From Quadrisphaera sp. DSM 44207 (GTDB lineage: Bacteria > Actinomycetota > Actinomycetes > Actinomycetales > Quadrisphaeraceae), in the NCBI RefSeq assembly GCF_900101335.1, contig NZ_FNKA01000002.1:1-64000 (forward strand): a DNA stretch of 64,000 bases, written 5' to 3'. This document shows, one piece after another, positions 1 through 64,000 of this stretch; position 1 is the first letter of the stretch; each line of letters starts with the position of its first letter. The position numbers were made by a program, and so were the translations under genes. The notes under the pieces were generated by a model. That model worked only from the letters and a program-made list of their open reading frames with translations, was not told the DNA's origin and made no database searches.

Positions 1-132
1 GGACTTCAGCTCGGTGTACTCCGGGCCCATCCGCGCCCGCGTCTTGATCCACTCCGGCTTGCGCTCGATCGGAACGGCCGCGTTGCGCGCCTCGATCCGC
101 AGCATCCGACGTCCCTCAGGGGCCAGGGTCAC
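1..132 (-). CDS. lipA: Lipoyl synthase LipA, N-terminal part (cut by window edge)
   Basis: This is the N-terminus of lipoyl synthase, the radical-SAM enzyme that inserts two sulfurs into octanoyl groups on carrier lysines; the cluster-binding parts lie outside the window. The visible 44 codons contain [19 protein letters not shown], the family's characteristic N-terminal stretch. I chose GTG at 132 over the internal ATG at 105. The added residues VTLAPEGRR resemble the start of other actinobacterial LipA proteins. A TAGCCT -10 element sits exactly 6 nt upstream of this GTG, the same geometry as at lipB. LipB lies just upstream on the same strand, so the two lipoate genes are neighbours with matching promoters. 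Confidence 0.9.
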
Positions 133-133
133 C

Positions 134-146
134 GCACCAGGCTACG
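134..146 (-). promoter_or_regulatory. lipA -10 region (13-mer shared with lipB)
   Basis: On the minus strand TAGCCT (139-144) lies 6 nt before the GTG at 132. The 13-mer GCACCAGGCTACG (plus strand) recurs exactly at 881-893 in front of lipB. I see no convincing -35 box. Confidence 0.55.
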
Positions 147-155
147 CCTGCGGCG

Positions 156-218
156 CACCTGTCCTACCTCGCCCACCTGGAGCTGATCGCGGCCGAGGTC
201 ATGCCCCAGCTGCGCTGA
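156..218 (+). pseudogene. Possible C-terminal remnant of a luciferase-like (LLM) flavin oxidoreductase
   Basis: In the frame ending at TGA 216-218 the plus strand reads [20 protein letters not shown] then stop. This resembles the last helix of LLM-class flavin-dependent monooxygenases, which often end in HLEL-A-EV-P-like text. The frame upstream does not look like the rest of such a protein, so at best this is a scar. It overlaps the 3' end of lipB on the other strand, which could mean that lipB took its present stop from the remnant. The match is from memory of the family and could be chance in GC-rich sequence. Confidence 0.3.
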
Positions 219-879
219 GCTCCTCGCCGGACGGCGCGGCCCGCAGCGCCGGCGGCAGCAGGCGCAGCAGGTGCGCCTCGACCACGGGCAGCGCCTCCGG
301 CACGCCGACGTCCCGCCCCAGCTCGGCGCTCAGCGACGTCACGCCGGCGTCGCGGATGCCGCACGGCACGATGCCGCCGAACGCGGCCAGGTCGCAGTCG
401 GCGTTGAGGGCGAACCCGTGCATCGCCACCCCGCGGGCCACGCGGACGCCGATCGCGGCCACCTTGCGCGCGGGCCCGCGCCCGTCGGCGGCGACCCACA
501 CCCCGCTGCGCCCGTCCACGCGCCCGCCCACCACGCCCAGGTCGGCGCAGGCGGCGATGAGGACCTCCTCGAGCAGGCGCACGTACCGCACCACGTCCAC
601 GGGCTCGGGCAGGCGCACGATCGGGTAGCCCACGAGCTGCCCGGGACCGTGCCAGGTGATCCTCCCGCCGCGGTCGACGTCGACGACGGGCGTGCCGTCG
701 CGGGGCCGCTCGTCGTCCGCCGTCCGCCTGCCGGCCGTGTAGGTGGGGGCGTGCTCGAGCAGGAGCACGGTGTCCTCGCGCCGCCCGGCCACGACGTCGG
801 CGTGGGCGGAGCGCTGCAGCTGCCAGCCCTCGCGGTACTCCAGCGGGGTGGGGCTGAAGGCGACCCGGAAGACCTGCAC
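199..879 (-). CDS. lipB: Octanoyl-[acyl carrier protein]:protein octanoyltransferase LipB
   Basis: LipB moves octanoate from acyl carrier protein to the lipoyl-domain lysine of E2 and GcvH proteins in the cytoplasm, giving the substrate for LipA. The 226-residue product has the family signature [18 protein letters not shown], the lysine in [10 protein letters not shown] and the catalytic cysteine in GGIVPCGI, so it should be active. GTG at 879 is 6 nt after a TAGCCT -10 element, which supports this start and a leaderless message. Its targets SucB and the E3 enzyme LpdA are encoded about 9 kb away on the same strand. The last 20 bases overlap a possible oxidoreductase remnant on the other strand. 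Confidence 0.97.
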
Positions 880-880
880 G

Positions 881-893
881 GCACCAGGCTACG
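881..893 (-). promoter_or_regulatory. lipB -10 region (13-mer shared with lipA)
   Basis: TAGCCT on the minus strand (886-891) is followed by a 6-nt spacer and the lipB GTG. The 13-mer is identical to that at 134-146. Confidence 0.55.
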
Positions 894-939
894 GCGGCCC
901 GCGGTCGCCGCTGCCGGTCGTGCGGGGGACCATGCCGGC

Positions 940-3429
940 GTGACGACGAGCAGCGCACCGGGCGAGCACCCGAGCCCGCGCCCGAGCCCGCGCCGGGCCG
1001 TCGCGCGGGCCGGCGCGCTGCTGGCCGTCCTCGGCGTGTGGCTGGCGCTGGCCGGCGTCGGGGGGCCGCTGGTGGGCCGCCTGTCGGAGGTGCAGCGCAA
1101 CGACAACGCGTCCTTCCTGCCCGAGGAGGCCGAGTCCTCCGCGGTCTCCGAGCGCGCGGGCGCCTTCGCCGGCTCGGACGCGCTGCCGTTCTTCGTCGTG
1201 CTCGAGCGCGAGGGCGGCCTGGCCGCGAGCGACGCCCCGGCCGTGCAGCAGTGGATCGCGGGCCTGCCGGACGTGGAGGTGGAGGTCGCCGACGCCGACC
1301 CCGTGCCGCTGGGCGACCTGCTCGCCGACGAGCCGGTCGTCCCCGTGCCGAGCCGGGACGGCGCGGCGCTGCTGGTGCCCGTGCCGCTGGACGCGCAGGC
1401 CGCGGGGGAGAACCTCCCCGACGGCGAGCCGGCGCTCTTCGGCGCCGCGCAGGCGCTGCGCACGTCGCTGGCCGCGGACGTGGAGGCGGCCAGCCCGGGC
1501 CTGCAGGCGTGGGTGACCGGCCCCGGCGGCGTGCTCGCCGACTTCGTCACCGCCTTCGCCGGCATCGACGGCCGGCTGCTGCAGGTGTCGCTGGCGGTGG
1601 TCTTCGTCATCCTGCTGCTGGTCTACCGCAGCCCGCTGCTGCCCGTCGCGGCCCTGCTCGCCGCCCTCTTCGCCCTCGCGGCCGCGGGTGCGCTCGTCTA
1701 CCCGCTCGCCGACGCCGGCGCCATCGACATCAACGGCCAGAGCCAGGGCATCCTCTTCATCCTCGTCGTCGGCGCCGCGACCGACTACGCCCTCCTCCTC
1801 GTCGCCCGCTACCGCGAGGAGCTGCACGAGCACCCGTCGAAGTACACGGCCATGCGCCGCGCGTGGCGGGCCTCGCTGGAGCCGATCGCGGCGAGCGCCG
1901 CGACCGTCGTCCTGGGGCTGCTGTGCCTGCTGCTGGCCGACCTCGGCTCCACGCGCGGCCTCGGCCCCGTCGGCGCCATCGGCATCGTCGCGGCGCTCGT
2001 CTCGTCGCTGACCCTGCTGCCGGTGCTGCTGCTGGTGCCGGTCGTGCTGCTCCTCCTCGTCGCGCTCGCGGTCGCCGCCGGCGCCGGCGCGGCCCTCGCG
2101 GGAGCCGCCGGGGCCGCGGTCGGCGCGGCCGTCGTCGTCCTCGCCGCCGCCGTCCTGGCGGCGCTGCGCTGGCGGGCGCTGCACGCGCACGGGCGGCACG
2201 TCGCCGGTGGGCACGACGCCCCCTGGTACGCCCGGGCACCCTCCGGCCGGTGGCTGTTCTGGCCCCGAGTGCCGCACCTGGACCACGCGCACTCCGCCGG
2301 CGTCGTCGGCGCGCGCGGCCTGTGGGGCCGGGTCTCCTCCCTCGTGGGACGCCGTCCGCGCGCCGTGTGGGTGCTCACGCTGGCCGCCCTGCTCGGCCTG
2401 GCGGCGTTCGTGCCGCAGTTCGAGGCCGACGGCGTGGAGCAGACGGACGTCTTCCGCGACCGCGTGGAGTCCGTGGTGGGCCAGGAGGTGCTCCTCGGGC
2501 ACTTCCCCGGCGGGTCCGGCACCCCCGCGCTCGTCCTCGCCGACGAGGCCGACCTGCCGCAGGTGCTCGAGGTGGTCACCGCCACCGACGGCGTGCAGGC
2601 GGCGGTGGCGACCTCCGCCGCCCCGGCCGCGCCCGGCGCGCCGCCCGGCCCGCCCCTCGTCGTCGACGGCACCGTGCAGGTGCAGGCGACCCTGCAGCCG
2701 CCGGCGGGCAGCCCCGAGGCCGAGGACGTCGTCGCGGACCTGCGCACCCGCCTGGACGCCGTCGGCACCGATGTCCTCGTCGGCGGGCAGACGGCCTCCA
2801 ACCTCGACGTCCGCGAGGCCAGCGAGCGCGACCTGCGCGTGATCGTGCCGGCGGTGCTGGCGGTCATCCTCGTCGTCCTCGTGCTGCTGCTGCGCTCCCT
2901 CGTGGCGCCGGTGCTGCTCGTGGCCGCCAACGTGCTGTCCTTCGCGGCCACCATCGGCGCCAGCGCCATCCTGTTCGGGGACGCCGTGCTCGACCTGCCG
3001 GGCGGCGACCCGGCGATCCCGCTCTACGGGTTCGTCTTCCTCGTCGCGCTCGGCATCGACTACTCGATCTTCCTCACGACGAGGGTGCGCGAGGAGTCGG
3101 TGGCGCGGGGCACCCGCCCGGGCACCCTCGTGGGCCTGGCCGTCACCGGCGGCGTCATCACGAGCGCGGGCGTCGTCCTCGCCTCCACCTTCGGCGCGCT
3201 CGCGACGATCCCGATCCTGTTCCTGCTGCAGATCGCGGTCATCGTCGCCCTCGGCGTCCTGCTCGACACCCTCGTCGTCCGCTCGCTGCTGGTGCCAGCG
3301 GCCGTGTACGACATCGGGTCCCGGGTGTGGTGGCCGAGCCGGCTCTCCCGCGAGCACCCGGAGGCGGGCGAGGAGGCGGGCGAGGAGGCGCGGGAGCGGC
3401 CGCGCGAGCCCGTGCGGGCCGACGGGTGA
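940..3429 (+). CDS. MMPL/RND-superfamily membrane transporter
   Basis: The 829-residue protein is an MMPL-type RND transporter, a proton-driven exporter family linked to lipid or drug export in Actinobacteria. A first membrane helix (about 24-42) is followed by a periplasmic-type loop and then a helix bundle carrying GAATDYALLLVARYREEL near residue 277. A second half repeats this layout with ALGIDYSIFLTTRVREE near residue 703; both are the conserved Asp-Tyr-containing MMPL motifs. Between the halves is an unusually Ala/Val-rich hydrophobic stretch (about 365-410) that may be an extra helix pair. The C-terminus has an EAGEEAGEEA tandem repeat. GTG at 940 is the first start after the divergent lipB promoter. 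The stop overlaps the next gene as GTGA. The substrate is unknown. Confidence 0.9.
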   Translation: MTTSSAPGEHPSPRPSPRRAVARAGALLAVLGVWLALAGVGGPLVGRLSEVQRNDNASFLPEEAESSAVSERAGAFAGSDALPFFVVLEREGGLAASDAPAVQQWIAGLPDVEVEVADADPVPLGDLLADEPVVPVPSRDGAALLVPVPLDAQAAGENLPDGEPALFGAAQALRTSLAADVEAASPGLQAWVTGPGGVLADFVTAFAGIDGRLLQVSLAVVFVILLLVYRSPLLPVAALLAALFALAAAGALVYPLADAGAIDINGQSQGILFILVVGAATDYALLLVARYREELHEHPSKYTAMRRAWRASLEPIAASAATVVLGLLCLLLADLGSTRGLGPVGAIGIVAALVSSLTLLPVLLLVPVVLLLLVALAVAAGAGAALAGAAGAAVGAAVVVLAAAVLAALRWRALHAHGRHVAGGHDAPWYARAPSGRWLFWPRVPHLDHAHSAGVVGARGLWGRVSSLVGRRPRAVWVLTLAALLGLAAFVPQFEADGVEQTDVFRDRVESVVGQEVLLGHFPGGSGTPALVLADEADLPQVLEVVTATDGVQAAVATSAAPAAPGAPPGPPLVVDGTVQVQATLQPPAGSPEAEDVVADLRTRLDAVGTDVLVGGQTASNLDVREASERDLRVIVPAVLAVILVVLVLLLRSLVAPVLLVAANVLSFAATIGASAILFGDAVLDLPGGDPAIPLYGFVFLVALGIDYSIFLTTRVREESVARGTRPGTLVGLAVTGGVITSAGVVLASTFGALATIPILFLLQIAVIVALGVLLDTLVVRSLLVPAAVYDIGSRVWWPSRLSREHPEAGEEAGEEARERPREPVRADG

Positions 3430-3461
3430 GCGGGACGGTGAGCGGATCGGTGAGCGGGACG
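3426..3461 (+). repeat. 12-nt tandem repeat, 3 copies, containing alternative start codons
   Basis: Three copies of GTGAGCGGRWCG run in frame and each supplies a possible GTG start for the oxidoreductase (reading VSGTVSGSVSGT). Copy-number change here would change the N-terminus by four residues per unit. Confidence 0.8.
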
Positions 3462-4508
3462 GGGGCGAGCGGCGTGGACGGCGCGAGGATCGGGCTGGTC
3501 GGGTACGGGGACGCCGGGCGCGGGATCCACGCCCGGCTGCTGCGGGAGGCGGGGCTGGACGTCGCCGTGGTGGCCACCGCCAGCCCGCAGCGGGTGGCGG
3601 CGGCGCGCGAGGAGCTGCCCGGCGCCGCCGTGGTGCCGGACCTGCCCGCGCTGCTGGACGCCCGCCCCGACGCGGTCGTCCTCGCCTCCCCCACCGGCGC
3701 GCACGCGGAGCAGGTTCTCGCGTGCGTCGCCGCCGGCGTGCCCGTGGTCTGCGACAAGCCGCTGGCCGTCGACGCCCCGACCGCCGCCTCCCTCGTGGCG
3801 GCGGCGCGGGAGGCGGGCGTGCCGCTGACCGTCTTCCAGAACCGCCGCTGGGACGACGAGCAGCGCACCCTCGCGGCGGTCCTGGACCAGGACGCCCTGG
3901 GCCCGGTGCACCGCTTCGAGCGGCGCTGGGAGCGGTGGCGGCCGGTGCCCAAGGACCGCTGGCGCGAGAACGCCCCGCCGCAGCAGGGCGGCGGCCTGCT
4001 CCTCGACCTCGGCAGCCACCTCGTCGACTCCGCCGTGCAGCTCTTCGGCCCCGTCACCGCCGTCGGGGCCGAGATCGCCGCGCGCACGACCGTCGCCGAG
4101 GACGACGTGTTCCTCTCCTGCGTCCACGCCGGCGGGGTGCGCAGCCACCTGTGGGCCGCCTCCCTCGTCGCGGCGCCCGGGCCGCGCACCCGCGTCCTGG
4201 GAGCGCGCGGCGCGTACCTGGCGACCGGGTTCGAGGGGGTGCCCGACGCCACAGCCGTGCCGTCCACGGCGCCGCCGGGGTGCACCGGGTGGGTCTTCGG
4301 CGGGGAGGAGCCCGTCCCGGTCCCCACGGCGCCCGGGGCGCACGCGGACTTCTACCGCCTGCTGGGCGCGGCCCTGCGCGAGGGGACGGGGCAGGCGGGG
4401 ATGCCGGTGCAGCCGGAGGACGCCGTGCACGTCCTCGCGGTCCTCGACGCCGCGCGGCTCAGCGCGGAGCAGGGGCGGGTCGTGCCGGTGGCGCCGTCCG
4501 CGCCCTGA
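3426..4508 (+). CDS. Gfo/Idh/MocA-family NAD(P)-dependent oxidoreductase
   Basis: This is a two-domain oxidoreductase of about 360 residues acting on a sugar or polyol substrate that cannot be named from sequence. It has an N-terminal Rossmann fold (GLVGYGDAGRG), the family's E/D-K-P motif as CDKPLAVDAP with the conserved lysine, and the C-terminal LLDLGSHLVDSAVQLFG helix holding the conserved Asp and His. Four in-frame GTG codons (3426, 3438, 3450, 3474) lie in a 12-nt tandem repeat, so the true start is uncertain. I used 3426 because it overlaps the MMPL stop as GTGA and suggests translational coupling. The 3' end overlaps the convergent PAP2 gene by 50 bp. Confidence 0.88.
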   Translation: MSGTVSGSVSGTGASGVDGARIGLVGYGDAGRGIHARLLREAGLDVAVVATASPQRVAAAREELPGAAVVPDLPALLDARPDAVVLASPTGAHAEQVLACVAAGVPVVCDKPLAVDAPTAASLVAAAREAGVPLTVFQNRRWDDEQRTLAAVLDQDALGPVHRFERRWERWRPVPKDRWRENAPPQQGGGLLLDLGSHLVDSAVQLFGPVTAVGAEIAARTTVAEDDVFLSCVHAGGVRSHLWAASLVAAPGPRTRVLGARGAYLATGFEGVPDATAVPSTAPPGCTGWVFGGEEPVPVPTAPGAHADFYRLLGAALREGTGQAGMPVQPEDAVHVLAVLDAARLSAEQGRVVPVAPSAP

Positions 4509-5409
4509 CGCCAGGGGCGTCCAGCCGCCACCCGGTCAGCCGCCGCGCGACGCGGGCGATCTGCTCCTGCCAGCGCAGCGCCGCCCGCGCCAGCAGCAGG
4601 CCGACGAGGGCGCCGACCACGAGGTCGGTGACCCAGTGCGTGCCCAGGTACAGGGAGATCGCCGCCATCGTCGCCGTCGGTCCGGCCACGGCCGCGACCT
4701 GCGTGCGCCGGCGCAGGCGCCTCCCGCGCCACCGGCCCGCGAAGTGCACGAGCAGCGCGGCGCACAGCGCGGTGTTCGCGGCGTGCCCGGAGGGGAAGAT
4801 GATCCCGTCCTGGCCGAGGGCCGGGTCGCCGTCGCGGGGGAAGCCCCGACCGGTGGCGAGCTTGGTCGAGCCCACGACGAGGTTGAGGGCGAGCTCGGAG
4901 ACCACCACCACGAGCAGGGGCCGCCAGTCGCCGGTGCGCCAGCGCAGCAGCAGCGCGACCACCACCAGCAGCGGGACCGTCAGGCCGCGCAGGCCCATGT
5001 CGTCCATCACCCACGCGGCGTCCTCGAGCGCCGGCCACCGCTGCAGCGGCGCGTACGCCTGCACCGCGACGTCCAGGCGCACCAGCGGCCCGGCGGTGAC
5101 GACGTCGACGACGACGGCGAGGAGCACCGCCGCGGCCGCCAGCGGCCACCAGCGCACCGCCGCCGCGACCGCAGCCCGCGCGGGCCGCCGCTGCGTGGTG
5201 CGGGAAGCCGGGCGGGCACCCTCGAGCGCTCGTGCGGTGGCGCGATCCAGCTCGCGGACCAGCTCGGGGCCCGGCCCGCGGTCCGGTGCGCGGTCCGGTG
5301 CGCGGCCGGGTGCGAGGGAGGCGACGGGCCCGCGCGCGCGTGCCAGGGCGCGGTGGCGCGAGGACGGCGGCCGGTGGCGCACGGGGGCGCTGAGTCCGGG
5401 CAGGGCCAT
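4459..5409 (-). CDS. PAP2-family membrane phosphatase
   Basis: This is a 316-residue integral membrane phosphatase of the PAP2 superfamily, which acts on lipid phosphates or pyrophosphates at the membrane surface. After a disordered Arg/Pro-rich N-terminus of about 75 residues with an APDR repeat come five or six predicted helices. The three family motifs are recognisable: KLATGRGFPR, FPSGHAANTA, and SLYLGTHWVTDLVVG with the catalytic His and Asp. In the third motif the usual Arg six residues before the His is Ser, which may weaken phosphate binding. ATG 5409 follows TAAGCG by 6 nt. The 3' end overlaps the oxidoreductase gene tail to tail. Confidence 0.85.
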   Translation of the reverse strand: MALPGLSAPVRHRPPSSRHRALARARGPVASLAPGRAPDRAPDRGPGPELVRELDRATARALEGARPASRTTQRRPARAAVAAAVRWWPLAAAAVLLAVVVDVVTAGPLVRLDVAVQAYAPLQRWPALEDAAWVMDDMGLRGLTVPLLVVVALLLRWRTGDWRPLLVVVVSELALNLVVGSTKLATGRGFPRDGDPALGQDGIIFPSGHAANTALCAALLVHFAGRWRGRRLRRRTQVAAVAGPTATMAAISLYLGTHWVTDLVVGALVGLLLARAALRWQEQIARVARRLTGWRLDAPGVRARTAPPARPAPAPR

Positions 5410-5487
5410 GCGCCGCGCTTACCCGAGGCACCGGTCGTCACGCGGCGCGAGGACCGCCGGGTTCCCGGACGATCTGTGAGGTGCGTC

Positions 5488-6762
5488 TCACCCAGCGGCG
5501 CCCAGGGCGGCGAGCACGGCGCCCGCCGCGCGGCGGCCGGAGACCAGGGCGCCCTGCTGGCTGGCGGTGTCGCGGTGGTCCCCGGCCACGAAGACGCCCC
5601 CGCCCAGGTCGACCGGGCGGCGGGCCTGCAGGGGCGCGGTCACGGCGGGCAGGGCGTGCGGCAGGGCGTGCACCGCCAGCAGGTCCCAGCCGGCGGTGGC
5701 CGTGCCGTACAGCAGGGCCAGCTGGGCGCGGACGTCCCGCTCCGACGCCCCGTCGGCGCGGGCGCCGAGCACGGTGCTGGCCACCAGGTGCCGCGCCGGG
5801 TCCGCGCCCGCCGGCGCGTAGCCGGGTGCCACCGCCGTCAGCACGGCGCTGTTGACGAGCGGTCCGCGCCGGTCGCCGTCCACGTGCAGCAGCCGGCGGG
5901 TGCGCGCGGGGGCGGGCGGGACGTCGGTGAGGTGCCACCAGGTCGTCAGGGCGCGCGGCGGCGGCACGCGCAGGCCCGGCAGCAGGCGCGCGGCCGCCGC
6001 GGCGTCGGTGGCGACCACCACCGCCCGCGCCCGCACCGCGCCCGCCGCGGTGCCCACCCGCACACCGGCCCCCGTGCGCTCGACCCCGATGACGGGCACG
6101 GCGGTGCGCACGGCGCCGGCCGGCAGGGACGCCGCCACCTGCTGGGGCAGCGCCTGGACGCCGCCGGCGGGGACGCCGGGCGTCCCGCGCACGAAGCTGC
6201 GCACGACCAGGCGCGTGAACGCGGCGGACGTCGCACCGCCGTCCTCGCCGAGGACCCCCGCCAGGAAGGGCGTGACCACGCTGCGCCGCAGCCGCCCGTG
6301 CACGCCCGCGCGGTCGAGCGCCGAGGACAGCGGCTCGTCGGTGCCGTCCCGCACGCGCCGGGGGTCGGCCAGCGCCGCGCCCAGCGCCCAGCGGGCGAAG
6401 GCGGCCTTCTCCGGCAGGGAGCCCACCGGCGCGCGCAGCGACTCCAGGGCCGCCGAGGGCAGGCGGCGCGGGTCGGCGACGCGGTGCCGCCCGGCGCCCG
6501 TCGCCACCACGACGCCGGCGGCGAAGGGCCGCAGCTGCAGGCGCGCCAGGTCCACCACGCGGGGCAGCGCCGGGTAGGCGGGGTTGACCAGCTGGAACCC
6601 GCGGTCGCAGCGGTAGCCGTCGACGACGTCGGTGCGCACGCGCCCGCCGACGCCGTCGGAGGCCTCGAGCACGAGCGCGGGCACACCGGCGGCCGCCAGC
6701 CGCTGGGCGCAGGCCAGGCCCGCCAGCCCGGCGCCCACGACGACGACCTCGGCGCTGTCCAC
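5488..6762 (-). CDS. FAD-dependent amine-oxidase/desaturase-type oxidoreductase
   Basis: This 424-residue flavoprotein has an N-terminal dinucleotide-binding fold (VVVGAGLAGLACAQRLAAAG), the downstream DGVGGRVRT double-glycine motif, and the C-terminal FAD contact VFVAGDHRDTASQQGALVSG. The layout fits the amine oxidase, protoporphyrinogen oxidase and carotenoid desaturase superfamily; the substrate cannot be called. GTG 6762 is supported by a TACCGT -10 element 7 nt upstream. It is transcribed away from the kinase gene, with 72 bp between the two starts. No partner genes for haem or carotenoid synthesis are near. Confidence 0.85.
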   Translation of the reverse strand: MDSAEVVVVGAGLAGLACAQRLAAAGVPALVLEASDGVGGRVRTDVVDGYRCDRGFQLVNPAYPALPRVVDLARLQLRPFAAGVVVATGAGRHRVADPRRLPSAALESLRAPVGSLPEKAAFARWALGAALADPRRVRDGTDEPLSSALDRAGVHGRLRRSVVTPFLAGVLGEDGGATSAAFTRLVVRSFVRGTPGVPAGGVQALPQQVAASLPAGAVRTAVPVIGVERTGAGVRVGTAAGAVRARAVVVATDAAAAARLLPGLRVPPPRALTTWWHLTDVPPAPARTRRLLHVDGDRRGPLVNSAVLTAVAPGYAPAGADPARHLVASTVLGARADGASERDVRAQLALLYGTATAGWDLLAVHALPHALPAVTAPLQARRPVDLGGGVFVAGDHRDTASQQGALVSGRRAAGAVLAALGAAG

Positions 6763-6769
6763 CGGCGCG

Positions 6770-6775
6770 ACGGTA
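6770..6775 (-). promoter_or_regulatory. -10 element of the FAD oxidoreductase gene
   Basis: Minus-strand TACCGT is followed by 7 nt and GTG 6762, the leaderless geometry seen repeatedly in this window. Confidence 0.45.
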
Positions 6776-6834
6776 CCGCCGGGGCCTGTGGACAGCGCCG
6801 GCGCGCCTGCGTCCGCGCGCGGCAGGGTGGGCGG

Positions 6835-8475
6835 GTGAGCGAGCGCCCCGTCCGCGTCGTCCGTGCCGTCGGTGCCGTCCGTGCACCCGCGCCGGTCATC
6901 CCGAGCGTGCCCGGCTACCGCCTCGGGCGGCTGCTGGGCGCGGGCGGCAGCGGCCAGGTGTGGGCGGCGACGGCGCCGGACGGCTCGCAGGTCGCCGTCA
7001 AGGTGCTCCTCGGGCTGCCGCCAGGGGCACCGGAGCCCTCCGAGGCCTCCCTGCTGGCGGCGGTCGAGCACCCCCACGTGGTGCGCCTGCTCGACGTCGT
7101 GCGCACCAGCACGGGCCCCGCCCTGGTGCTCCAGCTGGCCGGCGGGGGGAGCCTGCAGGACCTCGTGGCGGCCCGCGGTCCCCTCGACGCCGCGGAGGTC
7201 GTCACCGTGGTCGGCTGCCTCGGCAGCGCCCTCGCCGCCCTGCACGCGCGCGGGCTCGTGCACGGCGACGTCGCCCCCGGCAACGTGCTCCTCGACGACG
7301 ACGGCCGGCCGCTGCTGTCCGACGGGGGCCAGGCCGGCGCGGTCGGGAGCGCGGCCGGGGTCGCGGTCGAGAGCGTGGTCGAGAGCGCGGCCGGGGTCGT
7401 GCCGCCGACGGGCCGCGGGCGGCGGGCGCGGCGGCCCGGGCGCGAGGCGCCGCAGGCGTGGCTGACCGCGACCCCGGGCTTCGTCGCGCCCGAGCGGCTC
7501 AGCGGCGCCGCGGCCGCGCCCGCCGGTGACGTCCACGGGCTCGCGGCGGTGGGGTGGTTCGCGCTCACCGGCCGCGCGCCGAGCACCGGGGACGTCCCAC
7601 CGGACGCGCTCGACGACCTCCTCGACGCCGCTCCGGACGCCGCTCCGGACGCCGCGGGGGAGGCGGAGCCCGGTGGCGGGCCGGCGCGCGCGGCGCTGCT
7701 CGACCTGCTCCGGCGCGGCACGGCCGCGGCGCCCGCCGACCGCCCCGGCGCCGCCGAGCTCGCCGACGCGGCCTGGGCGCTGCTGCCCGCGCAGCCCGTG
7801 CGCCTGGCTCCGGACGCCGCAGCGTCCTCGGCCGGTGCCGTCACCCGGCGCCTGCGGCTGGAGGCCGCCGCCGCGGCCGAGGACGCCGGGCAGGAGCGGC
7901 GCTGGCCCGCCCGCGGCCGCGCCGTCGCCGGCGGGCTCGCGCTGGCCGGCCTCGCCGGGGCGACCGTCGTCGCGGTCCTCCTCACCACCTCCGCGCCGAC
8001 CGGTCCGCCGGCCCCGACCGGTCCACCGACCCCGGCTGGCCGTCCGGCCCCGGTCGGCGCCGTCCCGTCCGGTGTCGCGCCGAGCGCGGCAGCCGACCCG
8101 GCCGCCGCCGTCCCCGCGCTGGCCGCGCTGCGCTCGCGCGCCTACACCGAGGCGGACGCCGACCTGCTGCGGGAGGTCAACGCCGCGGGCTCGCCCGCGG
8201 CGCAGGCGGACCTCGCCCAGCTCGAGCGCTCCCTGGCCGGCGGAGCGCGCCTGGACGGCCTCGCGTTCGAGGTGCTCGCCACCGAGGTGCTGTCCGCGCC
8301 CGCGAGCGCCGACGGGGCGCGGCGTGCGCGCGTGCGCGCCACGGTGGTCACCTCGGCCCACGAGCGGGTGCTGCCGGACGGCACCTCGGTGGCGGTGCCG
8401 GCGTCCGCGCCGGTCACCTCCCTGCTGGTGCTCGTGCGCGACGGGCAGCGGTGGGTCGTGGAGTCGACCGCCTGA
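6835..8475 (+). CDS. Divergent membrane-anchored Ser/Thr protein kinase-like protein
   Basis: The 546-residue protein has a cytoplasmic kinase fold, one membrane helix and an outer domain. Residues 27-60 give the glycine loop GAGGSGQVW and the ATP lysine AVKVL (K56); E70 may be the helix-C glutamate. The catalytic loop reads HGDVAPGNVLL (143-153), so the Asp and Asn are kept but the usual Lys of HRDLKPxN is Ala. The DFG motif is DGG (163-165). TPGFVAPERL is the APE region. A helix near 365-385 (GGLALAGLAGATVVAVLLTT) leads to a Pro-rich stalk and an about 120-residue domain resembling NTF2-like folds. It could be a weak kinase or a pseudokinase. Confidence 0.8.
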   Translation: MSERPVRVVRAVGAVRAPAPVIPSVPGYRLGRLLGAGGSGQVWAATAPDGSQVAVKVLLGLPPGAPEPSEASLLAAVEHPHVVRLLDVVRTSTGPALVLQLAGGGSLQDLVAARGPLDAAEVVTVVGCLGSALAALHARGLVHGDVAPGNVLLDDDGRPLLSDGGQAGAVGSAAGVAVESVVESAAGVVPPTGRGRRARRPGREAPQAWLTATPGFVAPERLSGAAAAPAGDVHGLAAVGWFALTGRAPSTGDVPPDALDDLLDAAPDAAPDAAGEAEPGGGPARAALLDLLRRGTAAAPADRPGAAELADAAWALLPAQPVRLAPDAAASSAGAVTRRLRLEAAAAAEDAGQERRWPARGRAVAGGLALAGLAGATVVAVLLTTSAPTGPPAPTGPPTPAGRPAPVGAVPSGVAPSAAADPAAAVPALAALRSRAYTEADADLLREVNAAGSPAAQADLAQLERSLAGGARLDGLAFEVLATEVLSAPASADGARRARVRATVVTSAHERVLPDGTSVAVPASAPVTSLLVLVRDGQRWVVESTA

Positions 8476-8520
8476 GCGCGGCGCGCCGGCGGCGCGTCGG
8501 GCGGCGGGTCAGGTGGCGGG

Positions 8521-9411
8521 TCAGGCGGCGGTGACCTGCCGCACGGCGCCGGCGAGGTCGGGCGCCGTGAAGCGGAAGCCCGCCCCTGCCAGCACCTGGG
8601 GCAGCACGCGGCGGCTGGCGAGGATCTCCTCCGCGAACCCGCCGACGGCCGCGCGCAGCGCGAGGGCGGGCACCGGCAGCAGCGCCGGCCGGGAGTACCC
8701 GCGCGCCAGGGCCCGCACCAGGTCGCCGTTGCGCGCCGGCTCGGGGGCGACGAGGTTGACCGGCCCGGCGACGTCGTGCTCGAGGAGGAACAGCAGGGCG
8801 CGCAGCTGGTCCTCCAGCGTGATCCACGACCACCACGCCCGCCCGGACCCGAGCGGGCCGGCCAGCCCGGTGCGCAGCAGCGGCGCCATCCGGCCCACGA
8901 GCCCGCCCTCGGGGGTGAGCACGAGGCCCGTGCGCAGCGCCACCACCCGGATCCCCGCGGCGCGCGCCGGCTCCGCGGCGGCCTCCCAGGCCATGCAGAC
9001 CCCCGGGACGAAGCCCGTGCCGGGCGCGGACGCCTCCGTCAGCTCCTCCTCGCCGCGGTCCCCGTAGTACCCGGTGGCGCTCGCCTGCAGCAGCACGGCG
9101 GGCGGGCGGTCCTGGGCGGCCAGGGCCCGGGCCAGGGTGCCGGTGCTCGAGGTGCGCGAGTGCAGGACCGTGCGGCGGTAGCGCCGCGTCCACCGTCGGT
9201 CGCCGATGCCGGCGCCGGCCAGGTCGACGGCGGCGTCCGCGCCGGCCACCGCGACGGGGTCCAGCACGCCCGTCGCAGGGTCCCACCGCACCTCGCCCGG
9301 CGCGGTGGGCGCCCGGCGCACCAGGCGCACCACCTCGTGGCCCTGCGCGCGCAGCCGGCGCACCAGCGGCACGCCGATCAGGCCCGAGGCGCCGGCGACG
9401 ACGACCTTCAC
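8521..9411 (-). CDS. TIGR01777-family NAD-dependent epimerase/nucleotide-sugar-epimerase-like protein
   Basis: The 296-residue protein belongs to the extended SDR family TIGR01777 (SulA-like). VVVAGASGLIGVPLVRRL is the N-terminal NAD-binding motif and QASATGYYGDRGEEE contains the active-site region with Tyr. The C-terminus carries the family's DUF1731-like segment (about 245-290). The substrate is unknown even in well-studied relatives. GTG 9411 has an AGGAGG ribosome site 5 nt upstream. It begins 28 bp after the sucB stop on the same strand, so it is probably the last gene of an lpdA-sucB-epimerase unit, an order also known in mycobacteria. Confidence 0.9.
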   Translation of the reverse strand: MKVVVAGASGLIGVPLVRRLRAQGHEVVRLVRRAPTAPGEVRWDPATGVLDPVAVAGADAAVDLAGAGIGDRRWTRRYRRTVLHSRTSSTGTLARALAAQDRPPAVLLQASATGYYGDRGEEELTEASAPGTGFVPGVCMAWEAAAEPARAAGIRVVALRTGLVLTPEGGLVGRMAPLLRTGLAGPLGSGRAWWSWITLEDQLRALLFLLEHDVAGPVNLVAPEPARNGDLVRALARGYSRPALLPVPALALRAAVGGFAEEILASRRVLPQVLAGAGFRFTAPDLAGAVRQVTAA

Positions 9412-9439
9412 CGGTGCCTCCTGGGCGGCGTCGCGGCGC

Positions 9440-11620
9440 TCACAGGCCGAGGTCGGCCTCGAACGCGCCCTCCTCCAGGCGCGCCTTGATGGCGGAGAGG
9501 AACCGCGCGGCGTCCGCGCCGTCCACGAGGCGGTGGTCGTACGACAGCGCCAGGTAGGCCATCGAGCGGACCGCGATCGACTCCCCGCCGTCGGCGTCGG
9601 CCACCACGGCCGGGCGCTTGACGACGGCGCCGGTGCCGAGGATCGCGACCTGGGGCTGGTTGATGATCGGCGTGTCGAACAGGGCGCCGCGGCTGCCGGT
9701 GTTCGTCAGCGTGAACGTGCCGCCGCCGAGCTCGTCGGGCGTGACCTTGTTGGCGCGCGTGCGGGCCGCGAGGTCGGCGATCCGGCGGGCGAGCCCGGCG
9801 ATGTTGAGGTCGCCGGCGTCCTTGATGACGGGCACGAGCAGGCCGCGCTCGGTGTCGACGGCCACGCCGAGGTTCTCCTGGGCGTGGTAGACGATGGTGT
9901 CGCCCTCGATGCTCGCGTTGACCTGCGGGTAGGCCTTGAGGGCCTCGACCGCCGCGAGCGCGAAGAACGGCAGGAACGACAGGCTCGTGCCCTCGCGCGC
10001 CCTGAACTCGTCCTTGGCCCGGGCCCGCAGCCGCGCGATGCGGGTGACGTCGACCTCGACCACGCTGGTCAGCTGCGCGGAGACCTGCAGCGACTCCACC
10101 ATGCGCTGGGCGATCACCTTGCGCAGGCGCGACATCTTCTCCGTGGTGCCGCGCTTGGCGGCGACCTCCGGTGCCGCCGTCGGCCGCGCCGTGGCGGGCG
10201 CGGACGACGCAGGCGCCGGCGCCTGGCTCGGCTGAGCGGGCTGCTGCGCGGGCTGCTGCGCGGGCTGGGCGGGCTGCTGAGCGGCCTGCTGCGCCTGCTC
10301 GGCCTCGGCGCGCCGGCGCTCCGCGGCGTCGAGGACGTCCTGCTTGCGGATGCGCCCGCCGACGCCCGTGCCCGTCAGCGACGACAGGTCGACGTCGTGC
10401 TGGGCGGCGAGCTTGCGCACCAGCGGCGTGACGTAGGAGGAGACCTCCGGGGCCGGGCCGGGCACCTGCTCGCCCGTCGGCGGGCGCACGGGCCCGCCGG
10501 TCTGCGGGGCGATGGAGTTGTAGTCCTCGCTGGCCTGCTCGGGCTCGGGAGCGCTGCTGTCGGCGCCGAGCTGGCGCTGCGGCTGGCCCTGGTCGTCCTG
10601 CCCGGCGCTCTGGCCGGTGTCGTCCCGCGACGCCGGCGAGGGCGCCGGCGCCGCGGCCTCGGCGCCCGCGCGACCGCCGGTCCCACCGCTGTCGCCGCCA
10701 CCGGACCCACCGGACCCACCGGACCCGCCGCCGTCCCCGCCGGAGCGCGCCTGCCGGACCTGGCGCTCGGCCTTCTCCTCCGACTGCTGCGCCGCCTGCT
10801 CGCGCTGCTCGACCTCCTCGGCGAGGGAGCCGGCCGCAGCGTCCTGGCCGCCGGAGGCGTCGCCCACCCGCTCGACGGGCGCGCCGCCGGCCTGCTCACC
10901 GGCCTGCTCACCGGCCTGACCGCCGTCCTGACCGCCGGCCTGGTCGCCGCCCCCGGCGGTGCCGCTGCCGACCAGCGCCAGCTGGGCGCCGACCTCGACG
11001 GTCTCGTCCTCGCCCACGAGGATCTTCAGCACGGTGCCGGCCACGGGCGAGGGGATCTCGGTGTCGACCTTGTCGGTGGAGACCTCCAGCAGCGGCTCGT
11101 CGACCTCGACGGTCTCGCCCTCCGCCTTCAGCCACCGCGTCACCGTGCCCTCGGTGACGCTCTCGCCCAGGGCCGGCATGGTCACGGGCACACCCCTCGC
11201 ACCACCGCCGGAGCCGCCGGAGCCGCCGTCCTGGGCGGCGACCGGGGTGCCGGCGCCCGGAGAGCCGGCAGCCGCGGGAGCGTCCGGCTCGGGGCCCGGC
11301 TGCGGCTCCTGGGCCGGAGCGGACGGAGCCTGCTGCCCGTCGCCGCCGGAGGAGGACGGTGCGCCGCCGCCGTCGCTCGGCGCCTCGTCGCCGATCCGGG
11401 CCAGGGCGACGCCCACCTCGGCGGTCTCGTCCTCGGCGACGAGGATCTCCTGCAGCACTCCCGCGACGGGGGAGGGGATCTCGGTGTCGACCTTGTCCGT
11501 GGAGACCTCGAGCAGCGGCTCGTCGACCTCGACCCGCTCGCCGACCTGCTTCAGCCAGCGGGTGACGGTCCCCTCGGTGACGCTCTCCCCGAGGGCGGGC
11601 ATCTGCACGGACTCGGACAT
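9440..11620 (-). CDS. sucB: 2-oxoglutarate dehydrogenase E2 (dihydrolipoamide succinyltransferase), two lipoyl domains
   Basis: This is the E2 core of 2-oxo-acid dehydrogenase complexes; in Actinobacteria the same protein is thought to serve both pyruvate and 2-oxoglutarate dehydrogenase. The 726 residues hold two lipoyl domains with the lipoylated lysine in [14 protein letters not shown] at K43 and K184, joined by Gly/Pro/Ala/Gln-rich linkers. A peripheral subunit-binding domain follows ([20 protein letters not shown]), then the acyltransferase domain ending with [16 protein letters not shown], which holds the catalytic His and Asp. ATG 11620 has GGAGACCTG in front. It lies 98 bp after lpdA, and a hairpin in that gap may tune expression. 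LipA and LipB in this window modify it. Confidence 0.96.
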
Positions 11621-11634
11621 CAGGTCTCCTGTCT

Positions 11635-11658
11635 CACCGGCCGGGGTCCCGGCCGGTG
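11635..11658 (-). terminator. Hairpin between lpdA and sucB
   Basis: CACCGGCCGG and CCGGCCGGTG form a perfect 10-bp stem around GGTC, ending about 15 nt before the sucB start on the transcribed strand. No U-tract follows. It may be a partial terminator or an mRNA stability element between the two genes. Confidence 0.4.
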
Positions 11659-11718
11659 ATCGTCGTCGCTGGGAGCGGTGCGAGGTGCGGGTGGGCAGGC
11701 GGCCCGTCAGCCGTGGGG

Positions 11719-13107
11719 TCAGCCGTGGGCGTGCAGCGGCTTGCCGGCCAGGGCCAGGTGCGCCTCGCCCATGGCCTCGTTCTGGGTCGGGTGCGCGTGG
11801 ATCAGCTGCGCGACCTCCTCGGGGTACGCCTCCCAGTTGACGATCAGCTGCGCCTCGCCGACCTGCTCGCTGATCCGGGAGCCGACGCCGTGGATGCCGA
11901 CGAGCGGGCCGTCCTTGCGGCGCACCAGCTTGAGGAAGCCCTGGGTGCCGATGATCTGGCTGCGGCCGTTGCCTGCGAGGTTGTACTCGTAGACCTCGAC
12001 GGCGTCCTCGCCGTAGGTCTCCCGCGACTGCGCCTCGGTGAGGCCCACCGAGATGATCTCCGGGTCGCTGTAGGTGACCCGCGGCACGCCGGAGTCGATC
12101 ACCGGGATCGGGTCGAGGCCGGCGATCTCCTCGGCGACGAAGATGCCCTGGGCGAAGCCCCGGTGCGCCAGCTGCAGGCCGGGCACGATGTCGCCCACCG
12201 CCCAGACGCCGTCCACGCCCGTGCGCAGGCGCTCGTCGGTGACGACGAACCCGCGGTCGATGATGATGCCCTGCTCCTCGTAGCCGAAACCCGCGGTCGT
12301 GGGGCCGCGACCGACGGCGACGAGCAGGTAGTCGGCCTCGAGCGTCGTACCGTCCTCGAGGGAGACCGTCACGCCGTCGTCGGTCTGCTCGACGCCGGAG
12401 AAGCGCACGCCCGTCCTGAAGTCGATCTTGCGCTTGCGGAAGGCGCGCTCGATCGCCTTGCTGCACGCCGCGTCCTCGGCCGGCACCAGGCGCGGCAGGG
12501 CCTCGACGATCGTCACGTCGACGCCGAAGGACTTCCAGGCGCTGGCGAACTCCACGCCGATCACCCCGCCGCCGAGGATGACGGCCCTGTCCGGCACGTG
12601 GTCCAGGGTCAGCGCGGTGTCGCTGGTCAGCACGCGGCCGCCGATCTCCAGCCCCGGCAGGGAGCGGGAGTAGGACCCCGTGGCGAGCACGACGTTGCGG
12701 CCCCGCACGCGCTGGCCGCCGACCTCGACCGCGTCCTCGGCGACGAGCCGGCCCTCGCCCTCGACGATCGTCACCTTGTTGGCCTTGGCCAGGCCCTGCA
12801 GCCCCTTGTACAGGCGGCCGATGACGCCGTCCTTGTACTTGTGGACGCCCGCCATGTCGATGCCCTCGAGGCTGGCGCGGACGCCGTACTGCTCGCTCTC
12901 GCGGGCGGCGTCGGCGACCTCGGCGGCGTGCAGCAGCGCCTTGGTGGGGATGCATCCGCGGTGCAGGCACGTGCCGCCGAGCTTGTCCTTCTCGACCAGC
13001 GCCACGCTCATGCCCAGCTCCGCGGCGCGGAAGGCGCAGGCGTACCCGCCGCTCCCACCGCCGAGGACGACGACGTCGTACACCTGCTCGTGGGTCGACT
13101 CGGCCAC
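11719..13107 (-). CDS. lpdA: Dihydrolipoamide dehydrogenase (E3)
   Basis: E3 reoxidises the dihydrolipoyl groups of E2 proteins with FAD and NAD+. The 462-residue protein has the FAD motif [21 protein letters not shown], the redox disulfide in [13 protein letters not shown], the NAD motif [15 protein letters not shown], the second FAD contact [10 protein letters not shown], and the C-terminal His-Glu pair in [13 protein letters not shown]. All catalytic residues are present. I chose GTG 13107 because AAGGAGG lies 5 nt before it; an upstream ATG at 13149 has no such site. A 12-nt duplication around the stop codon (11706-11729) places a second copy of the terminal codons behind the gene. sucB follows. 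Confidence 0.96.
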
Positions 13108-13197
13108 GGGACCCTCCTTCGACAGCGGTGGCGCGGGCAGCATGTCCATCCTGGCACCACCCGCACCCGCTCGGCCCCTCGGGTGCGGCGCGAGGGC

Positions 13198-13203
13198 TAC
13201 CGT
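13198..13203 (+). promoter_or_regulatory. -10 element for the 116-aa conserved protein
   Basis: TACCGT, then 6 nt, then GTG 13210. This fits a leaderless start. Confidence 0.45.
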
Positions 13204-13209
13204 GACGGG

Positions 13210-13560
13210 GTGGGCCTACTCTCGCGGTGGTGGCGCCGCCGCCGGCGGTCGTCCGCCGCCGCGGCCGAGGGCGGGTGGCGGGCCCGCTCCGGGGCGGACG
13301 CCGAGCACCTGCGCTCCTTCGCGGCCTCCCGCACGGGCGTGGAGGCCTACGTCGAGCCGGCGACGTCCGTGACGCCGACGACGCTGGTGCTCGTCGCGCA
13401 GGACGGCGAGTGGACGCGCCGCCGCGTGCCGGACCCCGCCGCGGCGTGGGCCTTCGCCCGGCGCCTCGGGATCCCGGTGTACGACGTGAACCAGACCGGG
13501 TACCCGCAGCGGATGCGCGAGCACACGGCGCGCCGCCGCCGCGACGAGCAGCCGGGCTGA
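13210..13560 (+). CDS. Small conserved actinobacterial protein of unknown function
   Basis: This 116-residue protein is divergent from lpdA. After a basic start ([10 protein letters not shown]) it has a compact domain with [20 protein letters not shown] and a C-terminal [16 protein letters not shown]. Proteins of this type often sit beside lpdA in actinobacteria and are sometimes labelled oxidoreductase without evidence. I see no catalytic motif, signal peptide or membrane helix, and infer a soluble basic protein. The -10 element 6 nt before GTG 13210 supports the start. Confidence 0.75.
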
Positions 13561-13620
13561 GGCACCGCCCGCAGCGACCCGGCCGACGGCGGGCCCGCGC
13601 CCGGAGCCGCGGGTGAGGGC

Positions 13621-15153
13621 TCAGGAGACGTAGTCCTCCGCGAGGGCCACCAGCGTGCGCACGGCCACGCCCGTGCCGCCCTTGCCGGTGTAGCCGTGCG
13701 GCGCGCCCTCGTTGAAGGCCGGCCCGGCGACGTCCAGGTGGGCCCACGGCAGGCGCGGTGCGTCCTCGGGGGCGCTCCCGCCGCCGGTGCGCGGGACGAA
13801 CTCGCGCAGGAACAGGCCTGCCACCAGCATGCCGCCCATCCGGTCGCCCATGTTGGCGATGTCGGCGACCTGGGAGTCCATGCTGGCCCGCAGCTCCTCC
13901 GGCAGCGGCATGGGCCAGAACTGCTCACCGGCGCGCGAGGCCGCGGCGAGCACGCGCTCGCGGAACGCGTCGTCCTCGCCCATGACGGCCGACACGCGGG
14001 TGCCGAGGGCGACGACCTGCGCGCCGGTCAGGGTCGCGACGTCGACGACGGCGTCGGGCTGCTCCTCCCCGGCGGCCACGAGCGCGTCCGCGAGCACCAG
14101 GCGGCCCTCGGCGTCGGTGTTGAGCACCTCCACCGTGCGCCCGCCGTAGGTCGTCAGGACGTCGGAGGGCCGCTGGGCGGTGCCCGAGGGCATGTTCTCC
14201 GCGAGCGCCATCCACGCCGTCACGCGCACCGGCAGCCCGAGGCGCGCGACGGCGAGCGCGGCCTCGAGGACCGCCGCCGCGCCGGCCATGTCGCACTTCA
14301 TCGTCTCCATGCTGCCCGCCGGCTTGATCGACAGGCCGCCGGAGTCGAACGTGATGCCCTTGCCGACCAGCGCGAGGTGGGCCTTGGCGCCGCGGGGCGC
14401 GTAGGACAGCGCGACCAGGCGCGGGGGACGGCTGGAGCCCTGGCCGACGCCGAGGATGCCGCCGTAGCCGCCCTCGGCCAGCGCCTGCTCGTCCAGCACG
14501 GTGACCTTGACGGGCAGGCCCTTGGCGCGCTCGCGCACCGCGTCGGCGAAGGACGCCGGGTACAGGTCGGCCGGCGGGCAGTTGACGAGGTCGCGGGCGC
14601 CCGCGACCGCCGCGGCCAGCACGGTGGCGCGCTCGACGCGGTCCTCCAGGGCGCGCTCGCGGTGCAGCGGCGTGACGAGCAGCAGCTGCTCGACGGGCGC
14701 GCGGTGCTCCGCGGCGCTGCGGCGCCGGTAGGCGCGGTACGCGTACGCGCCCAGCAGGGCCCCCTCGGCCACCGCCGCGGCGGCGTCGACGTCGTCGGCC
14801 GGCAGCGCCAGCGCCACGGAGCCCGTGCCGGCCAGCTCGCGCACGGCCGCTCCCGCGGCGCGGCGCAGGGCCTCGGCGTCCGGGCCCGCGGCACCGACGC
14901 GGCCGAGCCCGGTCAGCACCAGGACCGGGGCGCCCAGCGCGCCGGCGGTCGGCACGCGCCGCACCTCGTCGGGACGGCCGGTGACGCCCAGGCCCGCCAG
15001 GGAGGCGCCCAGGACCCCGCGCAGCTCCGCGGGCAGGTCGTCGGCCCCCAGCAGCCGGGGCCCCGCGCCGCTCGCGCCCGCGGCGACGCCGAGCACGACC
15101 GCGTCGGCCGGCACGGTCTGCAGCGTCCTGGCGGTGGCGGTCAGCGTGGGCAC
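13621..15153 (-). CDS. pepA: Leucyl aminopeptidase (M17 family)
   Basis: This is a cytosolic two-zinc aminopeptidase that removes N-terminal residues from peptides. The 510-residue product has an N-terminal macro-like domain and a C-terminal catalytic domain with [16 protein letters not shown], the metal-binding and catalytic region around [12 protein letters not shown], and the family signature [14 protein letters not shown]. Length and motifs are complete. GTG 15153 is preceded by GAGGAGAG. A TAAGGT -10 element lies 34 nt further upstream. It is convergent with the small protein gene and divergent from the methionine transporter leader. Confidence 0.96.
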
Positions 15154-15187
15154 GGCTCTCCTCGGGTTCTGCGGCGGGCAGGGCAGA

Positions 15188-15193
15188 ACCTTA
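15188..15193 (-). promoter_or_regulatory. pepA -10 element
   Basis: Minus-strand TAAGGT, close to the actinobacterial housekeeping -10 consensus, lies about 35 nt before GTG 15153. No -35 box stands out. Confidence 0.45.
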
Positions 15194-15279
15194 ACGAGGC
15201 GCCCCGACACCGCGCCCGGCCAGGGAGGCGGGACCCGCGCGCGACGCGGCGCCGGCGCGCCGCGCTCCCGGGCGGGTGC

Positions 15280-15309
15280 TTGACAGGACCTCGCACCGCC
15301 TGCCAGGTT
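15280..15309 (+). promoter_or_regulatory. metNIQ promoter
   Basis: TTGACA (15280-15285), an 18-nt spacer and CAGGTT (15304-15309) form the best -35/-10 pair I saw in the window. Transcription would start near 15316-15319, exactly at the first base of the SAM-IV riboswitch, which supports both calls. Confidence 0.8.
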
Positions 15310-15318
15310 CCGTCCTGC

Positions 15319-15435
15319 GGTCATGAGCGCCAGCGCGAAGCCCCGGCTCGCTGGCCGGCAACCCTCCTCGTCGTGGGGTGCCCCGGGTGATGACCAGACC
15401 AGCGGCCGACCGGCCCTGGTAAGGACGACCCAGGA
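15319..15435 (+). ncRNA. SAM-IV-class S-adenosylmethionine riboswitch
   Basis: The RNA begins GGTCATGAGCGCCAGCG and contains AAGCCCCGGCTCGCTGG, CCGGCAACCCTCC and GTGGGGTGCCCCGGGTGATG, ending P1 with ATGACC. These match, nearly base for base, the actinobacterial SAM-IV aptamer as I remember it from mycobacteria. A further hairpin (ACCAG...CTGGT, 15398-15420) follows as expected for the 3' side of this class; the 3' limit is approximate. It lies in the leader of metN-metI-metQ, so high S-adenosylmethionine should reduce methionine uptake. Confidence 0.92.
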
Positions 15436-15789
15436 GAGCTCCGTGCGCTGCTCGCCGTGCCCCGCCCCGCGCCACCTGCCGCGCCGCCCCGCCCGCCGCG
15501 ACGACCCGTGTCGCCGGGGGCCGCGCACCGCCGTCCACCGCTGACCGGCCCCGGCGCCGCGGCGCGCTGAGACCACCGGCGCACCGGCGCTCCTGCGCGG
15601 CCCCGCCCCGCACCCCCGAGCCGGACGGGCGCACCCGACCTGGACCGCGCCCGGCGCAGCCCGCCCTCGCCCGGCCCACCCCTGCCCGGCCCACCCCTGC
15701 CCGGCCCACCCCTGCCCTCGCGCAGCCGGCCCCGCCCCGCGGGCGCCGCGCCGCGCCCGCCGACCCGTCCACCCACCCCCGGAGACCCC
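15436..15789 (+). other. Long C-rich, G-poor leader between riboswitch and metN
   Basis: No credible gene lies in these 354 bases. The RNA strand is strikingly rich in C with runs such as CCCCGCCCCG and few long G runs, as in Rho utilisation sites. It contains a 15-nt tandem repeat (15671-15715). I see no simple intrinsic terminator next to the aptamer. I infer that ligand-controlled exposure of this leader to Rho is a possible mode of control. Confidence 0.45.
15671..15715 (+). repeat. 15-nt tandem repeat, 3 perfect copies, in the metN leader
   Basis: The unit CCGGCCCACCCCTGC is repeated three times without change, 75 nt before the metN start. Confidence 0.9.
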
Positions 15790-16851
15790 GTGATCGAGCT
15801 CGACCAGCTGACCAAGGCCTACGGCCACGGACCGGGGCGCACCGTCGTCCTGGACCACCTGGACCTGACCGTGCGCACCGGCGAGATCGTCGCCATCGTC
15901 GGCCCCAGCGGCGCCGGCAAGAGCACCCTCGCGCAGTGCGTGAACCTCCTCGAGCGGCCCACCTCCGGGTCGGTCGTCGTGGGCGGGGTGGACCTGTCCT
16001 CCCTCGGCGAGCGCCGCCTGCGCGCCGCGCGCCGCCAGATCGGCACGATCTTCCAGTCCGACGGCCTGCAGTCGCGCCGCACCGCGGAGGAGAACGTGGC
16101 GCTGCCGCTGCGGTACCTGGGCGTCACGCCCGCGGAGCGGCGCCGGCGCGTGGCCGAGCTGCTCGACCGCGTCGGCCTGGCCGACCGCGCCCGCCACTAC
16201 CCGCACCAGCTCTCCGGAGGGCAGCGCCAGCGCGTCGGCATCGCGCGCGCCCTCGCCCTGCGCCCCTCGGTGCTGCTCGCCGACGAGGCCACCTCCGGCC
16301 TCGACCCCGAGGCCACGGCGTCCGTCGTGGCCCTGGTCCGGCAGCTGCGCGACGAGCTGGGCCTGTCCATCCTCTTCATCACGCACGAGATGGACGTCGT
16401 CGTGGACGTGGCCGACCGCGCCGCCCGCCTCGAGGCCGGGCGGATCGGGGAGTCCGGGCGCGTCGTGGACCTGCTGCGCGACCCGTCCTCGGCCCTCGGC
16501 GCGGCCCTGCTCGGACGCCGCGAGGACGCCGGGCCGGCGCGCGCGGGGGTGTGGTCGGTGACCTACCGGTCCCCGGACGTGCCGGGGGACTGGCTCGTGC
16601 GCGCCTCCCTCGCCCTCAACGCCGACGTCGCCCTCCTCGACGCCTCCGTGGGCGCGGTGGGCGGCCAGACCGTCGGGCGCGCCACGGTGCGCATCGACGA
16701 GCGGACCGACCCGGTGCGCGTCGAGGGCGTGCTGCGCGCCCTCGGCCTCGCCCCGGGCCGCGGCGCCGGCAGCGCTCCCGCCGCCGCGCAGCCCCCCGCC
16801 CCCGCGCCGTCCGCCCCGGACGCCGCCGCGCGGCTGGAGCCGGTGGCGTGA
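15790..16851 (+). CDS. metN: Methionine ABC transporter ATP-binding protein MetN
   Basis: This is the ATPase of the methionine importer. The 353-residue protein has Walker A VGPSGAGKST, the Q-loop IFQSDGL, the signature LSGGQRQR, Walker B SVLLADEAT and the switch His in FITHEMD. Residues about 245-320 form the C-terminal NIL (ACT-like) domain found in MetN proteins, which binds methionine and inhibits transport when the cell is replete. GTG 15790 has GGAG 6 nt upstream. It shares a GTGA overlap with metI. The SAM-IV riboswitch upstream confirms the methionine assignment. Confidence 0.95.
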   Translation: MIELDQLTKAYGHGPGRTVVLDHLDLTVRTGEIVAIVGPSGAGKSTLAQCVNLLERPTSGSVVVGGVDLSSLGERRLRAARRQIGTIFQSDGLQSRRTAEENVALPLRYLGVTPAERRRRVAELLDRVGLADRARHYPHQLSGGQRQRVGIARALALRPSVLLADEATSGLDPEATASVVALVRQLRDELGLSILFITHEMDVVVDVADRAARLEAGRIGESGRVVDLLRDPSSALGAALLGRREDAGPARAGVWSVTYRSPDVPGDWLVRASLALNADVALLDASVGAVGGQTVGRATVRIDERTDPVRVEGVLRALGLAPGRGAGSAPAAAQPPAPAPSAPDAAARLEPVA

Positions 16852-17636
16852 GCGCCGTTCCGGCGACCCCCGCCCTGCCCGTGCTCACCGCCTCCGGCGA
16901 CACGCCGCTCGCACAGATCCCCGCCCTCGTCGTCCCGGCCCTCGGCGACACGCTGCTCATGGTCGGCGTCGTCATGGTCCTCGTCGTCGCGCTCGGCGTC
17001 CCCCTCGGCGTCCTCGTGCACGACCTGGCGCCCGGCGGGCTGTTCGAGAACCGGCCCCTGCACACCGCCCTCGGCTGGGTCGTCAGCGTCGGGCGCTCCC
17101 TGCCGTTCCTCATCCTCATGGCGGCCCTGGTGCCGGTGACCCGCTTCATCACCGGCACCAACATCGGCATCGCCGCCGCCGTGGTGCCCATGACGCTGGC
17201 GGGCACCGCCTTCTTCGCCCGCATCGTCGAGAACGCCCTGCGCAGCGTCCCGCCGGAGCTCGTGCGCGTCGCCCGGGCCTCCGGCGCCTCCCCGCTGCAG
17301 ATCATCACCACGGTGCAGCTGAGCGAGGCGGCGCCGCTGGTCGTCGGCGGCCTGACGATCAACACCATCGCGATGATCGAGTACTCGGCCATCGCCGGGA
17401 CGATCGGCGCCGGCGGCATCGGCTACGTGGCCGTCACCTACGGCTACCAGCGCTTCGACCACGCCGTGATGATCACGACCATCGCGATCCTCGTGGGCGC
17501 CGTCGCCCTCGTGCAGCTGGTCGGCGACCGGCTCGTGCGCCGGCTCACCCCGCACCTGCGCACCGCCCGTCGCGGCCGCGCGGGCGCCGCTGCGCGCCCC
17601 GACCCCGCTCCGGCCGCGCCGCAGGCCGCCGCCTGA
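16848..17636 (+). CDS. metI: Methionine ABC transporter permease MetI
   Basis: The inner-membrane permease of 262 residues has about five helices and the conserved cytoplasmic coupling-helix region ENALRSVPPELVRVARASGA, followed by IGAGGIGYVAVTYGYQRFD, typical of MetI. The start overlaps the metN stop (GTGA), so translation is probably coupled. The N-terminus (about 25 residues before the first helix) and an Ala/Pro-rich tail ([20 protein letters not shown]) are longer than in well-known MetI. metQ follows after a C-rich gap of 91 nt. Confidence 0.95.
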   Translation: MSAVPATPALPVLTASGDTPLAQIPALVVPALGDTLLMVGVVMVLVVALGVPLGVLVHDLAPGGLFENRPLHTALGWVVSVGRSLPFLILMAALVPVTRFITGTNIGIAAAVVPMTLAGTAFFARIVENALRSVPPELVRVARASGASPLQIITTVQLSEAAPLVVGGLTINTIAMIEYSAIAGTIGAGGIGYVAVTYGYQRFDHAVMITTIAILVGAVALVQLVGDRLVRRLTPHLRTARRGRAGAAARPDPAPAAPQAAA

Positions 17637-17727
17637 GCCCCCGCCCCACCCGGCCCCCGCTCGACCTCGCCCGACCCCGCCCGACCCGACCCGCGCCGTC
17701 CGCGCACCCGATCCCGAGGAGACCGCC

Positions 17728-18648
17728 ATGACCACCGAGCCCACCACCCGCCCCGCCGCGCCCGTCGACGAGACCCACGGCTTCACGCTGCGCCGTGCTC
17801 GCCGCTGGCCCTGGGTCGCCGGCGCCGGCCTCGCCGCCGCGGGCGTCGCCGCGGCCGTCGTCGTCCCGCGCCTGACCGCCGACCCCGTGGCCAACGAGGT
17901 GCCCGGCGCGACCCTGTACGTCGCCACCGCCGAGGGCAACGCCCGCGAGCAGGCGCTCGTGGAGTTCGTCGCCGAGGAGGTCGCGCCGCGCTACGGCATC
18001 GAGGTCGCGTTCAAGGGCCTGGCCGACTCCAACACCATCAACCGCGCCGTCAGCGAGGGCGAGGTCGCGGCCACCGTCTACCAGCACGAGCTGTGGCTCT
18101 CCCAGGTGCTCGAGGCCAACCCCGACTTCGAGGAGACCGCCGCCACGCCGGTCTTCCGGTGGGGCTTCGGCCTGTGGTCGGACCGGTGGGGCAGCGTCGA
18201 GGAGATCCCGGACGGCGCGACCATCTCCCTCTACTCCGACCCCGCCAACGAGGCGCAGGGCCTGTGGGTGCTCGAGCGCGCCGACCTGATCACCCTCGAC
18301 CCGGCGGTCGACGAGTGGCGCGCCACGGTCGACGACGTCGCGGAGAACCCCAAGGGCCTGCAGTTCACGCTCCTGGACTTCGGGGCGCAGTCCCGCGCGC
18401 TGCCCGACCTCGACGCCGCCGTCGGCTACACCGAGTACTACCTGGCCGCGAAGGTCCCGCTGGAGAAGCAGATCTTCGCCCCGCCGGCCCCGGACGAGTT
18501 CGCCGGGCAGCTGACGGTCGGCACCGAGTGGCTCGACGAGCCGAACATCGTCGACCTGGTCGAGGCGTTCCAGGACCCGGCGGTGCAGGAGTACCTGGCC
18601 ACCGACCCGGAGGTGCAGGGCGTGCTGCTGCCCCTCGACGCCCGGTAG
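17728..18648 (+). CDS. metQ: Methionine-binding protein MetQ (NlpA family), helix-anchored
   Basis: This is the extracytoplasmic binding protein of the importer. The 306 residues carry the NlpA-family fold with LYVATAEGNAREQALVEF, a VAFKGLADSNTINRAV segment, ATVYQHELWL and YTEYYLAAKVPLEKQ. Most MetQ proteins of Gram-positives are lipoproteins, but this one has no cysteine in its N-terminus. A basic RRARRWPW and a single helix (AGAGLAAAGVAAAVVV, about 31-47) should instead anchor it. ATG 17728 has GAGGAG upstream. The 91-nt gap behind metI is again C-rich. It is the last gene of the operon. Confidence 0.93.
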   Translation: MTTEPTTRPAAPVDETHGFTLRRARRWPWVAGAGLAAAGVAAAVVVPRLTADPVANEVPGATLYVATAEGNAREQALVEFVAEEVAPRYGIEVAFKGLADSNTINRAVSEGEVAATVYQHELWLSQVLEANPDFEETAATPVFRWGFGLWSDRWGSVEEIPDGATISLYSDPANEAQGLWVLERADLITLDPAVDEWRATVDDVAENPKGLQFTLLDFGAQSRALPDLDAAVGYTEYYLAAKVPLEKQIFAPPAPDEFAGQLTVGTEWLDEPNIVDLVEAFQDPAVQEYLATDPEVQGVLLPLDAR

Positions 18649-18694
18649 CCGACGCGCGGTAGACGACGCGCCAGCCGCACGGCAGCCGCTTCCG

Positions 18695-20383
<1,689 letters not shown>

Positions 20384-20408
20384 GCTCCCAGTCGCCGATG
20401 ATCGGCCG

Positions 20409-21131
20409 GTGAGCGACGCCGTGGCCCAGCTGCTCGAGCGCGTGAGCGGCGCCCAGCCCGCGCCGCCTCCGGTCGTCGTGCTCGCCACCGCGGTCGCGGC
20501 CCTGGCGCTGGTGGCGCTGCGCCCGGCGTGGGCGCGAGCGCGGCACGTGGTGACGATCGTCCACGAGGGCGCCCACGGGGTCGTGGCGGCGCTGGCCGGA
20601 CGCCGGCTGCGCGGCATCCGGCTGCACTCGGACTCCTCCGGCGTCGCCGTCTCCGCCGGCCGCCCGACGGGGGCGGGGATGGTGCTGACCGCGGCGGCCG
20701 GGTACCCCGGCCCGGCGCTGCTGGGCCTGGGCGCGGCGGCCGTCCTCGGCACCGGGCACGCCGTCGCCCTGCTGTGGGGCCTGCTCGCGGCGCTGGCCCT
20801 GCTGCTGGTGCAGGTGCGCACCTGGTTCGGCCTGTGGTCCGTGCTCGTCCTCGGCGCCGTCCTCGTCGGCGTCACGCTCGGGCTGCCGGAGCAGGCGCAG
20901 TCGGCGTTCGCGCACCTGGTCGCGTGGTTCCTGCTGCTGGCCGCCCCGCGCACGGTGCTGGAGCTGGCGAGCGCCCGCCGCCGCCAGCGCGCCCCGACGT
21001 CCGACGCCGACCAGCTGGCGCGGCTGACCGGGGTGCCGGCGCCCGCCTGGGTCGCGGCCTTCCTCCTGCTCGCCGCGGCCGCGCTGGCCCTCGGCGGGCG
21101 CTGGCTGCTGGCCGGGGCGCTGGGCGGCTGA
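20409..21131 (+). CDS. M50-family intramembrane metallopeptidase-like protein
   Basis: The 240-residue membrane protein has the zinc motif HEXXH as VHEGAHGVVAALAG on its second hydrophobic segment, then GVAVSAGRPTGAGMVLTAAAGYPGPA, the conserved Gly/Pro-rich segment of the M50B-like family. About six helices follow. No PDZ domain is present, so it is not a site-2 protease of the RseP type; the substrate is unknown. I use GTG 20409; an in-frame ATG at 20382 would overlap the start region of the divergent ABC-F gene. Confidence 0.83.
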   Translation: MSDAVAQLLERVSGAQPAPPPVVVLATAVAALALVALRPAWARARHVVTIVHEGAHGVVAALAGRRLRGIRLHSDSSGVAVSAGRPTGAGMVLTAAAGYPGPALLGLGAAAVLGTGHAVALLWGLLAALALLLVQVRTWFGLWSVLVLGAVLVGVTLGLPEQAQSAFAHLVAWFLLLAAPRTVLELASARRRQRAPTSDADQLARLTGVPAPAWVAAFLLLAAAALALGGRWLLAGALGG

Positions 21132-21187
21132 CCCGCGCGCCGCGGTGCGCCGCGGCCAGGCGACCGGCGCGGGCGCGGGCCCGGCCC

Positions 21188-21907
21188 TCAGGCCGACGCG
21201 GCGACGTCCTGCTCCAGCGCCGCGAGGTCCAGCACGTCGGTCGCCGCGTCGTCCAGGCGGTCGCTGAGGGCGTCCACGCCCGGGCTGAGGACCACCAGCG
21301 GCCCGCGCGAGGCGAGGTCCGCGAAGATGCCGTCGTTGCTGACGACGACCACCTGCACCGGCCCCCGCGCGGCGTCCGCGTCGGCCGCCGCCGCGTCGAG
21401 GAGCACGTGGTCGGCCAGGTCGCTGCCGTCCGGCACCGCCACGGCGCGGTCGGCGAACTCGGCCAGGTGCGGGCGCGCGCGCTCGACCGCCCCCTCCTGC
21501 CCGGCCAGGTGCGCGGTGTCGGCCTGGCGGGCCAGGGTGACCACCGCCGCCATCCGCGCGCGCCACCGGGCCGGGCCGGCGCGCAGGTTGTCGAGGTCGA
21601 CCAGGAGCACGCGCGCGCCCGGGGCGTCCACCCACAGCGGCCGCTCGGTGAGCAGGTCGCGGAGCGCGTCGGCGAGCGGGTCCGGCGCCGGCTCCGCGGC
21701 ACCCCGCCCGCCCGCGTCCTGGCCCGCGTCCCGGCCCGCGTCCCGGCCGGCGTCCTGCCCCGCGTCTCGACCGGCGTCCCCGGCACCGGCGCGCTCGCGG
21801 CGCGACCGGGCCCGCCCACCGCGCTCGGGCTGCGGCTCGGCGCGCAGGGACGACAGGTCCACCCACTCGTACTCGTCCCACCACCGCGGTCCGCCGCCCA
21901 GCCCCAC
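21188..21907 (-). CDS. NYN/PIN-like domain protein with repeat-rich linker
   Basis: The 239-residue protein has a short N-terminal segment (WWDEYEWVDLSSLR), a low-complexity AGRDAGQD repeat (about 43-64), and a C-terminal domain. That domain begins RVLLVDLDNLRAG, continues with PDGSDLADHVLLDAA and ends with VVVSNDGIFADLA. Asp residues at these three places match the layout of NYN/PIN ribonuclease folds, which bind a metal with Asp clusters. I infer a nucleic-acid processing role with low confidence. GTG 21907 is divergent from the 71-aa gene, 28 bp apart. Confidence 0.6.
   Translation of the reverse strand: MGLGGGPRWWDEYEWVDLSSLRAEPQPERGGRARSRRERAGAGDAGRDAGQDAGRDAGRDAGQDAGGRGAAEPAPDPLADALRDLLTERPLWVDAPGARVLLVDLDNLRAGPARWRARMAAVVTLARQADTAHLAGQEGAVERARPHLAEFADRAVAVPDGSDLADHVLLDAAAADADAARGPVQVVVVSNDGIFADLASRGPLVVLSPGVDALSDRLDDAATDVLDLAALEQDVAASA
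21713..21784 (-). repeat. 12-nt tandem repeat, about 6 copies, inside the NYN-like gene
   Basis: Units close to CGCGTCCCGGCC repeat in frame, encoding AGRD/AGQD blocks in the linker. Confidence 0.85.
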
Positions 21908-21923
21908 GCGCCCATCCTCGCAG

Positions 21924-21929
21924 TAGCGT
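21924..21929 (+). promoter_or_regulatory. -10 element of the 71-aa gene
   Basis: TAGCGT, 6 nt, ATG 21936: a leaderless arrangement. Confidence 0.5.
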
Positions 21930-21935
21930 GGGCGG

Positions 21936-22151
21936 ATGCCGGTGTGGACGTGGTCGTGCGAGGACGCGGAGGGGCGCGCGGTGCGGGCGGCGCCGACCCC
22001 GCCGGGCAGCGGCTTCCCCGCGCAGGCCGACGCCGAGACCTGGCTGGGGGAGAGCTGGCGCCAGCTCGTCGCCGGCGGCGTGGAGCAGGTGAGCCTGCTC
22101 GTGGACGGCGAGCGCGTCTACGGGCCGCTCAGCCTGCGCCCGACCGAGTGA
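21936..22151 (+). CDS. Small conserved actinobacterial protein
   Basis: This is a 71-residue acidic protein (WTWSCEDAEGRAV near the start, then ADAETWLGESWRQLVAGGV and VSLLVDGERVYGPLSL). It looks like a compact single domain with a helix followed by two strands. No catalytic motif is visible and I cannot assign a role. A TAGCGT -10 element 6 nt upstream supports both expression and the ATG. It is too short and too regular in codon use to dismiss. Confidence 0.7.
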   Translation: MPVWTWSCEDAEGRAVRAAPTPPGSGFPAQADAETWLGESWRQLVAGGVEQVSLLVDGERVYGPLSLRPTE

Positions 22152-22170
22152 CCGGGCGCGGGCCGGCCGG

Positions 22171-22581
22171 TCAGGCCGGGCGCCGCTGCGGCGCGTCCTG
22201 CGCCGTGCGGGCCGGGTCGCGCTCGACGACGTCCCCGAGGGCCTCGTCGACGCGCCGCAGCGAGGCGTCGATGGACTCCACCACGTGCTCGCGCGACAGG
22301 CCCGTGTCGTTCCTGCCGCCCGGGCCGGTGGGCCAGTAGACGTTGGTCAGGATCTCCAGGGACTCGCGCCGCTCGCCCGCCAGCGCCGCGCCGAGGACGC
22401 TCTCGGCCCGGCCGTCCGCGTCGACGTCGGCGGTGTCGAAGGTCGAGATGCCGACGTCGAGGGCGGCGTGCACGCACCGCGTGGCGGTGTCGTCCTCGAC
22501 CTGGGACCCGTGGGTCAGCCAGTTCCCGTACGTGATCTCGGAGACCTTCAGGCCGCTGCTGCCGAGGCGTCGGAACCCCAC
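22171..22581 (-). pseudogene. Truncated aldo/keto reductase
   Basis: The first about 110 residues clearly match potassium-channel-beta-type aldo/keto reductases: FRRLGSSGLKVSEITYGNW, CVHAALDVGISTFDTADV, LEILTNVYWPTGPGG and HVVESIDASLRRVDEAL. The frame then runs into unrelated sequence (RDPARTAQDAPQRRPA) and stops at 136 residues, against about 320-330 for the family. The barrel's catalytic His and cofactor site are missing. In the DTADVYxxG motif the catalytic Tyr is Asp. No continuation is visible in the other frames before the neighbouring gene. It is therefore a decayed remnant with an intact reading frame. Confidence 0.8.
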
Positions 22582-22642
22582 GGCCCGACCCCAGGGCCGC
22601 GCAGGCGCGCCGACGACCCGGGCGCCGGGCGGGTGCGCCGCG

Positions 22643-23278
22643 TCAGCGCGGGCGCTGGCCGCGCTGGACGGCGGGGCGCGGGATGCGGCTGCGGCGCAGC
22701 TGCAGGGCGCGGAAGACCCCGTAGCGGACCACCCCGCGCTCCAGCGCGGCGGCGCCGAACCGCTCGGTGATCCCGCGGCGCAGCGCGCGGGCGAGGAGGA
22801 AGCCGTCGACGACGACGACGAGCACGGCGGCCCACAGCACCGCCGTGGTGACCAGCTGGAACGTGACCGAGCGCACGACGAGCTGGGTGACGAGGATCGC
22901 GATGACGACGAGGAGGAAGTGCTCGCCGGCGTTGCGGCGGGCGTCGACGACGTCGCGCACGTACCGGCGCACCGGGCCGCGGTCGCGGCTGGGCAGGTAG
23001 CGCTCGTCGCCGGCGAGCATCCCCTCGCGGGCCCGCACCCGCTCCGCGCGGGCGCTCTCGCGCGAGCCGCGGCCGGCCGCGCGCCGGTCGGAGGCCACGA
23101 GGGGACGGCGGTTGGCGGCCTGCGCGGACGCGCGGCTCGGCGTCGGGCGATTCTTGCCGCCGGCCTTCTCGGGCCGCGCCGGTGCCGGCGGTGCGACGGG
23201 TGCCGCGGCCCGCCTCCCCAGCGGCGACGCCCCTAGCTTGCGCAGCGGCGTCGCACCCTGCTTCCCACGTCCGAGCAC
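22643..23278 (-). CDS. DUF3043-family membrane protein
   Basis: The 211-residue protein has a long basic N-terminus with KNRPTPSRASAQAANRRPL, the hallmark of DUF3043 proteins, then SRDRGPVRRYVRDVVDARRN and two membrane helices (about 125-165, HFLLVVIAILVTQLVVR and a Val/Leu-rich partner). Its function is unknown; the family is restricted to Actinobacteria as far as I know. GTG 23278 is fixed by a TACCCT -10 element 6 nt upstream. It is divergent from the M20 peptidase gene. Confidence 0.85.
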   Translation of the reverse strand: MLGRGKQGATPLRKLGASPLGRRAAAPVAPPAPARPEKAGGKNRPTPSRASAQAANRRPLVASDRRAAGRGSRESARAERVRAREGMLAGDERYLPSRDRGPVRRYVRDVVDARRNAGEHFLLVVIAILVTQLVVRSVTFQLVTTAVLWAAVLVVVVDGFLLARALRRGITERFGAAALERGVVRYGVFRALQLRRSRIPRPAVQRGQRPR

Positions 23279-23284
23279 GGGCCC

Positions 23285-23290
23285 AGGGTA
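23285..23290 (-). promoter_or_regulatory. -10 element of the DUF3043 gene
   Basis: Minus-strand TACCCT, 6 nt, GTG 23278. Confidence 0.5.
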
Positions 23291-23331
23291 CGGCGTGCGC
23301 GGTGCCCTCCGGCGCCGTCGCCGCCGGGCGC

Positions 23332-23337
23332 TACGTT
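23332..23337 (+). promoter_or_regulatory. -10 element of the M20 peptidase gene
   Basis: TACGTT, 8 nt, ATG 23346. Confidence 0.45.
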
Positions 23338-23345
23338 GCCCGGCC

Positions 23346-24737
23346 ATGGCAGCGACCCCGCCCTCCCCCGTCGCCGGCGCCCTGCGGGAGGAGGTGCACG
23401 GCCTGATGCCGCGCCTGCGCGCCGACCTCGAGGACCTCGTGCGCATCCCGAGCGTGTCCGCGGCGGCCTTCGACCAGGCGCACGTGCGGGCCAGCGCGCG
23501 GGCGGTGGCCGACCTGCTGCGCGGGGCGGGGTTGCCGGAGGTCGAGGTGCTGCGGGCCCGGCGCCCCGACGGCACGGACGGCGCGCCCGCCGTGGTCGCG
23601 CGCCGACCGGCCCCGCCCGGGGCGCGCACGGTGCTGCTCTACGCCCACCACGACGTCCAGCCCCCCAGCAGCGACGACGGCTGGACCACCCCCGCCTTCG
23701 AGCCCGTCGAGCGGGGCGGGCGCCTCTACGGGCGCGGCGCCGCCGACGACAAGGCCGGCGTCGCCGTCCACCTCGGTGCGCTGCGCGCCCTCCTGGGGCG
23801 GTGGGGCCCCGGGGACGGCGTGGGCGTCACGGTCTTCGTCGAGGGGGAGGAGGAGGTCGGGTCGCCGTCCTTCGCCGATTTCCTGCGCCGCCACCGCGAC
23901 CGCCTCGCCGCGGACGTCGTCGTCGTCGCCGACTCCGACAACCGCAGCGTCGACGTCCCGTCCCTGACGACGAGCCTGCGCGGCCTCGTCGAGGCGCTGG
24001 TGACCGTGCGCACGCTCGACCACGCCGTGCACTCGGGGATGCACGGCGGGCCGGTGCCCGACGCCGCCACGGCGCTGGTGCGCCTGCTCGACCGGCTGCG
24101 CGACGAGGACGGCGAGCTGGCCGTTCCCGGCCTGCGCGCCGGCCGCGAGCCGGACGCGGAGGTCCCCGAGGAGCGGCTGCGCGCCGACGCCGGCGTCCTG
24201 GACGGCGTGCGGCTGGTCGGCGGCGGCAGCCTCGCCGCGCGGCTGTGGAGCCGACCGGCGCTGACCGTCGTCGGCACCGACCTGCCGGCGGTGGCGCGGG
24301 CCTCGAATACCCTGCAGCCGAGCGCGACCGCGAAGCTGTCGCTGCGGGTGGCGCCCGGCCAGGACGCCCGCGAGGCCTACGAGGCCCTGCGCGCCCACCT
24401 GCTGGCCACCGCGCCCTTCGGGGCCCGCGTCGAGGTCTCGCTGCTCGAGGCGGGCCAGGCCTTCGCCGGGGACGTCGAGGGCCCGGTCCCCGACGCCGCC
24501 CGCGCGGCGCTGGCCGAGGCGTGGGGCGGCGCCGAGGTGGCGCTGACGGGCATCGGCGGGTCCATCCCGTTCATCGCCGACCTCGTCGAGCAGCTCCCCG
24601 GGGCCACCGTGCTCGTCACGGGCGTGGAGGACCCGGACACCCGCGCGCACGGCCACGACGAGTCGCTGTCCCTGGCGGTGCTCGAGCGCGCCGTGCTCGC
24701 CGAGGCCCTGCTGCTTCAGCGCCTGGCCGCCGGCTGA
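23346..24737 (+). CDS. M20-family dipeptidase
   Basis: This is a cytosolic two-zinc peptidase of 463 residues, of the dipeptidase/carnosinase-like branch. The metal ligands are visible in LLYAHHDVQPP (His, Asp), GRGAADDKAG (bridging Asp), VEGEEEVGS (catalytic Glu and ligand) and VVVADSDN, with the final His in RAHGHDES. A dimerisation domain is inserted at about 190-340. The exact dipeptide specificity cannot be read from sequence. ATG 23346 fits the -10 element upstream. The next gene (glycerate kinase) follows after 102 bp on the same strand. Confidence 0.92.
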   Translation: MAATPPSPVAGALREEVHGLMPRLRADLEDLVRIPSVSAAAFDQAHVRASARAVADLLRGAGLPEVEVLRARRPDGTDGAPAVVARRPAPPGARTVLLYAHHDVQPPSSDDGWTTPAFEPVERGGRLYGRGAADDKAGVAVHLGALRALLGRWGPGDGVGVTVFVEGEEEVGSPSFADFLRRHRDRLAADVVVVADSDNRSVDVPSLTTSLRGLVEALVTVRTLDHAVHSGMHGGPVPDAATALVRLLDRLRDEDGELAVPGLRAGREPDAEVPEERLRADAGVLDGVRLVGGGSLAARLWSRPALTVVGTDLPAVARASNTLQPSATAKLSLRVAPGQDAREAYEALRAHLLATAPFGARVEVSLLEAGQAFAGDVEGPVPDAARAALAEAWGGAEVALTGIGGSIPFIADLVEQLPGATVLVTGVEDPDTRAHGHDESLSLAVLERAVLAEALLLQRLAAG

Positions 24738-24772
24738 CGCACCCGCCCGGGGAGCGGGCGCCAGCGCCCCTC

Positions 24773-24812
24773 GGTCGTCGGCGCGGCGCCGGGGTCGTCG
24801 GCGCGGCGCCGA
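24773..24812 (+). repeat. 20-nt direct repeat, 2 copies, upstream of glycerate kinase
   Basis: A 20-nt block starting GGTCGTCGGCGCGGCG is duplicated head to tail with one mismatch at the end. It is non-coding, between the M20 peptidase and glycerate kinase. A weak 6-bp hairpin precedes it (24756-24769). Confidence 0.85.
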
Positions 24813-24839
24813 GCGCTCCGCGCACGGCAGGATCGGGCC

Positions 24840-25976
24840 ATGCGCGTGCTCGTCGCCCCCGACGGCTTCACCGGCACCCTGACCGCCTCGCAGGCGGCGC
24901 GGGCCATGGCGCGGGGGTGGTCGGCCGCCCGCCCCGGCGACGAGGTCGAGCTGTGCCCGCTGTCCGACGGCGGCCCGGGGTTCGTCGAGGTGCTGGCCTC
25001 CGTGCTCGGCGGACGGCTGCTGCACGTCGGGGCGAGCGGCCCGCTCGGGGACCCCGTGCGCGCGCCCGTCCTCCTCGTCGACGCGGGTGGGCAGCGCACG
25101 GCGTACGTCGAGTCCGCGCTCGCGTGCGGCTCCGCGCTGGTGCCCGCCGACCGCCGGGACGCGCTGGCGGCGTCGACGACCGGCGTGGGCGAGCTGCTGG
25201 CGGCCGCGCTGGAGGCCGGCGCCCGCCGCGTCGTGGTGGGCCTGGGCGGCTCGGGCACCACCGACGGCGGCGCCGGGGTACTCGCGGCCCTGGGCGCGGG
25301 CGACCCCGACCGGCTGGGCCGCGGCGGCGGGGCGCTGGCCGGGGTGGAGGCCGGCGACCTCGCCGGCCTGCGGGACGTGCGCGCCCGCTGGGCCGACGTG
25401 GACCTCGTCGCCGCCTCCGACGTCGACGTCCCCCTGCTCGGCCCGCGCGGCGCGGCGCGCGGCTTCGGGCCGCAGAAGGGCGCCGGCCCCGCGCAGGTGG
25501 AGGCGCTCGAGGCCGCGCTCGCCGACCTGGTGCGGGCCGCGGAGGGCGCGCTCGGGCCGGCGGCGCGAGCGCTGGCGGAGCGGCCCGGCTCCGGCGCGGC
25601 CGGCGGCCTCGGGTACGCCCTGGCGCTGCTGGGCGGACGCCGCGAGGGCGGCGCGCGCGCCGTGGCCGGCGCCGTGCGGCTGCCCGAGCGCGCCCGCGGC
25701 GCCGGGGCCCTGCTGACGGGGGAGGGGAGCCTGGACTGGCAGTCCCTGCACGGCAAGGTCGTCGCCGAGGTGGCCCGCTGCGGCGGCGAGGCCGGGGTCC
25801 CCGTGGTCGCCGTGGCCGGCCAGGTGCGGCTGGAGCCGGAGCAGGCCCGGGCCGCGGGCCTGGCCGCCGCGGCCGCCGTCGCCGAGCGCCCCGAGGACGT
25901 GCCGGCCGCGCTGGCCGACCCCGCCGGCACGCTGGCCGCGCGGGTGCGCCGGCTGGCGGCGGGCTGGGGGGCGTGA
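24840..25976 (+). CDS. Glycerate kinase (GlxK/GarK family)
   Basis: The 378-residue protein is a class-II-type glycerate kinase that phosphorylates D-glycerate with ATP in the cytoplasm. It begins VLVAPDGFTGTLTASQAA (family: PDSFKGS-like) and has LCPLSDGGPGFVEVL, GLGGSGTTDGGAGVLAALGA and SDVDVPLLGPRGAARGFGPQKGA, the conserved Gly-rich substrate loops. Motifs are complete. ATG 24840 lacks a strong ribosome site, and CAGGAT 6 nt before it may be a weak -10 element. A glycerate kinase upstream of erpA is also known in mycobacteria. Confidence 0.9.
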   Translation: MRVLVAPDGFTGTLTASQAARAMARGWSAARPGDEVELCPLSDGGPGFVEVLASVLGGRLLHVGASGPLGDPVRAPVLLVDAGGQRTAYVESALACGSALVPADRRDALAASTTGVGELLAAALEAGARRVVVGLGGSGTTDGGAGVLAALGAGDPDRLGRGGGALAGVEAGDLAGLRDVRARWADVDLVAASDVDVPLLGPRGAARGFGPQKGAGPAQVEALEAALADLVRAAEGALGPAARALAERPGSGAAGGLGYALALLGGRREGGARAVAGAVRLPERARGAGALLTGEGSLDWQSLHGKVVAEVARCGGEAGVPVVAVAGQVRLEPEQARAAGLAAAAAVAERPEDVPAALADPAGTLAARVRRLAAGWGA

Positions 25977-26085
25977 GCCGGGCGTAGGCTCGCGGTGCCG
26001 GAACACGACCGGGCCGGCCCGCGTTGGCGCCGGTGGACGCGCACCAGCGCGCTGGCGAGCCTTCCGCGAGCCTCGAGGAGGACCC

Positions 26086-26469
26086 ATGACCGACACCACC
26101 CAGATCGCCCAGCCGACCGCCCCGGCGGTCGAGGCCGAGGAGACCCACGGCGTCGAGCTGACCGACGTCGCCGCCGCCAAGGTCAAGAGCCTGCTCGAGC
26201 AGGAGGGCCGCGACGACCTGCGCCTGCGCGTGGCGGTGCAGCCCGGCGGCTGCTCCGGGCTGATCTACCAGCTGTACTTCGACGAGCGCTTCCTCGACGG
26301 CGACGCGACCCGCGACTTCGACGGCGTCGAGGTCATCGTCGACAAGATGAGCCGCCCGTACCTCGACGGCGCCTCCATCGACTTCGCCGACAGCATCGAG
26401 AAGCAGGGCTTCACCATCGACAACCCCAACGCGGGCAGCAGCTGCGCCTGCGGCGACTCCTTCTCCTGA
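26086..26469 (+). CDS. erpA: Iron-sulfur cluster insertion protein (ErpA/HesB A-type carrier)
   Basis: This A-type carrier hands Fe-S clusters to apo-enzymes such as LipA, radical-SAM RimO or the Rieske protein encoded nearby. The 127-residue protein has the three conserved cysteines: C56 in QPGGCSGL and C120, C122 in SSCACGDSFS. ATG 26086 has GAGGAGGA upstream. A TAGGCT -10 element lies at 25985-25990, giving a leader of about 90 nt. The aat gene begins 20 bp after its stop. Confidence 0.95.
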   Translation: MTDTTQIAQPTAPAVEAEETHGVELTDVAAAKVKSLLEQEGRDDLRLRVAVQPGGCSGLIYQLYFDERFLDGDATRDFDGVEVIVDKMSRPYLDGASIDFADSIEKQGFTIDNPNAGSSCACGDSFS

Positions 26470-26489
26470 CCGGCCCCGGCCGGTCGCCG

Positions 26490-27236
26490 GTGGGGCGTCC
26501 GGCGGGCCCCCCGAGCGAGCCGCCGCCGTCCCCCTGGGCCAGGGGGCTGGCTGCGGCTCGCTCGCGTCTGCTGGCGGCGGGCGCACCGGGGGAGGAGGTC
26601 GCGGGCGCCGGGGCCGACCTGGAGCCGGGCACGCTGCTGGCCGCCTACCGCCTGGGCCTGTTCCCCATGGGCCTGGGCGACGGCGGCGCGGACCCGCTCG
26701 GCTGGTGGTGCCCCGACCCGCGCGGCGTCCTGCCGCTGGACGCGCTGCGCGTCTCCCGCTCCCTGCGCCGCTCGGCCGCCCGCTTCGAGGTGCGCCTGGA
26801 CACCGCCTTCGACGCCGTCGTGCAGGCCTGCGCCGACCCCTCCCGCCCGGGCCGGTGGATCACCCCGGCCGTCGCCCGCGCCTACGGCCGCCTGCACCGG
26901 GCGGGGTGGGCGCACTCCGTCGAGACCTGGCGCGACGGGCGGCTGCTCGGCGGGCTCTACGGGGTGGCGGTCGGCGGCCTGTTCGCCGGGGAGTCGATGT
27001 TCTCCCGCGCCTCCGACGCCTCCAAGGCGGCCCTGGTGGCCCTGGTGGGCCTGCTGCGCGAGGACGGCGAGCCGCGGCGGCTCCTGGACGTGCAGTGGCG
27101 CACGGACCACCTGGCCTCGCTCGGCGTGGTGGAGGTCCCGCGCGCCGAGTACCTGCGCCGCCTCGAGGCGGCGCTGCCGCTGCCGCTGCCGCCCGCCTGG
27201 GGCGGGCCGCCGCGGGCCCGCGACCAGGGCGGGTGA
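26490..27236 (+). CDS. aat: Leucyl/phenylalanyl-tRNA-protein transferase
   Basis: Aat adds Leu or Phe from aminoacyl-tRNA to proteins with N-terminal Arg or Lys, marking them for ClpS-ClpAP/ClpCP degradation. The 248-residue protein has AAYRLGLFPMG, WWCPDPRGVLPLDALRVSRS, LLGGLYGVAVGGLFAGESMF and DVQWRTDHLASLG, the family landmarks. I chose GTG 26490, 20 bp after erpA, because the conserved fold needs most of the following frame; a later start near GTG or ATG codons is possible since the first 35 residues are low complexity. It is probably co-transcribed with erpA. Confidence 0.93.
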   Translation: MGRPAGPPSEPPPSPWARGLAAARSRLLAAGAPGEEVAGAGADLEPGTLLAAYRLGLFPMGLGDGGADPLGWWCPDPRGVLPLDALRVSRSLRRSAARFEVRLDTAFDAVVQACADPSRPGRWITPAVARAYGRLHRAGWAHSVETWRDGRLLGGLYGVAVGGLFAGESMFSRASDASKAALVALVGLLREDGEPRRLLDVQWRTDHLASLGVVEVPRAEYLRRLEAALPLPLPPAWGGPPRARDQGG

Positions 27237-27362
27237 GGTGGATCACGCGCACCGGCCGGGGGGCTCGACCCCGGGGGGCCGCGAGAGCGCCGAGGGGTAG
27301 TGTTCGGGCAGCCGAGTCTGCTGCCCCGGGCGTGCCGGGCCTGTCAGGAGTGGGGACCGCGA

Positions 27363-28313
27363 GTGTTCGACCACCACCATCCCGGGAGCCCGCCGCGGCG
27401 CCGGCGCGCCGCCGCGCGCCGGGCGGCCTTCGCCGTCGGTGCGGCCGGAGCCGTGGCGCTCCTGAGCGCCTGCTCCTCCGAGGAGGGCTCCCAGGAGTCG
27501 GAGTCCGGCGCGGCCGTCTCGATCAGCCGGCTGTGGCTGCCCGGCACGGCGGAGACGACGAACTTCACCGGCGTGGTCGGCAGCCTGTGGAACGGCTCCT
27601 GGATCGCCGCCATGGCGCTCGGCATCGTCGTCTGGGGCCTGATCATCTGGTGCATCGCGCGCTACCGGCGCCGTCCGGCGGACACCGGGCTGCCCGCGCA
27701 GCTGCGCTACAACGTGCCGATGGAGATCCTGTACACCGTCGTGCCGATCTTCGTCGTCAGCGTGCTCTTCTACTTCACCGCGCGCGACCAGGCGGCCATC
27801 GAGTCCCGGCCGGCGGACCCGGACGTCAACATCGAGGTCGTCGCCAAGCAGTGGTCGTGGGACATCAACTACCTGGACGCCGAGGTCTACGACACCGGCC
27901 GCCAGTCCCCGGTGGGCAACAAGGACATCAACGACATCGTCCCGACCGTGTACCTGCCCGCGGGCCAGAGCGTGGAGCTGACGCTGCGCTCGCGCGACGT
28001 CGTCCACTCCTTCTGGGTGCCGGCGTTCAACTACAAGAAGGACGTCATCCCCGGGCGCACGAACTACTGGGCGTTCACGCCGCAGGAGGAGGGCTCCTAC
28101 GTCGGCAAGTGCGCCGAGCTGTGCGGCCAGTACCACCCGCAGATGCTCTTCAACGTCGAGGTGGTCTCCCCCGAGCGGTACGAGGACCAGCTGCAGGCGC
28201 TGCGGGACGCGGGCCAGACGGGCCAGCTGCCCACCAACATCGGCCGGATCCTGACCGGTGACCGCGAGGAAGACCAGATCGGCACCCAGCCGGGGGCGGA
28301 GCACAAGTACTGA
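27363..28313 (+). CDS. ctaC: Cytochrome c oxidase subunit II (aa3 type)
   Basis: Subunit II takes electrons from the cytochrome bcc complex through its CuA centre. The 316-residue protein has a lipoprotein-type signal (basic Arg-rich start, AVALLSAC with the lipid-modified Cys), two membrane helices (about 80-102 and 120-140) and an outer cupredoxin domain. CuA ligands are in [11 protein letters not shown] and [24 protein letters not shown] is the conserved aromatic region. I prefer GTG 27363 because it gives a proper signal peptide; GTG 27300 is further upstream and lies on a possible TAGTGT -10 element. The stop overlaps ctaD (TGATG). Confidence 0.95.
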
Positions 28314-30052
28314 TGACCACGTACTACGAGGCCGCCGGGGCCGCGACGGCCGTGCCGCGCAGCCGCACGGTCACGCGCAGGGACAGCTACGGCCGGGTGG
28401 TGATCCGGTGGATCACGGCCACCGACCACAAGGTCATCGGCTTCCTCTACATCATCACGAGCCTGTTCTACTTCCTCCTGGCCGGCCTCATGGCGCTGCT
28501 CATCCGCGCCGAGCTGTTCGCGCCCGGCATCCAGGTCGTGCAGACCATCGAGCAGTACAACCAGCTGTTCACCATGCACGGCACGATCATGCTGCTGCTG
28601 TTCGCGACGCCGCTGTTCGCCGGCTTCGCGAACGCGATCATGCCGCTGCAGATCGGCTCCCCGGACGTCGCCTTCCCGCGGCTGAACATGCTCTCGTTCT
28701 GGCTGTTCTTCTTCGGGGCCGCCATCGTCGCGGGCAGCCTCCTGCTGCCCTCGGGCGCGGCGAGCTTCGGCTGGTACGCGTACGCGCCGCTGTCCGACGA
28801 CACCTTCTCGCCCGGCCTGGGCGGCAACATGTGGGTGTTCGGGCTGGCCATGACGGGCTTCGGCACCATCCTCGGCGCCGTCAACTTCATCACGACGATC
28901 ATCTGCATGCGCGCGCCCGGCATGACGATGTGGCGCATGCCGATCTTCACCTGGAACATCCTCATCACCAGCCTGCTGGTGCTCATGGCGTTCCCGGTGC
29001 TGGCCGCCGCGCTCTTCGCGCTCGGCGCCGACCGCGTGCTGCAGGCGCAGATCTTCAACCCCGAGAACGGCGGCTCGCTGCTGTGGCAGCACATGTTCTG
29101 GTTCTTCGGGCACCCCGAGGTCTACATCATCGCCCTGCCGTTCTTCGGCATCATCACCGAGATCCTGCCCGTGTTCAGCCGCAAGCCGATCTTCGGGTAC
29201 AAGGGCCTCGTCTTCGCCACCATCGCCATCGCGGCGCTGTCGGTGGCGGTGTGGGCGCACCACATGTACCCCACCGGCGCGGTGCTGCTGCCCTTCTTCG
29301 CCTTCACCACGATGCTCATCGCGGTGCCGACGGGCGTGAAGTTCTTCAACTGGATCGGCACCCTGTGGGGCGGGTCCATCACGTTCGAGACGCCGATGCT
29401 GTGGTCGATCGGCTTCCTCGTCACGTTCCTCCTGGGCGGCCTGACCGGCGTGATCCTCTCCAGCCCGCCGCTGGACTTCCACCTCAACGACAGCTACTTC
29501 GTCGTCGCCCACTTCCACTACGTCGTGTTCGGCACCGTCGTGTTCGCGATGTTCGCCGGCTTCTACTTCTGGTGGCCGAAGTGGACGGGCACGATGCTCG
29601 ACGAGAGGTGGGGCAAGATCCACTTCTGGATGCTGTTCATCGGGTTCCACCTGACGTTCCTCATCCAGCACTGGCTCGGCGTCATGGGCATGCCCCGCCG
29701 CTACGCCGACTACCTCGCCGACGACGGCTTCACGTTCATGAACCAGGTGTCCACAGCCGGCTCCTTCCTGCTCGGCGCCTCGATGCTGCCGTTCCTGTGG
29801 AACGTGTGGATCACCGCGCGCAAGGACGAGAAGGTGATCGTGGACGACCCGTGGGGCTTCGGCCGCTCCCTCGAGTGGGCGACCTCCTGCCCCGCACCGC
29901 GGCACAACTTCATCTCGATGCCGCGGATCCGCTCCGAGTCGCCGGCCTTCGACCTGCACCACCCCGAGGTCGCGGCGATGGACAAGCCGGCCCCGGAGGA
30001 GGGCGTGCTGGGTGGCTTCGGCACCCAGCAGCCCGACATGAGGGGGAAGTGA
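28313..30052 (+). CDS. ctaD: Cytochrome c oxidase subunit I (aa3 type)
   Basis: This is the catalytic haem-copper subunit that reduces O2 to water and pumps protons. The 579-residue protein has about 12 helices. Low-spin haem ligand is in [13 protein letters not shown]. CuB ligands and the cross-linked Tyr are in [12 protein letters not shown] and [27 protein letters not shown] contains the high-spin haem ligand. ATG 28313 overlaps the ctaC stop and ctaF begins 1 bp after its stop, so the three are one operon. It works with the bcc complex encoded 3 kb away. Confidence 0.97.
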
Positions 30053-30053
30053 C

Positions 30054-30452
30054 GTGAAGGTCGAGTACTGGCTGTTCGTCGGTGGTGGCCTGTTCTTCCT
30101 GCCGCTGGGCGTCATCTACGGCTGGCTGTCGGCGTGGGAAGCCGTGGGCACCACGGGCATCCTGCTGGTCGGGGGCCTGTTCGCCCTCGTCGGCAGCTAC
30201 CTGTACGTCACCAGCCGCCGCATCGACGAGCGTCCCGAGGACGACGTCTACGGCGAGGTGGAGCAGGGCGCCGGCGAGCAGGGCGTCTTCGCCCCCCACT
30301 CGTGGTGGCCGCTGTGGCTGGGCGCCGCGATCGGCGTCACGTTCCTCGGCATGGCCATGGCGTTCTGGCTCGTCCTGATCGGCATCGGGCTGTCCGCCCT
30401 CGCGCTCGTCGGCTGGGTCTTCGAGTTCTACCGCGGGGCCCACGCCCACTGA
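30054..30452 (+). CDS. ctaF: Actinobacterial cytochrome c oxidase subunit IV
   Basis: This is a small accessory subunit of the aa3 oxidase, specific to Actinobacteria. The 132-residue protein has four membrane helices in two pairs (about 5-24, 30-52; 86-106, 108-127), with the conserved start VEYWLFVGGGLFFLPLGVIYG and FEFYRGAHAH at the C-terminus. GTG 30054 has GGGGGAAG upstream within the ctaD end. It is the last gene before a strong terminator hairpin. Confidence 0.94.
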   Translation: MKVEYWLFVGGGLFFLPLGVIYGWLSAWEAVGTTGILLVGGLFALVGSYLYVTSRRIDERPEDDVYGEVEQGAGEQGVFAPHSWWPLWLGAAIGVTFLGMAMAFWLVLIGIGLSALALVGWVFEFYRGAHAH

Positions 30453-30479
30453 GCGCCGCCGGCGCTCGCCGGCCCTCCC

Positions 30480-30529
30480 CGACGAGACCCCCGCACCCGT
30501 GCCAGCGCACGGGTGCGGGGGTCTCGTCG
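30480..30529 (+). terminator. Strong hairpin after ctaCDF
   Basis: A perfect 23-bp inverted repeat (30480-30502 with 30507-30529) flanks the loop CAGC, 27 nt after the ctaF stop. There is no U-tract, as is common for actinobacterial terminators. It separates the oxidase operon from the stress-protein gene. Confidence 0.9.
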
Positions 30530-30574
30530 TGCGCAGACCCCTGTCGCCGCGGGCGCCGCAGGTGCACCCTGGGG

Positions 30575-30596
30575 GTGCGGCGCGTCCGCGCCGCAC
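30575..30596 (+). repeat. Hairpin upstream of the universal stress protein gene
   Basis: GTGCGGCGC and GCGCCGCAC form a 9-bp stem around GTCC, about 54 nt before the GTG start. It may be part of the 5' untranslated region or an operator. Confidence 0.4.
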
Positions 30597-30649
30597 CAGC
30601 TCCGGGCGAACCGGCGCGCCGGCCTCGCCCGGCTCGTGAGGAGGTCCAG

Positions 30650-31549
30650 GTGGCGATCCACACGACGACCAGGGCCGTCGTCATCGGTGTCGACGACTCA
30701 CCCCACTCCCGCCGCGCGCTCGACTGGGGCGCGGCCGAGGCGGCCCGGCGCCGCCTGCCCGTCCGGCTGGTGCACGCCCTGCGCTACCCGCCCACCTACG
30801 GTGAGGCGTTCATGCTCGCCACGGACCTCCTGGAGGGCGTCCAGGAGGAGGGCCGCCGGGTGGTGGCCGAGGCCGAGGAGCGCGTCCGCGAGGCGGCTCC
30901 CGGGGTCGAGGTGAGCACCTGCCTGGTGCTGGAGCCGCCGCGGCGGGCGCTGCTCGACCAGGCGGCGTCCGGAGGTCTGGTCGTCGTGGGCGCCCGGGGG
31001 CGCGGCGGCCTGTCCGGGCTGCTCCTGGGCTCCACGAGCCTGTACCTCGTGGCGCACTCCCCGTGCCCCGTCGTGGTCGTGCGCGAGAGCGCCGCCTCGC
31101 GCGGCCGCGGCGTCGTGGTGGGCGTCGACGGGTCCCTGGCGTCGCTGCGGGCGCTGCGCTGGGCCGCCGAGGAGGCGGCGCTGCTGGGCGAGGAGCTGAC
31201 CGCCGTCCACGCGTGGGACCTCGCGGACGCGGGGTCGATGCTGGCGCCTCCGCTGTACGCGGGCATCGCCCACGACTACGCCTCGGAGCACCGGCTCATG
31301 CTCGCGGAGTCGGTGGCGGGCATGTGCGAGGACCACCCGGACCTCGTGGTGCACCAGCGGCTGGTCCACGACGCCTCGACGCCGCGGGCGCTGCTCGAGG
31401 CGTCCCGGGACGGGCGGCTGCTGGTGATCGGCACCCGCGGCCACGGCGCGGTCGCCTCGGCCCTGCTGGGCTCCACCAGCCACGCGGTGCTGCAGAAGGC
31501 GGCGCTGCCGGTGGTGGTCGTGCCCTCCGAGGACGAGGACGCGCGCTAG
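30650..31549 (+). CDS. Tandem universal stress protein (two UspA domains)
   Basis: The 299-residue protein has two UspA domains, each with the ATP-binding Gly motif: VVVGARGRGGLSGLLLGSTS in the first and VIGTRGHGAVASALLGSTS in the second. Both start with VxGVDxS (VIGVDDSPHS, VVGVDGSLAS). Such ATP-binding tandem proteins respond to low oxygen and stress in actinobacteria; its place next to the oxidase operon fits a respiratory link, but that is inference. GTG 30650 has GAGGAGGT 4-5 nt upstream. It converges with the deacetylase gene. Confidence 0.92.
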   Translation: MAIHTTTRAVVIGVDDSPHSRRALDWGAAEAARRRLPVRLVHALRYPPTYGEAFMLATDLLEGVQEEGRRVVAEAEERVREAAPGVEVSTCLVLEPPRRALLDQAASGGLVVVGARGRGGLSGLLLGSTSLYLVAHSPCPVVVVRESAASRGRGVVVGVDGSLASLRALRWAAEEAALLGEELTAVHAWDLADAGSMLAPPLYAGIAHDYASEHRLMLAESVAGMCEDHPDLVVHQRLVHDASTPRALLEASRDGRLLVIGTRGHGAVASALLGSTSHAVLQKAALPVVVVPSEDEDAR

Positions 31550-31580
31550 CGCGGGGGGCGCTCGGGGCTCGGGCGGGGCC

Positions 31581-32672
31581 TCAGGGCCTGCTCAGCCGCT
31601 CGACGCCCGTGCCGGAGACGAGGAGCGGCACGCCGGCGTCGCGCAGCGCGGCGCACCCGGGCTCGGCGGGGTCGAAGGGCGTGCCGCCCAGCCACGCGAA
31701 CGCCTCGGGACGGCGCCCGGTGACGTCCTCCAGGCGCCGCAGCGGCTCCAGCACCTCCCGGCGCACCTCCTCGGGCGTGCGCACGCCCGCGGCGGTGGTG
31801 TGCGAGGCGGTGTGCGCGAGCACGACGTGCCGCTCGGCGAGCGCGGCCGCCTCGTCCCACGTCATGGCGACGCGGCCGCGCCCGTGGCGCTCCTCGGCCA
31901 CGAGGTCGAGGTCGTGGGTGGCGGCGAAGGCGCGCTGGTCCTCCTCGGGGACGTCGAGGAAGGCCGTGGGCACGAAGAACCACCCGGGCACGCCCGCGGC
32001 CTCGCAGGCGGGAGCGGCGACGTCGACGGCGTTGCGGTACCCGTCGAAGAAGGCCACCACCAGACCGGGCCGGTGCGTGCCCCAGCTGCCCGTGTCGAGG
32101 AAGCGGTGGACGTCGCCCGGGCGCAGCGGCGCGTAGCGGGCGGCGTAGTCGGCGAGGTCGGCGGCGACCTGCTCCGCCTGCGCGCGCGGGGTGCTGTGGT
32201 AGTTGACGACCCGCACCAGCCGCCCGCCCCGGACGACGTCGACCACGCGCTCCAGGGCGCCCGGGCGGGAGGGGGCGTAGCCGGGCAGGACGACGAGGGG
32301 CTCGTCCGCGGCGTCGTCCGCGGCGTCGTCCGCGGTCGGCGGGTTCAGGCGCACCCGGTGCGCCGCGAGCGTCGCCAGGACGTGCTGGACGGCGTCGCTG
32401 CCGTCGTCCAGGCCCAGGAGGGCGTGCCAGTGCGCGAGCGCGCGGGCGACCTCGCGCCCGTCCCGCAGCGCGTCGGCGTCGGGGGCGCCGTCCCGGCCGG
32501 CCGGCTCGTACGGGGCCGCGTCGTGCAGGGCCGCGTCCTGCAGGGCCAGGTCCTGCAGGGCCAGGTACATCGCCACCCCGGAGCGCTCCTCCTGCTCGGA
32601 GGTGACCGCCCGCGCCAGCGCCCGCACCGCGCCCGGGTCGACGGGGCCGGTGCGCAGGTCCCCCGCGCCCAC
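31581..32672 (-). CDS. Polysaccharide-deacetylase-like (NodB-fold) protein, active-site variant
   Basis: The C-terminal half follows the NodB fold. VVAFFDGYRNAV stands at the TFDDGY position and LAHTASHTT supplies the His-x3-His metal pair. In the first motif the usual catalytic Asp is Phe (FFDG for FDDG), while the metal-binding Asp remains, so activity is doubtful. WFFVPTAFLD and AFAWLGGTPFD are the later barrel strands. The N-terminal half is unknown and has LALQDLALQD and DAADDAADDA repeats. No signal peptide is clear. The start is uncertain: GTG 32672 lies just past the qcrB terminator, while GTG 32576 has a better AGGAGG site. Confidence 0.7.
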   Translation of the reverse strand: MGAGDLRTGPVDPGAVRALARAVTSEQEERSGVAMYLALQDLALQDAALHDAAPYEPAGRDGAPDADALRDGREVARALAHWHALLGLDDGSDAVQHVLATLAAHRVRLNPPTADDAADDAADEPLVVLPGYAPSRPGALERVVDVVRGGRLVRVVNYHSTPRAQAEQVAADLADYAARYAPLRPGDVHRFLDTGSWGTHRPGLVVAFFDGYRNAVDVAAPACEAAGVPGWFFVPTAFLDVPEEDQRAFAATHDLDLVAEERHGRGRVAMTWDEAAALAERHVVLAHTASHTTAAGVRTPEEVRREVLEPLRRLEDVTGRRPEAFAWLGGTPFDPAEPGCAALRDAGVPLLVSGTGVERLSRP

Positions 32673-32679
32673 CCGGAAC

Positions 32680-32719
32680 GCCGAGGGGGCGGGGACCACG
32701 CGGTCCCCGCCCCCTCGGC
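32680..32719 (-). terminator. Strong hairpin after qcrB
   Basis: A perfect 18-bp inverted repeat (32680-32697 with 32702-32719) around a 4-nt loop begins 16 nt past the qcrB stop on the minus strand. It should end the ctaE-qcrCAB transcript and isolate the deacetylase gene. Confidence 0.85.
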
Positions 32720-32734
32720 GCCGTGCGCCGGACG

Positions 32735-34384
32735 TCACTGCTGGCCGGAGCCGATCGCCGGACGGTGCTCCTCGGTGGCGAGCACCTCGCCGTGCTGGCC
32801 GCCCTCGTGGTGCGCGGCCTCGAGCTCGCTGGGCGTGACGGGCTCGATGCGGTCCTCGAAGAACCACGTCGACAGCTTGGCGCGGACCCGCTCGGTGCGG
32901 CTGCGCTGGCCGATGGGGTCGAGCTCGATCGGCCGGTGCGTCTCGTGCTGCACGAGCACCCAGCGCTCCTCGGGGGAGAGGGGCTCGTGGACCTCGAAGT
33001 ACTCGCCGTCCGCCGTGCGCACGATGCGCCCGGTCTCGCGCCCGTGCAGGGCCAGCTCGCGGTCGCGCCGCTGCAGGCCCAGGCACACCCGCTTGGTGAT
33101 CCAGAACGCGGCGACGGGAGCGACGACGACACCGGCGCGCAGGACGTAGGTGATGTCGTTGATCGACAGCCCGAAGTGCGTGGCGATGAGGTCGTTCGTC
33201 GCCGCGAGGGCCACGTCGAGGTAGAGGGCGATGAAGGCGATGCCGAGGGCCGTGCGCGTGGGGTTGTTGCGCGGGCGCTCGAGCAGGTGGTGCTCGCGGC
33301 GGTCGCCGGTCACCCAGGCCTCGACGAACGGGTACGCGAAGATCGCGCCGGCCATGAGGCTGAACAGGCCCAGGGCCGGGAGCAGGATGTTCAGGGACAG
33401 CGTGTTGCCGAAGATGACGAACTCGGTCGGCACGTCGCCGATCCAGCCCGGCCACAGCCGCAGCGCGCCGTCGAAGAGGAAGATGTAGAAGTCCGGCTGC
33501 GTGCCCGCCGAGATGGGGGAGGGGTCGTACGGGCCGTAGTTCCAGATCGGGTTGATCGTCACGAACGCGGCCATGAGGACGACGGCGCCGAAGACGATGA
33601 AGAAGAAGCCGCCGGCCTTGGCCACGTACACCGGGTACAGCGGGTACCCGACGACGTTGGTGTCCTTGCGGCCCGGGCCGGGGAAGTGCGTGTGCTTGTG
33701 CAGCACCAGCAGCGCCAGGTGCAGGGCGATCAGGGCCAGCAGCACGGCCGGGATCAGCAGCACGTGAGCGATGAACAGGCGCGGGATGATCGTCTCGCCG
33801 GGGAACTCGCCGCCGAAGACGAAGAAGGACAGGTACGTGCCCACCACGGGGATGGACCGCAGGATGCCCTCGATGATCCGCAGGCCGTTGCCGGAGAGCA
33901 GGTCGTCCGGCAGCGAGTAGCCGGTGAAGCCGGCGCCCAGGGCGAGGACGGCCAGCGCGGCGCCGATCACCCAGTTGATCTCGCGCGGCTTGCGGAAGGC
34001 GCCGGTGAAGAACACGCGCGCCATGTGGATCATCGTGGACGCCACGAACAGCAGCGCCGCCCAGTGGTGGATCTGCCGCATCAGCAGGCCGCCGCGCACG
34101 TCGAACGAGATGTTCAGCGTGGAGGCGTACGCCTCGGAGACCTGCTGGCCCACGAGCGGCGCGTAGCTGCCCTCGTAGGTGACCAGGCCCATGCTGGGCA
34201 CGTACCAGAACGTCAGGAACGTGCCGCTGATGAGGCACACGATGAAGGTGTAGAGCGAGATCTCCCCCAGGAGGAACGACCAGTGGTCGGGGAAGATCTT
34301 GCGGGCGAAGGTGCGCACCATCTTGGAGCTGCCGACGCGCTCGTCGACGTACTCCGCGGCGCGCGAGGAGAAGATGGTGCTCAT
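32735..34384 (-). CDS. qcrB: Cytochrome bcc complex cytochrome b subunit
   Basis: QcrB oxidises menaquinol and holds two b haems. The 549-residue protein has the N-terminal four-helix haem core with the first His pair region in RQIHHWAALLFVASTMIHMARVF's helix (near residues 95-115) and the second near FIAHVLLIPAVLLALIALHL. DDLLSGNGLRI and PLYPVYV-type loops of the quinol sites follow. A C-terminal cytoplasmic extension of about 130 residues is typical of actinobacteria. ATG 34384 overlaps the qcrA stop by 4 nt. It forms a supercomplex with the aa3 oxidase. Confidence 0.96.
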   Translation of the reverse strand: MSTIFSSRAAEYVDERVGSSKMVRTFARKIFPDHWSFLLGEISLYTFIVCLISGTFLTFWYVPSMGLVTYEGSYAPLVGQQVSEAYASTLNISFDVRGGLLMRQIHHWAALLFVASTMIHMARVFFTGAFRKPREINWVIGAALAVLALGAGFTGYSLPDDLLSGNGLRIIEGILRSIPVVGTYLSFFVFGGEFPGETIIPRLFIAHVLLIPAVLLALIALHLALLVLHKHTHFPGPGRKDTNVVGYPLYPVYVAKAGGFFFIVFGAVVLMAAFVTINPIWNYGPYDPSPISAGTQPDFYIFLFDGALRLWPGWIGDVPTEFVIFGNTLSLNILLPALGLFSLMAGAIFAYPFVEAWVTGDRREHHLLERPRNNPTRTALGIAFIALYLDVALAATNDLIATHFGLSINDITYVLRAGVVVAPVAAFWITKRVCLGLQRRDRELALHGRETGRIVRTADGEYFEVHEPLSPEERWVLVQHETHRPIELDPIGQRSRTERVRAKLSTWFFEDRIEPVTPSELEAAHHEGGQHGEVLATEEHRPAIGSGQQ

Positions 34385-35409
34385 CCGCGCTCCCAGAAGC
34401 TCGGTCCCGGGGTGTCCGAGAGGCCAGCGGTCGCGACCAGGTAGCCCTCGTCATCGACGGTGATGGGGAGTTGGGGCAGCGGCCTCACGGCCGGCCCGAA
34501 GATCACCCGGCAGTGCTGTGTCAGGTCGAAGGTCGACTGGTGGCACGGGCACAGGAGGTGGTGCGTCTGCTGCTCGTACAGGGCGACGGGGCAGCCGACG
34601 TGCGTGCAGATCTTGGAGTACGCGTAGATGCCGTCGACGTCCCAGCCGACGCGCTCGGGGTCCTGGCGCACCTGGCCGGGCTCGATGCGCACGAGGAGGA
34701 CGGCCGCCTTGGCCTTCTCCTCGAGCGGGTGCTCGGACTCGGACAGGCCCTCGGGGACGACGTGGAAGACCGACCCCAGCGTGACGTCCTCCGCCCGGAT
34801 GGGCTTCTCGTCGGGGTCGCGGGCCAGGCGCACGCCGGAGGACCAGAGGGTCTCGTACGGCTTCGTGCCCGGCAGGGGGCCCAGGTCGCCGAGGGTCAGC
34901 ACCGCCGGGACGGGGGCCAGCGCCGCCGCGCCGAAGAGGGAGTTGCGGATGAGCTTGCGGCGGCCGAGGCCGCTCTCCTCGAGGCCGTCCTCGAGGATCG
35001 CCGCTGCCTGCGCGCGCTCGACGTCGTTGCCGCCGATCGGGTGGCGCTCCTCGACCTGCTCGTGGTCGGGCATGAGCGTGCGGGCCCAGTGCACGGCGCC
35101 GATGCCGATGCAGAAGATCGCCAGGCCCAGTCCGAGGCCCAGGAAGATCGTCGAGCGCTGCACGCTCGCGAACGTGCCCTCGAGGTCGAAGACGAGGTAG
35201 CTGACGATGGCGAGGACCGACCCCAGGGCCGAGATGCCGAAGATCGTCGCGACCTGGCGCTCGGCCCGCTTGGCGGCCCTGGTGTCGGTGTCGGTGGTGC
35301 GGAAGCGGTGCGGGGCGAGGCCCGGGTTGGCGAACCGGTCGGGCAGCGGCCGGTCGTCCGGGGCCGCGAGGCCCTGGCTCGGAATGAGGTCGTGCTCGTC
35401 GTCCTTCAT
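34381..35409 (-). CDS. qcrA: Cytochrome bcc complex Rieske iron-sulfur subunit
   Basis: The Rieske protein passes electrons from menaquinol to QcrC. The 342-residue protein has three membrane helices (about 55-75, 87-110, 155-175), as in other actinobacteria, and an outer Rieske domain with cluster ligands in CTHVGCPVALY and CPCHQSTFDL. FGPAVRPLPQLPI is the conserved proline loop. ATG 35409 is preceded by a repeat-bearing gap of 109 bp behind qcrC. ErpA nearby is a plausible source for its cluster. Confidence 0.96.
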   Translation of the reverse strand: MKDDEHDLIPSQGLAAPDDRPLPDRFANPGLAPHRFRTTDTDTRAAKRAERQVATIFGISALGSVLAIVSYLVFDLEGTFASVQRSTIFLGLGLGLAIFCIGIGAVHWARTLMPDHEQVEERHPIGGNDVERAQAAAILEDGLEESGLGRRKLIRNSLFGAAALAPVPAVLTLGDLGPLPGTKPYETLWSSGVRLARDPDEKPIRAEDVTLGSVFHVVPEGLSESEHPLEEKAKAAVLLVRIEPGQVRQDPERVGWDVDGIYAYSKICTHVGCPVALYEQQTHHLLCPCHQSTFDLTQHCRVIFGPAVRPLPQLPITVDDEGYLVATAGLSDTPGPSFWERG

Positions 35410-35468
35410 CGTCCGTCCTCGGGCCGGGTCCGCGCCGGTGCCGGCGCGGAGGGGGCGGTCGTCCTGCG

Positions 35469-35504
35469 CGTCGTCACCGGCGTCGTCACCGGCGTCGTCA
35501 CCGG
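35469..35504. repeat. 12-nt tandem repeat, 3 perfect copies, between qcrC and qcrA
   Basis: The unit CGTCGTCACCGG repeats three times in the 109-bp gap, and related GTCGTC text continues to the qcrC stop. It is transcribed but not translated. Confidence 0.9.
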
Positions 35505-35518
35505 CGTCGAGGGCGTCG

Positions 35519-36313
35519 TCACGACGCCCTCGTGGCGAGCCAGACGGCGCAGGCGACCAGCAGCGCGATGCCGACCGTCCAGGCGAACAGGCCCTCCGAG
35601 ACCGGGCCCAGGGAGCCCAGCTTGAGCAGGCCGCCGGGGTTCGGCTCCTCCTCGACGTAGGAGAGGTAGCTGATGATGCTCTGCTTCTCCTCCGGCGTGA
35701 TGTTCTCGTCGTTGAAGACGGGCATCGACTGCGGGCCGGTCTGCATGGCCTCGTAGACGTGCTTGCCGCTGACGCCCTCCAGGGACGGCGCGTACTTGCC
35801 GCGCGTCAGGGCCCCGCCGGCGCCCACGACGTTGTGGCACATGGCGCAGTTGGTGCGGAACAGCTCGTTGCCCTCGGAGATCCGCTCCGGGTCGTCGAGG
35901 GCGACGGTCAGCTCCTCGGGCGGGATCGCGGGCCCGGGGGCGAGGGAGGCCACGTAGGCGGACAGCTGCGCGATCTGCTCCTCGGTGTAGTCCACCGTGC
36001 GCGCCGGCGCCTGGATGCTGTCGGCCTGCAGCGGCATGCGCCCGGTGCCGACCTGGAAGTCGACCGCCGCCGCGCCCACGCCGATGAGGGTCGGGCCCTG
36101 GTCGGTGCCCTCGGCCTGCAGGCCGTGGCAGGTGGAGCAGTTGGCGAGGAACAGGGCGCGGCCCGCGGCGATGTCCGCCTCGCCGACCGCGGTGCTCGCC
36201 TCCGCGCGCGAGGGCGCGACCGCCGAGTACCCCGTGCCCACGAGCACCAGGCCGAGCAGCATGATCAGCACGGTCGCCAGCGGGTGCCGCCGACGGGCTG
36301 CGAGTGCCTTCAC
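35519..36313 (-). CDS. qcrC: Cytochrome bcc complex dihaem cytochrome c subunit
   Basis: QcrC replaces soluble cytochrome c in actinobacteria and passes electrons straight to CuA. The 264-residue protein has an N-terminal anchor (TVLIMLLGLVLVGTGYSAV), two c-type haem sites (NCSTCHGL and NCAMCHNV) with Met ligands in GRMPL and SMPVF, and a C-terminal helix (WTVGIALLVACAVWLA). I chose GTG 36313, giving VKALAARRRHPL, over an upstream start at 36352 that would add an unlikely N-terminus. The next gene upstream on this strand is ctaE. Confidence 0.95.
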   Translation of the reverse strand: MKALAARRRHPLATVLIMLLGLVLVGTGYSAVAPSRAEASTAVGEADIAAGRALFLANCSTCHGLQAEGTDQGPTLIGVGAAAVDFQVGTGRMPLQADSIQAPARTVDYTEEQIAQLSAYVASLAPGPAIPPEELTVALDDPERISEGNELFRTNCAMCHNVVGAGGALTRGKYAPSLEGVSGKHVYEAMQTGPQSMPVFNDENITPEEKQSIISYLSYVEEEPNPGGLLKLGSLGPVSEGLFAWTVGIALLVACAVWLATRAS

Positions 36314-36450
36314 AGGGACATCCTCATCTCTCTGGCCGGCTCGGGCGACCAAGGCGGACCGTACGTGACAGGACTCACGATCATCGTCCCGCCGTCGTGA
36401 GCAGGTCCGTCCACGAGGTCTCCCGCGCCCGTCCGCCGCTCATCCCTGAC

Positions 36451-37098
36451 TCACTGGATGACGTAGATGACGGCGAAGAGGCCGACCCAGACCACGTCGA
36501 CGAAGTGCCAGTAGTAGGAGGTGACCACCGCGGTGGTGGCCTCCTGGTGGCCGAAGCGGCGAGCGGCGAAGCTGCGGCCGATCACCATGAGGAAGGCGAT
36601 CAGGCCGCCCACGACGTGGAGGCCGTGGAAGCCCGTCGCCATGTAGAACACCGAGCCGTAGGGGCTGGAGGCGATCGTCAGCCCCTCGTGCACCAGCTCG
36701 GCGTACTCGTACACCTGGCCGGCGACGAACACCGACCCCATGACGAAGGTGAGGACGTACCACTCGCGCATGCCCCAGCGGACGGCGTTGAGCAGCGAGC
36801 CGGTGCGGCCCGGCTGGTAGCGCTCGGCGGCGAAGACGCCCATCTGGCAGGTGAAGGAGCTGAGCACCAGCACGGTGGTGTTGGCCACCGAGAACGGGAT
36901 GTTCAGCAGCTCCGGCTCGGTCTCCCACAGCCCCGGCACCGTCGCCCGGATCGTGAAGTACATGGCGAAGAGGCCGGCGAAGAACATCAGCTCGCTGGAC
37001 AGCCACACGATCGTGCCGACGGAGACCATGTCCGGCCGGTTGACGGTCGCGTGCGCCGACACGTCCCGCACCGCTGCTGTGCTCGCCACGAGCGCCAT
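36451..37098 (-). CDS. ctaE: Cytochrome c oxidase subunit III (aa3 type)
   Basis: Subunit III stabilises the oxidase and its proton uptake. The 215-residue protein has about five helices with [21 protein letters not shown] at the start, then [16 protein letters not shown] and [15 protein letters not shown], family landmarks. It leads the ctaE-qcrC-qcrA-qcrB operon. A CATAAT sequence overlaps ATG 37098 and stands 7 nt before an in-frame GTG (37089), so the true start may be that GTG on a leaderless message. Confidence 0.95.
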
Positions 37099-37154
37099 TA
37101 TGGGGTCATCGGGCCCCGGAGCGACGGACGGGGGCGGCGGCGGACGGACGGGCG

Positions 37155-38207
37155 ATGACGGGCAGCGGTGGAGGACCCAGCTGGGCGGGGCTGATCGCCC
37201 AGCTGATCGAGCGGCGGGACCTGACGGCGCAGCAGGCGGCGTGGGCGATGTCGCAGGTGATGGCGGGGGAGGCGAGCCCCGCGCGGGTGGCGGGGCTGCT
37301 GGTGGCGCTGCGCGCCAAGGGCGAGACGGTGCCGGAGCTGGCCGGGCTCGCCGACGCCATGCTCGAGCACGCCGTGCCCGTGCCCCTGCCGCCCGGGACG
37401 GGCCCGGCGGTGGACGTCGTCGGCACCGGCGGCGACCGCGCCGGGACGGTGAACATCTCCACGATGGCCGCGCTCGTGGTGGCGGGGGCCGGCTGCACCG
37501 TCGTCAAGCACGGCAACCGCGCGGCGTCCTCGCTGTGCGGCTCCGCCGACCTGCTCGAGGAGCTCGGCGTGCGCCTGGACCTGCCGCCCGCGCGCGTCGG
37601 CGAGCTGGTCGGGGAGGTCGGCATCACGTTCTGCTTCGCGCAGGTGTTCCACCCGGCGATGCGCCACGCGGCGGCGCCGCGCCGGGAGCTGGGCATCGCC
37701 ACGGCGTTCAACTTCCTCGGCCCGCTGACGAACCCGGCGCGCCCCGCCGCCTCGGCGATCGGCGTCGCGGACGCCCGCATGGCGCCCCTGGTGGCCGGCG
37801 TGCTCGCCGGGCGCGGCGCGCGCGCCCTCGTCTTCCGCGGCGACGACGGCCTCGACGAGCTGACGACCTCGACCGGCTCGCGCGTGTGGCGGGTGCGGGA
37901 CGGCGACGTCGCCGAGTCCGGGCTGCACCCGGACGACCTGGGGCTGCCGACGTCCCCGCTGGAGGCCCTGCGCGGCGGCGACGCGCCGCACAACGCGGGG
38001 GTGGCGCGGGCGCTGCTCGCCGGGCGGCGCGGGCCCGTGCGCGACGCGGTGCTCCTCAACGCCGCGGCGGCCCTGGCGGCGGCGTCCCCCGGCGGCGGAG
38101 GGCTCGTCGGCGACCTGCGCGCCGGCCTCGAGCGCGCCGCGCAAGCCCTGGACTCCGGTGCCGCGGCCGGCGTCCTGGAGCGCTGGGTGGCCGCGAGCCG
38201 CGCCTGA
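37155..38207 (+). CDS. trpD: Anthranilate phosphoribosyltransferase
   Basis: TrpD joins anthranilate and phosphoribosyl pyrophosphate in tryptophan synthesis. The 350-residue protein has [18 protein letters not shown] (pyrophosphate site), [20 protein letters not shown], and [12 protein letters not shown], the family landmarks. No other trp gene is in the window; an isolated trpD next to ctaE is usual in this phylum. ATG 37155 is divergent from ctaE, 56 bp apart. Confidence 0.96.
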
Positions 38208-38223
38208 CCCGCGGCGGGCGGCC

Positions 38224-38293
38224 CGGTCCTCCGGGCTCGGTCCTCCGGGCTCGGTCCTCCGAGCCCGGTCCTCCGGGCTCAGTCCTCCAGGCC
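38224..38293. repeat. 14-nt tandem repeat, 5 copies, across the 3' end of the Lrp-type gene
   Basis: Units close to CGGTCCTCCGGGCT repeat between the convergent trpD and Lrp-type genes, the last copy overlapping the Lrp-type stop codon. GAGCCCGG and CCGGGCTC (38261-38280) also form an 8-bp hairpin with loop TCCT that could end both transcripts. Confidence 0.85.
38261..38280. terminator. Possible bidirectional terminator between trpD and the Lrp-type gene
   Basis: A perfect 8-bp stem with a 4-nt loop lies inside the 14-nt repeat array, between two convergent genes. Confidence 0.45.
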
Positions 38294-38560
38294 GAGGGCG
38301 AACGCGGCGTCGAGGTCGTGGCGCGAGTAGGCGCGGAAGGCCAGGTACGTGCGCGTGGCCCGCACGCCCGCGACCTTGCTGATCCGCTCGGCGATCACCT
38401 GCGCGAGCTGCTCGTGCTCGTGCACGCGCACCACGGCGACGAGGTCGGTGTCCCCCGTGACCGAGTAGACCTCGCTGACCCCGTCGAGCTCGGCGATGTC
38501 CGCGGCGGCCTCGGGGATGCGGTCGACGTCGGTGTTGACGTGCACGATGGCGGTGATCAC
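38279..38560 (-). CDS. Stand-alone Lrp/AsnC ligand-binding (RAM) domain protein
   Basis: The 93-residue protein is a complete RAM domain: VITAIVHVNTDVDRIPEAA at the start, DGVSEVYSVTGDTDLVAVVRV and VRATRTYLAFRAYS. No helix-turn-helix is present. Such proteins form oligomers that bind amino acids; they may act alone or pair with full-length regulators. GTG 38560 has AGGAGG 6 nt upstream and also overlaps the stop of the exonuclease gene as GTGA, so the two are probably translated together. The position near trpD hints at amino-acid sensing, but that is inference. Confidence 0.9.
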   Translation of the reverse strand: MITAIVHVNTDVDRIPEAAADIAELDGVSEVYSVTGDTDLVAVVRVHEHEQLAQVIAERISKVAGVRATRTYLAFRAYSRHDLDAAFALGLED

Positions 38561-40350
38561 CCGGCACCTCCTGCGTCTGCGGGCACGGGCCCGGCGAGCA
38601 CCGACCCTAGACCGTGCCCGGGGCCGTGGGCGCCGTCGCGGGCGCGGCCCGCGGCGCCGCGCACGGGGCAGCTCCACTCGCCCTCGACCGACACGAGCCG
38701 GACGCCGTCCTGCTCGAGCCAGCGCAGCACCTTCTCGGCCTCCTCAGGGGTGCCCGCGGGAGCCGGCAGCGGCGGTCGCGCGACGGCCTCCGCGGTCGCG
38801 CGCAGCGCCTCCAGGTGCGGTCGCGGGTCCGCGCCGGGGGCGCACGCCGCGCTCCCGGCGAGCCGGCCGTAGCGGACGACGACCAGCTCCCACCCGCCGT
38901 CCGCGGTGCGGCGCGCGGCCGCCAGCTCCGGCGCGGCGGCCAGCGGCGCGAGGCGCTGGGTGCGCGCGGCGGCCCGCAGGAAGGCGGTCGAGCGGTCGCG
39001 CACGGCGGCGGCCTCCTCGTAGCGCTCCGCCTCGGCCAGGCGCGCCAGCCGGGCGCTGGAGGCGCTCAGCACGGGCTCGGGGTCGGCGAGCACGGCGGCG
39101 CGCACCGCCTCCACCACCCGCGCGTACTCCGCGGCGGACTGGGCGCCCGTGCACGGCGCGCCGCACCGGCCCATCTCCGCCAGCACGCAGGCGGCGGCCG
39201 AGGGGGAGGGGCGCAGGGGCAGCCGGCCGGTGCACTGGCGCAGCGCGAAGGCGCCGTGCAGCGCCGCCACGGCGGCCTCGGCGGCCGACCGGGTGGAGAA
39301 GGGGCCGAGGTAGGCGGCCCCGGCCGCCGCGTCGTCGCGCACCTGGTGCACCACCGACAGGCGCGGGAACGGTTCGGCGGTGAGCTTGACCCAGGGCGCC
39401 CGGTCGGGGCGGCGGGAGCGGCGGTTGTAGCGCGGGTCGTGCTCGGCGATCAGGCGCAGCTCGCGGACGGCGGCCTCCAGCGGCGTCGCGCACACCACGG
39501 GTGTCACCCGCGCGGCGAGCGCGACCATCTCCGCCATGCGCGAGCGCCGCTCGGAGGCGGTGAAGTAGCTGCGCACCCGCGCCCGCAGGTCGCCGCTGGT
39601 GCCGACGTAGAGCACGCGGCCCTCGGCGTCGGAGAACAGGTAGACCCCCGGGGCGGACGGCACGCCGTCGGCGAGGTGGCGCTTGCGGCGCAGCTGCTCG
39701 GGCACGCGGGCGCTGTAGGTGGCCAGCTCCTCCAGCGTGGTCACGCCCAGGCCGCCGACGCGGGCCAGCAGCGCGTGCAGCACGTCCACGGTGGCGCGCG
39801 CGTCGTCCAGCGCGCGGTGCGTGGGCGCCGTCGACGCCCCGAAGTGGCGCGCGAGCGTGGACAGCTTGTGGTTGCGCACCTCGTCGCGGCCGAGGACCTG
39901 CCGCGACAGGCGCACGGTGTCGACCACCTGCGGGCGCGGCCACGTCGTGCCCGTGCGCTCGCACGCGGCGACGAGGAAGCCGACGTCGAAGGGCGCGTTG
40001 TGGGCGACCAGCACGCAGCCGCGCGCGAACTCGAGGAAGGTGGGCAGCACGGCCCCGATGCGCGGGGCGGTGGCCACCATCGCGTCCGTGATGCCGGTCA
40101 GGACGGCGATGGCGGCGGGGATGGCCTGCTCGGGGCGCACGAGGGTGCTCATCTCCCCGACCACCCGCCCTCCGCGGACCTTGACCGCGCCCAGCTCGGT
40201 GATGCCGCAGCTGGTGGCCGAGGCCCCCGTCGTCTCCAGGTCGACGACGACGAAGGTGACCTCTGACAGGGGCGTGCCGAGCTCGTCGAGAGTGCCCTGG
40301 ACGAGCTCCGGCGCGGGGGAAGGGGCCCGACGGGCCGCCGCGGGAGCCAT
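38557..40350 (-). CDS. DEDDh exonuclease fused to UvrC-like GIY-YIG domain
   Basis: The 597-residue protein fuses two nuclease modules. Residues about 30-200 are a DnaQ-type 3'-5' exonuclease with VVVDLETTGA, AHNAPFDVGFL and HRALDDARAT. Residues about 235-320 are a GIY-YIG domain (GVYLFSDAEGRVLYVGTSG) like UvrC, followed by CVLAEMGRCGAPCTG with several Cys and a UVR-like helix. The fusion is known in actinobacteria (the mycobacterial counterpart is next to trpD) and is thought to act in DNA repair, role unproven. TAGCGT 7 nt before ATG 40350 supports the start. Confidence 0.9.
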   Translation of the reverse strand: MAPAAARRAPSPAPELVQGTLDELGTPLSEVTFVVVDLETTGASATSCGITELGAVKVRGGRVVGEMSTLVRPEQAIPAAIAVLTGITDAMVATAPRIGAVLPTFLEFARGCVLVAHNAPFDVGFLVAACERTGTTWPRPQVVDTVRLSRQVLGRDEVRNHKLSTLARHFGASTAPTHRALDDARATVDVLHALLARVGGLGVTTLEELATYSARVPEQLRRKRHLADGVPSAPGVYLFSDAEGRVLYVGTSGDLRARVRSYFTASERRSRMAEMVALAARVTPVVCATPLEAAVRELRLIAEHDPRYNRRSRRPDRAPWVKLTAEPFPRLSVVHQVRDDAAAGAAYLGPFSTRSAAEAAVAALHGAFALRQCTGRLPLRPSPSAAACVLAEMGRCGAPCTGAQSAAEYARVVEAVRAAVLADPEPVLSASSARLARLAEAERYEEAAAVRDRSTAFLRAAARTQRLAPLAAAPELAAARRTADGGWELVVVRYGRLAGSAACAPGADPRPHLEALRATAEAVARPPLPAPAGTPEEAEKVLRWLEQDGVRLVSVEGEWSCPVRGAAGRARDGAHGPGHGLGSVLAGPVPADAGGAG

Positions 40351-40357
40351 GGCGCGG

Positions 40358-40363
40358 ACGCTA
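40358..40363 (-). promoter_or_regulatory. -10 element of the exonuclease gene
   Basis: Minus-strand TAGCGT, 7 nt, ATG 40350. Confidence 0.5.
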
Positions 40364-40454
40364 GGCGCCGGCACCGACAGCCGGCGGCGCCGTCCCGCCC
40401 TCCGGCCGCCCGCTGCGGCCCGTCGCTGCGGTCCGTCCTGTCGGACCCCGTCCC

Positions 40455-40460
40455 TAGCGT
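40455..40460 (+). promoter_or_regulatory. -10 element of the zinc-knuckle protein gene
   Basis: TAGCGT lies 47 nt before GTG 40508, which has its own GGGGAGGT ribosome site. Confidence 0.4.
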
Positions 40461-40507
40461 CCTGCCCGTCCCGCCGGAGGTGCCGGTGGCGGCAGGGGAG
40501 GTGCGTC

Positions 40508-40732
40508 GTGCTGGTCGACTGCGACACCTGCGAGGTCCGCGGCGCCGCGTGCTCGGACTGCGTCGTGACCGTCCTCCTGGGCGTGCCCGCGCCGGCGCGG
40601 GCGGTGCGGCTGGACGACGGCGAGCGCGCCGCCCTCGGCGTGCTCGCCTCCTCCGGGCTCGTCCCGCCGCTGCGGCTGGTCCCCGCTGCCTACGATGGCG
40701 GCCGTGACAGCGGTGCCCCCCGCGCCGGCTGA
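40508..40732 (+). CDS. Small conserved zinc-knuckle-like protein
   Basis: The 74-residue protein begins VLVDCDTCEVRGAACSDC: two CxxC pairs six residues apart, a likely zinc or metal site. The rest (LDDGERAALGVLASSGLVPPLRLVP) is a conserved C-terminal stretch that I recognise from other actinobacteria next to cell-wall genes, function unknown. GTG 40508 has GGGGAGG upstream. Its 3' end overlaps the start of the metallopeptidase gene by 29 bp. Confidence 0.75.
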   Translation: MLVDCDTCEVRGAACSDCVVTVLLGVPAPARAVRLDDGERAALGVLASSGLVPPLRLVPAAYDGGRDSGAPRAG

Positions 40733-42302
40733 CCACCCGGCCCCCTCCACCGGGAGCACCGGCCGGCACCGCGCGCAGCTGCCGGGGTCCCGCACCCGTC
40801 CGCGTCCCGGCGGGCCCGCGGGCCGGCGCACCGGCAGGCACCGGGCGCGGCCGTCCCGCCGTCCCTCCGCCGCGCTCGCCGCGGTGCTGGCGCTCCTGCT
40901 CGGCGCCGGGCTGTGGGCCGGCGCCGGTCCGCGAGCGGCGCCGGCGCCGCGGCAGGTGGCCGCGGCCTCGTGGCCGGCCGCCGAGGGCGACGCGGCCGGG
41001 TCGGCGCTGCCGCCGGCGGCCGACGAGCGCGGCGCGGCGCTGCAGGCGCTGCTCGCCGAGCGCGCCGCGGCGCTGCTGGCGCGCGACCGCGAGGGCTGGC
41101 TCGAGGCCGTCGACGCCGGGCTCGCCGCCGACTACGCGCAGCGCCAGGCGCAGGTGTTCGACCGGCTGGCCGCCGTGCCGCTGGAGTCCTGGAGCTGGGC
41201 GCACCAGGGCACCGGGCCCGAGCTGCCGCCGCAGCGGCGGGCGGCGCTGCCGGCGGGCAGCTGGGTGGCGCGCGTCGTCCTCTCCTACCGGCTCCAGGGC
41301 GCCGGGGCGGGTGAGGTGCGCCGCGAGCAGCACCTGACGGTGGTGCCGCGCGGCGGCGGCTGGGCGCTGGCGGGGGACGCCGACGGCACCACCGACCCGG
41401 ACCTGTGGGACCTCGGCGACGTGACGGCGGTGCGCACGCCGCGGGCGCTGCTCGTCGGCACCGCGGACCCCGCCGTGCTCAGGGCGCGCGCGCCCCTGGT
41501 GGCCGAGGCCGCCGAGCGGGTGGACCGGGTGTGGGGCACGGCGTGGCCGCGCACCACGGTCGTGGAGGTGCCCGCCACGCAGGAGCAGCTCGCGCGCCTG
41601 CTGGGGCGCGCCGACGCCGCGGGGCTGGAGCAGATCGCCGCCGTGACGACCGGCGGCGCGCCCGGGGCGGCGGCCGGCGGGCGCGCGGACCGGGTGCTGC
41701 TCAACCCCGGGGCCTTCGACGCGCTGGTCCCCGAGGGCCAGCGCGTGGTCCTCGCCCACGAGCTGGCGCACGTGGCGACCCGCTCGACGGCGACGCGGCC
41801 GGTGCCGGTGTGGCTGAGCGAGGGCTTCGCCGACTGGGTGGCCTACGAGGGCAGCGGGCTGCCGCCCGAGGTGGTGGCGGCGGAGCTGCTCGCGGAGGTG
41901 CGCGCGGGGCGGGCCCCGCAGGACCTGCCCGGGGAGGAGGACTTCGACCCCGCCGGCGGCCGGCTGGCCCGCGCCTACGCCGGCGCGTGGCTGGCGGCCG
42001 ACCTCGTGGCCGAGCGCTCCGGCGGGGCCGCTCTGGTGCGGCTGTACCGCGCGGCGTCCGCGGACGCCGCGGTCCAGGGCGGTGCGCAGGCCCAGGGCGG
42101 TGCGCAGGCCCAGGGCGGTGCGCAGGCCCAGGGCGGTGCGCAGGCGCCGGACGCCGCGCACGAGCTCGCCCCTCCCGGCAGCGCGGAGCGGGAGCGCGCG
42201 GCCGAGGCGCACGCGCAGGAGGCGCTGGGCGAGGTGCTGGGCACCGACCGGGAGGCCCTCGTGCGCGACTGGCGGGCGCGCCTGCAGGAGCTGGCCGCCT
42301 GA
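40704..42302 (+). CDS. Membrane-anchored or secreted zinc metallopeptidase (gluzincin, MA-like)
   Basis: The 532-residue protein has a Pro/Arg-rich cytoplasmic start, one helix (AALAAVLALLLGAGLW), and an outer region. Residues about 95-230 resemble an NTF2-like domain. The peptidase domain has VVLAHELAHVATRS (HEXXH) and, 18 residues after the second His, the third ligand Glu in WLSEGFADWVAY. A QGGAQA repeat (18 nt, 4 copies) interrupts the C-terminal part. GTG 40704 is chosen because TACGAT lies 7 nt before it, matching other genes here; ATG 40695 is possible. It lies immediately before the mannosyltransferase. Confidence 0.83.
   Translation: MTAVPPAPADHPAPSTGSTGRHRAQLPGSRTRPRPGGPAGRRTGRHRARPSRRPSAALAAVLALLLGAGLWAGAGPRAAPAPRQVAAASWPAAEGDAAGSALPPAADERGAALQALLAERAAALLARDREGWLEAVDAGLAADYAQRQAQVFDRLAAVPLESWSWAHQGTGPELPPQRRAALPAGSWVARVVLSYRLQGAGAGEVRREQHLTVVPRGGGWALAGDADGTTDPDLWDLGDVTAVRTPRALLVGTADPAVLRARAPLVAEAAERVDRVWGTAWPRTTVVEVPATQEQLARLLGRADAAGLEQIAAVTTGGAPGAAAGGRADRVLLNPGAFDALVPEGQRVVLAHELAHVATRSTATRPVPVWLSEGFADWVAYEGSGLPPEVVAAELLAEVRAGRAPQDLPGEEDFDPAGGRLARAYAGAWLAADLVAERSGGAALVRLYRAASADAAVQGGAQAQGGAQAQGGAQAQGGAQAPDAAHELAPPGSAERERAAEAHAQEALGEVLGTDREALVRDWRARLQELAA
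42075..42146 (+). repeat. 18-nt tandem repeat, 4 copies, inside the metallopeptidase gene
   Basis: The unit CAGGGCGGTGCGCAGGCC repeats in frame (QGGAQA), with only the last base of copy four changed. Confidence 0.95.
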
Positions 42303-42312
42303 GCGGCGTCCG

Positions 42313-42318
42313 TACAGT
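42313..42318 (+). promoter_or_regulatory. -10 element of the mannosyltransferase gene
   Basis: TACAGT, 6 nt, GTG 42325. Confidence 0.5.
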
Positions 42319-42324
42319 GGTGCC

Positions 42325-43494
42325 GTGGTGCCCGCAGCGCCGGCCGCAGGCCGCACCCTCGTGGTCACCAACGACTTCCCGCCCCGCCCGGGCGGCATCG
42401 AGTCCTTCGTGCTGGCGATGACGACGCTCGCCCCGCCCGGCAGCGTCGTCGTCCACGCCTCCCGCCAGGACGGCGACGCCGCCTTCGACGCGACGCTGCC
42501 CTTCCCGGTGGTGCGCGACCCGACCCGGGTGCTGCTGCCGACGCCCGCCACCGCCGCCCGGGTCGCCGCGACGGCGCGGGCGCACGGCTGCGACCGGGCC
42601 TGGTTCGGCGCCGCGGCCCCCCTGGGGCTGATGGCCCCCGCGCTGCGGCGCGCCGGCGTGGCGCGCACCGTGGCCACCACGCACGGGCACGAGGTGTGGT
42701 GGGCCGCCGTGCCGGGCGCGCGCCGCCTGCTGCGCGCGGTCGCCGAGCGCAACGACGTCCTGACCTACCTCGTCGAGCACACCCGCCGGCGCATCGCCGC
42801 CGCGCTGCCGGAGCACCTGCGCCCGCGCATGGTGCCGCTGGTGCCGGGCGTGGACGACGCGGTGTTCCGGCCCGGGTGCGGCGGTGAGCAGGTGCGCGCG
42901 CGGCTCGGCCTCGGGCGGCGCCCGGTCGTGGTGTGCGTCTCGCGCGTGGTGGCGCGCAAGGGCCAGGACGTGCTGGTGCGGGCCCTGCCGCGCGTGCTCT
43001 CGCGCGCCCCCGACGCGGTGCTGCTGCTGGTCGGCGACGGGCCGCACCGCCCCGCCGTGGAGCGCGAGGTGCGGCGCCTGGGCCTGGAGCGGCACGTGGT
43101 GCTCACCGGCCGCGTGCCCGCGCAGGAGCTGCCGGCCCACTACGACGCCGGCGACGTCTTCTGCATGCCCAGCCGCGACCGCCTCGGCGGGCTGGAGACC
43201 GAGGGCCTGGGCATCTGCTACCTGGAGGCGGCCGCCACGGGGCTGCCCGTGGTCGCCGGGCGCTCCGGCGGCGCCCCGGAGGCGGTCCGGGACGGCGAGA
43301 CGGGCCTCGTCGTGGACGGCACCGACCCCGTCGCCGTGGCCGACGGGCTCGCGGGCCTGCTCGCCGACCCGGACCGGGCGCGGGCGATGGGCGAGCGCGG
43401 CCGGGCGTGGGTGGCGCAGCGGTGGCGCTGGCGGCACCAGGCCGACCGGCTGCAGCAGCTGCTCGCCCCGGGAGCACCGGCTCAGCCGGCGTAG
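42325..43494 (+). CDS. GT4 glycosyltransferase, PimB-like mannosyltransferase
   Basis: This is a cytoplasmic-face GT-B enzyme of 389 residues. TLVVTNDFPPRPGGIESFVL is the N-terminal signature shared with PimB, which adds mannose to phosphatidylinositol monomannoside. VVCVSRVVARKGQDVLVRAL and ESMF-like FCMPSRDRLGGLETEGLGI, then YLEAAATGLPVVAGRSGG, form the GDP-sugar-binding half (E-x7-E type motif). The context (acyl-CoA ligase, acyltransferase, PgsA further on) matches envelope lipid synthesis and the mycobacterial pimB region. Exact acceptor is inferred. It overlaps the ligase gene tail to tail by 13 bp. Confidence 0.88.
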   Translation: MVPAAPAAGRTLVVTNDFPPRPGGIESFVLAMTTLAPPGSVVVHASRQDGDAAFDATLPFPVVRDPTRVLLPTPATAARVAATARAHGCDRAWFGAAAPLGLMAPALRRAGVARTVATTHGHEVWWAAVPGARRLLRAVAERNDVLTYLVEHTRRRIAAALPEHLRPRMVPLVPGVDDAVFRPGCGGEQVRARLGLGRRPVVVCVSRVVARKGQDVLVRALPRVLSRAPDAVLLLVGDGPHRPAVEREVRRLGLERHVVLTGRVPAQELPAHYDAGDVFCMPSRDRLGGLETEGLGICYLEAAATGLPVVAGRSGGAPEAVRDGETGLVVDGTDPVAVADGLAGLLADPDRARAMGERGRAWVAQRWRWRHQADRLQQLLAPGAPAQPA

Positions 43495-45272
43495 ATCTCC
43501 TCCACGCGCGGCGCGTAGTCGCGGGCGATGACGGAGCGCTTGAGCTTCATCGAGGGCGTCAGGTGACCGCCCTCCTCCGTGAAGTCGGTGTCGAGGACGA
43601 CGAACTTGCGGATCGACTCGGCCCGCGAGACGGCCGTGTTCGCGGTGTCCACGGCGCGCTGGACCTCGGCGAGCACGTCGGGGTCCTGCGCGGCCTGCGC
43701 GACCGTCATCTCCGGCTTGCCGTGGTTCCTCAGCCACGCGGGCAGCATGTCGGCGTCGAGGGTGACCAGGGCCGCCACGAACGGGCGCTGGTCGCCGACG
43801 ACGATGGTCTGGCTGATCAGCGGGTGCGCGCGCAGCTGGTCCTCGAGCACCGCGGGCGCCACGTTCTTCCCGCCCGCCGTGACGATGATCTCCTTCTTGC
43901 GGCCGGTGATCGTCAGGTTGCCCTCGTCGTCCAGGACGCCGAGGTCGCCCGTGCGGAACCACGGGCCCTCCATCGCGGCGGCGGTCGCCGCCGGGTCGTT
44001 CCAGTAGCCGGTGAAGACGTGCGGGCCGGCGACGAGGACCTCCCCGTCGTCCGCGACGCGCACCGAGCAGCCGGGCAGCGGCGGGCCGACCGTGCCGATC
44101 CTCAGGCTCCCCGGCAGGGTGACGCAGGTCGGCGCGGTGGTCTCGGTCAGCCCGTAGCCCTGCAGCACCACGATCCCGGCGCCGCGGAAGAAGTGGCCCA
44201 GGCGCTCGCCGAGGGGCGCGCTGCCGGACACGGCGTACTGCGCGCGCCCGCCGAGGGCGGCGCGCAGCCGCGAGTACACGAGCCGGTCGAACAGCGCGTG
44301 CTGGGCGCGCAGGCCCAGGCCCGGCCCGCCGTCGTCCAGCGCCCGGCTGTACCGCTCGGCGACCTGCGCGGCGCGGGCGAAGACCCGGCCGCGGCCGGAG
44401 GCGATCGCCTTCTGCTCGGCGCCGTTGTAGACCTTCTCGAAGACCCGGGGGACGGCGAGCAGGAACGTCGGGCGGAACGTGGCGAGGTCCGTGGTGAGGT
44501 TCTTGATGTCGGCGGCGTGGCCGAGGGTGACCGGGCTGGCCAGGCACAGCACCTGGATGAACTGGCCGAACACGTGCGCCAGCGGCAGGAACAGCAGCGT
44601 CGAGGCGCCCTCGGCGGAGAAGACCTCGGGCACGGCGTGGATGGCGTTCTTCGACAGCACGACGAAGTTGGCGTGGGTGAGCTGGCAGCCCTTCGGCCGC
44701 CCCGTCGTCCCGGACGTGTAGATGATCGTCGCCAGGTCGTCGCCGCGGGCCCCGCGACGGCGCGCCTGCAGCTCCTCGTCGCCGGCGGCGGCGCCCTCGG
44801 CGGCCAGGCGCTCCAGGTCGCCGTCCTCGATGCTCCACACCGAGCGCAGCTGCGGGAGGTCCCCGCGCACCCCGGCGACCAGCTGCGCGTGCCGCGCGCC
44901 CTCGACGACGCAGCCCACGGCGCCGGAGTCGGAGAGGATCCAGCGGGCCTGCTCGGCGGAGGAGGTCTCGTAGACGGGGACGGAGACGGCCCCGGCGAAC
45001 CAGATCGCGACGTCCGCGAGGGTCCACTCGTAGCGGGTGCGGGCCAGCAGGCCGACGCGGTCGCCGCGCTGCACGCCCGCCGCCACCAGGCCCTTCGCGA
45101 GCGCGGTGACCTCCTCGAGGAACGCGGCGGCGCTCACGTCGACCCACGCCCCGTCGCGCCAGCGCCGGTAGAGGGGCTGCTGCGGGTCCCGCCGGGCGGC
45201 GTCCAGGACCAGGTCCGGGATGGTGGTGGCCGGGTCCACCCGGACGGCGAGGGGGACGGCGTGCTCGGACAC
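43482..45272 (-). CDS. Long-chain fatty-acid-CoA ligase (FadD15-like AMP-binding enzyme)
   Basis: This ANL-superfamily enzyme activates fatty acids to acyl-CoA through acyl-AMP. The 596-residue protein has the P-loop IIYTSGTTGRPKGCQLTH, LQGYGLTETTAPTC, WFRTGDLGVLDDEGNL and the C-terminal catalytic lysine region LTPSMKLKRSVI. It belongs to the long-chain branch with the LFLPLAHVFGQ segment. GTG 45272 has AGAGGAG 6 nt upstream and a TAGGCT -10 element at 45320-45325. It is divergent from the ROK pair, as in other actinobacteria. Confidence 0.95.
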   Translation of the reverse strand: MSEHAVPLAVRVDPATTIPDLVLDAARRDPQQPLYRRWRDGAWVDVSAAAFLEEVTALAKGLVAAGVQRGDRVGLLARTRYEWTLADVAIWFAGAVSVPVYETSSAEQARWILSDSGAVGCVVEGARHAQLVAGVRGDLPQLRSVWSIEDGDLERLAAEGAAAGDEELQARRRGARGDDLATIIYTSGTTGRPKGCQLTHANFVVLSKNAIHAVPEVFSAEGASTLLFLPLAHVFGQFIQVLCLASPVTLGHAADIKNLTTDLATFRPTFLLAVPRVFEKVYNGAEQKAIASGRGRVFARAAQVAERYSRALDDGGPGLGLRAQHALFDRLVYSRLRAALGGRAQYAVSGSAPLGERLGHFFRGAGIVVLQGYGLTETTAPTCVTLPGSLRIGTVGPPLPGCSVRVADDGEVLVAGPHVFTGYWNDPAATAAAMEGPWFRTGDLGVLDDEGNLTITGRKKEIIVTAGGKNVAPAVLEDQLRAHPLISQTIVVGDQRPFVAALVTLDADMLPAWLRNHGKPEMTVAQAAQDPDVLAEVQRAVDTANTAVSRAESIRKFVVLDTDFTEEGGHLTPSMKLKRSVIARDYAPRVEEIYAG

Positions 45273-45400
45273 GGCTGCTCCTCTGGCTCGGCGCCACGGC
45301 GCTGCGGCGGAGGAGGACGAGCCTATCGGGACGGCCGCTCGCGGGGGTGCAGGATCGCCCGCACGGCGGCACCGCGGTGCGGGCCCGGCGGGGCCGCCGA

Positions 45401-45406
45401 TAGCCT
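45401..45406 (+). promoter_or_regulatory. -10 element of the ROK operon
   Basis: TAGCCT about 57 nt before GTG 45463. The leader carries a GGGAGGAGGAGG ribosome site. Confidence 0.45.
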
Positions 45407-45462
45407 CCCCGGCTGGCGCCGCGCTCCGGGCGCGGCCCGGAGCGGGAGGAGGAGGCGGCAGC

Positions 45463-46404
45463 GTGCACACCATCGGCGTGGACATCGGCGGCACGAAGAT
45501 CGCCGCCGGCGTGGTCACCGAGGACGGGCGCATCCTCGCCCGCGTGCGGCGCGAGACGCCGGCCACGGACGTGCAGGCCATCGAGGACGCCGTCGTGGAC
45601 GCCGTGCGCGAGCTGCGCGCCGAGCACGAGACCGAGGCCGTCGGCGTGGCCGCCGCCGGGTTCGTCGACGCCACCCGGTCGGTGGTCACCTTCGCGCCGA
45701 ACCTCGCCTGGCGCGACGAGCCGCTGCGCGCGGACCTCGAGCGCCAGCTCCACCTGCCCGTGGTCGTCGAGAACGACGCCAACGCCGCCGCCTGGGGCGA
45801 GTTCGTCCACGGCGCCGGCCGGGCGGTGCAGGACATGGTGCTGCTGACCATCGGCACCGGGCTCGGCGGCGGCATCGTCACGGGCGGGCACCTGCTGCGC
45901 GGGCCCGCCGGCTTCGCCGGGGAGCTCGGGCACCTGCGCGTGGTGCCCGACGGTTTCCGCTGCGGGTGCGGCAACCGCGGCTGCTGGGAGCAGTACGCCT
46001 CCGGGCGGGCGCTGGTGCGCGAGGCCCGCGAGCTGGCCGTCACGGCCCCGCCGGCGGCCGCCCGCCTGCTCGAGCTCGCCGGCGGCGACCCGCACCGGAT
46101 CGAGGGCCCGCACGTGACCCGCGCCGCCACCGAGGGCGACCCGGCGGCCGTCGAGCTGCTCGCGGACCTCGGCCGCTGGATCGGCGAGGGCGCGGCCAGC
46201 GTCGTCGCGGTGCTCGACCCGTCGATGGTCGTCGTCGGCGGCGGGGTCTCCGCGGCGGGGGACCTGCTGCTGGAGCCCGTGCGCGCCGCCTTCCGGCGCC
46301 AGCTGACCGCGCGCGGCCACCGCCCCGAGCCGGCAGTGGAGCTGGCGCAGCTCGGCAACGACGCCGGGATGATCGGCGTCGCCGGGCTCGCGCGGATCCG
46401 GTGA
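45463..46404 (+). CDS. ROK-family glucokinase (first of tandem pair)
   Basis: This is a probable ATP-dependent glucokinase of 313 residues. It has the phosphate loop GVDIGGTKIAAG, the catalytic Asp in VVENDANAAAWGE, LLTIGTGLGGGIV, and the ROK zinc motif in CGCGNRGCWEQYASG with the upstream His in GELGHLRVV. SVVAVLDPSMVVVGGGVS is the adenosine contact. Streptomyces GlkA has the same motifs and a similar place next to a fatty-acyl ligase. Sugar specificity is inferred. GTG 45463 has a strong GGAGG site. A second ROK gene starts 7 bp after the stop. Confidence 0.92.
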   Translation: MHTIGVDIGGTKIAAGVVTEDGRILARVRRETPATDVQAIEDAVVDAVRELRAEHETEAVGVAAAGFVDATRSVVTFAPNLAWRDEPLRADLERQLHLPVVVENDANAAAWGEFVHGAGRAVQDMVLLTIGTGLGGGIVTGGHLLRGPAGFAGELGHLRVVPDGFRCGCGNRGCWEQYASGRALVREARELAVTAPPAAARLLELAGGDPHRIEGPHVTRAATEGDPAAVELLADLGRWIGEGAASVVAVLDPSMVVVGGGVSAAGDLLLEPVRAAFRRQLTARGHRPEPAVELAQLGNDAGMIGVAGLARIR

Positions 46405-46411
46405 GGCGCCC

Positions 46412-47380
46412 GTGAGCCTCGCCGTCGGGGTCGACATCGGCGGCACCAAGGTCGCCGCCGGCCTGGTCGACGAGGACGGCGCCGTCGTGTGCACCGCCCG
46501 CCGCCCCACGCCCGGGCGCGACGCCGGCGCCGTCGAGGACACCATCGTGGAGGTGGTGGGCGAGCTCGCCGCCCACGCGCGGGTGTGCGGCGCCGAGGTG
46601 GTCTCGGTGGGCGTCGGGGCGGCCGGGTTCGTGGCGCAGGACCGCGCCACGGTCCTGTTCTCCCCGCACCTGGCGTGGCGCAACGAGCCGCTGCGCGACG
46701 CCGTGCAGAACCGCCTCGACCGGCCCGTGCTCGTCGACAACGACGCCAACGGCGCCGCGTGGGCCGAGTGGCGCTTCGGTGCCGGGCGCGGGGAGAGCCA
46801 CCTGGTGTGCATCACCCTCGGCACCGGCATCGGGGGCGCCCTGGTCCTCGACGGGCGCCTCGAGCGCGGCCGCTACGGGGTGGCCGGGGAGTTCGGGCAC
46901 ATGGTGCTCGTGCCCGGCGGCCACCGCTGCGAGTGCGGCGGCCGCGGCTGCTGGGAGCAGTACGCCTCGGGCAACGCGGTCACCCGCGAGGCGCGCGAGC
47001 TGGCGCGCTCCGGCTCCCCGGTGGCCCACGAGCTGCTGCGCCGCGCCGGCGGGGACCCCGACGCGGTGACCGGGCCGCTGCTCACCGAGGCGGCGCAGGC
47101 GGGGGACCCGGCCGCGCGGGAGGTCCTCGAGGACGTCGGCACCTGGTTCGGCACGGGCCTGGCCAACCTCGCAGCGGCGCTCGACCCCGGCACGTTCGTG
47201 GTCGGGGGCGGCCTGTCCGAGGCCGGGGACCTGCTGCTCGGCCCGGCGCGCGCGGCGTTCGCCCGCTCCCTGACCGGCCGGGGGTACCGGCCGCAGGCCC
47301 GCGTGCTCGCCGCGCAGCTGGGCGCTCAGGCGGGGCTGGTCGGCATGGCCGACCTCGGCCGCCGACACGCCACCGCCTGA
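46412..47380 (+). CDS. ROK-family sugar kinase (second of tandem pair)
   Basis: The 322-residue protein is a clear paralogue of the preceding kinase, with the same motif order: GVDIGGTKVAAG, LVDNDANGAAWAE, CITLGTGIGGALV, GEFGHMVLV, and CECGGRGCWEQYASG. All catalytic and zinc residues are kept, so both copies should be active. Only 7 bp separate it from the first gene, implying co-expression and a local duplication. Whether it phosphorylates glucose, polyphosphate-linked glucose or another sugar cannot be said. Confidence 0.92.
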   Translation: MSLAVGVDIGGTKVAAGLVDEDGAVVCTARRPTPGRDAGAVEDTIVEVVGELAAHARVCGAEVVSVGVGAAGFVAQDRATVLFSPHLAWRNEPLRDAVQNRLDRPVLVDNDANGAAWAEWRFGAGRGESHLVCITLGTGIGGALVLDGRLERGRYGVAGEFGHMVLVPGGHRCECGGRGCWEQYASGNAVTREARELARSGSPVAHELLRRAGGDPDAVTGPLLTEAAQAGDPAAREVLEDVGTWFGTGLANLAAALDPGTFVVGGGLSEAGDLLLGPARAAFARSLTGRGYRPQARVLAAQLGAQAGLVGMADLGRRHATA

Positions 47381-47386
47381 GCGCCC

Positions 47387-48031
47387 TCAGACGACGGCGC
47401 CGTCGTCCTCGTCGTCGTCGCGGGACGTCGGCAGGCGCAGCACCAGGGCCACCGCGCCCGCGACGAAGGCCGCCACGAGCAGCAGCACCGCCGTCCCGGG
47501 CAGGGCCGGGCCCACCACGACCGTGACGAGCAGCAGCACGGGGGCGCCGACCGCGCCGAGCCACGGCAGCCAGGAGGACCACGACGGCCGCAGCGGCGCC
47601 GGCTCCGGCGGCACGAAGCGGTCCTCCGGGTCCTCCGCCGGCTCCGGCTCCGGCCGGGGCGGGCGGGGACGGCGCGCCGCGGCCTCCCCGGCGGACCCCG
47701 CGGCTGACCCTCCGGCTGACCCCCTGGCGGTCTCGCCGGTCCACGGGTCGCGGGCGTCTCGGGCGTCGCGGGTCGCGTCGCTCGGGCCGGGGGGAGCGAC
47801 CGGGCCGGGGGGAGCGACCGGGCCGGTCAGGTCGGCTGGGCCGGGGGGGTCGAGGGGCTCGGTGTCCTCCTGGGCGGGCCAGGCGCCGACGGGCGGCCGC
47901 TCGGCGTCCCAGTGCGCGACGATGTCGGCCCAGGCGGCCTCGACGTCCACGCCGCTGCGCTCCGGCGGCGTCTCGGGCCCCGGGCGCTCCTCGGGCCGCT
48001 CGCCCTCCCGGTCCTCCGGGGTCCCGCTCAC
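47387..48031 (-). CDS. Acidic/Pro-rich actinobacterial membrane protein, function unknown
   Basis: The 214-residue protein has a long charged Pro/Glu-rich N-terminus with VEAAWADIVAHWDAERP, a segment I recall from related actinobacterial proteins. Low-complexity APPGP and Ala/Gly/Ser repeats follow. Two membrane helices near the C-terminus (GAVGAPVLLLVTVVVG and AVLLLVAAFVAGAVALVL) precede an acidic tail DDDEDDGAVV. GTG 48031 overlaps the esterase stop as GTGA, so it is translated after that gene. I cannot assign a role. Confidence 0.7.
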   Translation of the reverse strand: MSGTPEDREGERPEERPGPETPPERSGVDVEAAWADIVAHWDAERPPVGAWPAQEDTEPLDPPGPADLTGPVAPPGPVAPPGPSDATRDARDARDPWTGETARGSAGGSAAGSAGEAAARRPRPPRPEPEPAEDPEDRFVPPEPAPLRPSWSSWLPWLGAVGAPVLLLVTVVVGPALPGTAVLLLVAAFVAGAVALVLRLPTSRDDDEDDGAVV

Positions 48032-48774
48032 GGCGCCACCCTCCGCACGAGGTCGAGCGTGGTGGCGCTGATCGCCGGCGCGTCGTGGTCCAGCGTCGCC
48101 ACGTGGTAGCTGTCGGCCAGCACGTGCTCGCGCACGTCCGTGGACGAGACCGAGGAGAGCACCAGGGCGCTGCTGGAGGGCGGGACGACGTGGTCGACCG
48201 CCGAGCGCAGCAGCACCAGCGGCGCGACCACCCGGTGCAGGTCGCGCACGAGCTCGCGGCTGGCGCGCTGGAAGGTGTGCAGGCTGCCCAGCGGCACCCG
48301 GTCGTAGGCGAGCTCCGCGACGTCGCGCACCCGCAGGTCGCCCCCCACCCCGGGGGCGCTCGCGACCAGCCGGCGCAGCACGGGCACCGCGAGGCGCTCG
48401 CGGGCGCCCTGGCGCACGGAGGGGTTGACGAGCACCAGCCCGGCGACGTCCCCGGGGTGGTCGGCGGCCAGGCGCAGCGCGAGCGCCCCGCCCATCGACA
48501 GCCCGCCCACGACCGTCGTGCAGCCGCGCGCGCGCAGGGCGGCCAGCTCGGCCGCGACGGCCGCCACCCAGTCGTCCCAGCCGGTGCGGGCCATCTCCTG
48601 CCAGGTGGTGCCGTGCCCGGGCAGGCGCGGCAGGCGCACCGTCAGGCCGGCGTCGGCGAGGTCCTGGGCCCACGGGCGCAGGCCCTGCGGGGAGCCCGTG
48701 AACCCGTGGCACAGCAGCACCGCCCGGTCCCCGCCGTCGGCGGAGAAGGGCTCGGCGCCGGGCAGGACGGGCAC
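48028..48774 (-). CDS. Alpha/beta hydrolase, carboxylesterase type
   Basis: This 248-residue hydrolase resembles Est30-type carboxylesterases and monoglyceride lipases. AVLLCHGFTGSPQGLRPWA supplies the oxyanion region, VGGLSMGGALAL the nucleophile Ser, LRSAVDHVVPP the Asp and LADSYHVATLDHD the His. It is a small cytosolic enzyme with a lid-like insertion. Its natural substrate is unknown; the acyltransferase divergent from it could point to acyl lipids. ATG 48774 has no strong ribosome site. Confidence 0.9.
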   Translation of the reverse strand: MPVLPGAEPFSADGGDRAVLLCHGFTGSPQGLRPWAQDLADAGLTVRLPRLPGHGTTWQEMARTGWDDWVAAVAAELAALRARGCTTVVGGLSMGGALALRLAADHPGDVAGLVLVNPSVRQGARERLAVPVLRRLVASAPGVGGDLRVRDVAELAYDRVPLGSLHTFQRASRELVRDLHRVVAPLVLLRSAVDHVVPPSSSALVLSSVSSTDVREHVLADSYHVATLDHDAPAISATTLDLVRRVAP

Positions 48775-48828
48775 GCCGTCATGGTGTCACGGCGACCGCC
48801 GCTCCTGCCGCACCCGGCGGCGTGGACC

Positions 48829-48834
48829 TAGAGT
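48829..48834 (+). promoter_or_regulatory. -10 element of the acyltransferase gene
   Basis: TAGAGT lies 40 nt before GTG 48875. Confidence 0.45.
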
Positions 48835-48874
48835 GCGGGCACCCGGTCGACGGTCGCCGGGGGAGGAGGACCGC

Positions 48875-49846
48875 GTGTTCTACTGGCTCGCCAAGGCGGT
48901 CCTGTACCCCCTGATGACCGCGCTGTTCCGCCCGTGGGTGCGCGGCCTGGAGAACGTGCCCGCGGCGGGGCCGGCGATCCTCGTGGCCAACCACCGCTCC
49001 TTCTCCGACTCCGTCTTCCTGCCGCTGGTCGTCCCGCGCCGGGTCACGTTCCTCGCGAAGTCGGACTACTTCACCGGCCGCGGCGTCAAGGGCCGGCTGA
49101 CGGCGGGCTTCTTCAAGGGCGTCGGGCAGCTGCCGATCGACCGCTCCGGCGGCAAGGCCAGCGAGGCGGCGATCCGCACCGGGCTCGGGGTGCTCGCGCG
49201 CGGCGAGCTGCTCGGGCTGTACCCGGAGGGCACCCGCAGCCCCGACGGGCGCCTGTACCGCGGCCGCACGGGCGTGGCCCGCATGGCGCTGACGGCGGGC
49301 GTGCCCGTCATCCCCGTCGCCCTCTTCGGCACGGACGTCGTCCAGCCGGTGGGGCGGACGATCCCGCGGATCCGCCGCGTCGGCGTCGTCATCGGGCGGC
49401 CGCTGGACTTCTCGCGCTACGCCGGCATGGAGAACGACCGCTTCGTGCTGCGCTCCGTGACGGACGAGATCATGTACGAGATCATGCGGCTGTCGGGCCA
49501 GGAGTACGTCGACCTGTACGCGACCACGATGAAGGAGCGCCTGAGCGCGGCCTCGGTCAAGGACCGCCTCGCCGCCGCGACCCGTGGCGCCGTGGGCGGC
49601 GAGGAGGGCGTGGCCCGGGCGCGCGCGGCCGCGCAGGCCGCCGCCGACAGCGCCCCGGGCGGCCGCCCGGCGCCGGAGCAGGAGCCCGTCGCCGACGACG
49701 GCGCCGCGCTCGACGGGTCGGGCGGCGGGTCGGCGAACGGGTCGGTGAGCGGGTCGGGCGACGCCTCCGCGGACGGCATGCTGGACGACGCGCTCGACGC
49801 CGTCGTCGAGGACGAGCGCGGAGGGCGGCGCGGGGAGCCCCGGTAG
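48875..49846 (+). CDS. 1-acyl-sn-glycerol-3-phosphate acyltransferase (PlsC family)
   Basis: PlsC enzymes add the second acyl chain to lysophosphatidate at the membrane. The 323-residue protein has the HX4D motif in LVANHRSFSDSVFLP, then GVGQLPIDRSGG, GLYPEGTRSPDGRLYRG and VIPVALFGTD, the four conserved blocks. The last about 80 residues are a low-complexity Ala/Gly/Ser/Asp tail with 12-nt DNA repeats and are probably disordered. GTG 48875 has GGGAGGAGG upstream. The stop codon TAG is part of the -10 element proposed for dapA. Confidence 0.93.
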   Translation: MFYWLAKAVLYPLMTALFRPWVRGLENVPAAGPAILVANHRSFSDSVFLPLVVPRRVTFLAKSDYFTGRGVKGRLTAGFFKGVGQLPIDRSGGKASEAAIRTGLGVLARGELLGLYPEGTRSPDGRLYRGRTGVARMALTAGVPVIPVALFGTDVVQPVGRTIPRIRRVGVVIGRPLDFSRYAGMENDRFVLRSVTDEIMYEIMRLSGQEYVDLYATTMKERLSAASVKDRLAAATRGAVGGEEGVARARAAAQAAADSAPGGRPAPEQEPVADDGAALDGSGGGSANGSVSGSGDASADGMLDDALDAVVEDERGGRRGEPR

Positions 49847-49849
49847 CGT
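49844..49849 (+). promoter_or_regulatory. -10 element of dapA
   Basis: TAGCGT overlaps the acyltransferase stop codon and lies 7 nt before ATG 49857, favouring that start over GTG 49848, which sits inside the element. Confidence 0.5.
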
Positions 49850-49856
49850 GGCCCCC

Positions 49857-50771
49857 ATGTCCGCCCCCGCCGCCCCGCCGCCGTCCCGGCCGCGGCCCTT
49901 CGGCACGGTCCTGACCGCGATGGCCACCCCCTTCACCGCCGAGGGGGAGCTCGACCTCGACGCCGCCCAGCGCCTCGCCGCGCACCTGGTGGACGCCGGC
50001 AACGACGGGCTCGTCGTCGCGGGCACGACCGGGGAGTCCCCGACGCTGGCCGAGCGCGAGCACGACGCGCTGCTGGCGGCCGTGGTGGAGGCCGTCGGCG
50101 ACCGCGCGACCGTCGTCGCGGGCTCGGGCAACAACGACACCGCGCACAGCGTCGCGCGGGCGAGGGCGGCGGAGGCCACGGGCGTGCACGGGCTGCTGGT
50201 GGTCAGCCCCTACTACAACAAGCCGCCCCAGGAGGGCCTGCGCCGCCACTTCGAGGCGGTCGCGGACGCCACGGGCCTGCCCGTCATGCTCTACGACATC
50301 CCCGGTCGCACCGCCGTGGCGATCGCCACCGACACGCTGCTGCGCCTGGCCGAGCACCCGCGGATCGTCGCCGTCAAGGACGCGAAGGCGGACCTGTTCG
50401 CCTCCTCGGTCGTCATGGCCGGCTGCGACCTGGCCTACTACTCCGGCGACGACACGCTGAACCTGGCCCACCTGACGCAGGGGGCGGTGGGGATGGTCAG
50501 CGTCGTGGGCCACGTGGCCGCGGCCCAGTACGCGCAGATGGCCGCGGCGGTCGACGCCGGCGACCTCGCGACGGCCCTGGCCCTGCACCGCCGGCTGCTG
50601 CCCGCCGTGACCGCGATCATGACGCGCACCCAGGGGGCGATCATGGTCAAGGCCGCGCTGCAGCTGCAGGGCACCCTCGCCCACCGCACCGTGCGCCTGC
50701 CGCTGGTGGAGGCCACGCCCTCCCAGGTCGAGCAGCTGCGCGCCGACCTCGAGGAAGCGGGAGTCCTGTGA
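49857..50771 (+). CDS. dapA: 4-hydroxy-tetrahydrodipicolinate synthase
   Basis: DapA condenses pyruvate and aspartate semialdehyde, the first step to diaminopimelate and lysine. The 304-residue barrel has GTVLTAMATPF, VVAGTTGESPTL, VVSPYYNKPPQEGL, MLYDIPGRTAVA (catalytic Tyr region) and RIVAVKDAKAD with the Schiff-base Lys. It is complete. ATG 49857 is chosen from the -10 geometry; GTG 49848 would add VAP. RNase J follows after 64 bp, the order known in mycobacteria and streptomycetes. Confidence 0.96.
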   Translation: MSAPAAPPPSRPRPFGTVLTAMATPFTAEGELDLDAAQRLAAHLVDAGNDGLVVAGTTGESPTLAEREHDALLAAVVEAVGDRATVVAGSGNNDTAHSVARARAAEATGVHGLLVVSPYYNKPPQEGLRRHFEAVADATGLPVMLYDIPGRTAVAIATDTLLRLAEHPRIVAVKDAKADLFASSVVMAGCDLAYYSGDDTLNLAHLTQGAVGMVSVVGHVAAAQYAQMAAAVDAGDLATALALHRRLLPAVTAIMTRTQGAIMVKAALQLQGTLAHRTVRLPLVEATPSQVEQLRADLEEAGVL

Positions 50772-50772
50772 A

Positions 50773-50791
50773 CGAGCGAAGCGAGCGAACC
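50773..50791 (+). repeat. Direct GAGCGAA repeat in the dapA-RNase J gap
   Basis: The text GAGCGAA occurs twice, 2 nt apart, in ACGAGCGAAGCGAGCGAAC. I recall similar GAGCGAAGCGAGC strings scattered through other GC-rich genomes; no function is visible here. Confidence 0.4.
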
Positions 50792-50835
50792 GTCGAGCGC
50801 AGGGCATCGCTCACGGCGACGACGGAGGAGGCGGC

Positions 50836-52521
50836 GTGAGCCAGTCGCACCCGGAGCTGTCCCCGCCGCGCGCGCTCGCGCCGGGCGCGCTGCGGATCGT
50901 CCCGCTCGGGGGCCTGGGCGAGGTCGGCCGCAACATGGCCGTGCTCGAGATCGACGGCAAGCTGCTGCTCATCGACTGCGGCGTGCTCTTCCCCGAGGAG
51001 AACCAGCCGGGCGTCGACCTGATCCTCCCCGACTTCAGCCACATCGCCGACCGGCTCGGGGACGTCGTCGCGCTCGTGCTCACCCACGGGCACGAAGACC
51101 ACATCGGCGCCGTGCCCTTCCTGCTGCGCCTGCGCCCGGACATCCCGCTCGTCGGCTCCACGCTGACGCTGGCGCTGGTGGAGGCCAAGCTCAAGGAGCA
51201 CCGCCTGACCCCGTACACCCTCGCCGTGCGCGAGGGGCAGGTCGAGCGCCTCGGGCCCTTCGAGTGCGAGTTCGTCGCGGTCAACCACTCCATCCCCGAC
51301 GCCCTCGCGGTCGCCGTGCGCACGGCGGCGGGCACGGTGCTGCACACGGGCGACTTCAAGATGGACCAGCTGCCGCTGGACGGGCGGATCACCGACCTGC
51401 GCGCCTTCGCCCGGCTCGGCGAGGCCGGCGTGGACCTGTTCATGGTCGACTCCACCAACGCGGAGGTCCCCGGGTTCACGACGTCGGAGCGGGAGATCCG
51501 CCCGGCGCTGGAGCGGGTCTTCGCCACCGCGCAGCGGCGCATCATCGTCGCGAGCTTCGCCAGCCACGTGCACCGGGTGCAGCAGGTCCTCGACGCGGCG
51601 GCCGCGCACGGGCGCAAGGTGGCCCTGGTGGGGCGCTCGATGGTGCGCAACATGGGCGTCGCGGCCGACCTGGGCTACCTGGACGTGCCGCGGGGCGTCC
51701 TCGTCGACCTGCGCGACGTCGAGGACCTGCCGGACGAGCGCGTGGTGCTCATGTGCACCGGCTCCCAGGGCGAGCCGATGGCGGCCCTGTCGCGCATGGC
51801 CAACCGCGACCACCGCATCCAGGTCGGCACGGGCGACACGGTGGTGCTGGCGTCCTCCCTCATCCCCGGCAACGAGAACGCCGTCTACCGCGTCATCAAC
51901 GGCCTGATCCGCCTCGGCGCGGAGGTCGTGCACTCGGGCAACGCGCGCGTGCACGTGTCCGGGCACGCCAGCGCGGGGGAGCTGCTGTACGTCTACAACA
52001 TCCTGCGCCCGCGCAACGTCATGCCCGTGCACGGCGAGGTGCGCCACCTGCACGCCAACGCCGACCTCGCCGTGAGCACCGGGGTGCCGCGCGAGCGGGT
52101 GGTCATCGCCGAGGACGGCGTCGTCGTGGACCTGCGCGACGGCCGGGCGCAGATCGCCGGTGCCGTGCCGTGCGGCTACGTCTACGTCGACGGCTCCTCC
52201 GTGGGCAGCATCACGGACGCCGACCTGAAGGACCGCCGCATCCTCGGCGACGAGGGGTTCGTGTCCGTCTTCGTCGTCGTCGACGCCGCCACGGGCAAGG
52301 TCGTCGTGGGCCCGGAGGTGCACGCGCGGGGCGTGGCCGAGGAGGACGCGGTCTTCGAGACCATCAAGCCGCGCATCGCCGACGCCCTGGCCCAGGCCGC
52401 CAGCGACGGGGCCCGGGACACCCACCAGCTGCAGCAGGTGGTGCGCCGGGTCGTCGGGCGCTGGGCGGGCACGACGCTGCGCCGCCGACCGATGATCATC
52501 CCGGTGGTCCTGGAGGCCTGA
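50836..52521 (+). CDS. rnj: Ribonuclease J
   Basis: RNase J is a two-zinc 5'-3' exo- and endoribonuclease for RNA maturation and turnover. The 561-residue protein has the metallo-beta-lactamase motif LVLTHGHEDHIGAVPF, then VAVNHSIPDALA, VLHTGDFKMDQLP and HVSGHASAGEL, and the beta-CASP motifs MCTGSQGEPMAALSRM and NVMPVHGEVRHL. A C-terminal dimerisation domain follows. GTG 50836 has GGAGGAGG upstream. A clear hairpin follows the stop. Confidence 0.96.
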   Translation: MSQSHPELSPPRALAPGALRIVPLGGLGEVGRNMAVLEIDGKLLLIDCGVLFPEENQPGVDLILPDFSHIADRLGDVVALVLTHGHEDHIGAVPFLLRLRPDIPLVGSTLTLALVEAKLKEHRLTPYTLAVREGQVERLGPFECEFVAVNHSIPDALAVAVRTAAGTVLHTGDFKMDQLPLDGRITDLRAFARLGEAGVDLFMVDSTNAEVPGFTTSEREIRPALERVFATAQRRIIVASFASHVHRVQQVLDAAAAHGRKVALVGRSMVRNMGVAADLGYLDVPRGVLVDLRDVEDLPDERVVLMCTGSQGEPMAALSRMANRDHRIQVGTGDTVVLASSLIPGNENAVYRVINGLIRLGAEVVHSGNARVHVSGHASAGELLYVYNILRPRNVMPVHGEVRHLHANADLAVSTGVPRERVVIAEDGVVVDLRDGRAQIAGAVPCGYVYVDGSSVGSITDADLKDRRILGDEGFVSVFVVVDAATGKVVVGPEVHARGVAEEDAVFETIKPRIADALAQAASDGARDTHQLQQVVRRVVGRWAGTTLRRRPMIIPVVLEA

Positions 52522-52529
52522 GCACGGCT

Positions 52530-52560
52530 GGACCTCGACCTCCGCCCGAGGTCGAGGTCC
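52530..52560 (+). terminator. Hairpin after RNase J
   Basis: GGACCTCGACCTC and GAGGTCGAGGTCC form a perfect 13-bp stem with loop CGCCC, starting 9 nt after the RNase J stop. Confidence 0.85.
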
Positions 52561-52604
52561 GGCGGCCCCGGCGTGGGACGGGTGTTGAAGATGTGACTGC
52601 GCGG

Positions 52605-52610
52605 TAGCGT
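52605..52610 (+). promoter_or_regulatory. -10 element of ftsK
   Basis: TAGCGT, 6 nt, ATG 52617. Confidence 0.5.
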
Positions 52611-52616
52611 GGGTGC

Positions 52617-55367
52617 ATGGCGACGCGCACCCCGACGCGCCGGGGGGCGAAGAGCACCCGACGCGCGCCGGTCCGGTCCACGCGGCGACCGGCGGGGCGC
52701 GAGCAGCGCGCGGAGCCCGCCAGGCTGCCGCTGCCGCTGCGCGCCGTCCGCCGCGCCTGGATGGGGACGGCGCACCTCGTCGGCGGGACGGCCCGCCGCC
52801 TGCGGGAGGACGGTGGGACGGACCTGGACCCGGACGTGCGGCGCGACGGCGTCGGGCTGGCCCTGGTGGGGCTGGCCATCGTGGTCGCCGCCCGCGAGTG
52901 GTGGGGCCTGCGGGGCTCCTTCGGCGACGTGGTGCACGCGGTCGTCGGCGGCACGGTCGGGCGGGTCGGGCTGGCGCTGCCCCTGCTGCTGCTGGTCTGC
53001 GCCGTGCGCCTGCTGCGCCGCCCCGACTCCGCCCGGGCCAACAACCGGGTGGCCATCGGCCTCAGCGCCATCGCCGTGGCCGTCGCCGGGCTGGTCCACC
53101 TCGGCTCCGGGTCCCCGAACCCCACCGAGGGCGCCGCGCCCGTGCGGGAGGCCGGCGGCATCGTCGGGTACCTCGTCGCCACGCCCCTGGCCGCGGCGCT
53201 GACCGTCTGGGTGGCCGTGCCGCTGCTGGTGCTGCTCGCCCTGTTCGGCGTGCTCGTCGTCACCGCGACGCCCGTGCACGCCATCCCCTCGCGGCTGCGC
53301 GAGGGCTACTCCCGCCTGACGGGCCAGGACGGCGACCTGGAGGAGCCGGCGCCGCGCGCCCGCGCCCGGCGCCGCCGCGCCGGCGCGCACCCGCTGGGGG
53401 AGCCGCGCGACGGCGACGAGGCCTACGAGTCCCCGCTCGTGCGCGCCGACCGGGAGGCCCGCGAGGCCCGCGAGGCCCAGCAGGCGCGGGAGGCCGAGGA
53501 GGCCCTGGAGGTCCAGGAGGCGCTGGACGCGCACCAGGCCTCCGCCCGGGCGGCGGCTCGGGCGGAGGAGGCCGCTGCGCGGACCGTGCCCGTCCCGGCC
53601 CCGCCCGCGCCGCAGCGCCGCCCCGAGCCGGACCGCGCCGTCCTGGAGGCCCCGCCCACCACGCAGCTGCCCGAGCGCGTGGAGCAGCTGTTCCTCTCCG
53701 GCGACGTCACCTACACCCTGCCGCCGGACGCCGCGCTGGCCACGGGCAGCAGCCACAAGACGCGCACGCCGGCCAACGAGCGCGTCGTCGAGGCGCTGAC
53801 CGGGGTGCTGGAGAACTTCGGCATCGACGCCCGGGTCACCGACTACACCCGCGGCCCGACCGTGACGCGCTACGAGGTCGAGCTCGGCACCGGCGTGAAG
53901 GTCGAGAAGGTCACGGCCCTGAGCAAGAACATCGCCTACGCGGTGGCCAGCGCCGACGTGCGCATCCTCTCGCCGATCCCCGGCAAGTCCGCCATCGGCG
54001 TGGAGATCCCCAACACCGACCGCGAGACCGTCTCCCTCGGCGACGTGCTGCGCAGCTCGGCGGCCCGCAAGGACGAGCACCCGATGCTCATGGGCGTCGG
54101 CAAGGACGTCGAGGGCGGCTACGTCGTGGCGAACCTCGCCAAGACCCCGCACCTGCTCGTCGCGGGCGCCACCGGCGCGGGCAAGTCCAGCTTCGTCAAC
54201 TCGATGATCGTCTCGATCCTCATGAGGGCCACGCCCGACCAGGTGAAGATGATCCTCGTCGACCCCAAGCGCGTGGAGCTGACCGCCTACGACGGCATCC
54301 CGCACCTCATCACGCCGATCATCACGAACGCGAAGAGGGCGGCCGAGGCGCTGCAGTGGGTCGTGGCGGAGATGGACGCCCGCTACGACGACCTCGCCGC
54401 GTTCGGGTTCAAGCACGTCGACGACTTCAACCGGGCGGTGCGCGCCGGCGCGGTCGAGCCCCTGCCGGGCAGCCAGCGCGTGCTGCGCCCCTACCCGTAC
54501 CTGCTCGTCGTCGTCGACGAGCTCGCCGACCTGATGATGGTCGCGCCCCGCGACGTCGAGGACTCCATCGTCCGGATCACCCAGCTCGCCCGCGCGGCCG
54601 GCATCCACCTGGTGCTGGCGACCCAGCGCCCGAGCGTGGACGTCGTCACGGGCCTGATCAAGGCCAACGTGCCCTCGCGCCTGGCGTTCGCGACGTCCTC
54701 GCTCGCGGACTCCCGCGTCGTCCTGGACCAGCCGGGCGCGGAGAAGCTCATCGGCCAGGGCGACGCGCTGTTCCTGCCCATGGGCAGCTCCAAGCCGGCC
54801 CGCGTGCAGGGCGCGTGGGTGACCGAGACCGAGGTCGCCGCCGTCGTGGCGCACGTGAAGGGCCAGCTCGACCCCGACTACCGCGAGGACGTCGGCGCGT
54901 CGACCGGCGCGAAGAAGGAGGTCGACGAGGACATCGGCGACGACCTGGAGCTGCTGCTGCAGGCCGCCGAGCTCGTCGTGACCACGCAGTTCGGCTCCAC
55001 GTCCATGCTGCAGCGCAAGCTGCGCGTGGGCTTCGCCAAGGCCGGGCGGCTCATGGACCTGCTGGAGTCCCGGGACGTCGTGGGCCCCAGCGAGGGCTCC
55101 AAGGCCCGCGACGTCCTCGTCAAGCCCGACGACCTGCCGACGCTGCTGGCGTCCCTGCGCGGGCAGGGCGGCGCGGCCGCGGGCTCCGGCGGCGCGACCG
55201 CGGGGTCGGCGCGCAGCGGGGCCACCCCCCTCGCCTCGGCGGGCGCCTCCGCGGCGGGCGCCGGCGCGGACGGCACCGGGTGGCACGACGGCGAGGACGA
55301 CGGCGAGGACGACGGCGAGGACGACGGGGCGTCCGAGGACGCCTGGCAGCTGACCGACCGGGCGTGA
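52617..55367 (+). CDS. ftsK: DNA translocase FtsK/SpoIIIE
   Basis: FtsK pumps chromosomal DNA at the division septum. The 916-residue protein has a basic start, four membrane helices (about 80-235), a charged helical linker rich in Glu/Ala (about 280-345), and the motor domain. Walker A is [16 protein letters not shown] and Walker B is [25 protein letters not shown]-like [15 protein letters not shown] follows. A C-terminal gamma domain ([19 protein letters not shown]) reads KOPS-type signals. The very end has acidic DGED repeats. ATG 52617 is fixed by the -10 element. Confidence 0.96.
55287..55322 (+). repeat. 12-nt tandem repeat, 3 perfect copies, near the 3' end of ftsK
   Basis: GACGGCGAGGAC repeats in frame and encodes DGED blocks close to the C-terminus. 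Confidence 0.9.
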
Positions 55368-55423
55368 GGCGCGCTCGCGTCCACGGCCCCCACGACGGGC
55401 CGGTGGACGCGGGCGCGGACCCG

Positions 55424-55429
55424 TACCCT
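55424..55429 (+). promoter_or_regulatory. -10 element of rimO
   Basis: TACCCT, 6 nt, GTG 55436. Confidence 0.5.
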
Positions 55430-55435
55430 GGGCGC

Positions 55436-56959
55436 GTGCCAGCACGCAGCGTCGCTCTCGTCACGCTGGGCTGCGTCCGCAACGAGGTCGACTCCGAGGA
55501 GCTCGCGGGCCGCCTCGCCGGCGCCGGGTGGGACCTCGTCCAGGACCCCGCGGACGCCGACGTCGCCGTCGTCAACACGTGCGGCTTCATCGAGCAGGCG
55601 AAGAAGGACTCCGTCGACGTGCTCCTGGAGGTCGCCGACCTCAAGGGCGCGCCCGCGCGCGGGTCGGGCGACGGCGCGGGCGGGAGGCGCCGCCCGCGCA
55701 CCCGGGCGGTCGTCGCGGTCGGCTGCATGGCCGAGCGGTACGGCGCGGAGCTGGCCGAGGCCCTGCCCGAGGCCGACGCGGTGCTCGGCTTCGACAGCTA
55801 CGCGGACCTGTCCACGCACCTGGAGGGGCTGCTGCACGGCCGCGCCCCGGCGCCGCACGTGCCGCGCGACCGGCGCTCGCTGCTGCCGGTCAGCCCCGCC
55901 GCCCGCCAGGCCGCGGCGGGCGCGGTCGCGCTGCCCGGCCACGGCCCTGCGGGCGACCTGCCGGCGGGCGCGGCGCCCCCCTCGGGGCCGCGGGTGGTGC
56001 GAGCCCGCCTGGACGGGTCCCCGCACGCGGGAGGTGCCCCCAGCCCCTGGGCGCCGCTGAAGCTGGCCTCGGGGTGCGACCGCCGCTGCACCTTCTGCGC
56101 CATCCCCTCCTTCCGCGGCGCGTTCGTCTCCCGGCCCCCGCAGGACGTGCTCGCCGAGGCGCGCTGGCTCGCCGAGCGCGGCGCGCGCGAGCTGTTCCTC
56201 GTCTCGGAGAACTCCACCTCCTACGGCAAGGACCTCGGCGACCTGCGGGCCCTGGAGCGCCTGCTGCCGCAGCTGGCCGCCGTCGACGGCGTCGAGCGCG
56301 TGCGCGTGTCGTACCTGCAGCCCGCCGAGGTGCGCCCCGGCCTGCTGGAGGCGATCGCCGGCACGCCCGGCGTCGTCCCCTACTTCGACCTGTCCTTCCA
56401 GCACGCGGCGCCGGGCGTGCTGCGGCGCATGCGGCGCTTCGGCGGCACGGAGGCCTTCCTCGGGCTGCTCGAGCACGTGCGCGCCCTCGCCCCGGACGCC
56501 GGCGTGCGCTCCAACGTCATCGCCGGGTTCCCGGGGGAGGCGGAGGAGGACGTCGCCGAGCTCGAGCGGTTCCTCACCGCCGCGCGCCTGGACGTCGTGG
56601 GCGTCTTCGGGTACTCCGACGAGGAGGGCACGCAGGCCGCGTCGCTGGACGCCAAGGTCGGCGAGCACGAGGTCGCCGCCCGGGTGGCGCGCCTCTCGCG
56701 GCTGGTGGAGGAGCTGACCGGCCAGCGCGCCGAGGAGCGGGTCGGCTCGCTCGTCACCGTGCTGGTCGAGGAGGTCGAGGACGGCGCCGCCGTCGGGCGC
56801 GCCGAGCACCAGGGCCCGGACGTCGACGGCACCACCCGCCTGCTCGGCCCGGCCGCGGCGCACCCGGTCGGCGCCCTCGTGCCGGCGCGCGTCGTCGCCG
56901 CCGAGGGCGTCGACCTCGTCGCCGAGCCGCTGGAGGCCGGCGCCGGGAGGCCGTCGTGA
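55436..56959 (+). CDS. rimO: Ribosomal protein S12 methylthiotransferase RimO
   Basis: RimO methylthiolates an Asp of ribosomal protein S12. The 507-residue protein has the MTTase domain with three cluster cysteines ([37 protein letters not shown]), the radical-SAM motif in [16 protein letters not shown], and a TRAM domain at the end. The segment between the first two domains (about 145-205) is unusually long and Pro/Ala-rich. It contains a 28-nt element shared with lhr (56016-56043). GTG 55436 fits the -10 element. The stop overlaps pgsA as GTGA. Confidence 0.95.
56016..56043 (+). repeat. 28-nt intragenic dispersed repeat, copy in rimO
   Basis: This copy matches the lhr copy at 61375-61402 in 25 of 28 positions (opposite strand). 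Its core is CCGCACGCGGGAGGTGCCCC. It is translated as [10 protein letters not shown], a different frame from the lhr copies. Confidence 0.75.
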
Positions 56960-57582
56960 CCCGCGCCGACCCCCTAGCGGTGCCCTCGGCGTCGCCGCCG
57001 CCGCGCAACCTCAACATCGCCAACGTCCTGACCGTGGTGCGGGTCGCGCTCGTGCCGCTGGTGGCCTGGCTGCTGCTCCTGGACGGCGGCGCGGACCCGG
57101 TGCTGCGCCTGCTGGCGTTCGCGGCGTTCGTGCTCGCCGGCATCACCGACCGCATCGACGGCGAGCTGGCCCGCCGGCGCAACCTCGTCACCGACTTCGG
57201 CAAGGTCGCCGACCCGATCGCGGACAAGCTGCTGCTCGGCACGGTGCTCGTCGGGCTGTCGTGGCTGGGCGAGGTGCCGTGGTGGATCACCGTCGTCATC
57301 CTCGGGCGCGAGCTCGGGGTCACGGCGCTGCGCTTCTGGGTCATCCGCCACGGGGTGATCCCGGCGTCGTCCGGGGGCAAGCTGAAGACGGTGCTCCAGC
57401 TCGTCGCCCTGGGCATGTACCTGCTGCCGCTGCGCACGTGGTTCGACGGCGCGGCCGAGGCGGTGGCGCGGGGGACGGCCTTCGCCGTGCTCCTGGCCGC
57501 CGTGGTCGTCACGGTCGTCACCGGCGCCGACTACGTGGTGCGGGCCGTGCGGCTGCGCCGCTCCGCCCGTGGCGGCCGCTGA
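56956..57582 (+). CDS. pgsA: CDP-diacylglycerol-glycerol-3-phosphate 3-phosphatidyltransferase (PgsA type)
   Basis: This is a CDP-alcohol phosphatidyltransferase of the inner membrane, making phosphatidylglycerol phosphate. The 208-residue protein has about five helices and the full catalytic motif in [20 protein letters not shown] followed by ADPIADK (four Asp). [19 protein letters not shown] is the usual start. In actinobacteria this pgsA copy lies between rimO and cinA. GTG 56956 overlaps the rimO stop and the cinA start lies inside its 3' end, so translation is coupled. Acceptor specificity is inferred from context. Confidence 0.93.
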
Positions 57583-58105
57583 CCCGAGCGCTCCCGCGGG
57601 GGAGGCGGCGGCTGAGGCGGCGGCTGAGGCGGCGGCGGTCGTGGCCGCGCTGCGGGCCGCCGGGCTGACGGTCGCGGTCGCCGAGTCCCTGACCGCCGGA
57701 CTGGTCAGCGCCCGCCTCGCGGACGTCCCCGGCGCCTCCGCGGTGCTGCGCGGCGGGGTCGTCGCCTACGCCACCGACGTCAAGGCGGGCGTGCTGGGCG
57801 TGGACGCGGCGCTGCTCGCGGAGCACGGGCCCGTCCACGAGCAGGTCGCCCTCGCGATGGCCCGCGGCGCGCGGGACCTGCTCGGCGCCGACCTCGGGGT
57901 CGCGACCACCGGGGTCGCCGGGCCGCGGCCGCAGGGCGGGCAGCCCGTCGGCACCGTGCACGTCGCCGTCGCCGGGGCCGGCGCGGGCGGCCGCCCGGTG
58001 CTGCGCGCCGAGCGGCTGGCCCTGCCCGGCGACCGCGCGGCGGTGCGCGCCGCGGCCGCCGCGGCGGCGCTGCGGCTGCTGGCCGCCGCCACCGCACCGG
58101 CGTGA
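57569..58105 (+). CDS. cinA: CinA C-terminal domain protein (nicotinamide-nucleotide amidase type)
   Basis: The 178-residue protein is the stand-alone CinA C-terminal domain, which in other bacteria deamidates nicotinamide mononucleotide (PncC). TVAVAESLTAGLVSARLADVPGA, VAYATDVKAGVLGV and TTGVAGPRPQGGQPVGTVHV are the conserved blocks, including the catalytic Ser and Lys. The N-terminus has an EAAAEAAAEAA repeat from 12-nt DNA units. GTG 57569 overlaps pgsA by 14 bp. It lies upstream of clgR as in other actinobacteria. Confidence 0.93.
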   Translation: MAAADPSAPAGEAAAEAAAEAAAVVAALRAAGLTVAVAESLTAGLVSARLADVPGASAVLRGGVVAYATDVKAGVLGVDAALLAEHGPVHEQVALAMARGARDLLGADLGVATTGVAGPRPQGGQPVGTVHVAVAGAGAGGRPVLRAERLALPGDRAAVRAAAAAAALRLLAAATAPA

Positions 58106-58396
58106 GGGCCGCCACAGCGGGTCACCGCCGGAACGCCGCCCCGGGCGGGGACGTTGTACCCGGTGATGGTCCACCCCCTGCCGCGCGACCCGCGGTCCCC
58201 GGCCCGCCCCCGTCCTCTCGCTCCCGCCCGCCCCTCCGCCGCCGGGCGCCCGCCGCAGCGCCCCGACGCACCGACGCGCTCCCGCACCGCGGGGGTCCCC
58301 AGCGGTCCGGGGTACCGTGGTGCCACGGCGCCACCAGCGCCGACCGGCGTCCTCCCCCGGACCGCCGCAGACCGGACGAGCGAAGGGAGGCGGCCC
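58106..58396 (+). other. Intergenic region upstream of clgR
   Basis: These 291 bases hold no convincing gene. A perfect CCGTGG-TG-CCACGG inverted repeat lies at 58315-58328, about 70 nt before the clgR start, and could be an operator. I do not see the known ClgR-box text. The large gap probably carries the clgR promoter. Confidence 0.4.
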
Positions 58397-58789
58397 GTGG
58401 TCCTGCTCCGGCGCGAGATCGGCGACGTGCTGCGCGCCGCTCGCCAGCAGCAGGGGCGCACCCTGCGCGAGGTCTCCGGTGCGGCCCGCGTCTCCCTGGG
58501 CTACCTCTCCGAGGTCGAGCGCGGCCAGAAGGAGGCGTCCTCGGAGCTGCTGTCCTCCATCTGCGACGCCCTCGACGTGCCGATGTCCACGGTGCTGCGC
58601 GAGGTGAGCGATCGGGTGGCGGCCGTCGAGGAGCCGGCGCGGCTGCTGCCGGGCACCGGTGAGCTGGAGGCCGCGCTCGAGCGCGACGGCGTCGACGCCG
58701 CCACCGCCGCCACCGCCGCCACCGCCGTCGAGCCGGTGACGATCGAGGCGCCGCGCCTGGAGCGCAAGGCCCTCGTCTCCGCCGCCTGA
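58397..58789 (+). CDS. clgR: Transcriptional regulator ClgR (XRE-family helix-turn-helix)
   Basis: ClgR activates clp protease and other stress genes in actinobacteria. The 130-residue protein has the typical DNA-binding domain [20 protein letters not shown] plus [20 protein letters not shown] and [18 protein letters not shown], nearly identical to ClgR from Streptomyces and mycobacteria. The tail has an ATAATAATA-type low-complexity stretch and ends SAA. In Streptomyces terminal alanines of ClgR mark it for ClpP degradation, which may hold here. GTG 58397 has GGGAGG upstream. An earlier TTG frame start at 58154 is unlikely. Confidence 0.92.
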
Positions 58790-58796
58790 GGCGCGC

Positions 58797-59510
58797 TCAC
58801 CCGATCTGCGCGCCCACCAGCGCACCCGTCGTCCACGTGACCGCCATGGCGGCGGCGCCCACCCCCACCGTGCGCAGCACCGCGGGCCGCGCGGGCGCCC
58901 CGCCCGTGCGGGCGGAGGCCCATCCGGTCAGGGCCAGCGCGAGGAGCACCGCCGCCGCCGTGACGGGCACGCGCCAGGTCAGCGGCGGCAGCAGCACCGC
59001 GAGCAGCGGCAGCAGGGCGCCGGCGGCGGACGCGGTCATCGAGCTCCACGCCGCCCGCCACGGGTCGCTGCGCTCGTCCGGGTCGATCCCCAGCTCGACC
59101 GCGGCGTGGGCGGCCAGCGCGTCGTGGTCCGTCAGAGCCCGGGCCACCTGGTGGGCCAGCGGACCCGGCAGCCCGCGGTCGGCGTACATCTGCGCCAGCT
59201 CCGCCAGCTCCTCGTCGGGCAGGTGCTCCAGCTCCCACCGCTCGCGGGCCAGCACCGCCCGCTCGGTGTCGCGCTGGGTGCTCACCGACACGTACTCCCC
59301 GCCGGCCATCGACAGCGCGCCGGCCACCACGCCCGCGACGCCGGCGAGCAGCACCGGCCCCCGCGCGCTCGTCGCGCCCGCCACCCCGACCACGAGCCCC
59401 GCGGTGGAGACGATGCCGTCGTTGGCGCCGAGCACGCCGGCGCACAGCCAGGTCAGCCGGGCTAGCACCGAGCCGCGGTGGGCCTCGCCGGGGTGCTCGT
59501 GCGCGCTCAC
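58797..59510 (-). CDS. VIT1/CCC1-family iron/manganese transporter
   Basis: The 237-residue membrane protein is a VIT-type divalent metal transporter. RLTWLCAGVLGANDGIVSTAGLVVGVAGA is the first helix pair region and MAGGEYVSVSTQRDTE the conserved motif with Glu and Asp residues. A charged, Glu-rich metal-binding segment (about 80-140) links to three further helices. It probably moves Fe2+ or Mn2+ out of the cytoplasm. GTG 59510 is divergent from no close gene; clgR ends 7 bp from its stop. Confidence 0.9.
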   Translation of the reverse strand: MSAHEHPGEAHRGSVLARLTWLCAGVLGANDGIVSTAGLVVGVAGATSARGPVLLAGVAGVVAGALSMAGGEYVSVSTQRDTERAVLARERWELEHLPDEELAELAQMYADRGLPGPLAHQVARALTDHDALAAHAAVELGIDPDERSDPWRAAWSSMTASAAGALLPLLAVLLPPLTWRVPVTAAAVLLALALTGWASARTGGAPARPAVLRTVGVGAAAMAVTWTTGALVGAQIG

Positions 59511-59549
59511 CCGCGCAGGCTCGCACGGTGCCGCAGCGGCGGCCAGGCC

Positions 59550-60440
59550 TCAGCGCGGCGAGCGGTGCGCCGTCCGGCGTCCCCCGGCTCGGGGCGCCGA
59601 CCCGAGGGGCCGCTGCGGCAGGCCGGTGTCCGTCGGTGCCGGGCCGCGCTGGCAGCGGGGGCAGTAGAAGGCGGTGCGGTCCTGCGGCGCGCGCCCGACC
59701 ATCGCGACCCGCACCGTCGTGCCGCAGCGGTGGCACGGCTGCCCCGAGCGAGCGTGCACCCACTGCCGCCGCCCCGGTCGCGGATCGCCCGTCGTGGACT
59801 GGGCGACCTCGTGCCGGCACGTGTCGAGCATGCGGTGCACGAGCGCGACCAGGCCGGCGGGGTCGGGGACGTCGCGCACCGGCGTCCACGGGGTCACGCC
59901 CCGCACGAACAGCGCCTCGGCCATGAAGAACGTGCCGACGCCCGCCAGCACCCGCTGGTCGAGCAGCGCCTCCCCGACGGCGCGGTCGGGATCGGCGCGC
60001 AGGTTCTCCAGCGCCCGCTGCGGGTCCCAGCCGGGCCCGAGCACGTCCGGGCCGAGGTGCCCGACCAGGCGGTGCTCCTGGTCCGTGGGCACGAGGTCGA
60101 GCATCCCCAGCCGGTGGCCCACGGCGGTCCAGCGCGCGGTGACGAGCACGGCGCGCACGGCGTGCGCGGCGCGGGCCGTGCGCCAGGGCGCCCCCGTGGC
60201 GTGCACGTGCCAGGAGCCCTCCATGCGCAGGTGGCTGTGCAGGGTCAGCGGCGCCCCGCCCGCCGCGGCGGTGCGGCACAGCAGGTGCTTGCCGGCGCTG
60301 ACGACCTCCACCACGGTGCGCCCGGACAGGTCCGCGGCCGCCAGGGACGGCCAGCGCAGGTCGCCGGACAGCAGCTCCTGCCCGGCGAGCGCGGTGTTCA
60401 GGCGCTGCGCGGTGCGCCAGACGACGTCGCCCTCGGGCAC
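59550..60440 (-). CDS. Fpg/Nei-family DNA glycosylase (endonuclease VIII type)
   Basis: This enzyme removes oxidised bases and cuts at the site. The 296-residue protein starts with the catalytic Pro-Glu (VPEGDVVWRTA, Pro2 and Glu3). HSHLRMEGSW is the beta-sandwich motif with the conserved Met, LLDQRVLAGVGTFFMAEAL the helix-two-turn-helix, and CHRCGTTVRVAMVGRAPQDR plus FYCPRCQ the zinc finger. The PEGDVVWR start favours the Nei branch over Fpg (MutM). GTG 60440 is 4 bp from the stop of the upstream gene. Confidence 0.93.
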   Translation of the reverse strand: MPEGDVVWRTAQRLNTALAGQELLSGDLRWPSLAAADLSGRTVVEVVSAGKHLLCRTAAAGGAPLTLHSHLRMEGSWHVHATGAPWRTARAAHAVRAVLVTARWTAVGHRLGMLDLVPTDQEHRLVGHLGPDVLGPGWDPQRALENLRADPDRAVGEALLDQRVLAGVGTFFMAEALFVRGVTPWTPVRDVPDPAGLVALVHRMLDTCRHEVAQSTTGDPRPGRRQWVHARSGQPCHRCGTTVRVAMVGRAPQDRTAFYCPRCQRGPAPTDTGLPQRPLGSAPRAGGRRTAHRSPR

Positions 60441-60444
60441 CGGC

Positions 60445-61035
60445 TCAGGCCCCCGGTGCCGGATCGGTGCCCGGATCGGTGCCCGGGTCGAGTCCGGGCA
60501 GGGCGTCGATGCTGCGCGCGTTGCGCGTGCGCCAGTACCGGGCGAAGTAGGCGTCGTCGCGGCGGCCCTGCGCCCGGTCGAGGACGTCGCGGTCCGCGCG
60601 CAGGTCCATCAGCGGCACGGAGTACCCGCACGAGTCGGCGACGCGCTCGACGTCGACGACGACGACCGAGCGCTGGCCCCGGGTGCGCTCCTTCGGGAAG
60701 CGCGCCCGCAGCGCGGGGAAGTCGGCGTCGTCGGGCAGGACGACGCGCCCGCGCCCGTGCAGCCGCACGACGGTCGGCGGCCCGCTGAAGGCGCAGAACA
60801 TCACGACGATCCGGCCGTTCTCGCGCAGGTGGGCGATGGTCTCCACCCCGGAGCCGGTGTAGTCGAGGTACGCCACGCGGGAGGCGCCCAGGACGGCGAA
60901 GGTGCCGGCCATGCCCTTGGGGGAGACGTTGACGCGCCCGTCGGCGTCCAGCGGCGCCGTGCCGACGAAGAACACCGGCTGCTCGAGCAGCCACGCCGCG
61001 AGGCGCTCGTCGATGCCGTCGTGGACCGCGCCCAT
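60445..61035 (-). CDS. Pyridoxamine 5'-phosphate oxidase-like flavin-binding protein
   Basis: The 196-residue protein has the split-barrel flavin fold: VFFVGTAPLDADGRVNVSPKG, AYLDYTGSGVETIAHLREN, RIVVMFCAFSGPPTVVRLHG and a C-terminal DSCGYSVPL. It is closer to the general stress-type branch than to PdxH, since it lacks the PdxH substrate residues. It may bind FMN or F420; I cannot choose. The C-terminus has a PGTDPGTDP repeat from 12-nt DNA units (60460-60485). ATG 61035 is upstream of nei, probably one operon. Confidence 0.85.
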   Translation of the reverse strand: MGAVHDGIDERLAAWLLEQPVFFVGTAPLDADGRVNVSPKGMAGTFAVLGASRVAYLDYTGSGVETIAHLRENGRIVVMFCAFSGPPTVVRLHGRGRVVLPDDADFPALRARFPKERTRGQRSVVVVDVERVADSCGYSVPLMDLRADRDVLDRAQGRRDDAYFARYWRTRNARSIDALPGLDPGTDPGTDPAPGA

Positions 61036-61075
61036 GCGGGTCAGCGTGCCACGCCGCAGGCGCCGCCGGGCCGGC

Positions 61076-64000
61076 TCACGCGCGAACCCGCAGCCCGCGC
61101 GGGGTCGCGGTGAAGCCCGCGGCCTCCAGGGCGGCGCCCAGCGCCGAGCCCCCGGGAGCCAGCACGCCCTCCCCGTCGGCGCGCTGGACGGTGAGCCGGC
61201 CCAGGGCCCCGTCGCGCACGGCCAGGGCGAGCGCGTCCGCGCCGGCCTGCAGCGCCTGCGGGTCCTCGGTGAAGGAGAGCAGGGTCCGCCCGCCGCGCTC
61301 GACGTAGAGGACCAGGTCGCCGTCCAGCAGCACCACCAGCGCCCCCGCCTTGCGCCCGGGCCGGTGCCCCGCGCCTGGGGGCACCTCCCGCTTGCGGGGG
61401 ACGGCGCCCTCGCGCCCGGGCACGGCCTCGCGCTCGGGCCAGGGCAGGGCGGCCCCGTACGGGTTGGCGGGGTCCGCGGCGGCCAGCACGACGGTGCGCG
61501 GCCGGTCGGCCTCGGCGCCGCCCGCCCCGCGGTGGTCGGAGGGCTGCCACTGGCCGGCGCCGACCGCCGACAGCGGGCGGGCCGCGGCCCGCAGCCGGTC
61601 GACGGCGCCGGTGCTGGCGAACTGCGAGGCGCCGAGGCCCTCCACGAAGTACCCGCGGCGCACCCGGCCGGCCTCCTCCATGGCCGCGAGCACGCGGTAC
61701 ACGGCGGCGAAGCCCCCCGGCAGCCGCTCGGCGGCCACGGCGCCGCGGGTGAGGACGCCGTGCCGGTCGAGCAGCACCTCCGCCGTCGCGGCGGCGCGCA
61801 CCGTGGCGTCCGGCTCGGCCTGGGGCAGCAGCGACCACCGGCCCGCCGCCGTCGGCGGCCCCGAGCGCGCCGGCAGCGCCCCGGCGCCGGGCCGCCCGGG
61901 CCGGCCCGGGCGCAGGCGCCCGTAGCGGGCCCGCGGCGCCGCCCGCGGGGCCCGGTGCGCGGTGCGCCCCCCGGCCAGGCGCGCCCGCAGCGGCGCGAGC
62001 GTGTCGTTGGTCAGGTGCCCCGCCCACACGAGGTCCCACAGCAGGTCCGCCAGCGCGGCGTCTGGGGGCGCCTCCCGCTCGCGGGGGACGGTGGAGCCCA
62101 CCGCATCCGACAGCGCGCGGAAGAAGTAGGCCCCGCCGCCGGAGAGCGCCTCGAGCACCCGGGCGTGGGCGTCGGTGAGCTCGAGGTCGTCCTCCGGCGG
62201 CGCCAGGGTGACGGCGGCGGAGTCGGCCAGGTGCAGGGAGACCCAGCCGTCGTCGCCGGGCAGCGCGCCGTGCCCGCGCCAGAGCACCTCTCCGGAGGCG
62301 GTCAGCTCGTCGAGCAGCGCGGGCGCGTAGCGCTCGACGCGCACCGGCAGCACGAGGGACTCGATCGCGCTGGCGGGCAGCACCGCGCCCGCCAGCTGCT
62401 CCACGACGCGCAGCACGCCATCCGCTCCGCGCAGCCGGGAGCCGACGCCCTGCCAGCCGGGCAGGAACAGGGCCAGGTCGCGCGGCGGCACCGGCTCGAC
62501 GTCGGCGCGCAGCGCGGCCAGCGAGCGCCGCCGCAGCAGGCGGAGCACCTCCGCGTCGCACCAGTCCGGTACCGAGCCGGGCGTGCCGGGCACCGCGCCG
62601 TCCAGCGACGCGCGCACCTCGGGCGGCAGCAGGTCGCCGGAGACCAGGCGCCCGGAGCGCTCCAGGCGGCGCAGGGCGTCGGTGACGACGGCCACGCCCG
62701 TGCCGAGCCGTGCGGCCACCACCGCCGCCGTGAACGGCACGTGCGTGCGCGCGTAGCGGGCGACGAGGTCGGCGACCGGGTCGGGCAGCGGGGCGGTGAA
62801 CGCCTCGGGGACGCCGACCGGCAGCGGCACCCCGAGGGCGTCGCGCAGGCGCCCGGCGTCCTCGACCACCGCCCACCGCGCCTCGCCCGCGATCCGCACG
62901 GCGATCACGCGGCGGGAGGCCTCCAGCTCGGCGAGCCAGCGCGCCGCCTCCGGCTCGTCGGCGCGCGAGCGGGCCGCCACCTCCGCGGTGCCCAGCGGCC
63001 CGAGCACGCGCAGCAGGTCGGCGACGTCCTCGGCGTCGCGGCAGCGGCGGTCCTCGGCCAGGCGCTGCAGCTCCGCCTGCGTGCGCGCCAGCGCCTCGGC
63101 GTCGAGGAGGTCGGCCAGGGAGGCGCCGTCGCCGCGCCCGAGGAGCTCGGCCAGCAGGGTGGGGTCGAGGGAGAGGGCGGCGGCCCGCTTCTCCGCCAGC
63201 GGGGTGTCGCCCTCGTAGAGGAACTGCGCGACGTAGCCGAACAGCAGCCCGCGCGCGAAGGGGGAGGCCTGCTCGGTCGTCACCTGCACCACGCGCACGG
63301 CGCCGGAGCGCAGGGAGCGCATGAGGTCGGCCAGCGCCGGCACGTCGAAGACGTCCTGCAGGCACTCGCGCACCGTCTCCAGCACGACGGGGAACGAGGG
63401 GTAGCGGCTGGCGACCTCCAGCAGCTGCGCGGCGCGCTGGCGCTGCTGCCACAGCGGGGTGCGGCGGTCCGGGCGGCGCCGCGGCAGGAGCAGGGAGCGG
63501 GCCGCGCACTCGCGGAAGCGGGAGGCGAACAGCGCGGAGCCGCCCAGCTCCGCGGTCACGAGGGTCTCGACGTCCTCCGGCTCCACGAGCACGGCCTCGA
63601 GCACGTCGGGCGCCTCGCTGCGCCCGGAGCCGCCGCCCGCCCCGGTCAGGCTGGCCCCGAGGTCGTCGCCGAGCCCGCTGAGCAGGTCGAGGTCCGGCAG
63701 GCGCAGCACGAGGCCGTCGTCGGCGGACATCGCCTGCACGTCGACGCCGAAGCGCTCGCGCAGCCGCGCCCCCACCGCCAGCGCCCACGGCGCGTGCAGC
63801 TGGGCGCCGAAGGGGGAGTGCACCACGACGCGCCAGTCGCCGAGCTCGTCGCGGAAGCGCTCGATGACGATCGTGCGGTCGTCGGGCAGGTGGCCGGTGG
63901 CCTCCTGCTGCTCGCGCAGGTACGCGAGGAGGTTGTCCGCCGCCCACTCGTCGAGCCCGGCCTCGCGCGCGCGGGCCCGCGCCCGCTCGTCGTCCAGCGC
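61076..64000 (-). CDS. lhr: Lhr-type ATP-dependent helicase, C-terminal part (cut by window edge)
   Basis: These 974 residues are the C-terminal part of a large DNA helicase of the Lhr family (about 1500 residues in actinobacteria); the helicase motor motifs I-III lie beyond 64000. Visible are VVVHSPFGAQLHAPWALAVG, a family landmark just after motor domain 2, and the winged-helix and Lhr core regions. The stop is at 61076 and the open frame runs to the window edge. Two copies of a 28-nt element lie in poorly conserved linkers, reading VPRKREVPP and VPREREAPP. It acts in DNA repair in mycobacteria. Confidence 0.93.
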   Translation of the reverse strand, partial: ALDDERARARAREAGLDEWAADNLLAYLREQQEATGHLPDDRTIVIERFRDELGDWRVVVHSPFGAQLHAPWALAVGARLRERFGVDVQAMSADDGLVLRLPDLDLLSGLGDDLGASLTGAGGGSGRSEAPDVLEAVLVEPEDVETLVTAELGGSALFASRFRECAARSLLLPRRRPDRRTPLWQQRQRAAQLLEVASRYPSFPVVLETVRECLQDVFDVPALADLMRSLRSGAVRVVQVTTEQASPFARGLLFGYVAQFLYEGDTPLAEKRAAALSLDPTLLAELLGRGDGASLADLLDAEALARTQAELQRLAEDRRCRDAEDVADLLRVLGPLGTAEVAARSRADEPEAARWLAELEASRRVIAVRIAGEARWAVVEDAGRLRDALGVPLPVGVPEAFTAPLPDPVADLVARYARTHVPFTAAVVAARLGTGVAVVTDALRRLERSGRLVSGDLLPPEVRASLDGAVPGTPGSVPDWCDAEVLRLLRRRSLAALRADVEPVPPRDLALFLPGWQGVGSRLRGADGVLRVVEQLAGAVLPASAIESLVLPVRVERYAPALLDELTASGEVLWRGHGALPGDDGWVSLHLADSAAVTLAPPEDDLELTDAHARVLEALSGGGAYFFRALSDAVGSTVPREREAPPDAALADLLWDLVWAGHLTNDTLAPLRARLAGGRTAHRAPRAAPRARYGRLRPGRPGRPGAGALPARSGPPTAAGRWSLLPQAEPDATVRAAATAEVLLDRHGVLTRGAVAAERLPGGFAAVYRVLAAMEEAGRVRRGYFVEGLGASQFASTGAVDRLRAAARPLSAVGAGQWQPSDHRGAGGAEADRPRTVVLAAADPANPYGAALPWPEREAVPGREGAVPRKREVPPGAGHRPGRKAGALVVLLDGDLVLYVERGGRTLLSFTEDPQALQAGADALALAVRDGALGRLTVQRADGEGVLAPGGSALGAALEAAGFTATPRGLRVRA
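61375..61402 (-). repeat. 28-nt intragenic dispersed repeat, copy 1 in lhr
   Basis: On the coding (minus) strand the core is CCGCAAGCGGGAGGTGCCCC, read as VPRKREVPP. It matches the copy at 62062-62089 in 26 of 28 positions and the rimO copy in 25 of 28. Confidence 0.8.
62062..62089 (-). repeat. 28-nt intragenic dispersed repeat, copy 2 in lhr
   Basis: On the coding (minus) strand the core is CCGCGAGCGGGAGGCGCCCC, read as VPREREAPP. It has the same frame as copy 1 and a different frame from the rimO copy. Confidence 0.8.

Follow-up and report, generated by a model that had tools for sequence, protein, structure and literature searches.

A SAM-IV riboswitch followed by a cysteine-codon upstream reading frame and a C-rich spacer in the metNIQ leader of Quadrisphaera sp. 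DSM 44207

The metNIQ operon, its promoter and its aptamer

The metNIQ genes of Quadrisphaera sp. DSM 44207 lie on contig NZ_FNKA01000002.1, of which a stretch of 64,000 nt was analyzed (the window; coordinates refer to it and to its + strand). They comprise metN (15790–16851, +), which encodes the ATPase (ABC_tran, PF00005), metI (16848–17636, +), which encodes the permease (BPD_transp_1, PF00528), and metQ (17728–18648, +), which encodes an NlpA-type substrate-binding lipoprotein (Lipoprotein_9, PF03180). A preliminary description of this DNA had called the gap between metI and metQ C-rich, and it is, even more so than the spacer before metN (17637–17727; C-G +0.363); gaps of comparable composition are present in relatives from group g90 (L220, L226), while in groups g4 and g17 metI apparently extends as far as metQ.

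This methionine-importer operon, in a high-GC actinomycete, opens with a genuine SAM-IV riboswitch, for which SAM binding and switching are predicted. The aptamer had been described as near-canonical and a covariance search proposed as the check; the search bore this out, RF00634 (Rfam) being matched over its full length (model positions 1–116) at 15319–15431 (+) with 94 bits (gathering score, 38; E-value, 8.8e-16). This is the one match to any Rfam family that reached the gathering score in the window. The promoter (15280–15309, +) is as previously claimed, with TTGACA (15280–15285) as the −35 element, an 18-nt spacer, and CAGGTT (15304–15309) as the −10 element. The pair was not detected by a generic sigma-70 scan; comparison supports its position, as the same spacing recurs in 13 of 13 orthologous metNIQ leaders, where TTGAC lies 36–39 nt 5′ of the aptamer and a hexamer of the form [TC]ANNNT 17–18 nt further. 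In a SAM-IV leader of C. glutamicum, the transcription start mapped by RNA-seq lies 2 nt 5′ of the Rfam start (PMC3890552). Given this placement and the conservation of the promoter pair, a predicted transcription start at or beside the first aptamer base is credible.

A short reading frame directly after the aptamer

The preliminary description overlooked an upstream open reading frame (uORF; 15443–15544, +), which starts with GTG at 15443, has 33 codons and encodes MRCSPCPAPRHLPRRPARRDDPCRRGPRTAVHR*. It is preceded by a Shine-Dalgarno (SD) sequence, AGGAG, directly after the aptamer; the aptamer tail reads AAGGACGAC-CC-AGGAG-AGCTCC-GTG, and part of these bases fall within the Rfam match. Genome contigs were scanned for MetI, which gave 20 loci, mostly outside the Actinobacteria; orthologs of about 72–80% identity are encoded in a sister genus (g4), in g17 and g90, and in Actinotalea solisilvae. 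Each ortholog leader examined holds a SAM-IV aptamer and then, at one position, an SD, a GTG and a short ORF, and in all 14 metNIQ leaders of the window's type, from at least four genera, SD and Cys-codon uORF are found at the same spot. The peptides are MRTHALTSDACRWRRA* and variants in g4; MTKACRRSR*, MSKDCRRSR*, MSKACPRSR*, MPKACRRSR* and MSHQTCRR* in g17; and MRMCCCRH* and MRMCSCLDHTA* in g90 and Actinotalea; one metNIQ leader uORF ends in ...DACRWRRA*. The differences among the g17 uORFs include synonymous ones at third positions (CGC/CGA, TCG/TCC). The window uORF begins with MRCSPC, which resembles the MRMCSC and MRMCCC of its closest orthologs, and is much longer than the uORFs of these relatives; it matched no NCBIfam model, including NF042934 and NF042936. 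More distantly, a metN of group g3 lies about 70 nt from its aptamer and has no uORF, which amounts to direct control. A conserved, SD-led short ORF with Cys codons in front of a sulfur operon is the arrangement of a Cys leader-peptide attenuator, and expression may respond to cysteine.

An alternative frame of 73 aa, opened by an AUG within the aptamer itself (15323) and in phase with the GTG uORF, was set aside because the same frame runs into a stop within the aptamer in the g17 relatives. Within the g4 leaders, the uORF holds an inverted repeat (CCAGCGAC/GTCGCTGG), and in L032–L036 the stretches GTCACTGTGNGTGAC and GGGCGATGCCCCCTGCCC are conserved about 40–100 nt before metN. Close MetI orthologs are patchily distributed, being found in 5 of 11 g17 genomes and, within the family of G262, in 3 of 150; leader and metNIQ operon may therefore move together by horizontal transfer.

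SAM-IV leaders in related genomes

To place the leader among others, 125 distinct SAM-IV loci were sampled from the family, the order and the class, related genomes included. The gene starts no more than 112 nt after the aptamer core in 74 of the 125 and at least 140 nt after it in 49. An SD-led uORF that begins 40–100 nt after the core is present in 42 of these 49 long leaders, and one with Cys in 34, counts which, since related genomes are included, do not represent independent events; dinucleotide-preserving shuffles of the leaders gave a mean of 1.2 uORFs (maximum 4) and of 0.5 Cys uORFs (maximum 3). In the direct loci, the gene itself starts where the long leaders have the uORF. Cys accounts for 11% of the in-frame uORF codons of 22 representatives, compared with 2.2% of triplets in the RNA downstream; internal ATG triplets number 12 in frame versus 0 and 1 in the other two frames. 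Measured against those two frames, the Cys excess is less marked, though still clear (Fisher p 1e-5, a value that treats related sequences as independent). Because Cys and internal ATG exceed what is found out of frame or in the following RNA, the uORFs can be regarded as enriched in codons for the sulfur amino acids.

Downstream of some SAM-IV leaders are genes for sulfhydrylases beginning NDGWSFETRQIHAG, which we take to be metY-like, with the uORFs MTCRMCR*, MTCRMRR* and MTSRRCR*; downstream of others are, for example, further ABC importer genes, with MRCRHAR*. Some of the uORFs match NCBIfam NF042934 (RHVDLLRTASAACR). The genome of the window has three SAM-IV copies: that of the metNIQ leader; L001 (G000:C2:782455-782571, −), which precedes a metY-like gene and is followed by the uORF MTSRRCR*; and L003 (G000:C2:645710-645829), a case of direct control of its own gene. 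In f37 genomes (loci L149, L152, L157) the uORF after the aptamer is MSKRMR*, with Met and Arg and no Cys, and the codon sensed by the uORF may therefore differ between lineages. Pairs of SAM-IV aptamers that lie on opposite strands, separated by about 100 nt and apparently serving divergent genes, occur at G007:C23:40395-40729, G008:C11:49524-49839 and G439:C16:1956-2291.

The C-rich spacer

From the end of the aptamer to metN the distance is 358 nt (15432–15789), which agrees with the roughly 350 nt of C-rich, G-poor RNA reported before. The part after the uORF (15545–15789, +; C 0.58, G 0.30, T 0.04) is a candidate Rho-loading region; its C-G of +0.282 is the highest when set beside 209 upstream regions from 464 kb of this genome (mean −0.001, sd 0.085), a background that is approximate, as the home-made gene finder covered 62–68% of the sequence and left some genes uncalled. 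With backgrounds of the same approximate kind, a g17 leader ranks first against 95 regions of its own genome and a g90 leader second against 80. All 13 metN spacers have more C than G, while their length (80–245 nt) and sequence differ among genera and no common structure is apparent. Likewise, C exceeds G in 22 of 22 spacers of other uORF-type SAM-IV loci (mean +0.225, versus +0.016 for 57 direct loci, in which the stretch used for comparison is short). The composition suited to Rho loading that the preliminary description pointed out thus gains comparative support from the extreme excess of C over G in spacers of three genera. The 15-mer it had called triplicated (CCCTGCCCGGCCCAC) is a real tandem repeat of 3.5 copies with 97% match (15664–15717, +; TRF). 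At the same place, the g17 relative L064 has a C-rich tandem repeat of its own, CTGGACCCCCTG, unrelated and in about four copies.

The absence of a simple terminator near the aptamer was likewise upheld: no intrinsic terminator, that is, a GC hairpin with a U-tract, was found in the window leader by a terminator scan, and none of the 13 leaders has a T-run of four or more in the stretch from uORF to metN. An excess of C over G is something like a necessary condition for Rho, not a sufficient one. The genome encodes Rho, and with C>G far beyond the genome background Rho-dependent termination is a plausible prediction for this leader; a composition kept without shared sequence fits a Rho-loading region, without proving termination.

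Expression platform and mode of control

In keeping with membership in the SAM-IV family, L3 can form PK2 with the 3′ tail, UCGUC pairing with GACGA (15424–15428) in the window; all 13 metN leaders have CGUC/GACG, a length that permuted L3/tail pairs likewise reach (4 bp in 85%), and typical SAM-IV members have CCGCG/CGCGG. The UCGUC strand is part of a P3/L3 segment, CUCCUCGUC (15364–15372, +), whose CUCCU is complementary to the SD of the uORF (15432–15436); PK2 3′ strand and SD (together 15424–15436, +) are conserved in position in all orthologous leaders, and PK2 ends 3–9 nt before the SD in the metN leaders. In several leaders the pairing of L3 can be extended into the SD, by CUCCU/AGGAG in the window, CCUCCU/AGGAGG in L040 and L060, CCUGGUUCGUC/GACGAACCAGG in L062, and CUCCUUC/GAAGGAG in L063; in g4 and in two g17 leaders this extension is weak. 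Because L3 can pair onward into the SD in several leaders, the SAM-IV platform is suggested to be a translational OFF switch directed at the uORF, in which SAM would mask the SD. The earlier proposal of Rho control in place of a classic expression platform is probably wrong, since a PK2 tail abutting the SD is a translational platform, aimed at the uORF at 15443; Rho, if involved, would act after this step. What stands of the earlier interpretation is the SAM-IV aptamer, the missing intrinsic terminator and the Rho-type composition; what falls is the supposed absence of a platform.

We consider it somewhat more likely than not that the SAM-IV aptamer acts as a translational OFF platform on the uORF and that its state is relayed to metNIQ by Rho-dependent termination. 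When SAM is low, PK2 would be loose and AGGAG at 15432 free, and a ribosome would initiate at the GTG at 15443; present on the uORF, or stalled at its Cys codons when cysteine is short, this ribosome would keep Rho off, and the polymerase would reach metN. When SAM is high, PK2 and its extension would mask the SD, the uORF would not be translated, and Rho would load on the unprotected C-rich, G-poor RNA and stop transcription before metN. Stalling through uncharged Cys-tRNA might be a required second input or might only modulate the response. The uORFs of 8–9 codons are too short to cover a spacer of 80–245 nt alone, and protection would therefore need stalling or ribosome-polymerase coupling. 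Translational reinitiation at metN is unlikely, as the uORF stop lies 80–245 nt upstream of it. More broadly, and more tentatively, a two-input sulfur switch, widespread among Actinomycetes, can be envisaged, which we would put somewhat below an even chance: SAM-IV would gate a uORF with Cys or Met codons, the uORF would sense charged Cys- or Met-tRNA, and Rho would read out the result, so that sulfur genes would be expressed only under a joint shortage of SAM and the amino acid concerned.

Other explanations share part of this evidence. That SAM binding itself uncovers or conceals a Rho site and the uORF plays no role, as in the preliminary description, would agree with the C>G spacer and the lack of a terminator; we regard it as quite improbable, as it leaves unexplained the SD and uORF conserved exactly where the gene starts in direct SAM-IV loci, and no conserved alternative structure that pairs the aptamer with the spacer was found. 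Rho could also be dispensable if the uORF ribosome altered a structure masking the metN start or shielded the mRNA from decay. The leaders are highly structured, and translation attenuation of this kind has been suggested for mycobacterial Cys uORFs (PMC13236596); still, in partition folding the metN SD was not consistently masked (unpaired probability 0.27–0.65), and spacers of 80–245 nt have no structure common to the genera, and we think such control unlikely.

A hairpin terminator without a U-tract, governed by uORF translation as in classical attenuation, might be read from the GC-rich hairpins located downstream of the uORF in some leaders, such as GGCGCACC-ACCC-GGTGCGCC in L040. These hairpins are not conserved across genera and neither a terminator-like site nor a T-run of four or more is found, which leaves this explanation little probability. 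Finally, the spacer might be a functionless product of GC drift and repeat slippage, or contain a promoter for metN, with a riboswitch of little consequence; the lineage-specific 15-mer and the variable spacer length would suit this, but drift would not be expected to yield a conserved uORF position, an enrichment in Cys and a C>G bias across several genera, and we hold it to be very improbable. A translational platform on the uORF with Rho as its readout remains the reading we prefer.

Implications and comparison with known systems

If this reading is correct, about two fifths of the sampled SAM-IV leaders (49 of 125) would act not directly on the annotated gene but mostly on a Cys/Met leader peptide, and SAM-IV would be the sensing part of a device that unites a riboswitch with a leader-peptide attenuator. 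A Rho-type spacer would stand in for the intrinsic terminator in the long SAM-IV leaders, which would account for long leaders left blank in annotation, and the theme of riboswitch, uORF and Rho would reach from mycobacteria to the sulfur metabolism of actinomycetes.

The window's aptamer is like other members of RF00634 in its full match and its sulfur-gene context; it differs from the 74 of 125 sampled loci that act directly on a gene in that the first start codon after the aptamer is that of a uORF with Cys codons, which lies 245 nt upstream of the gene. Mycobacterial polycysteine uORFs are, reportedly, cysteine-responsive attenuators (Canestrari, 2020, cited in PMC13236596). These uORFs (NF042936, NF042934) resemble the present one in being short leader ORFs that contain Cys codons and precede sulfur genes, and several SAM-IV leaders have NF042934-type peptides; they are, in contrast, leaderless and have no riboswitch in front, and the window uORF falls outside both models. 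For actinobacterial cys leaders lacking hairpins, Rho was proposed in a survey from 2005 (PMC1262725). The metL peptide of S. lividans is encoded by a Cys/Met/Arg-rich uORF (...ARCMCRRMCAF*) before metNIQ without a clear Rho-independent terminator; unlike here, it is reported to be leaderless, and SAM-IV is placed at another gene, not at metNIQ (PMC8079986). A search of the open-access literature found no paper that describes SAM-IV together with a uORF or leader peptide. By analogy, the nearest working model is the pe20 M-box of M. tuberculosis, a riboswitch whose translational platform controls a uORF, with Rho-dependent termination (PMC12810186). Both have a riboswitch whose platform is translational and directed at a uORF, in a leader that lacks an intrinsic terminator, with Rho termination predicted for the window; the M-box differs in ligand and aptamer, and its uORF, which is not Cys-rich, shows conservation of the encoded protein. 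Riboswitch/uORF/Rho systems and polycysteine uORFs are thus already known, and SAM-IV with a Cys uORF and a Rho-type spacer would combine features of the two.
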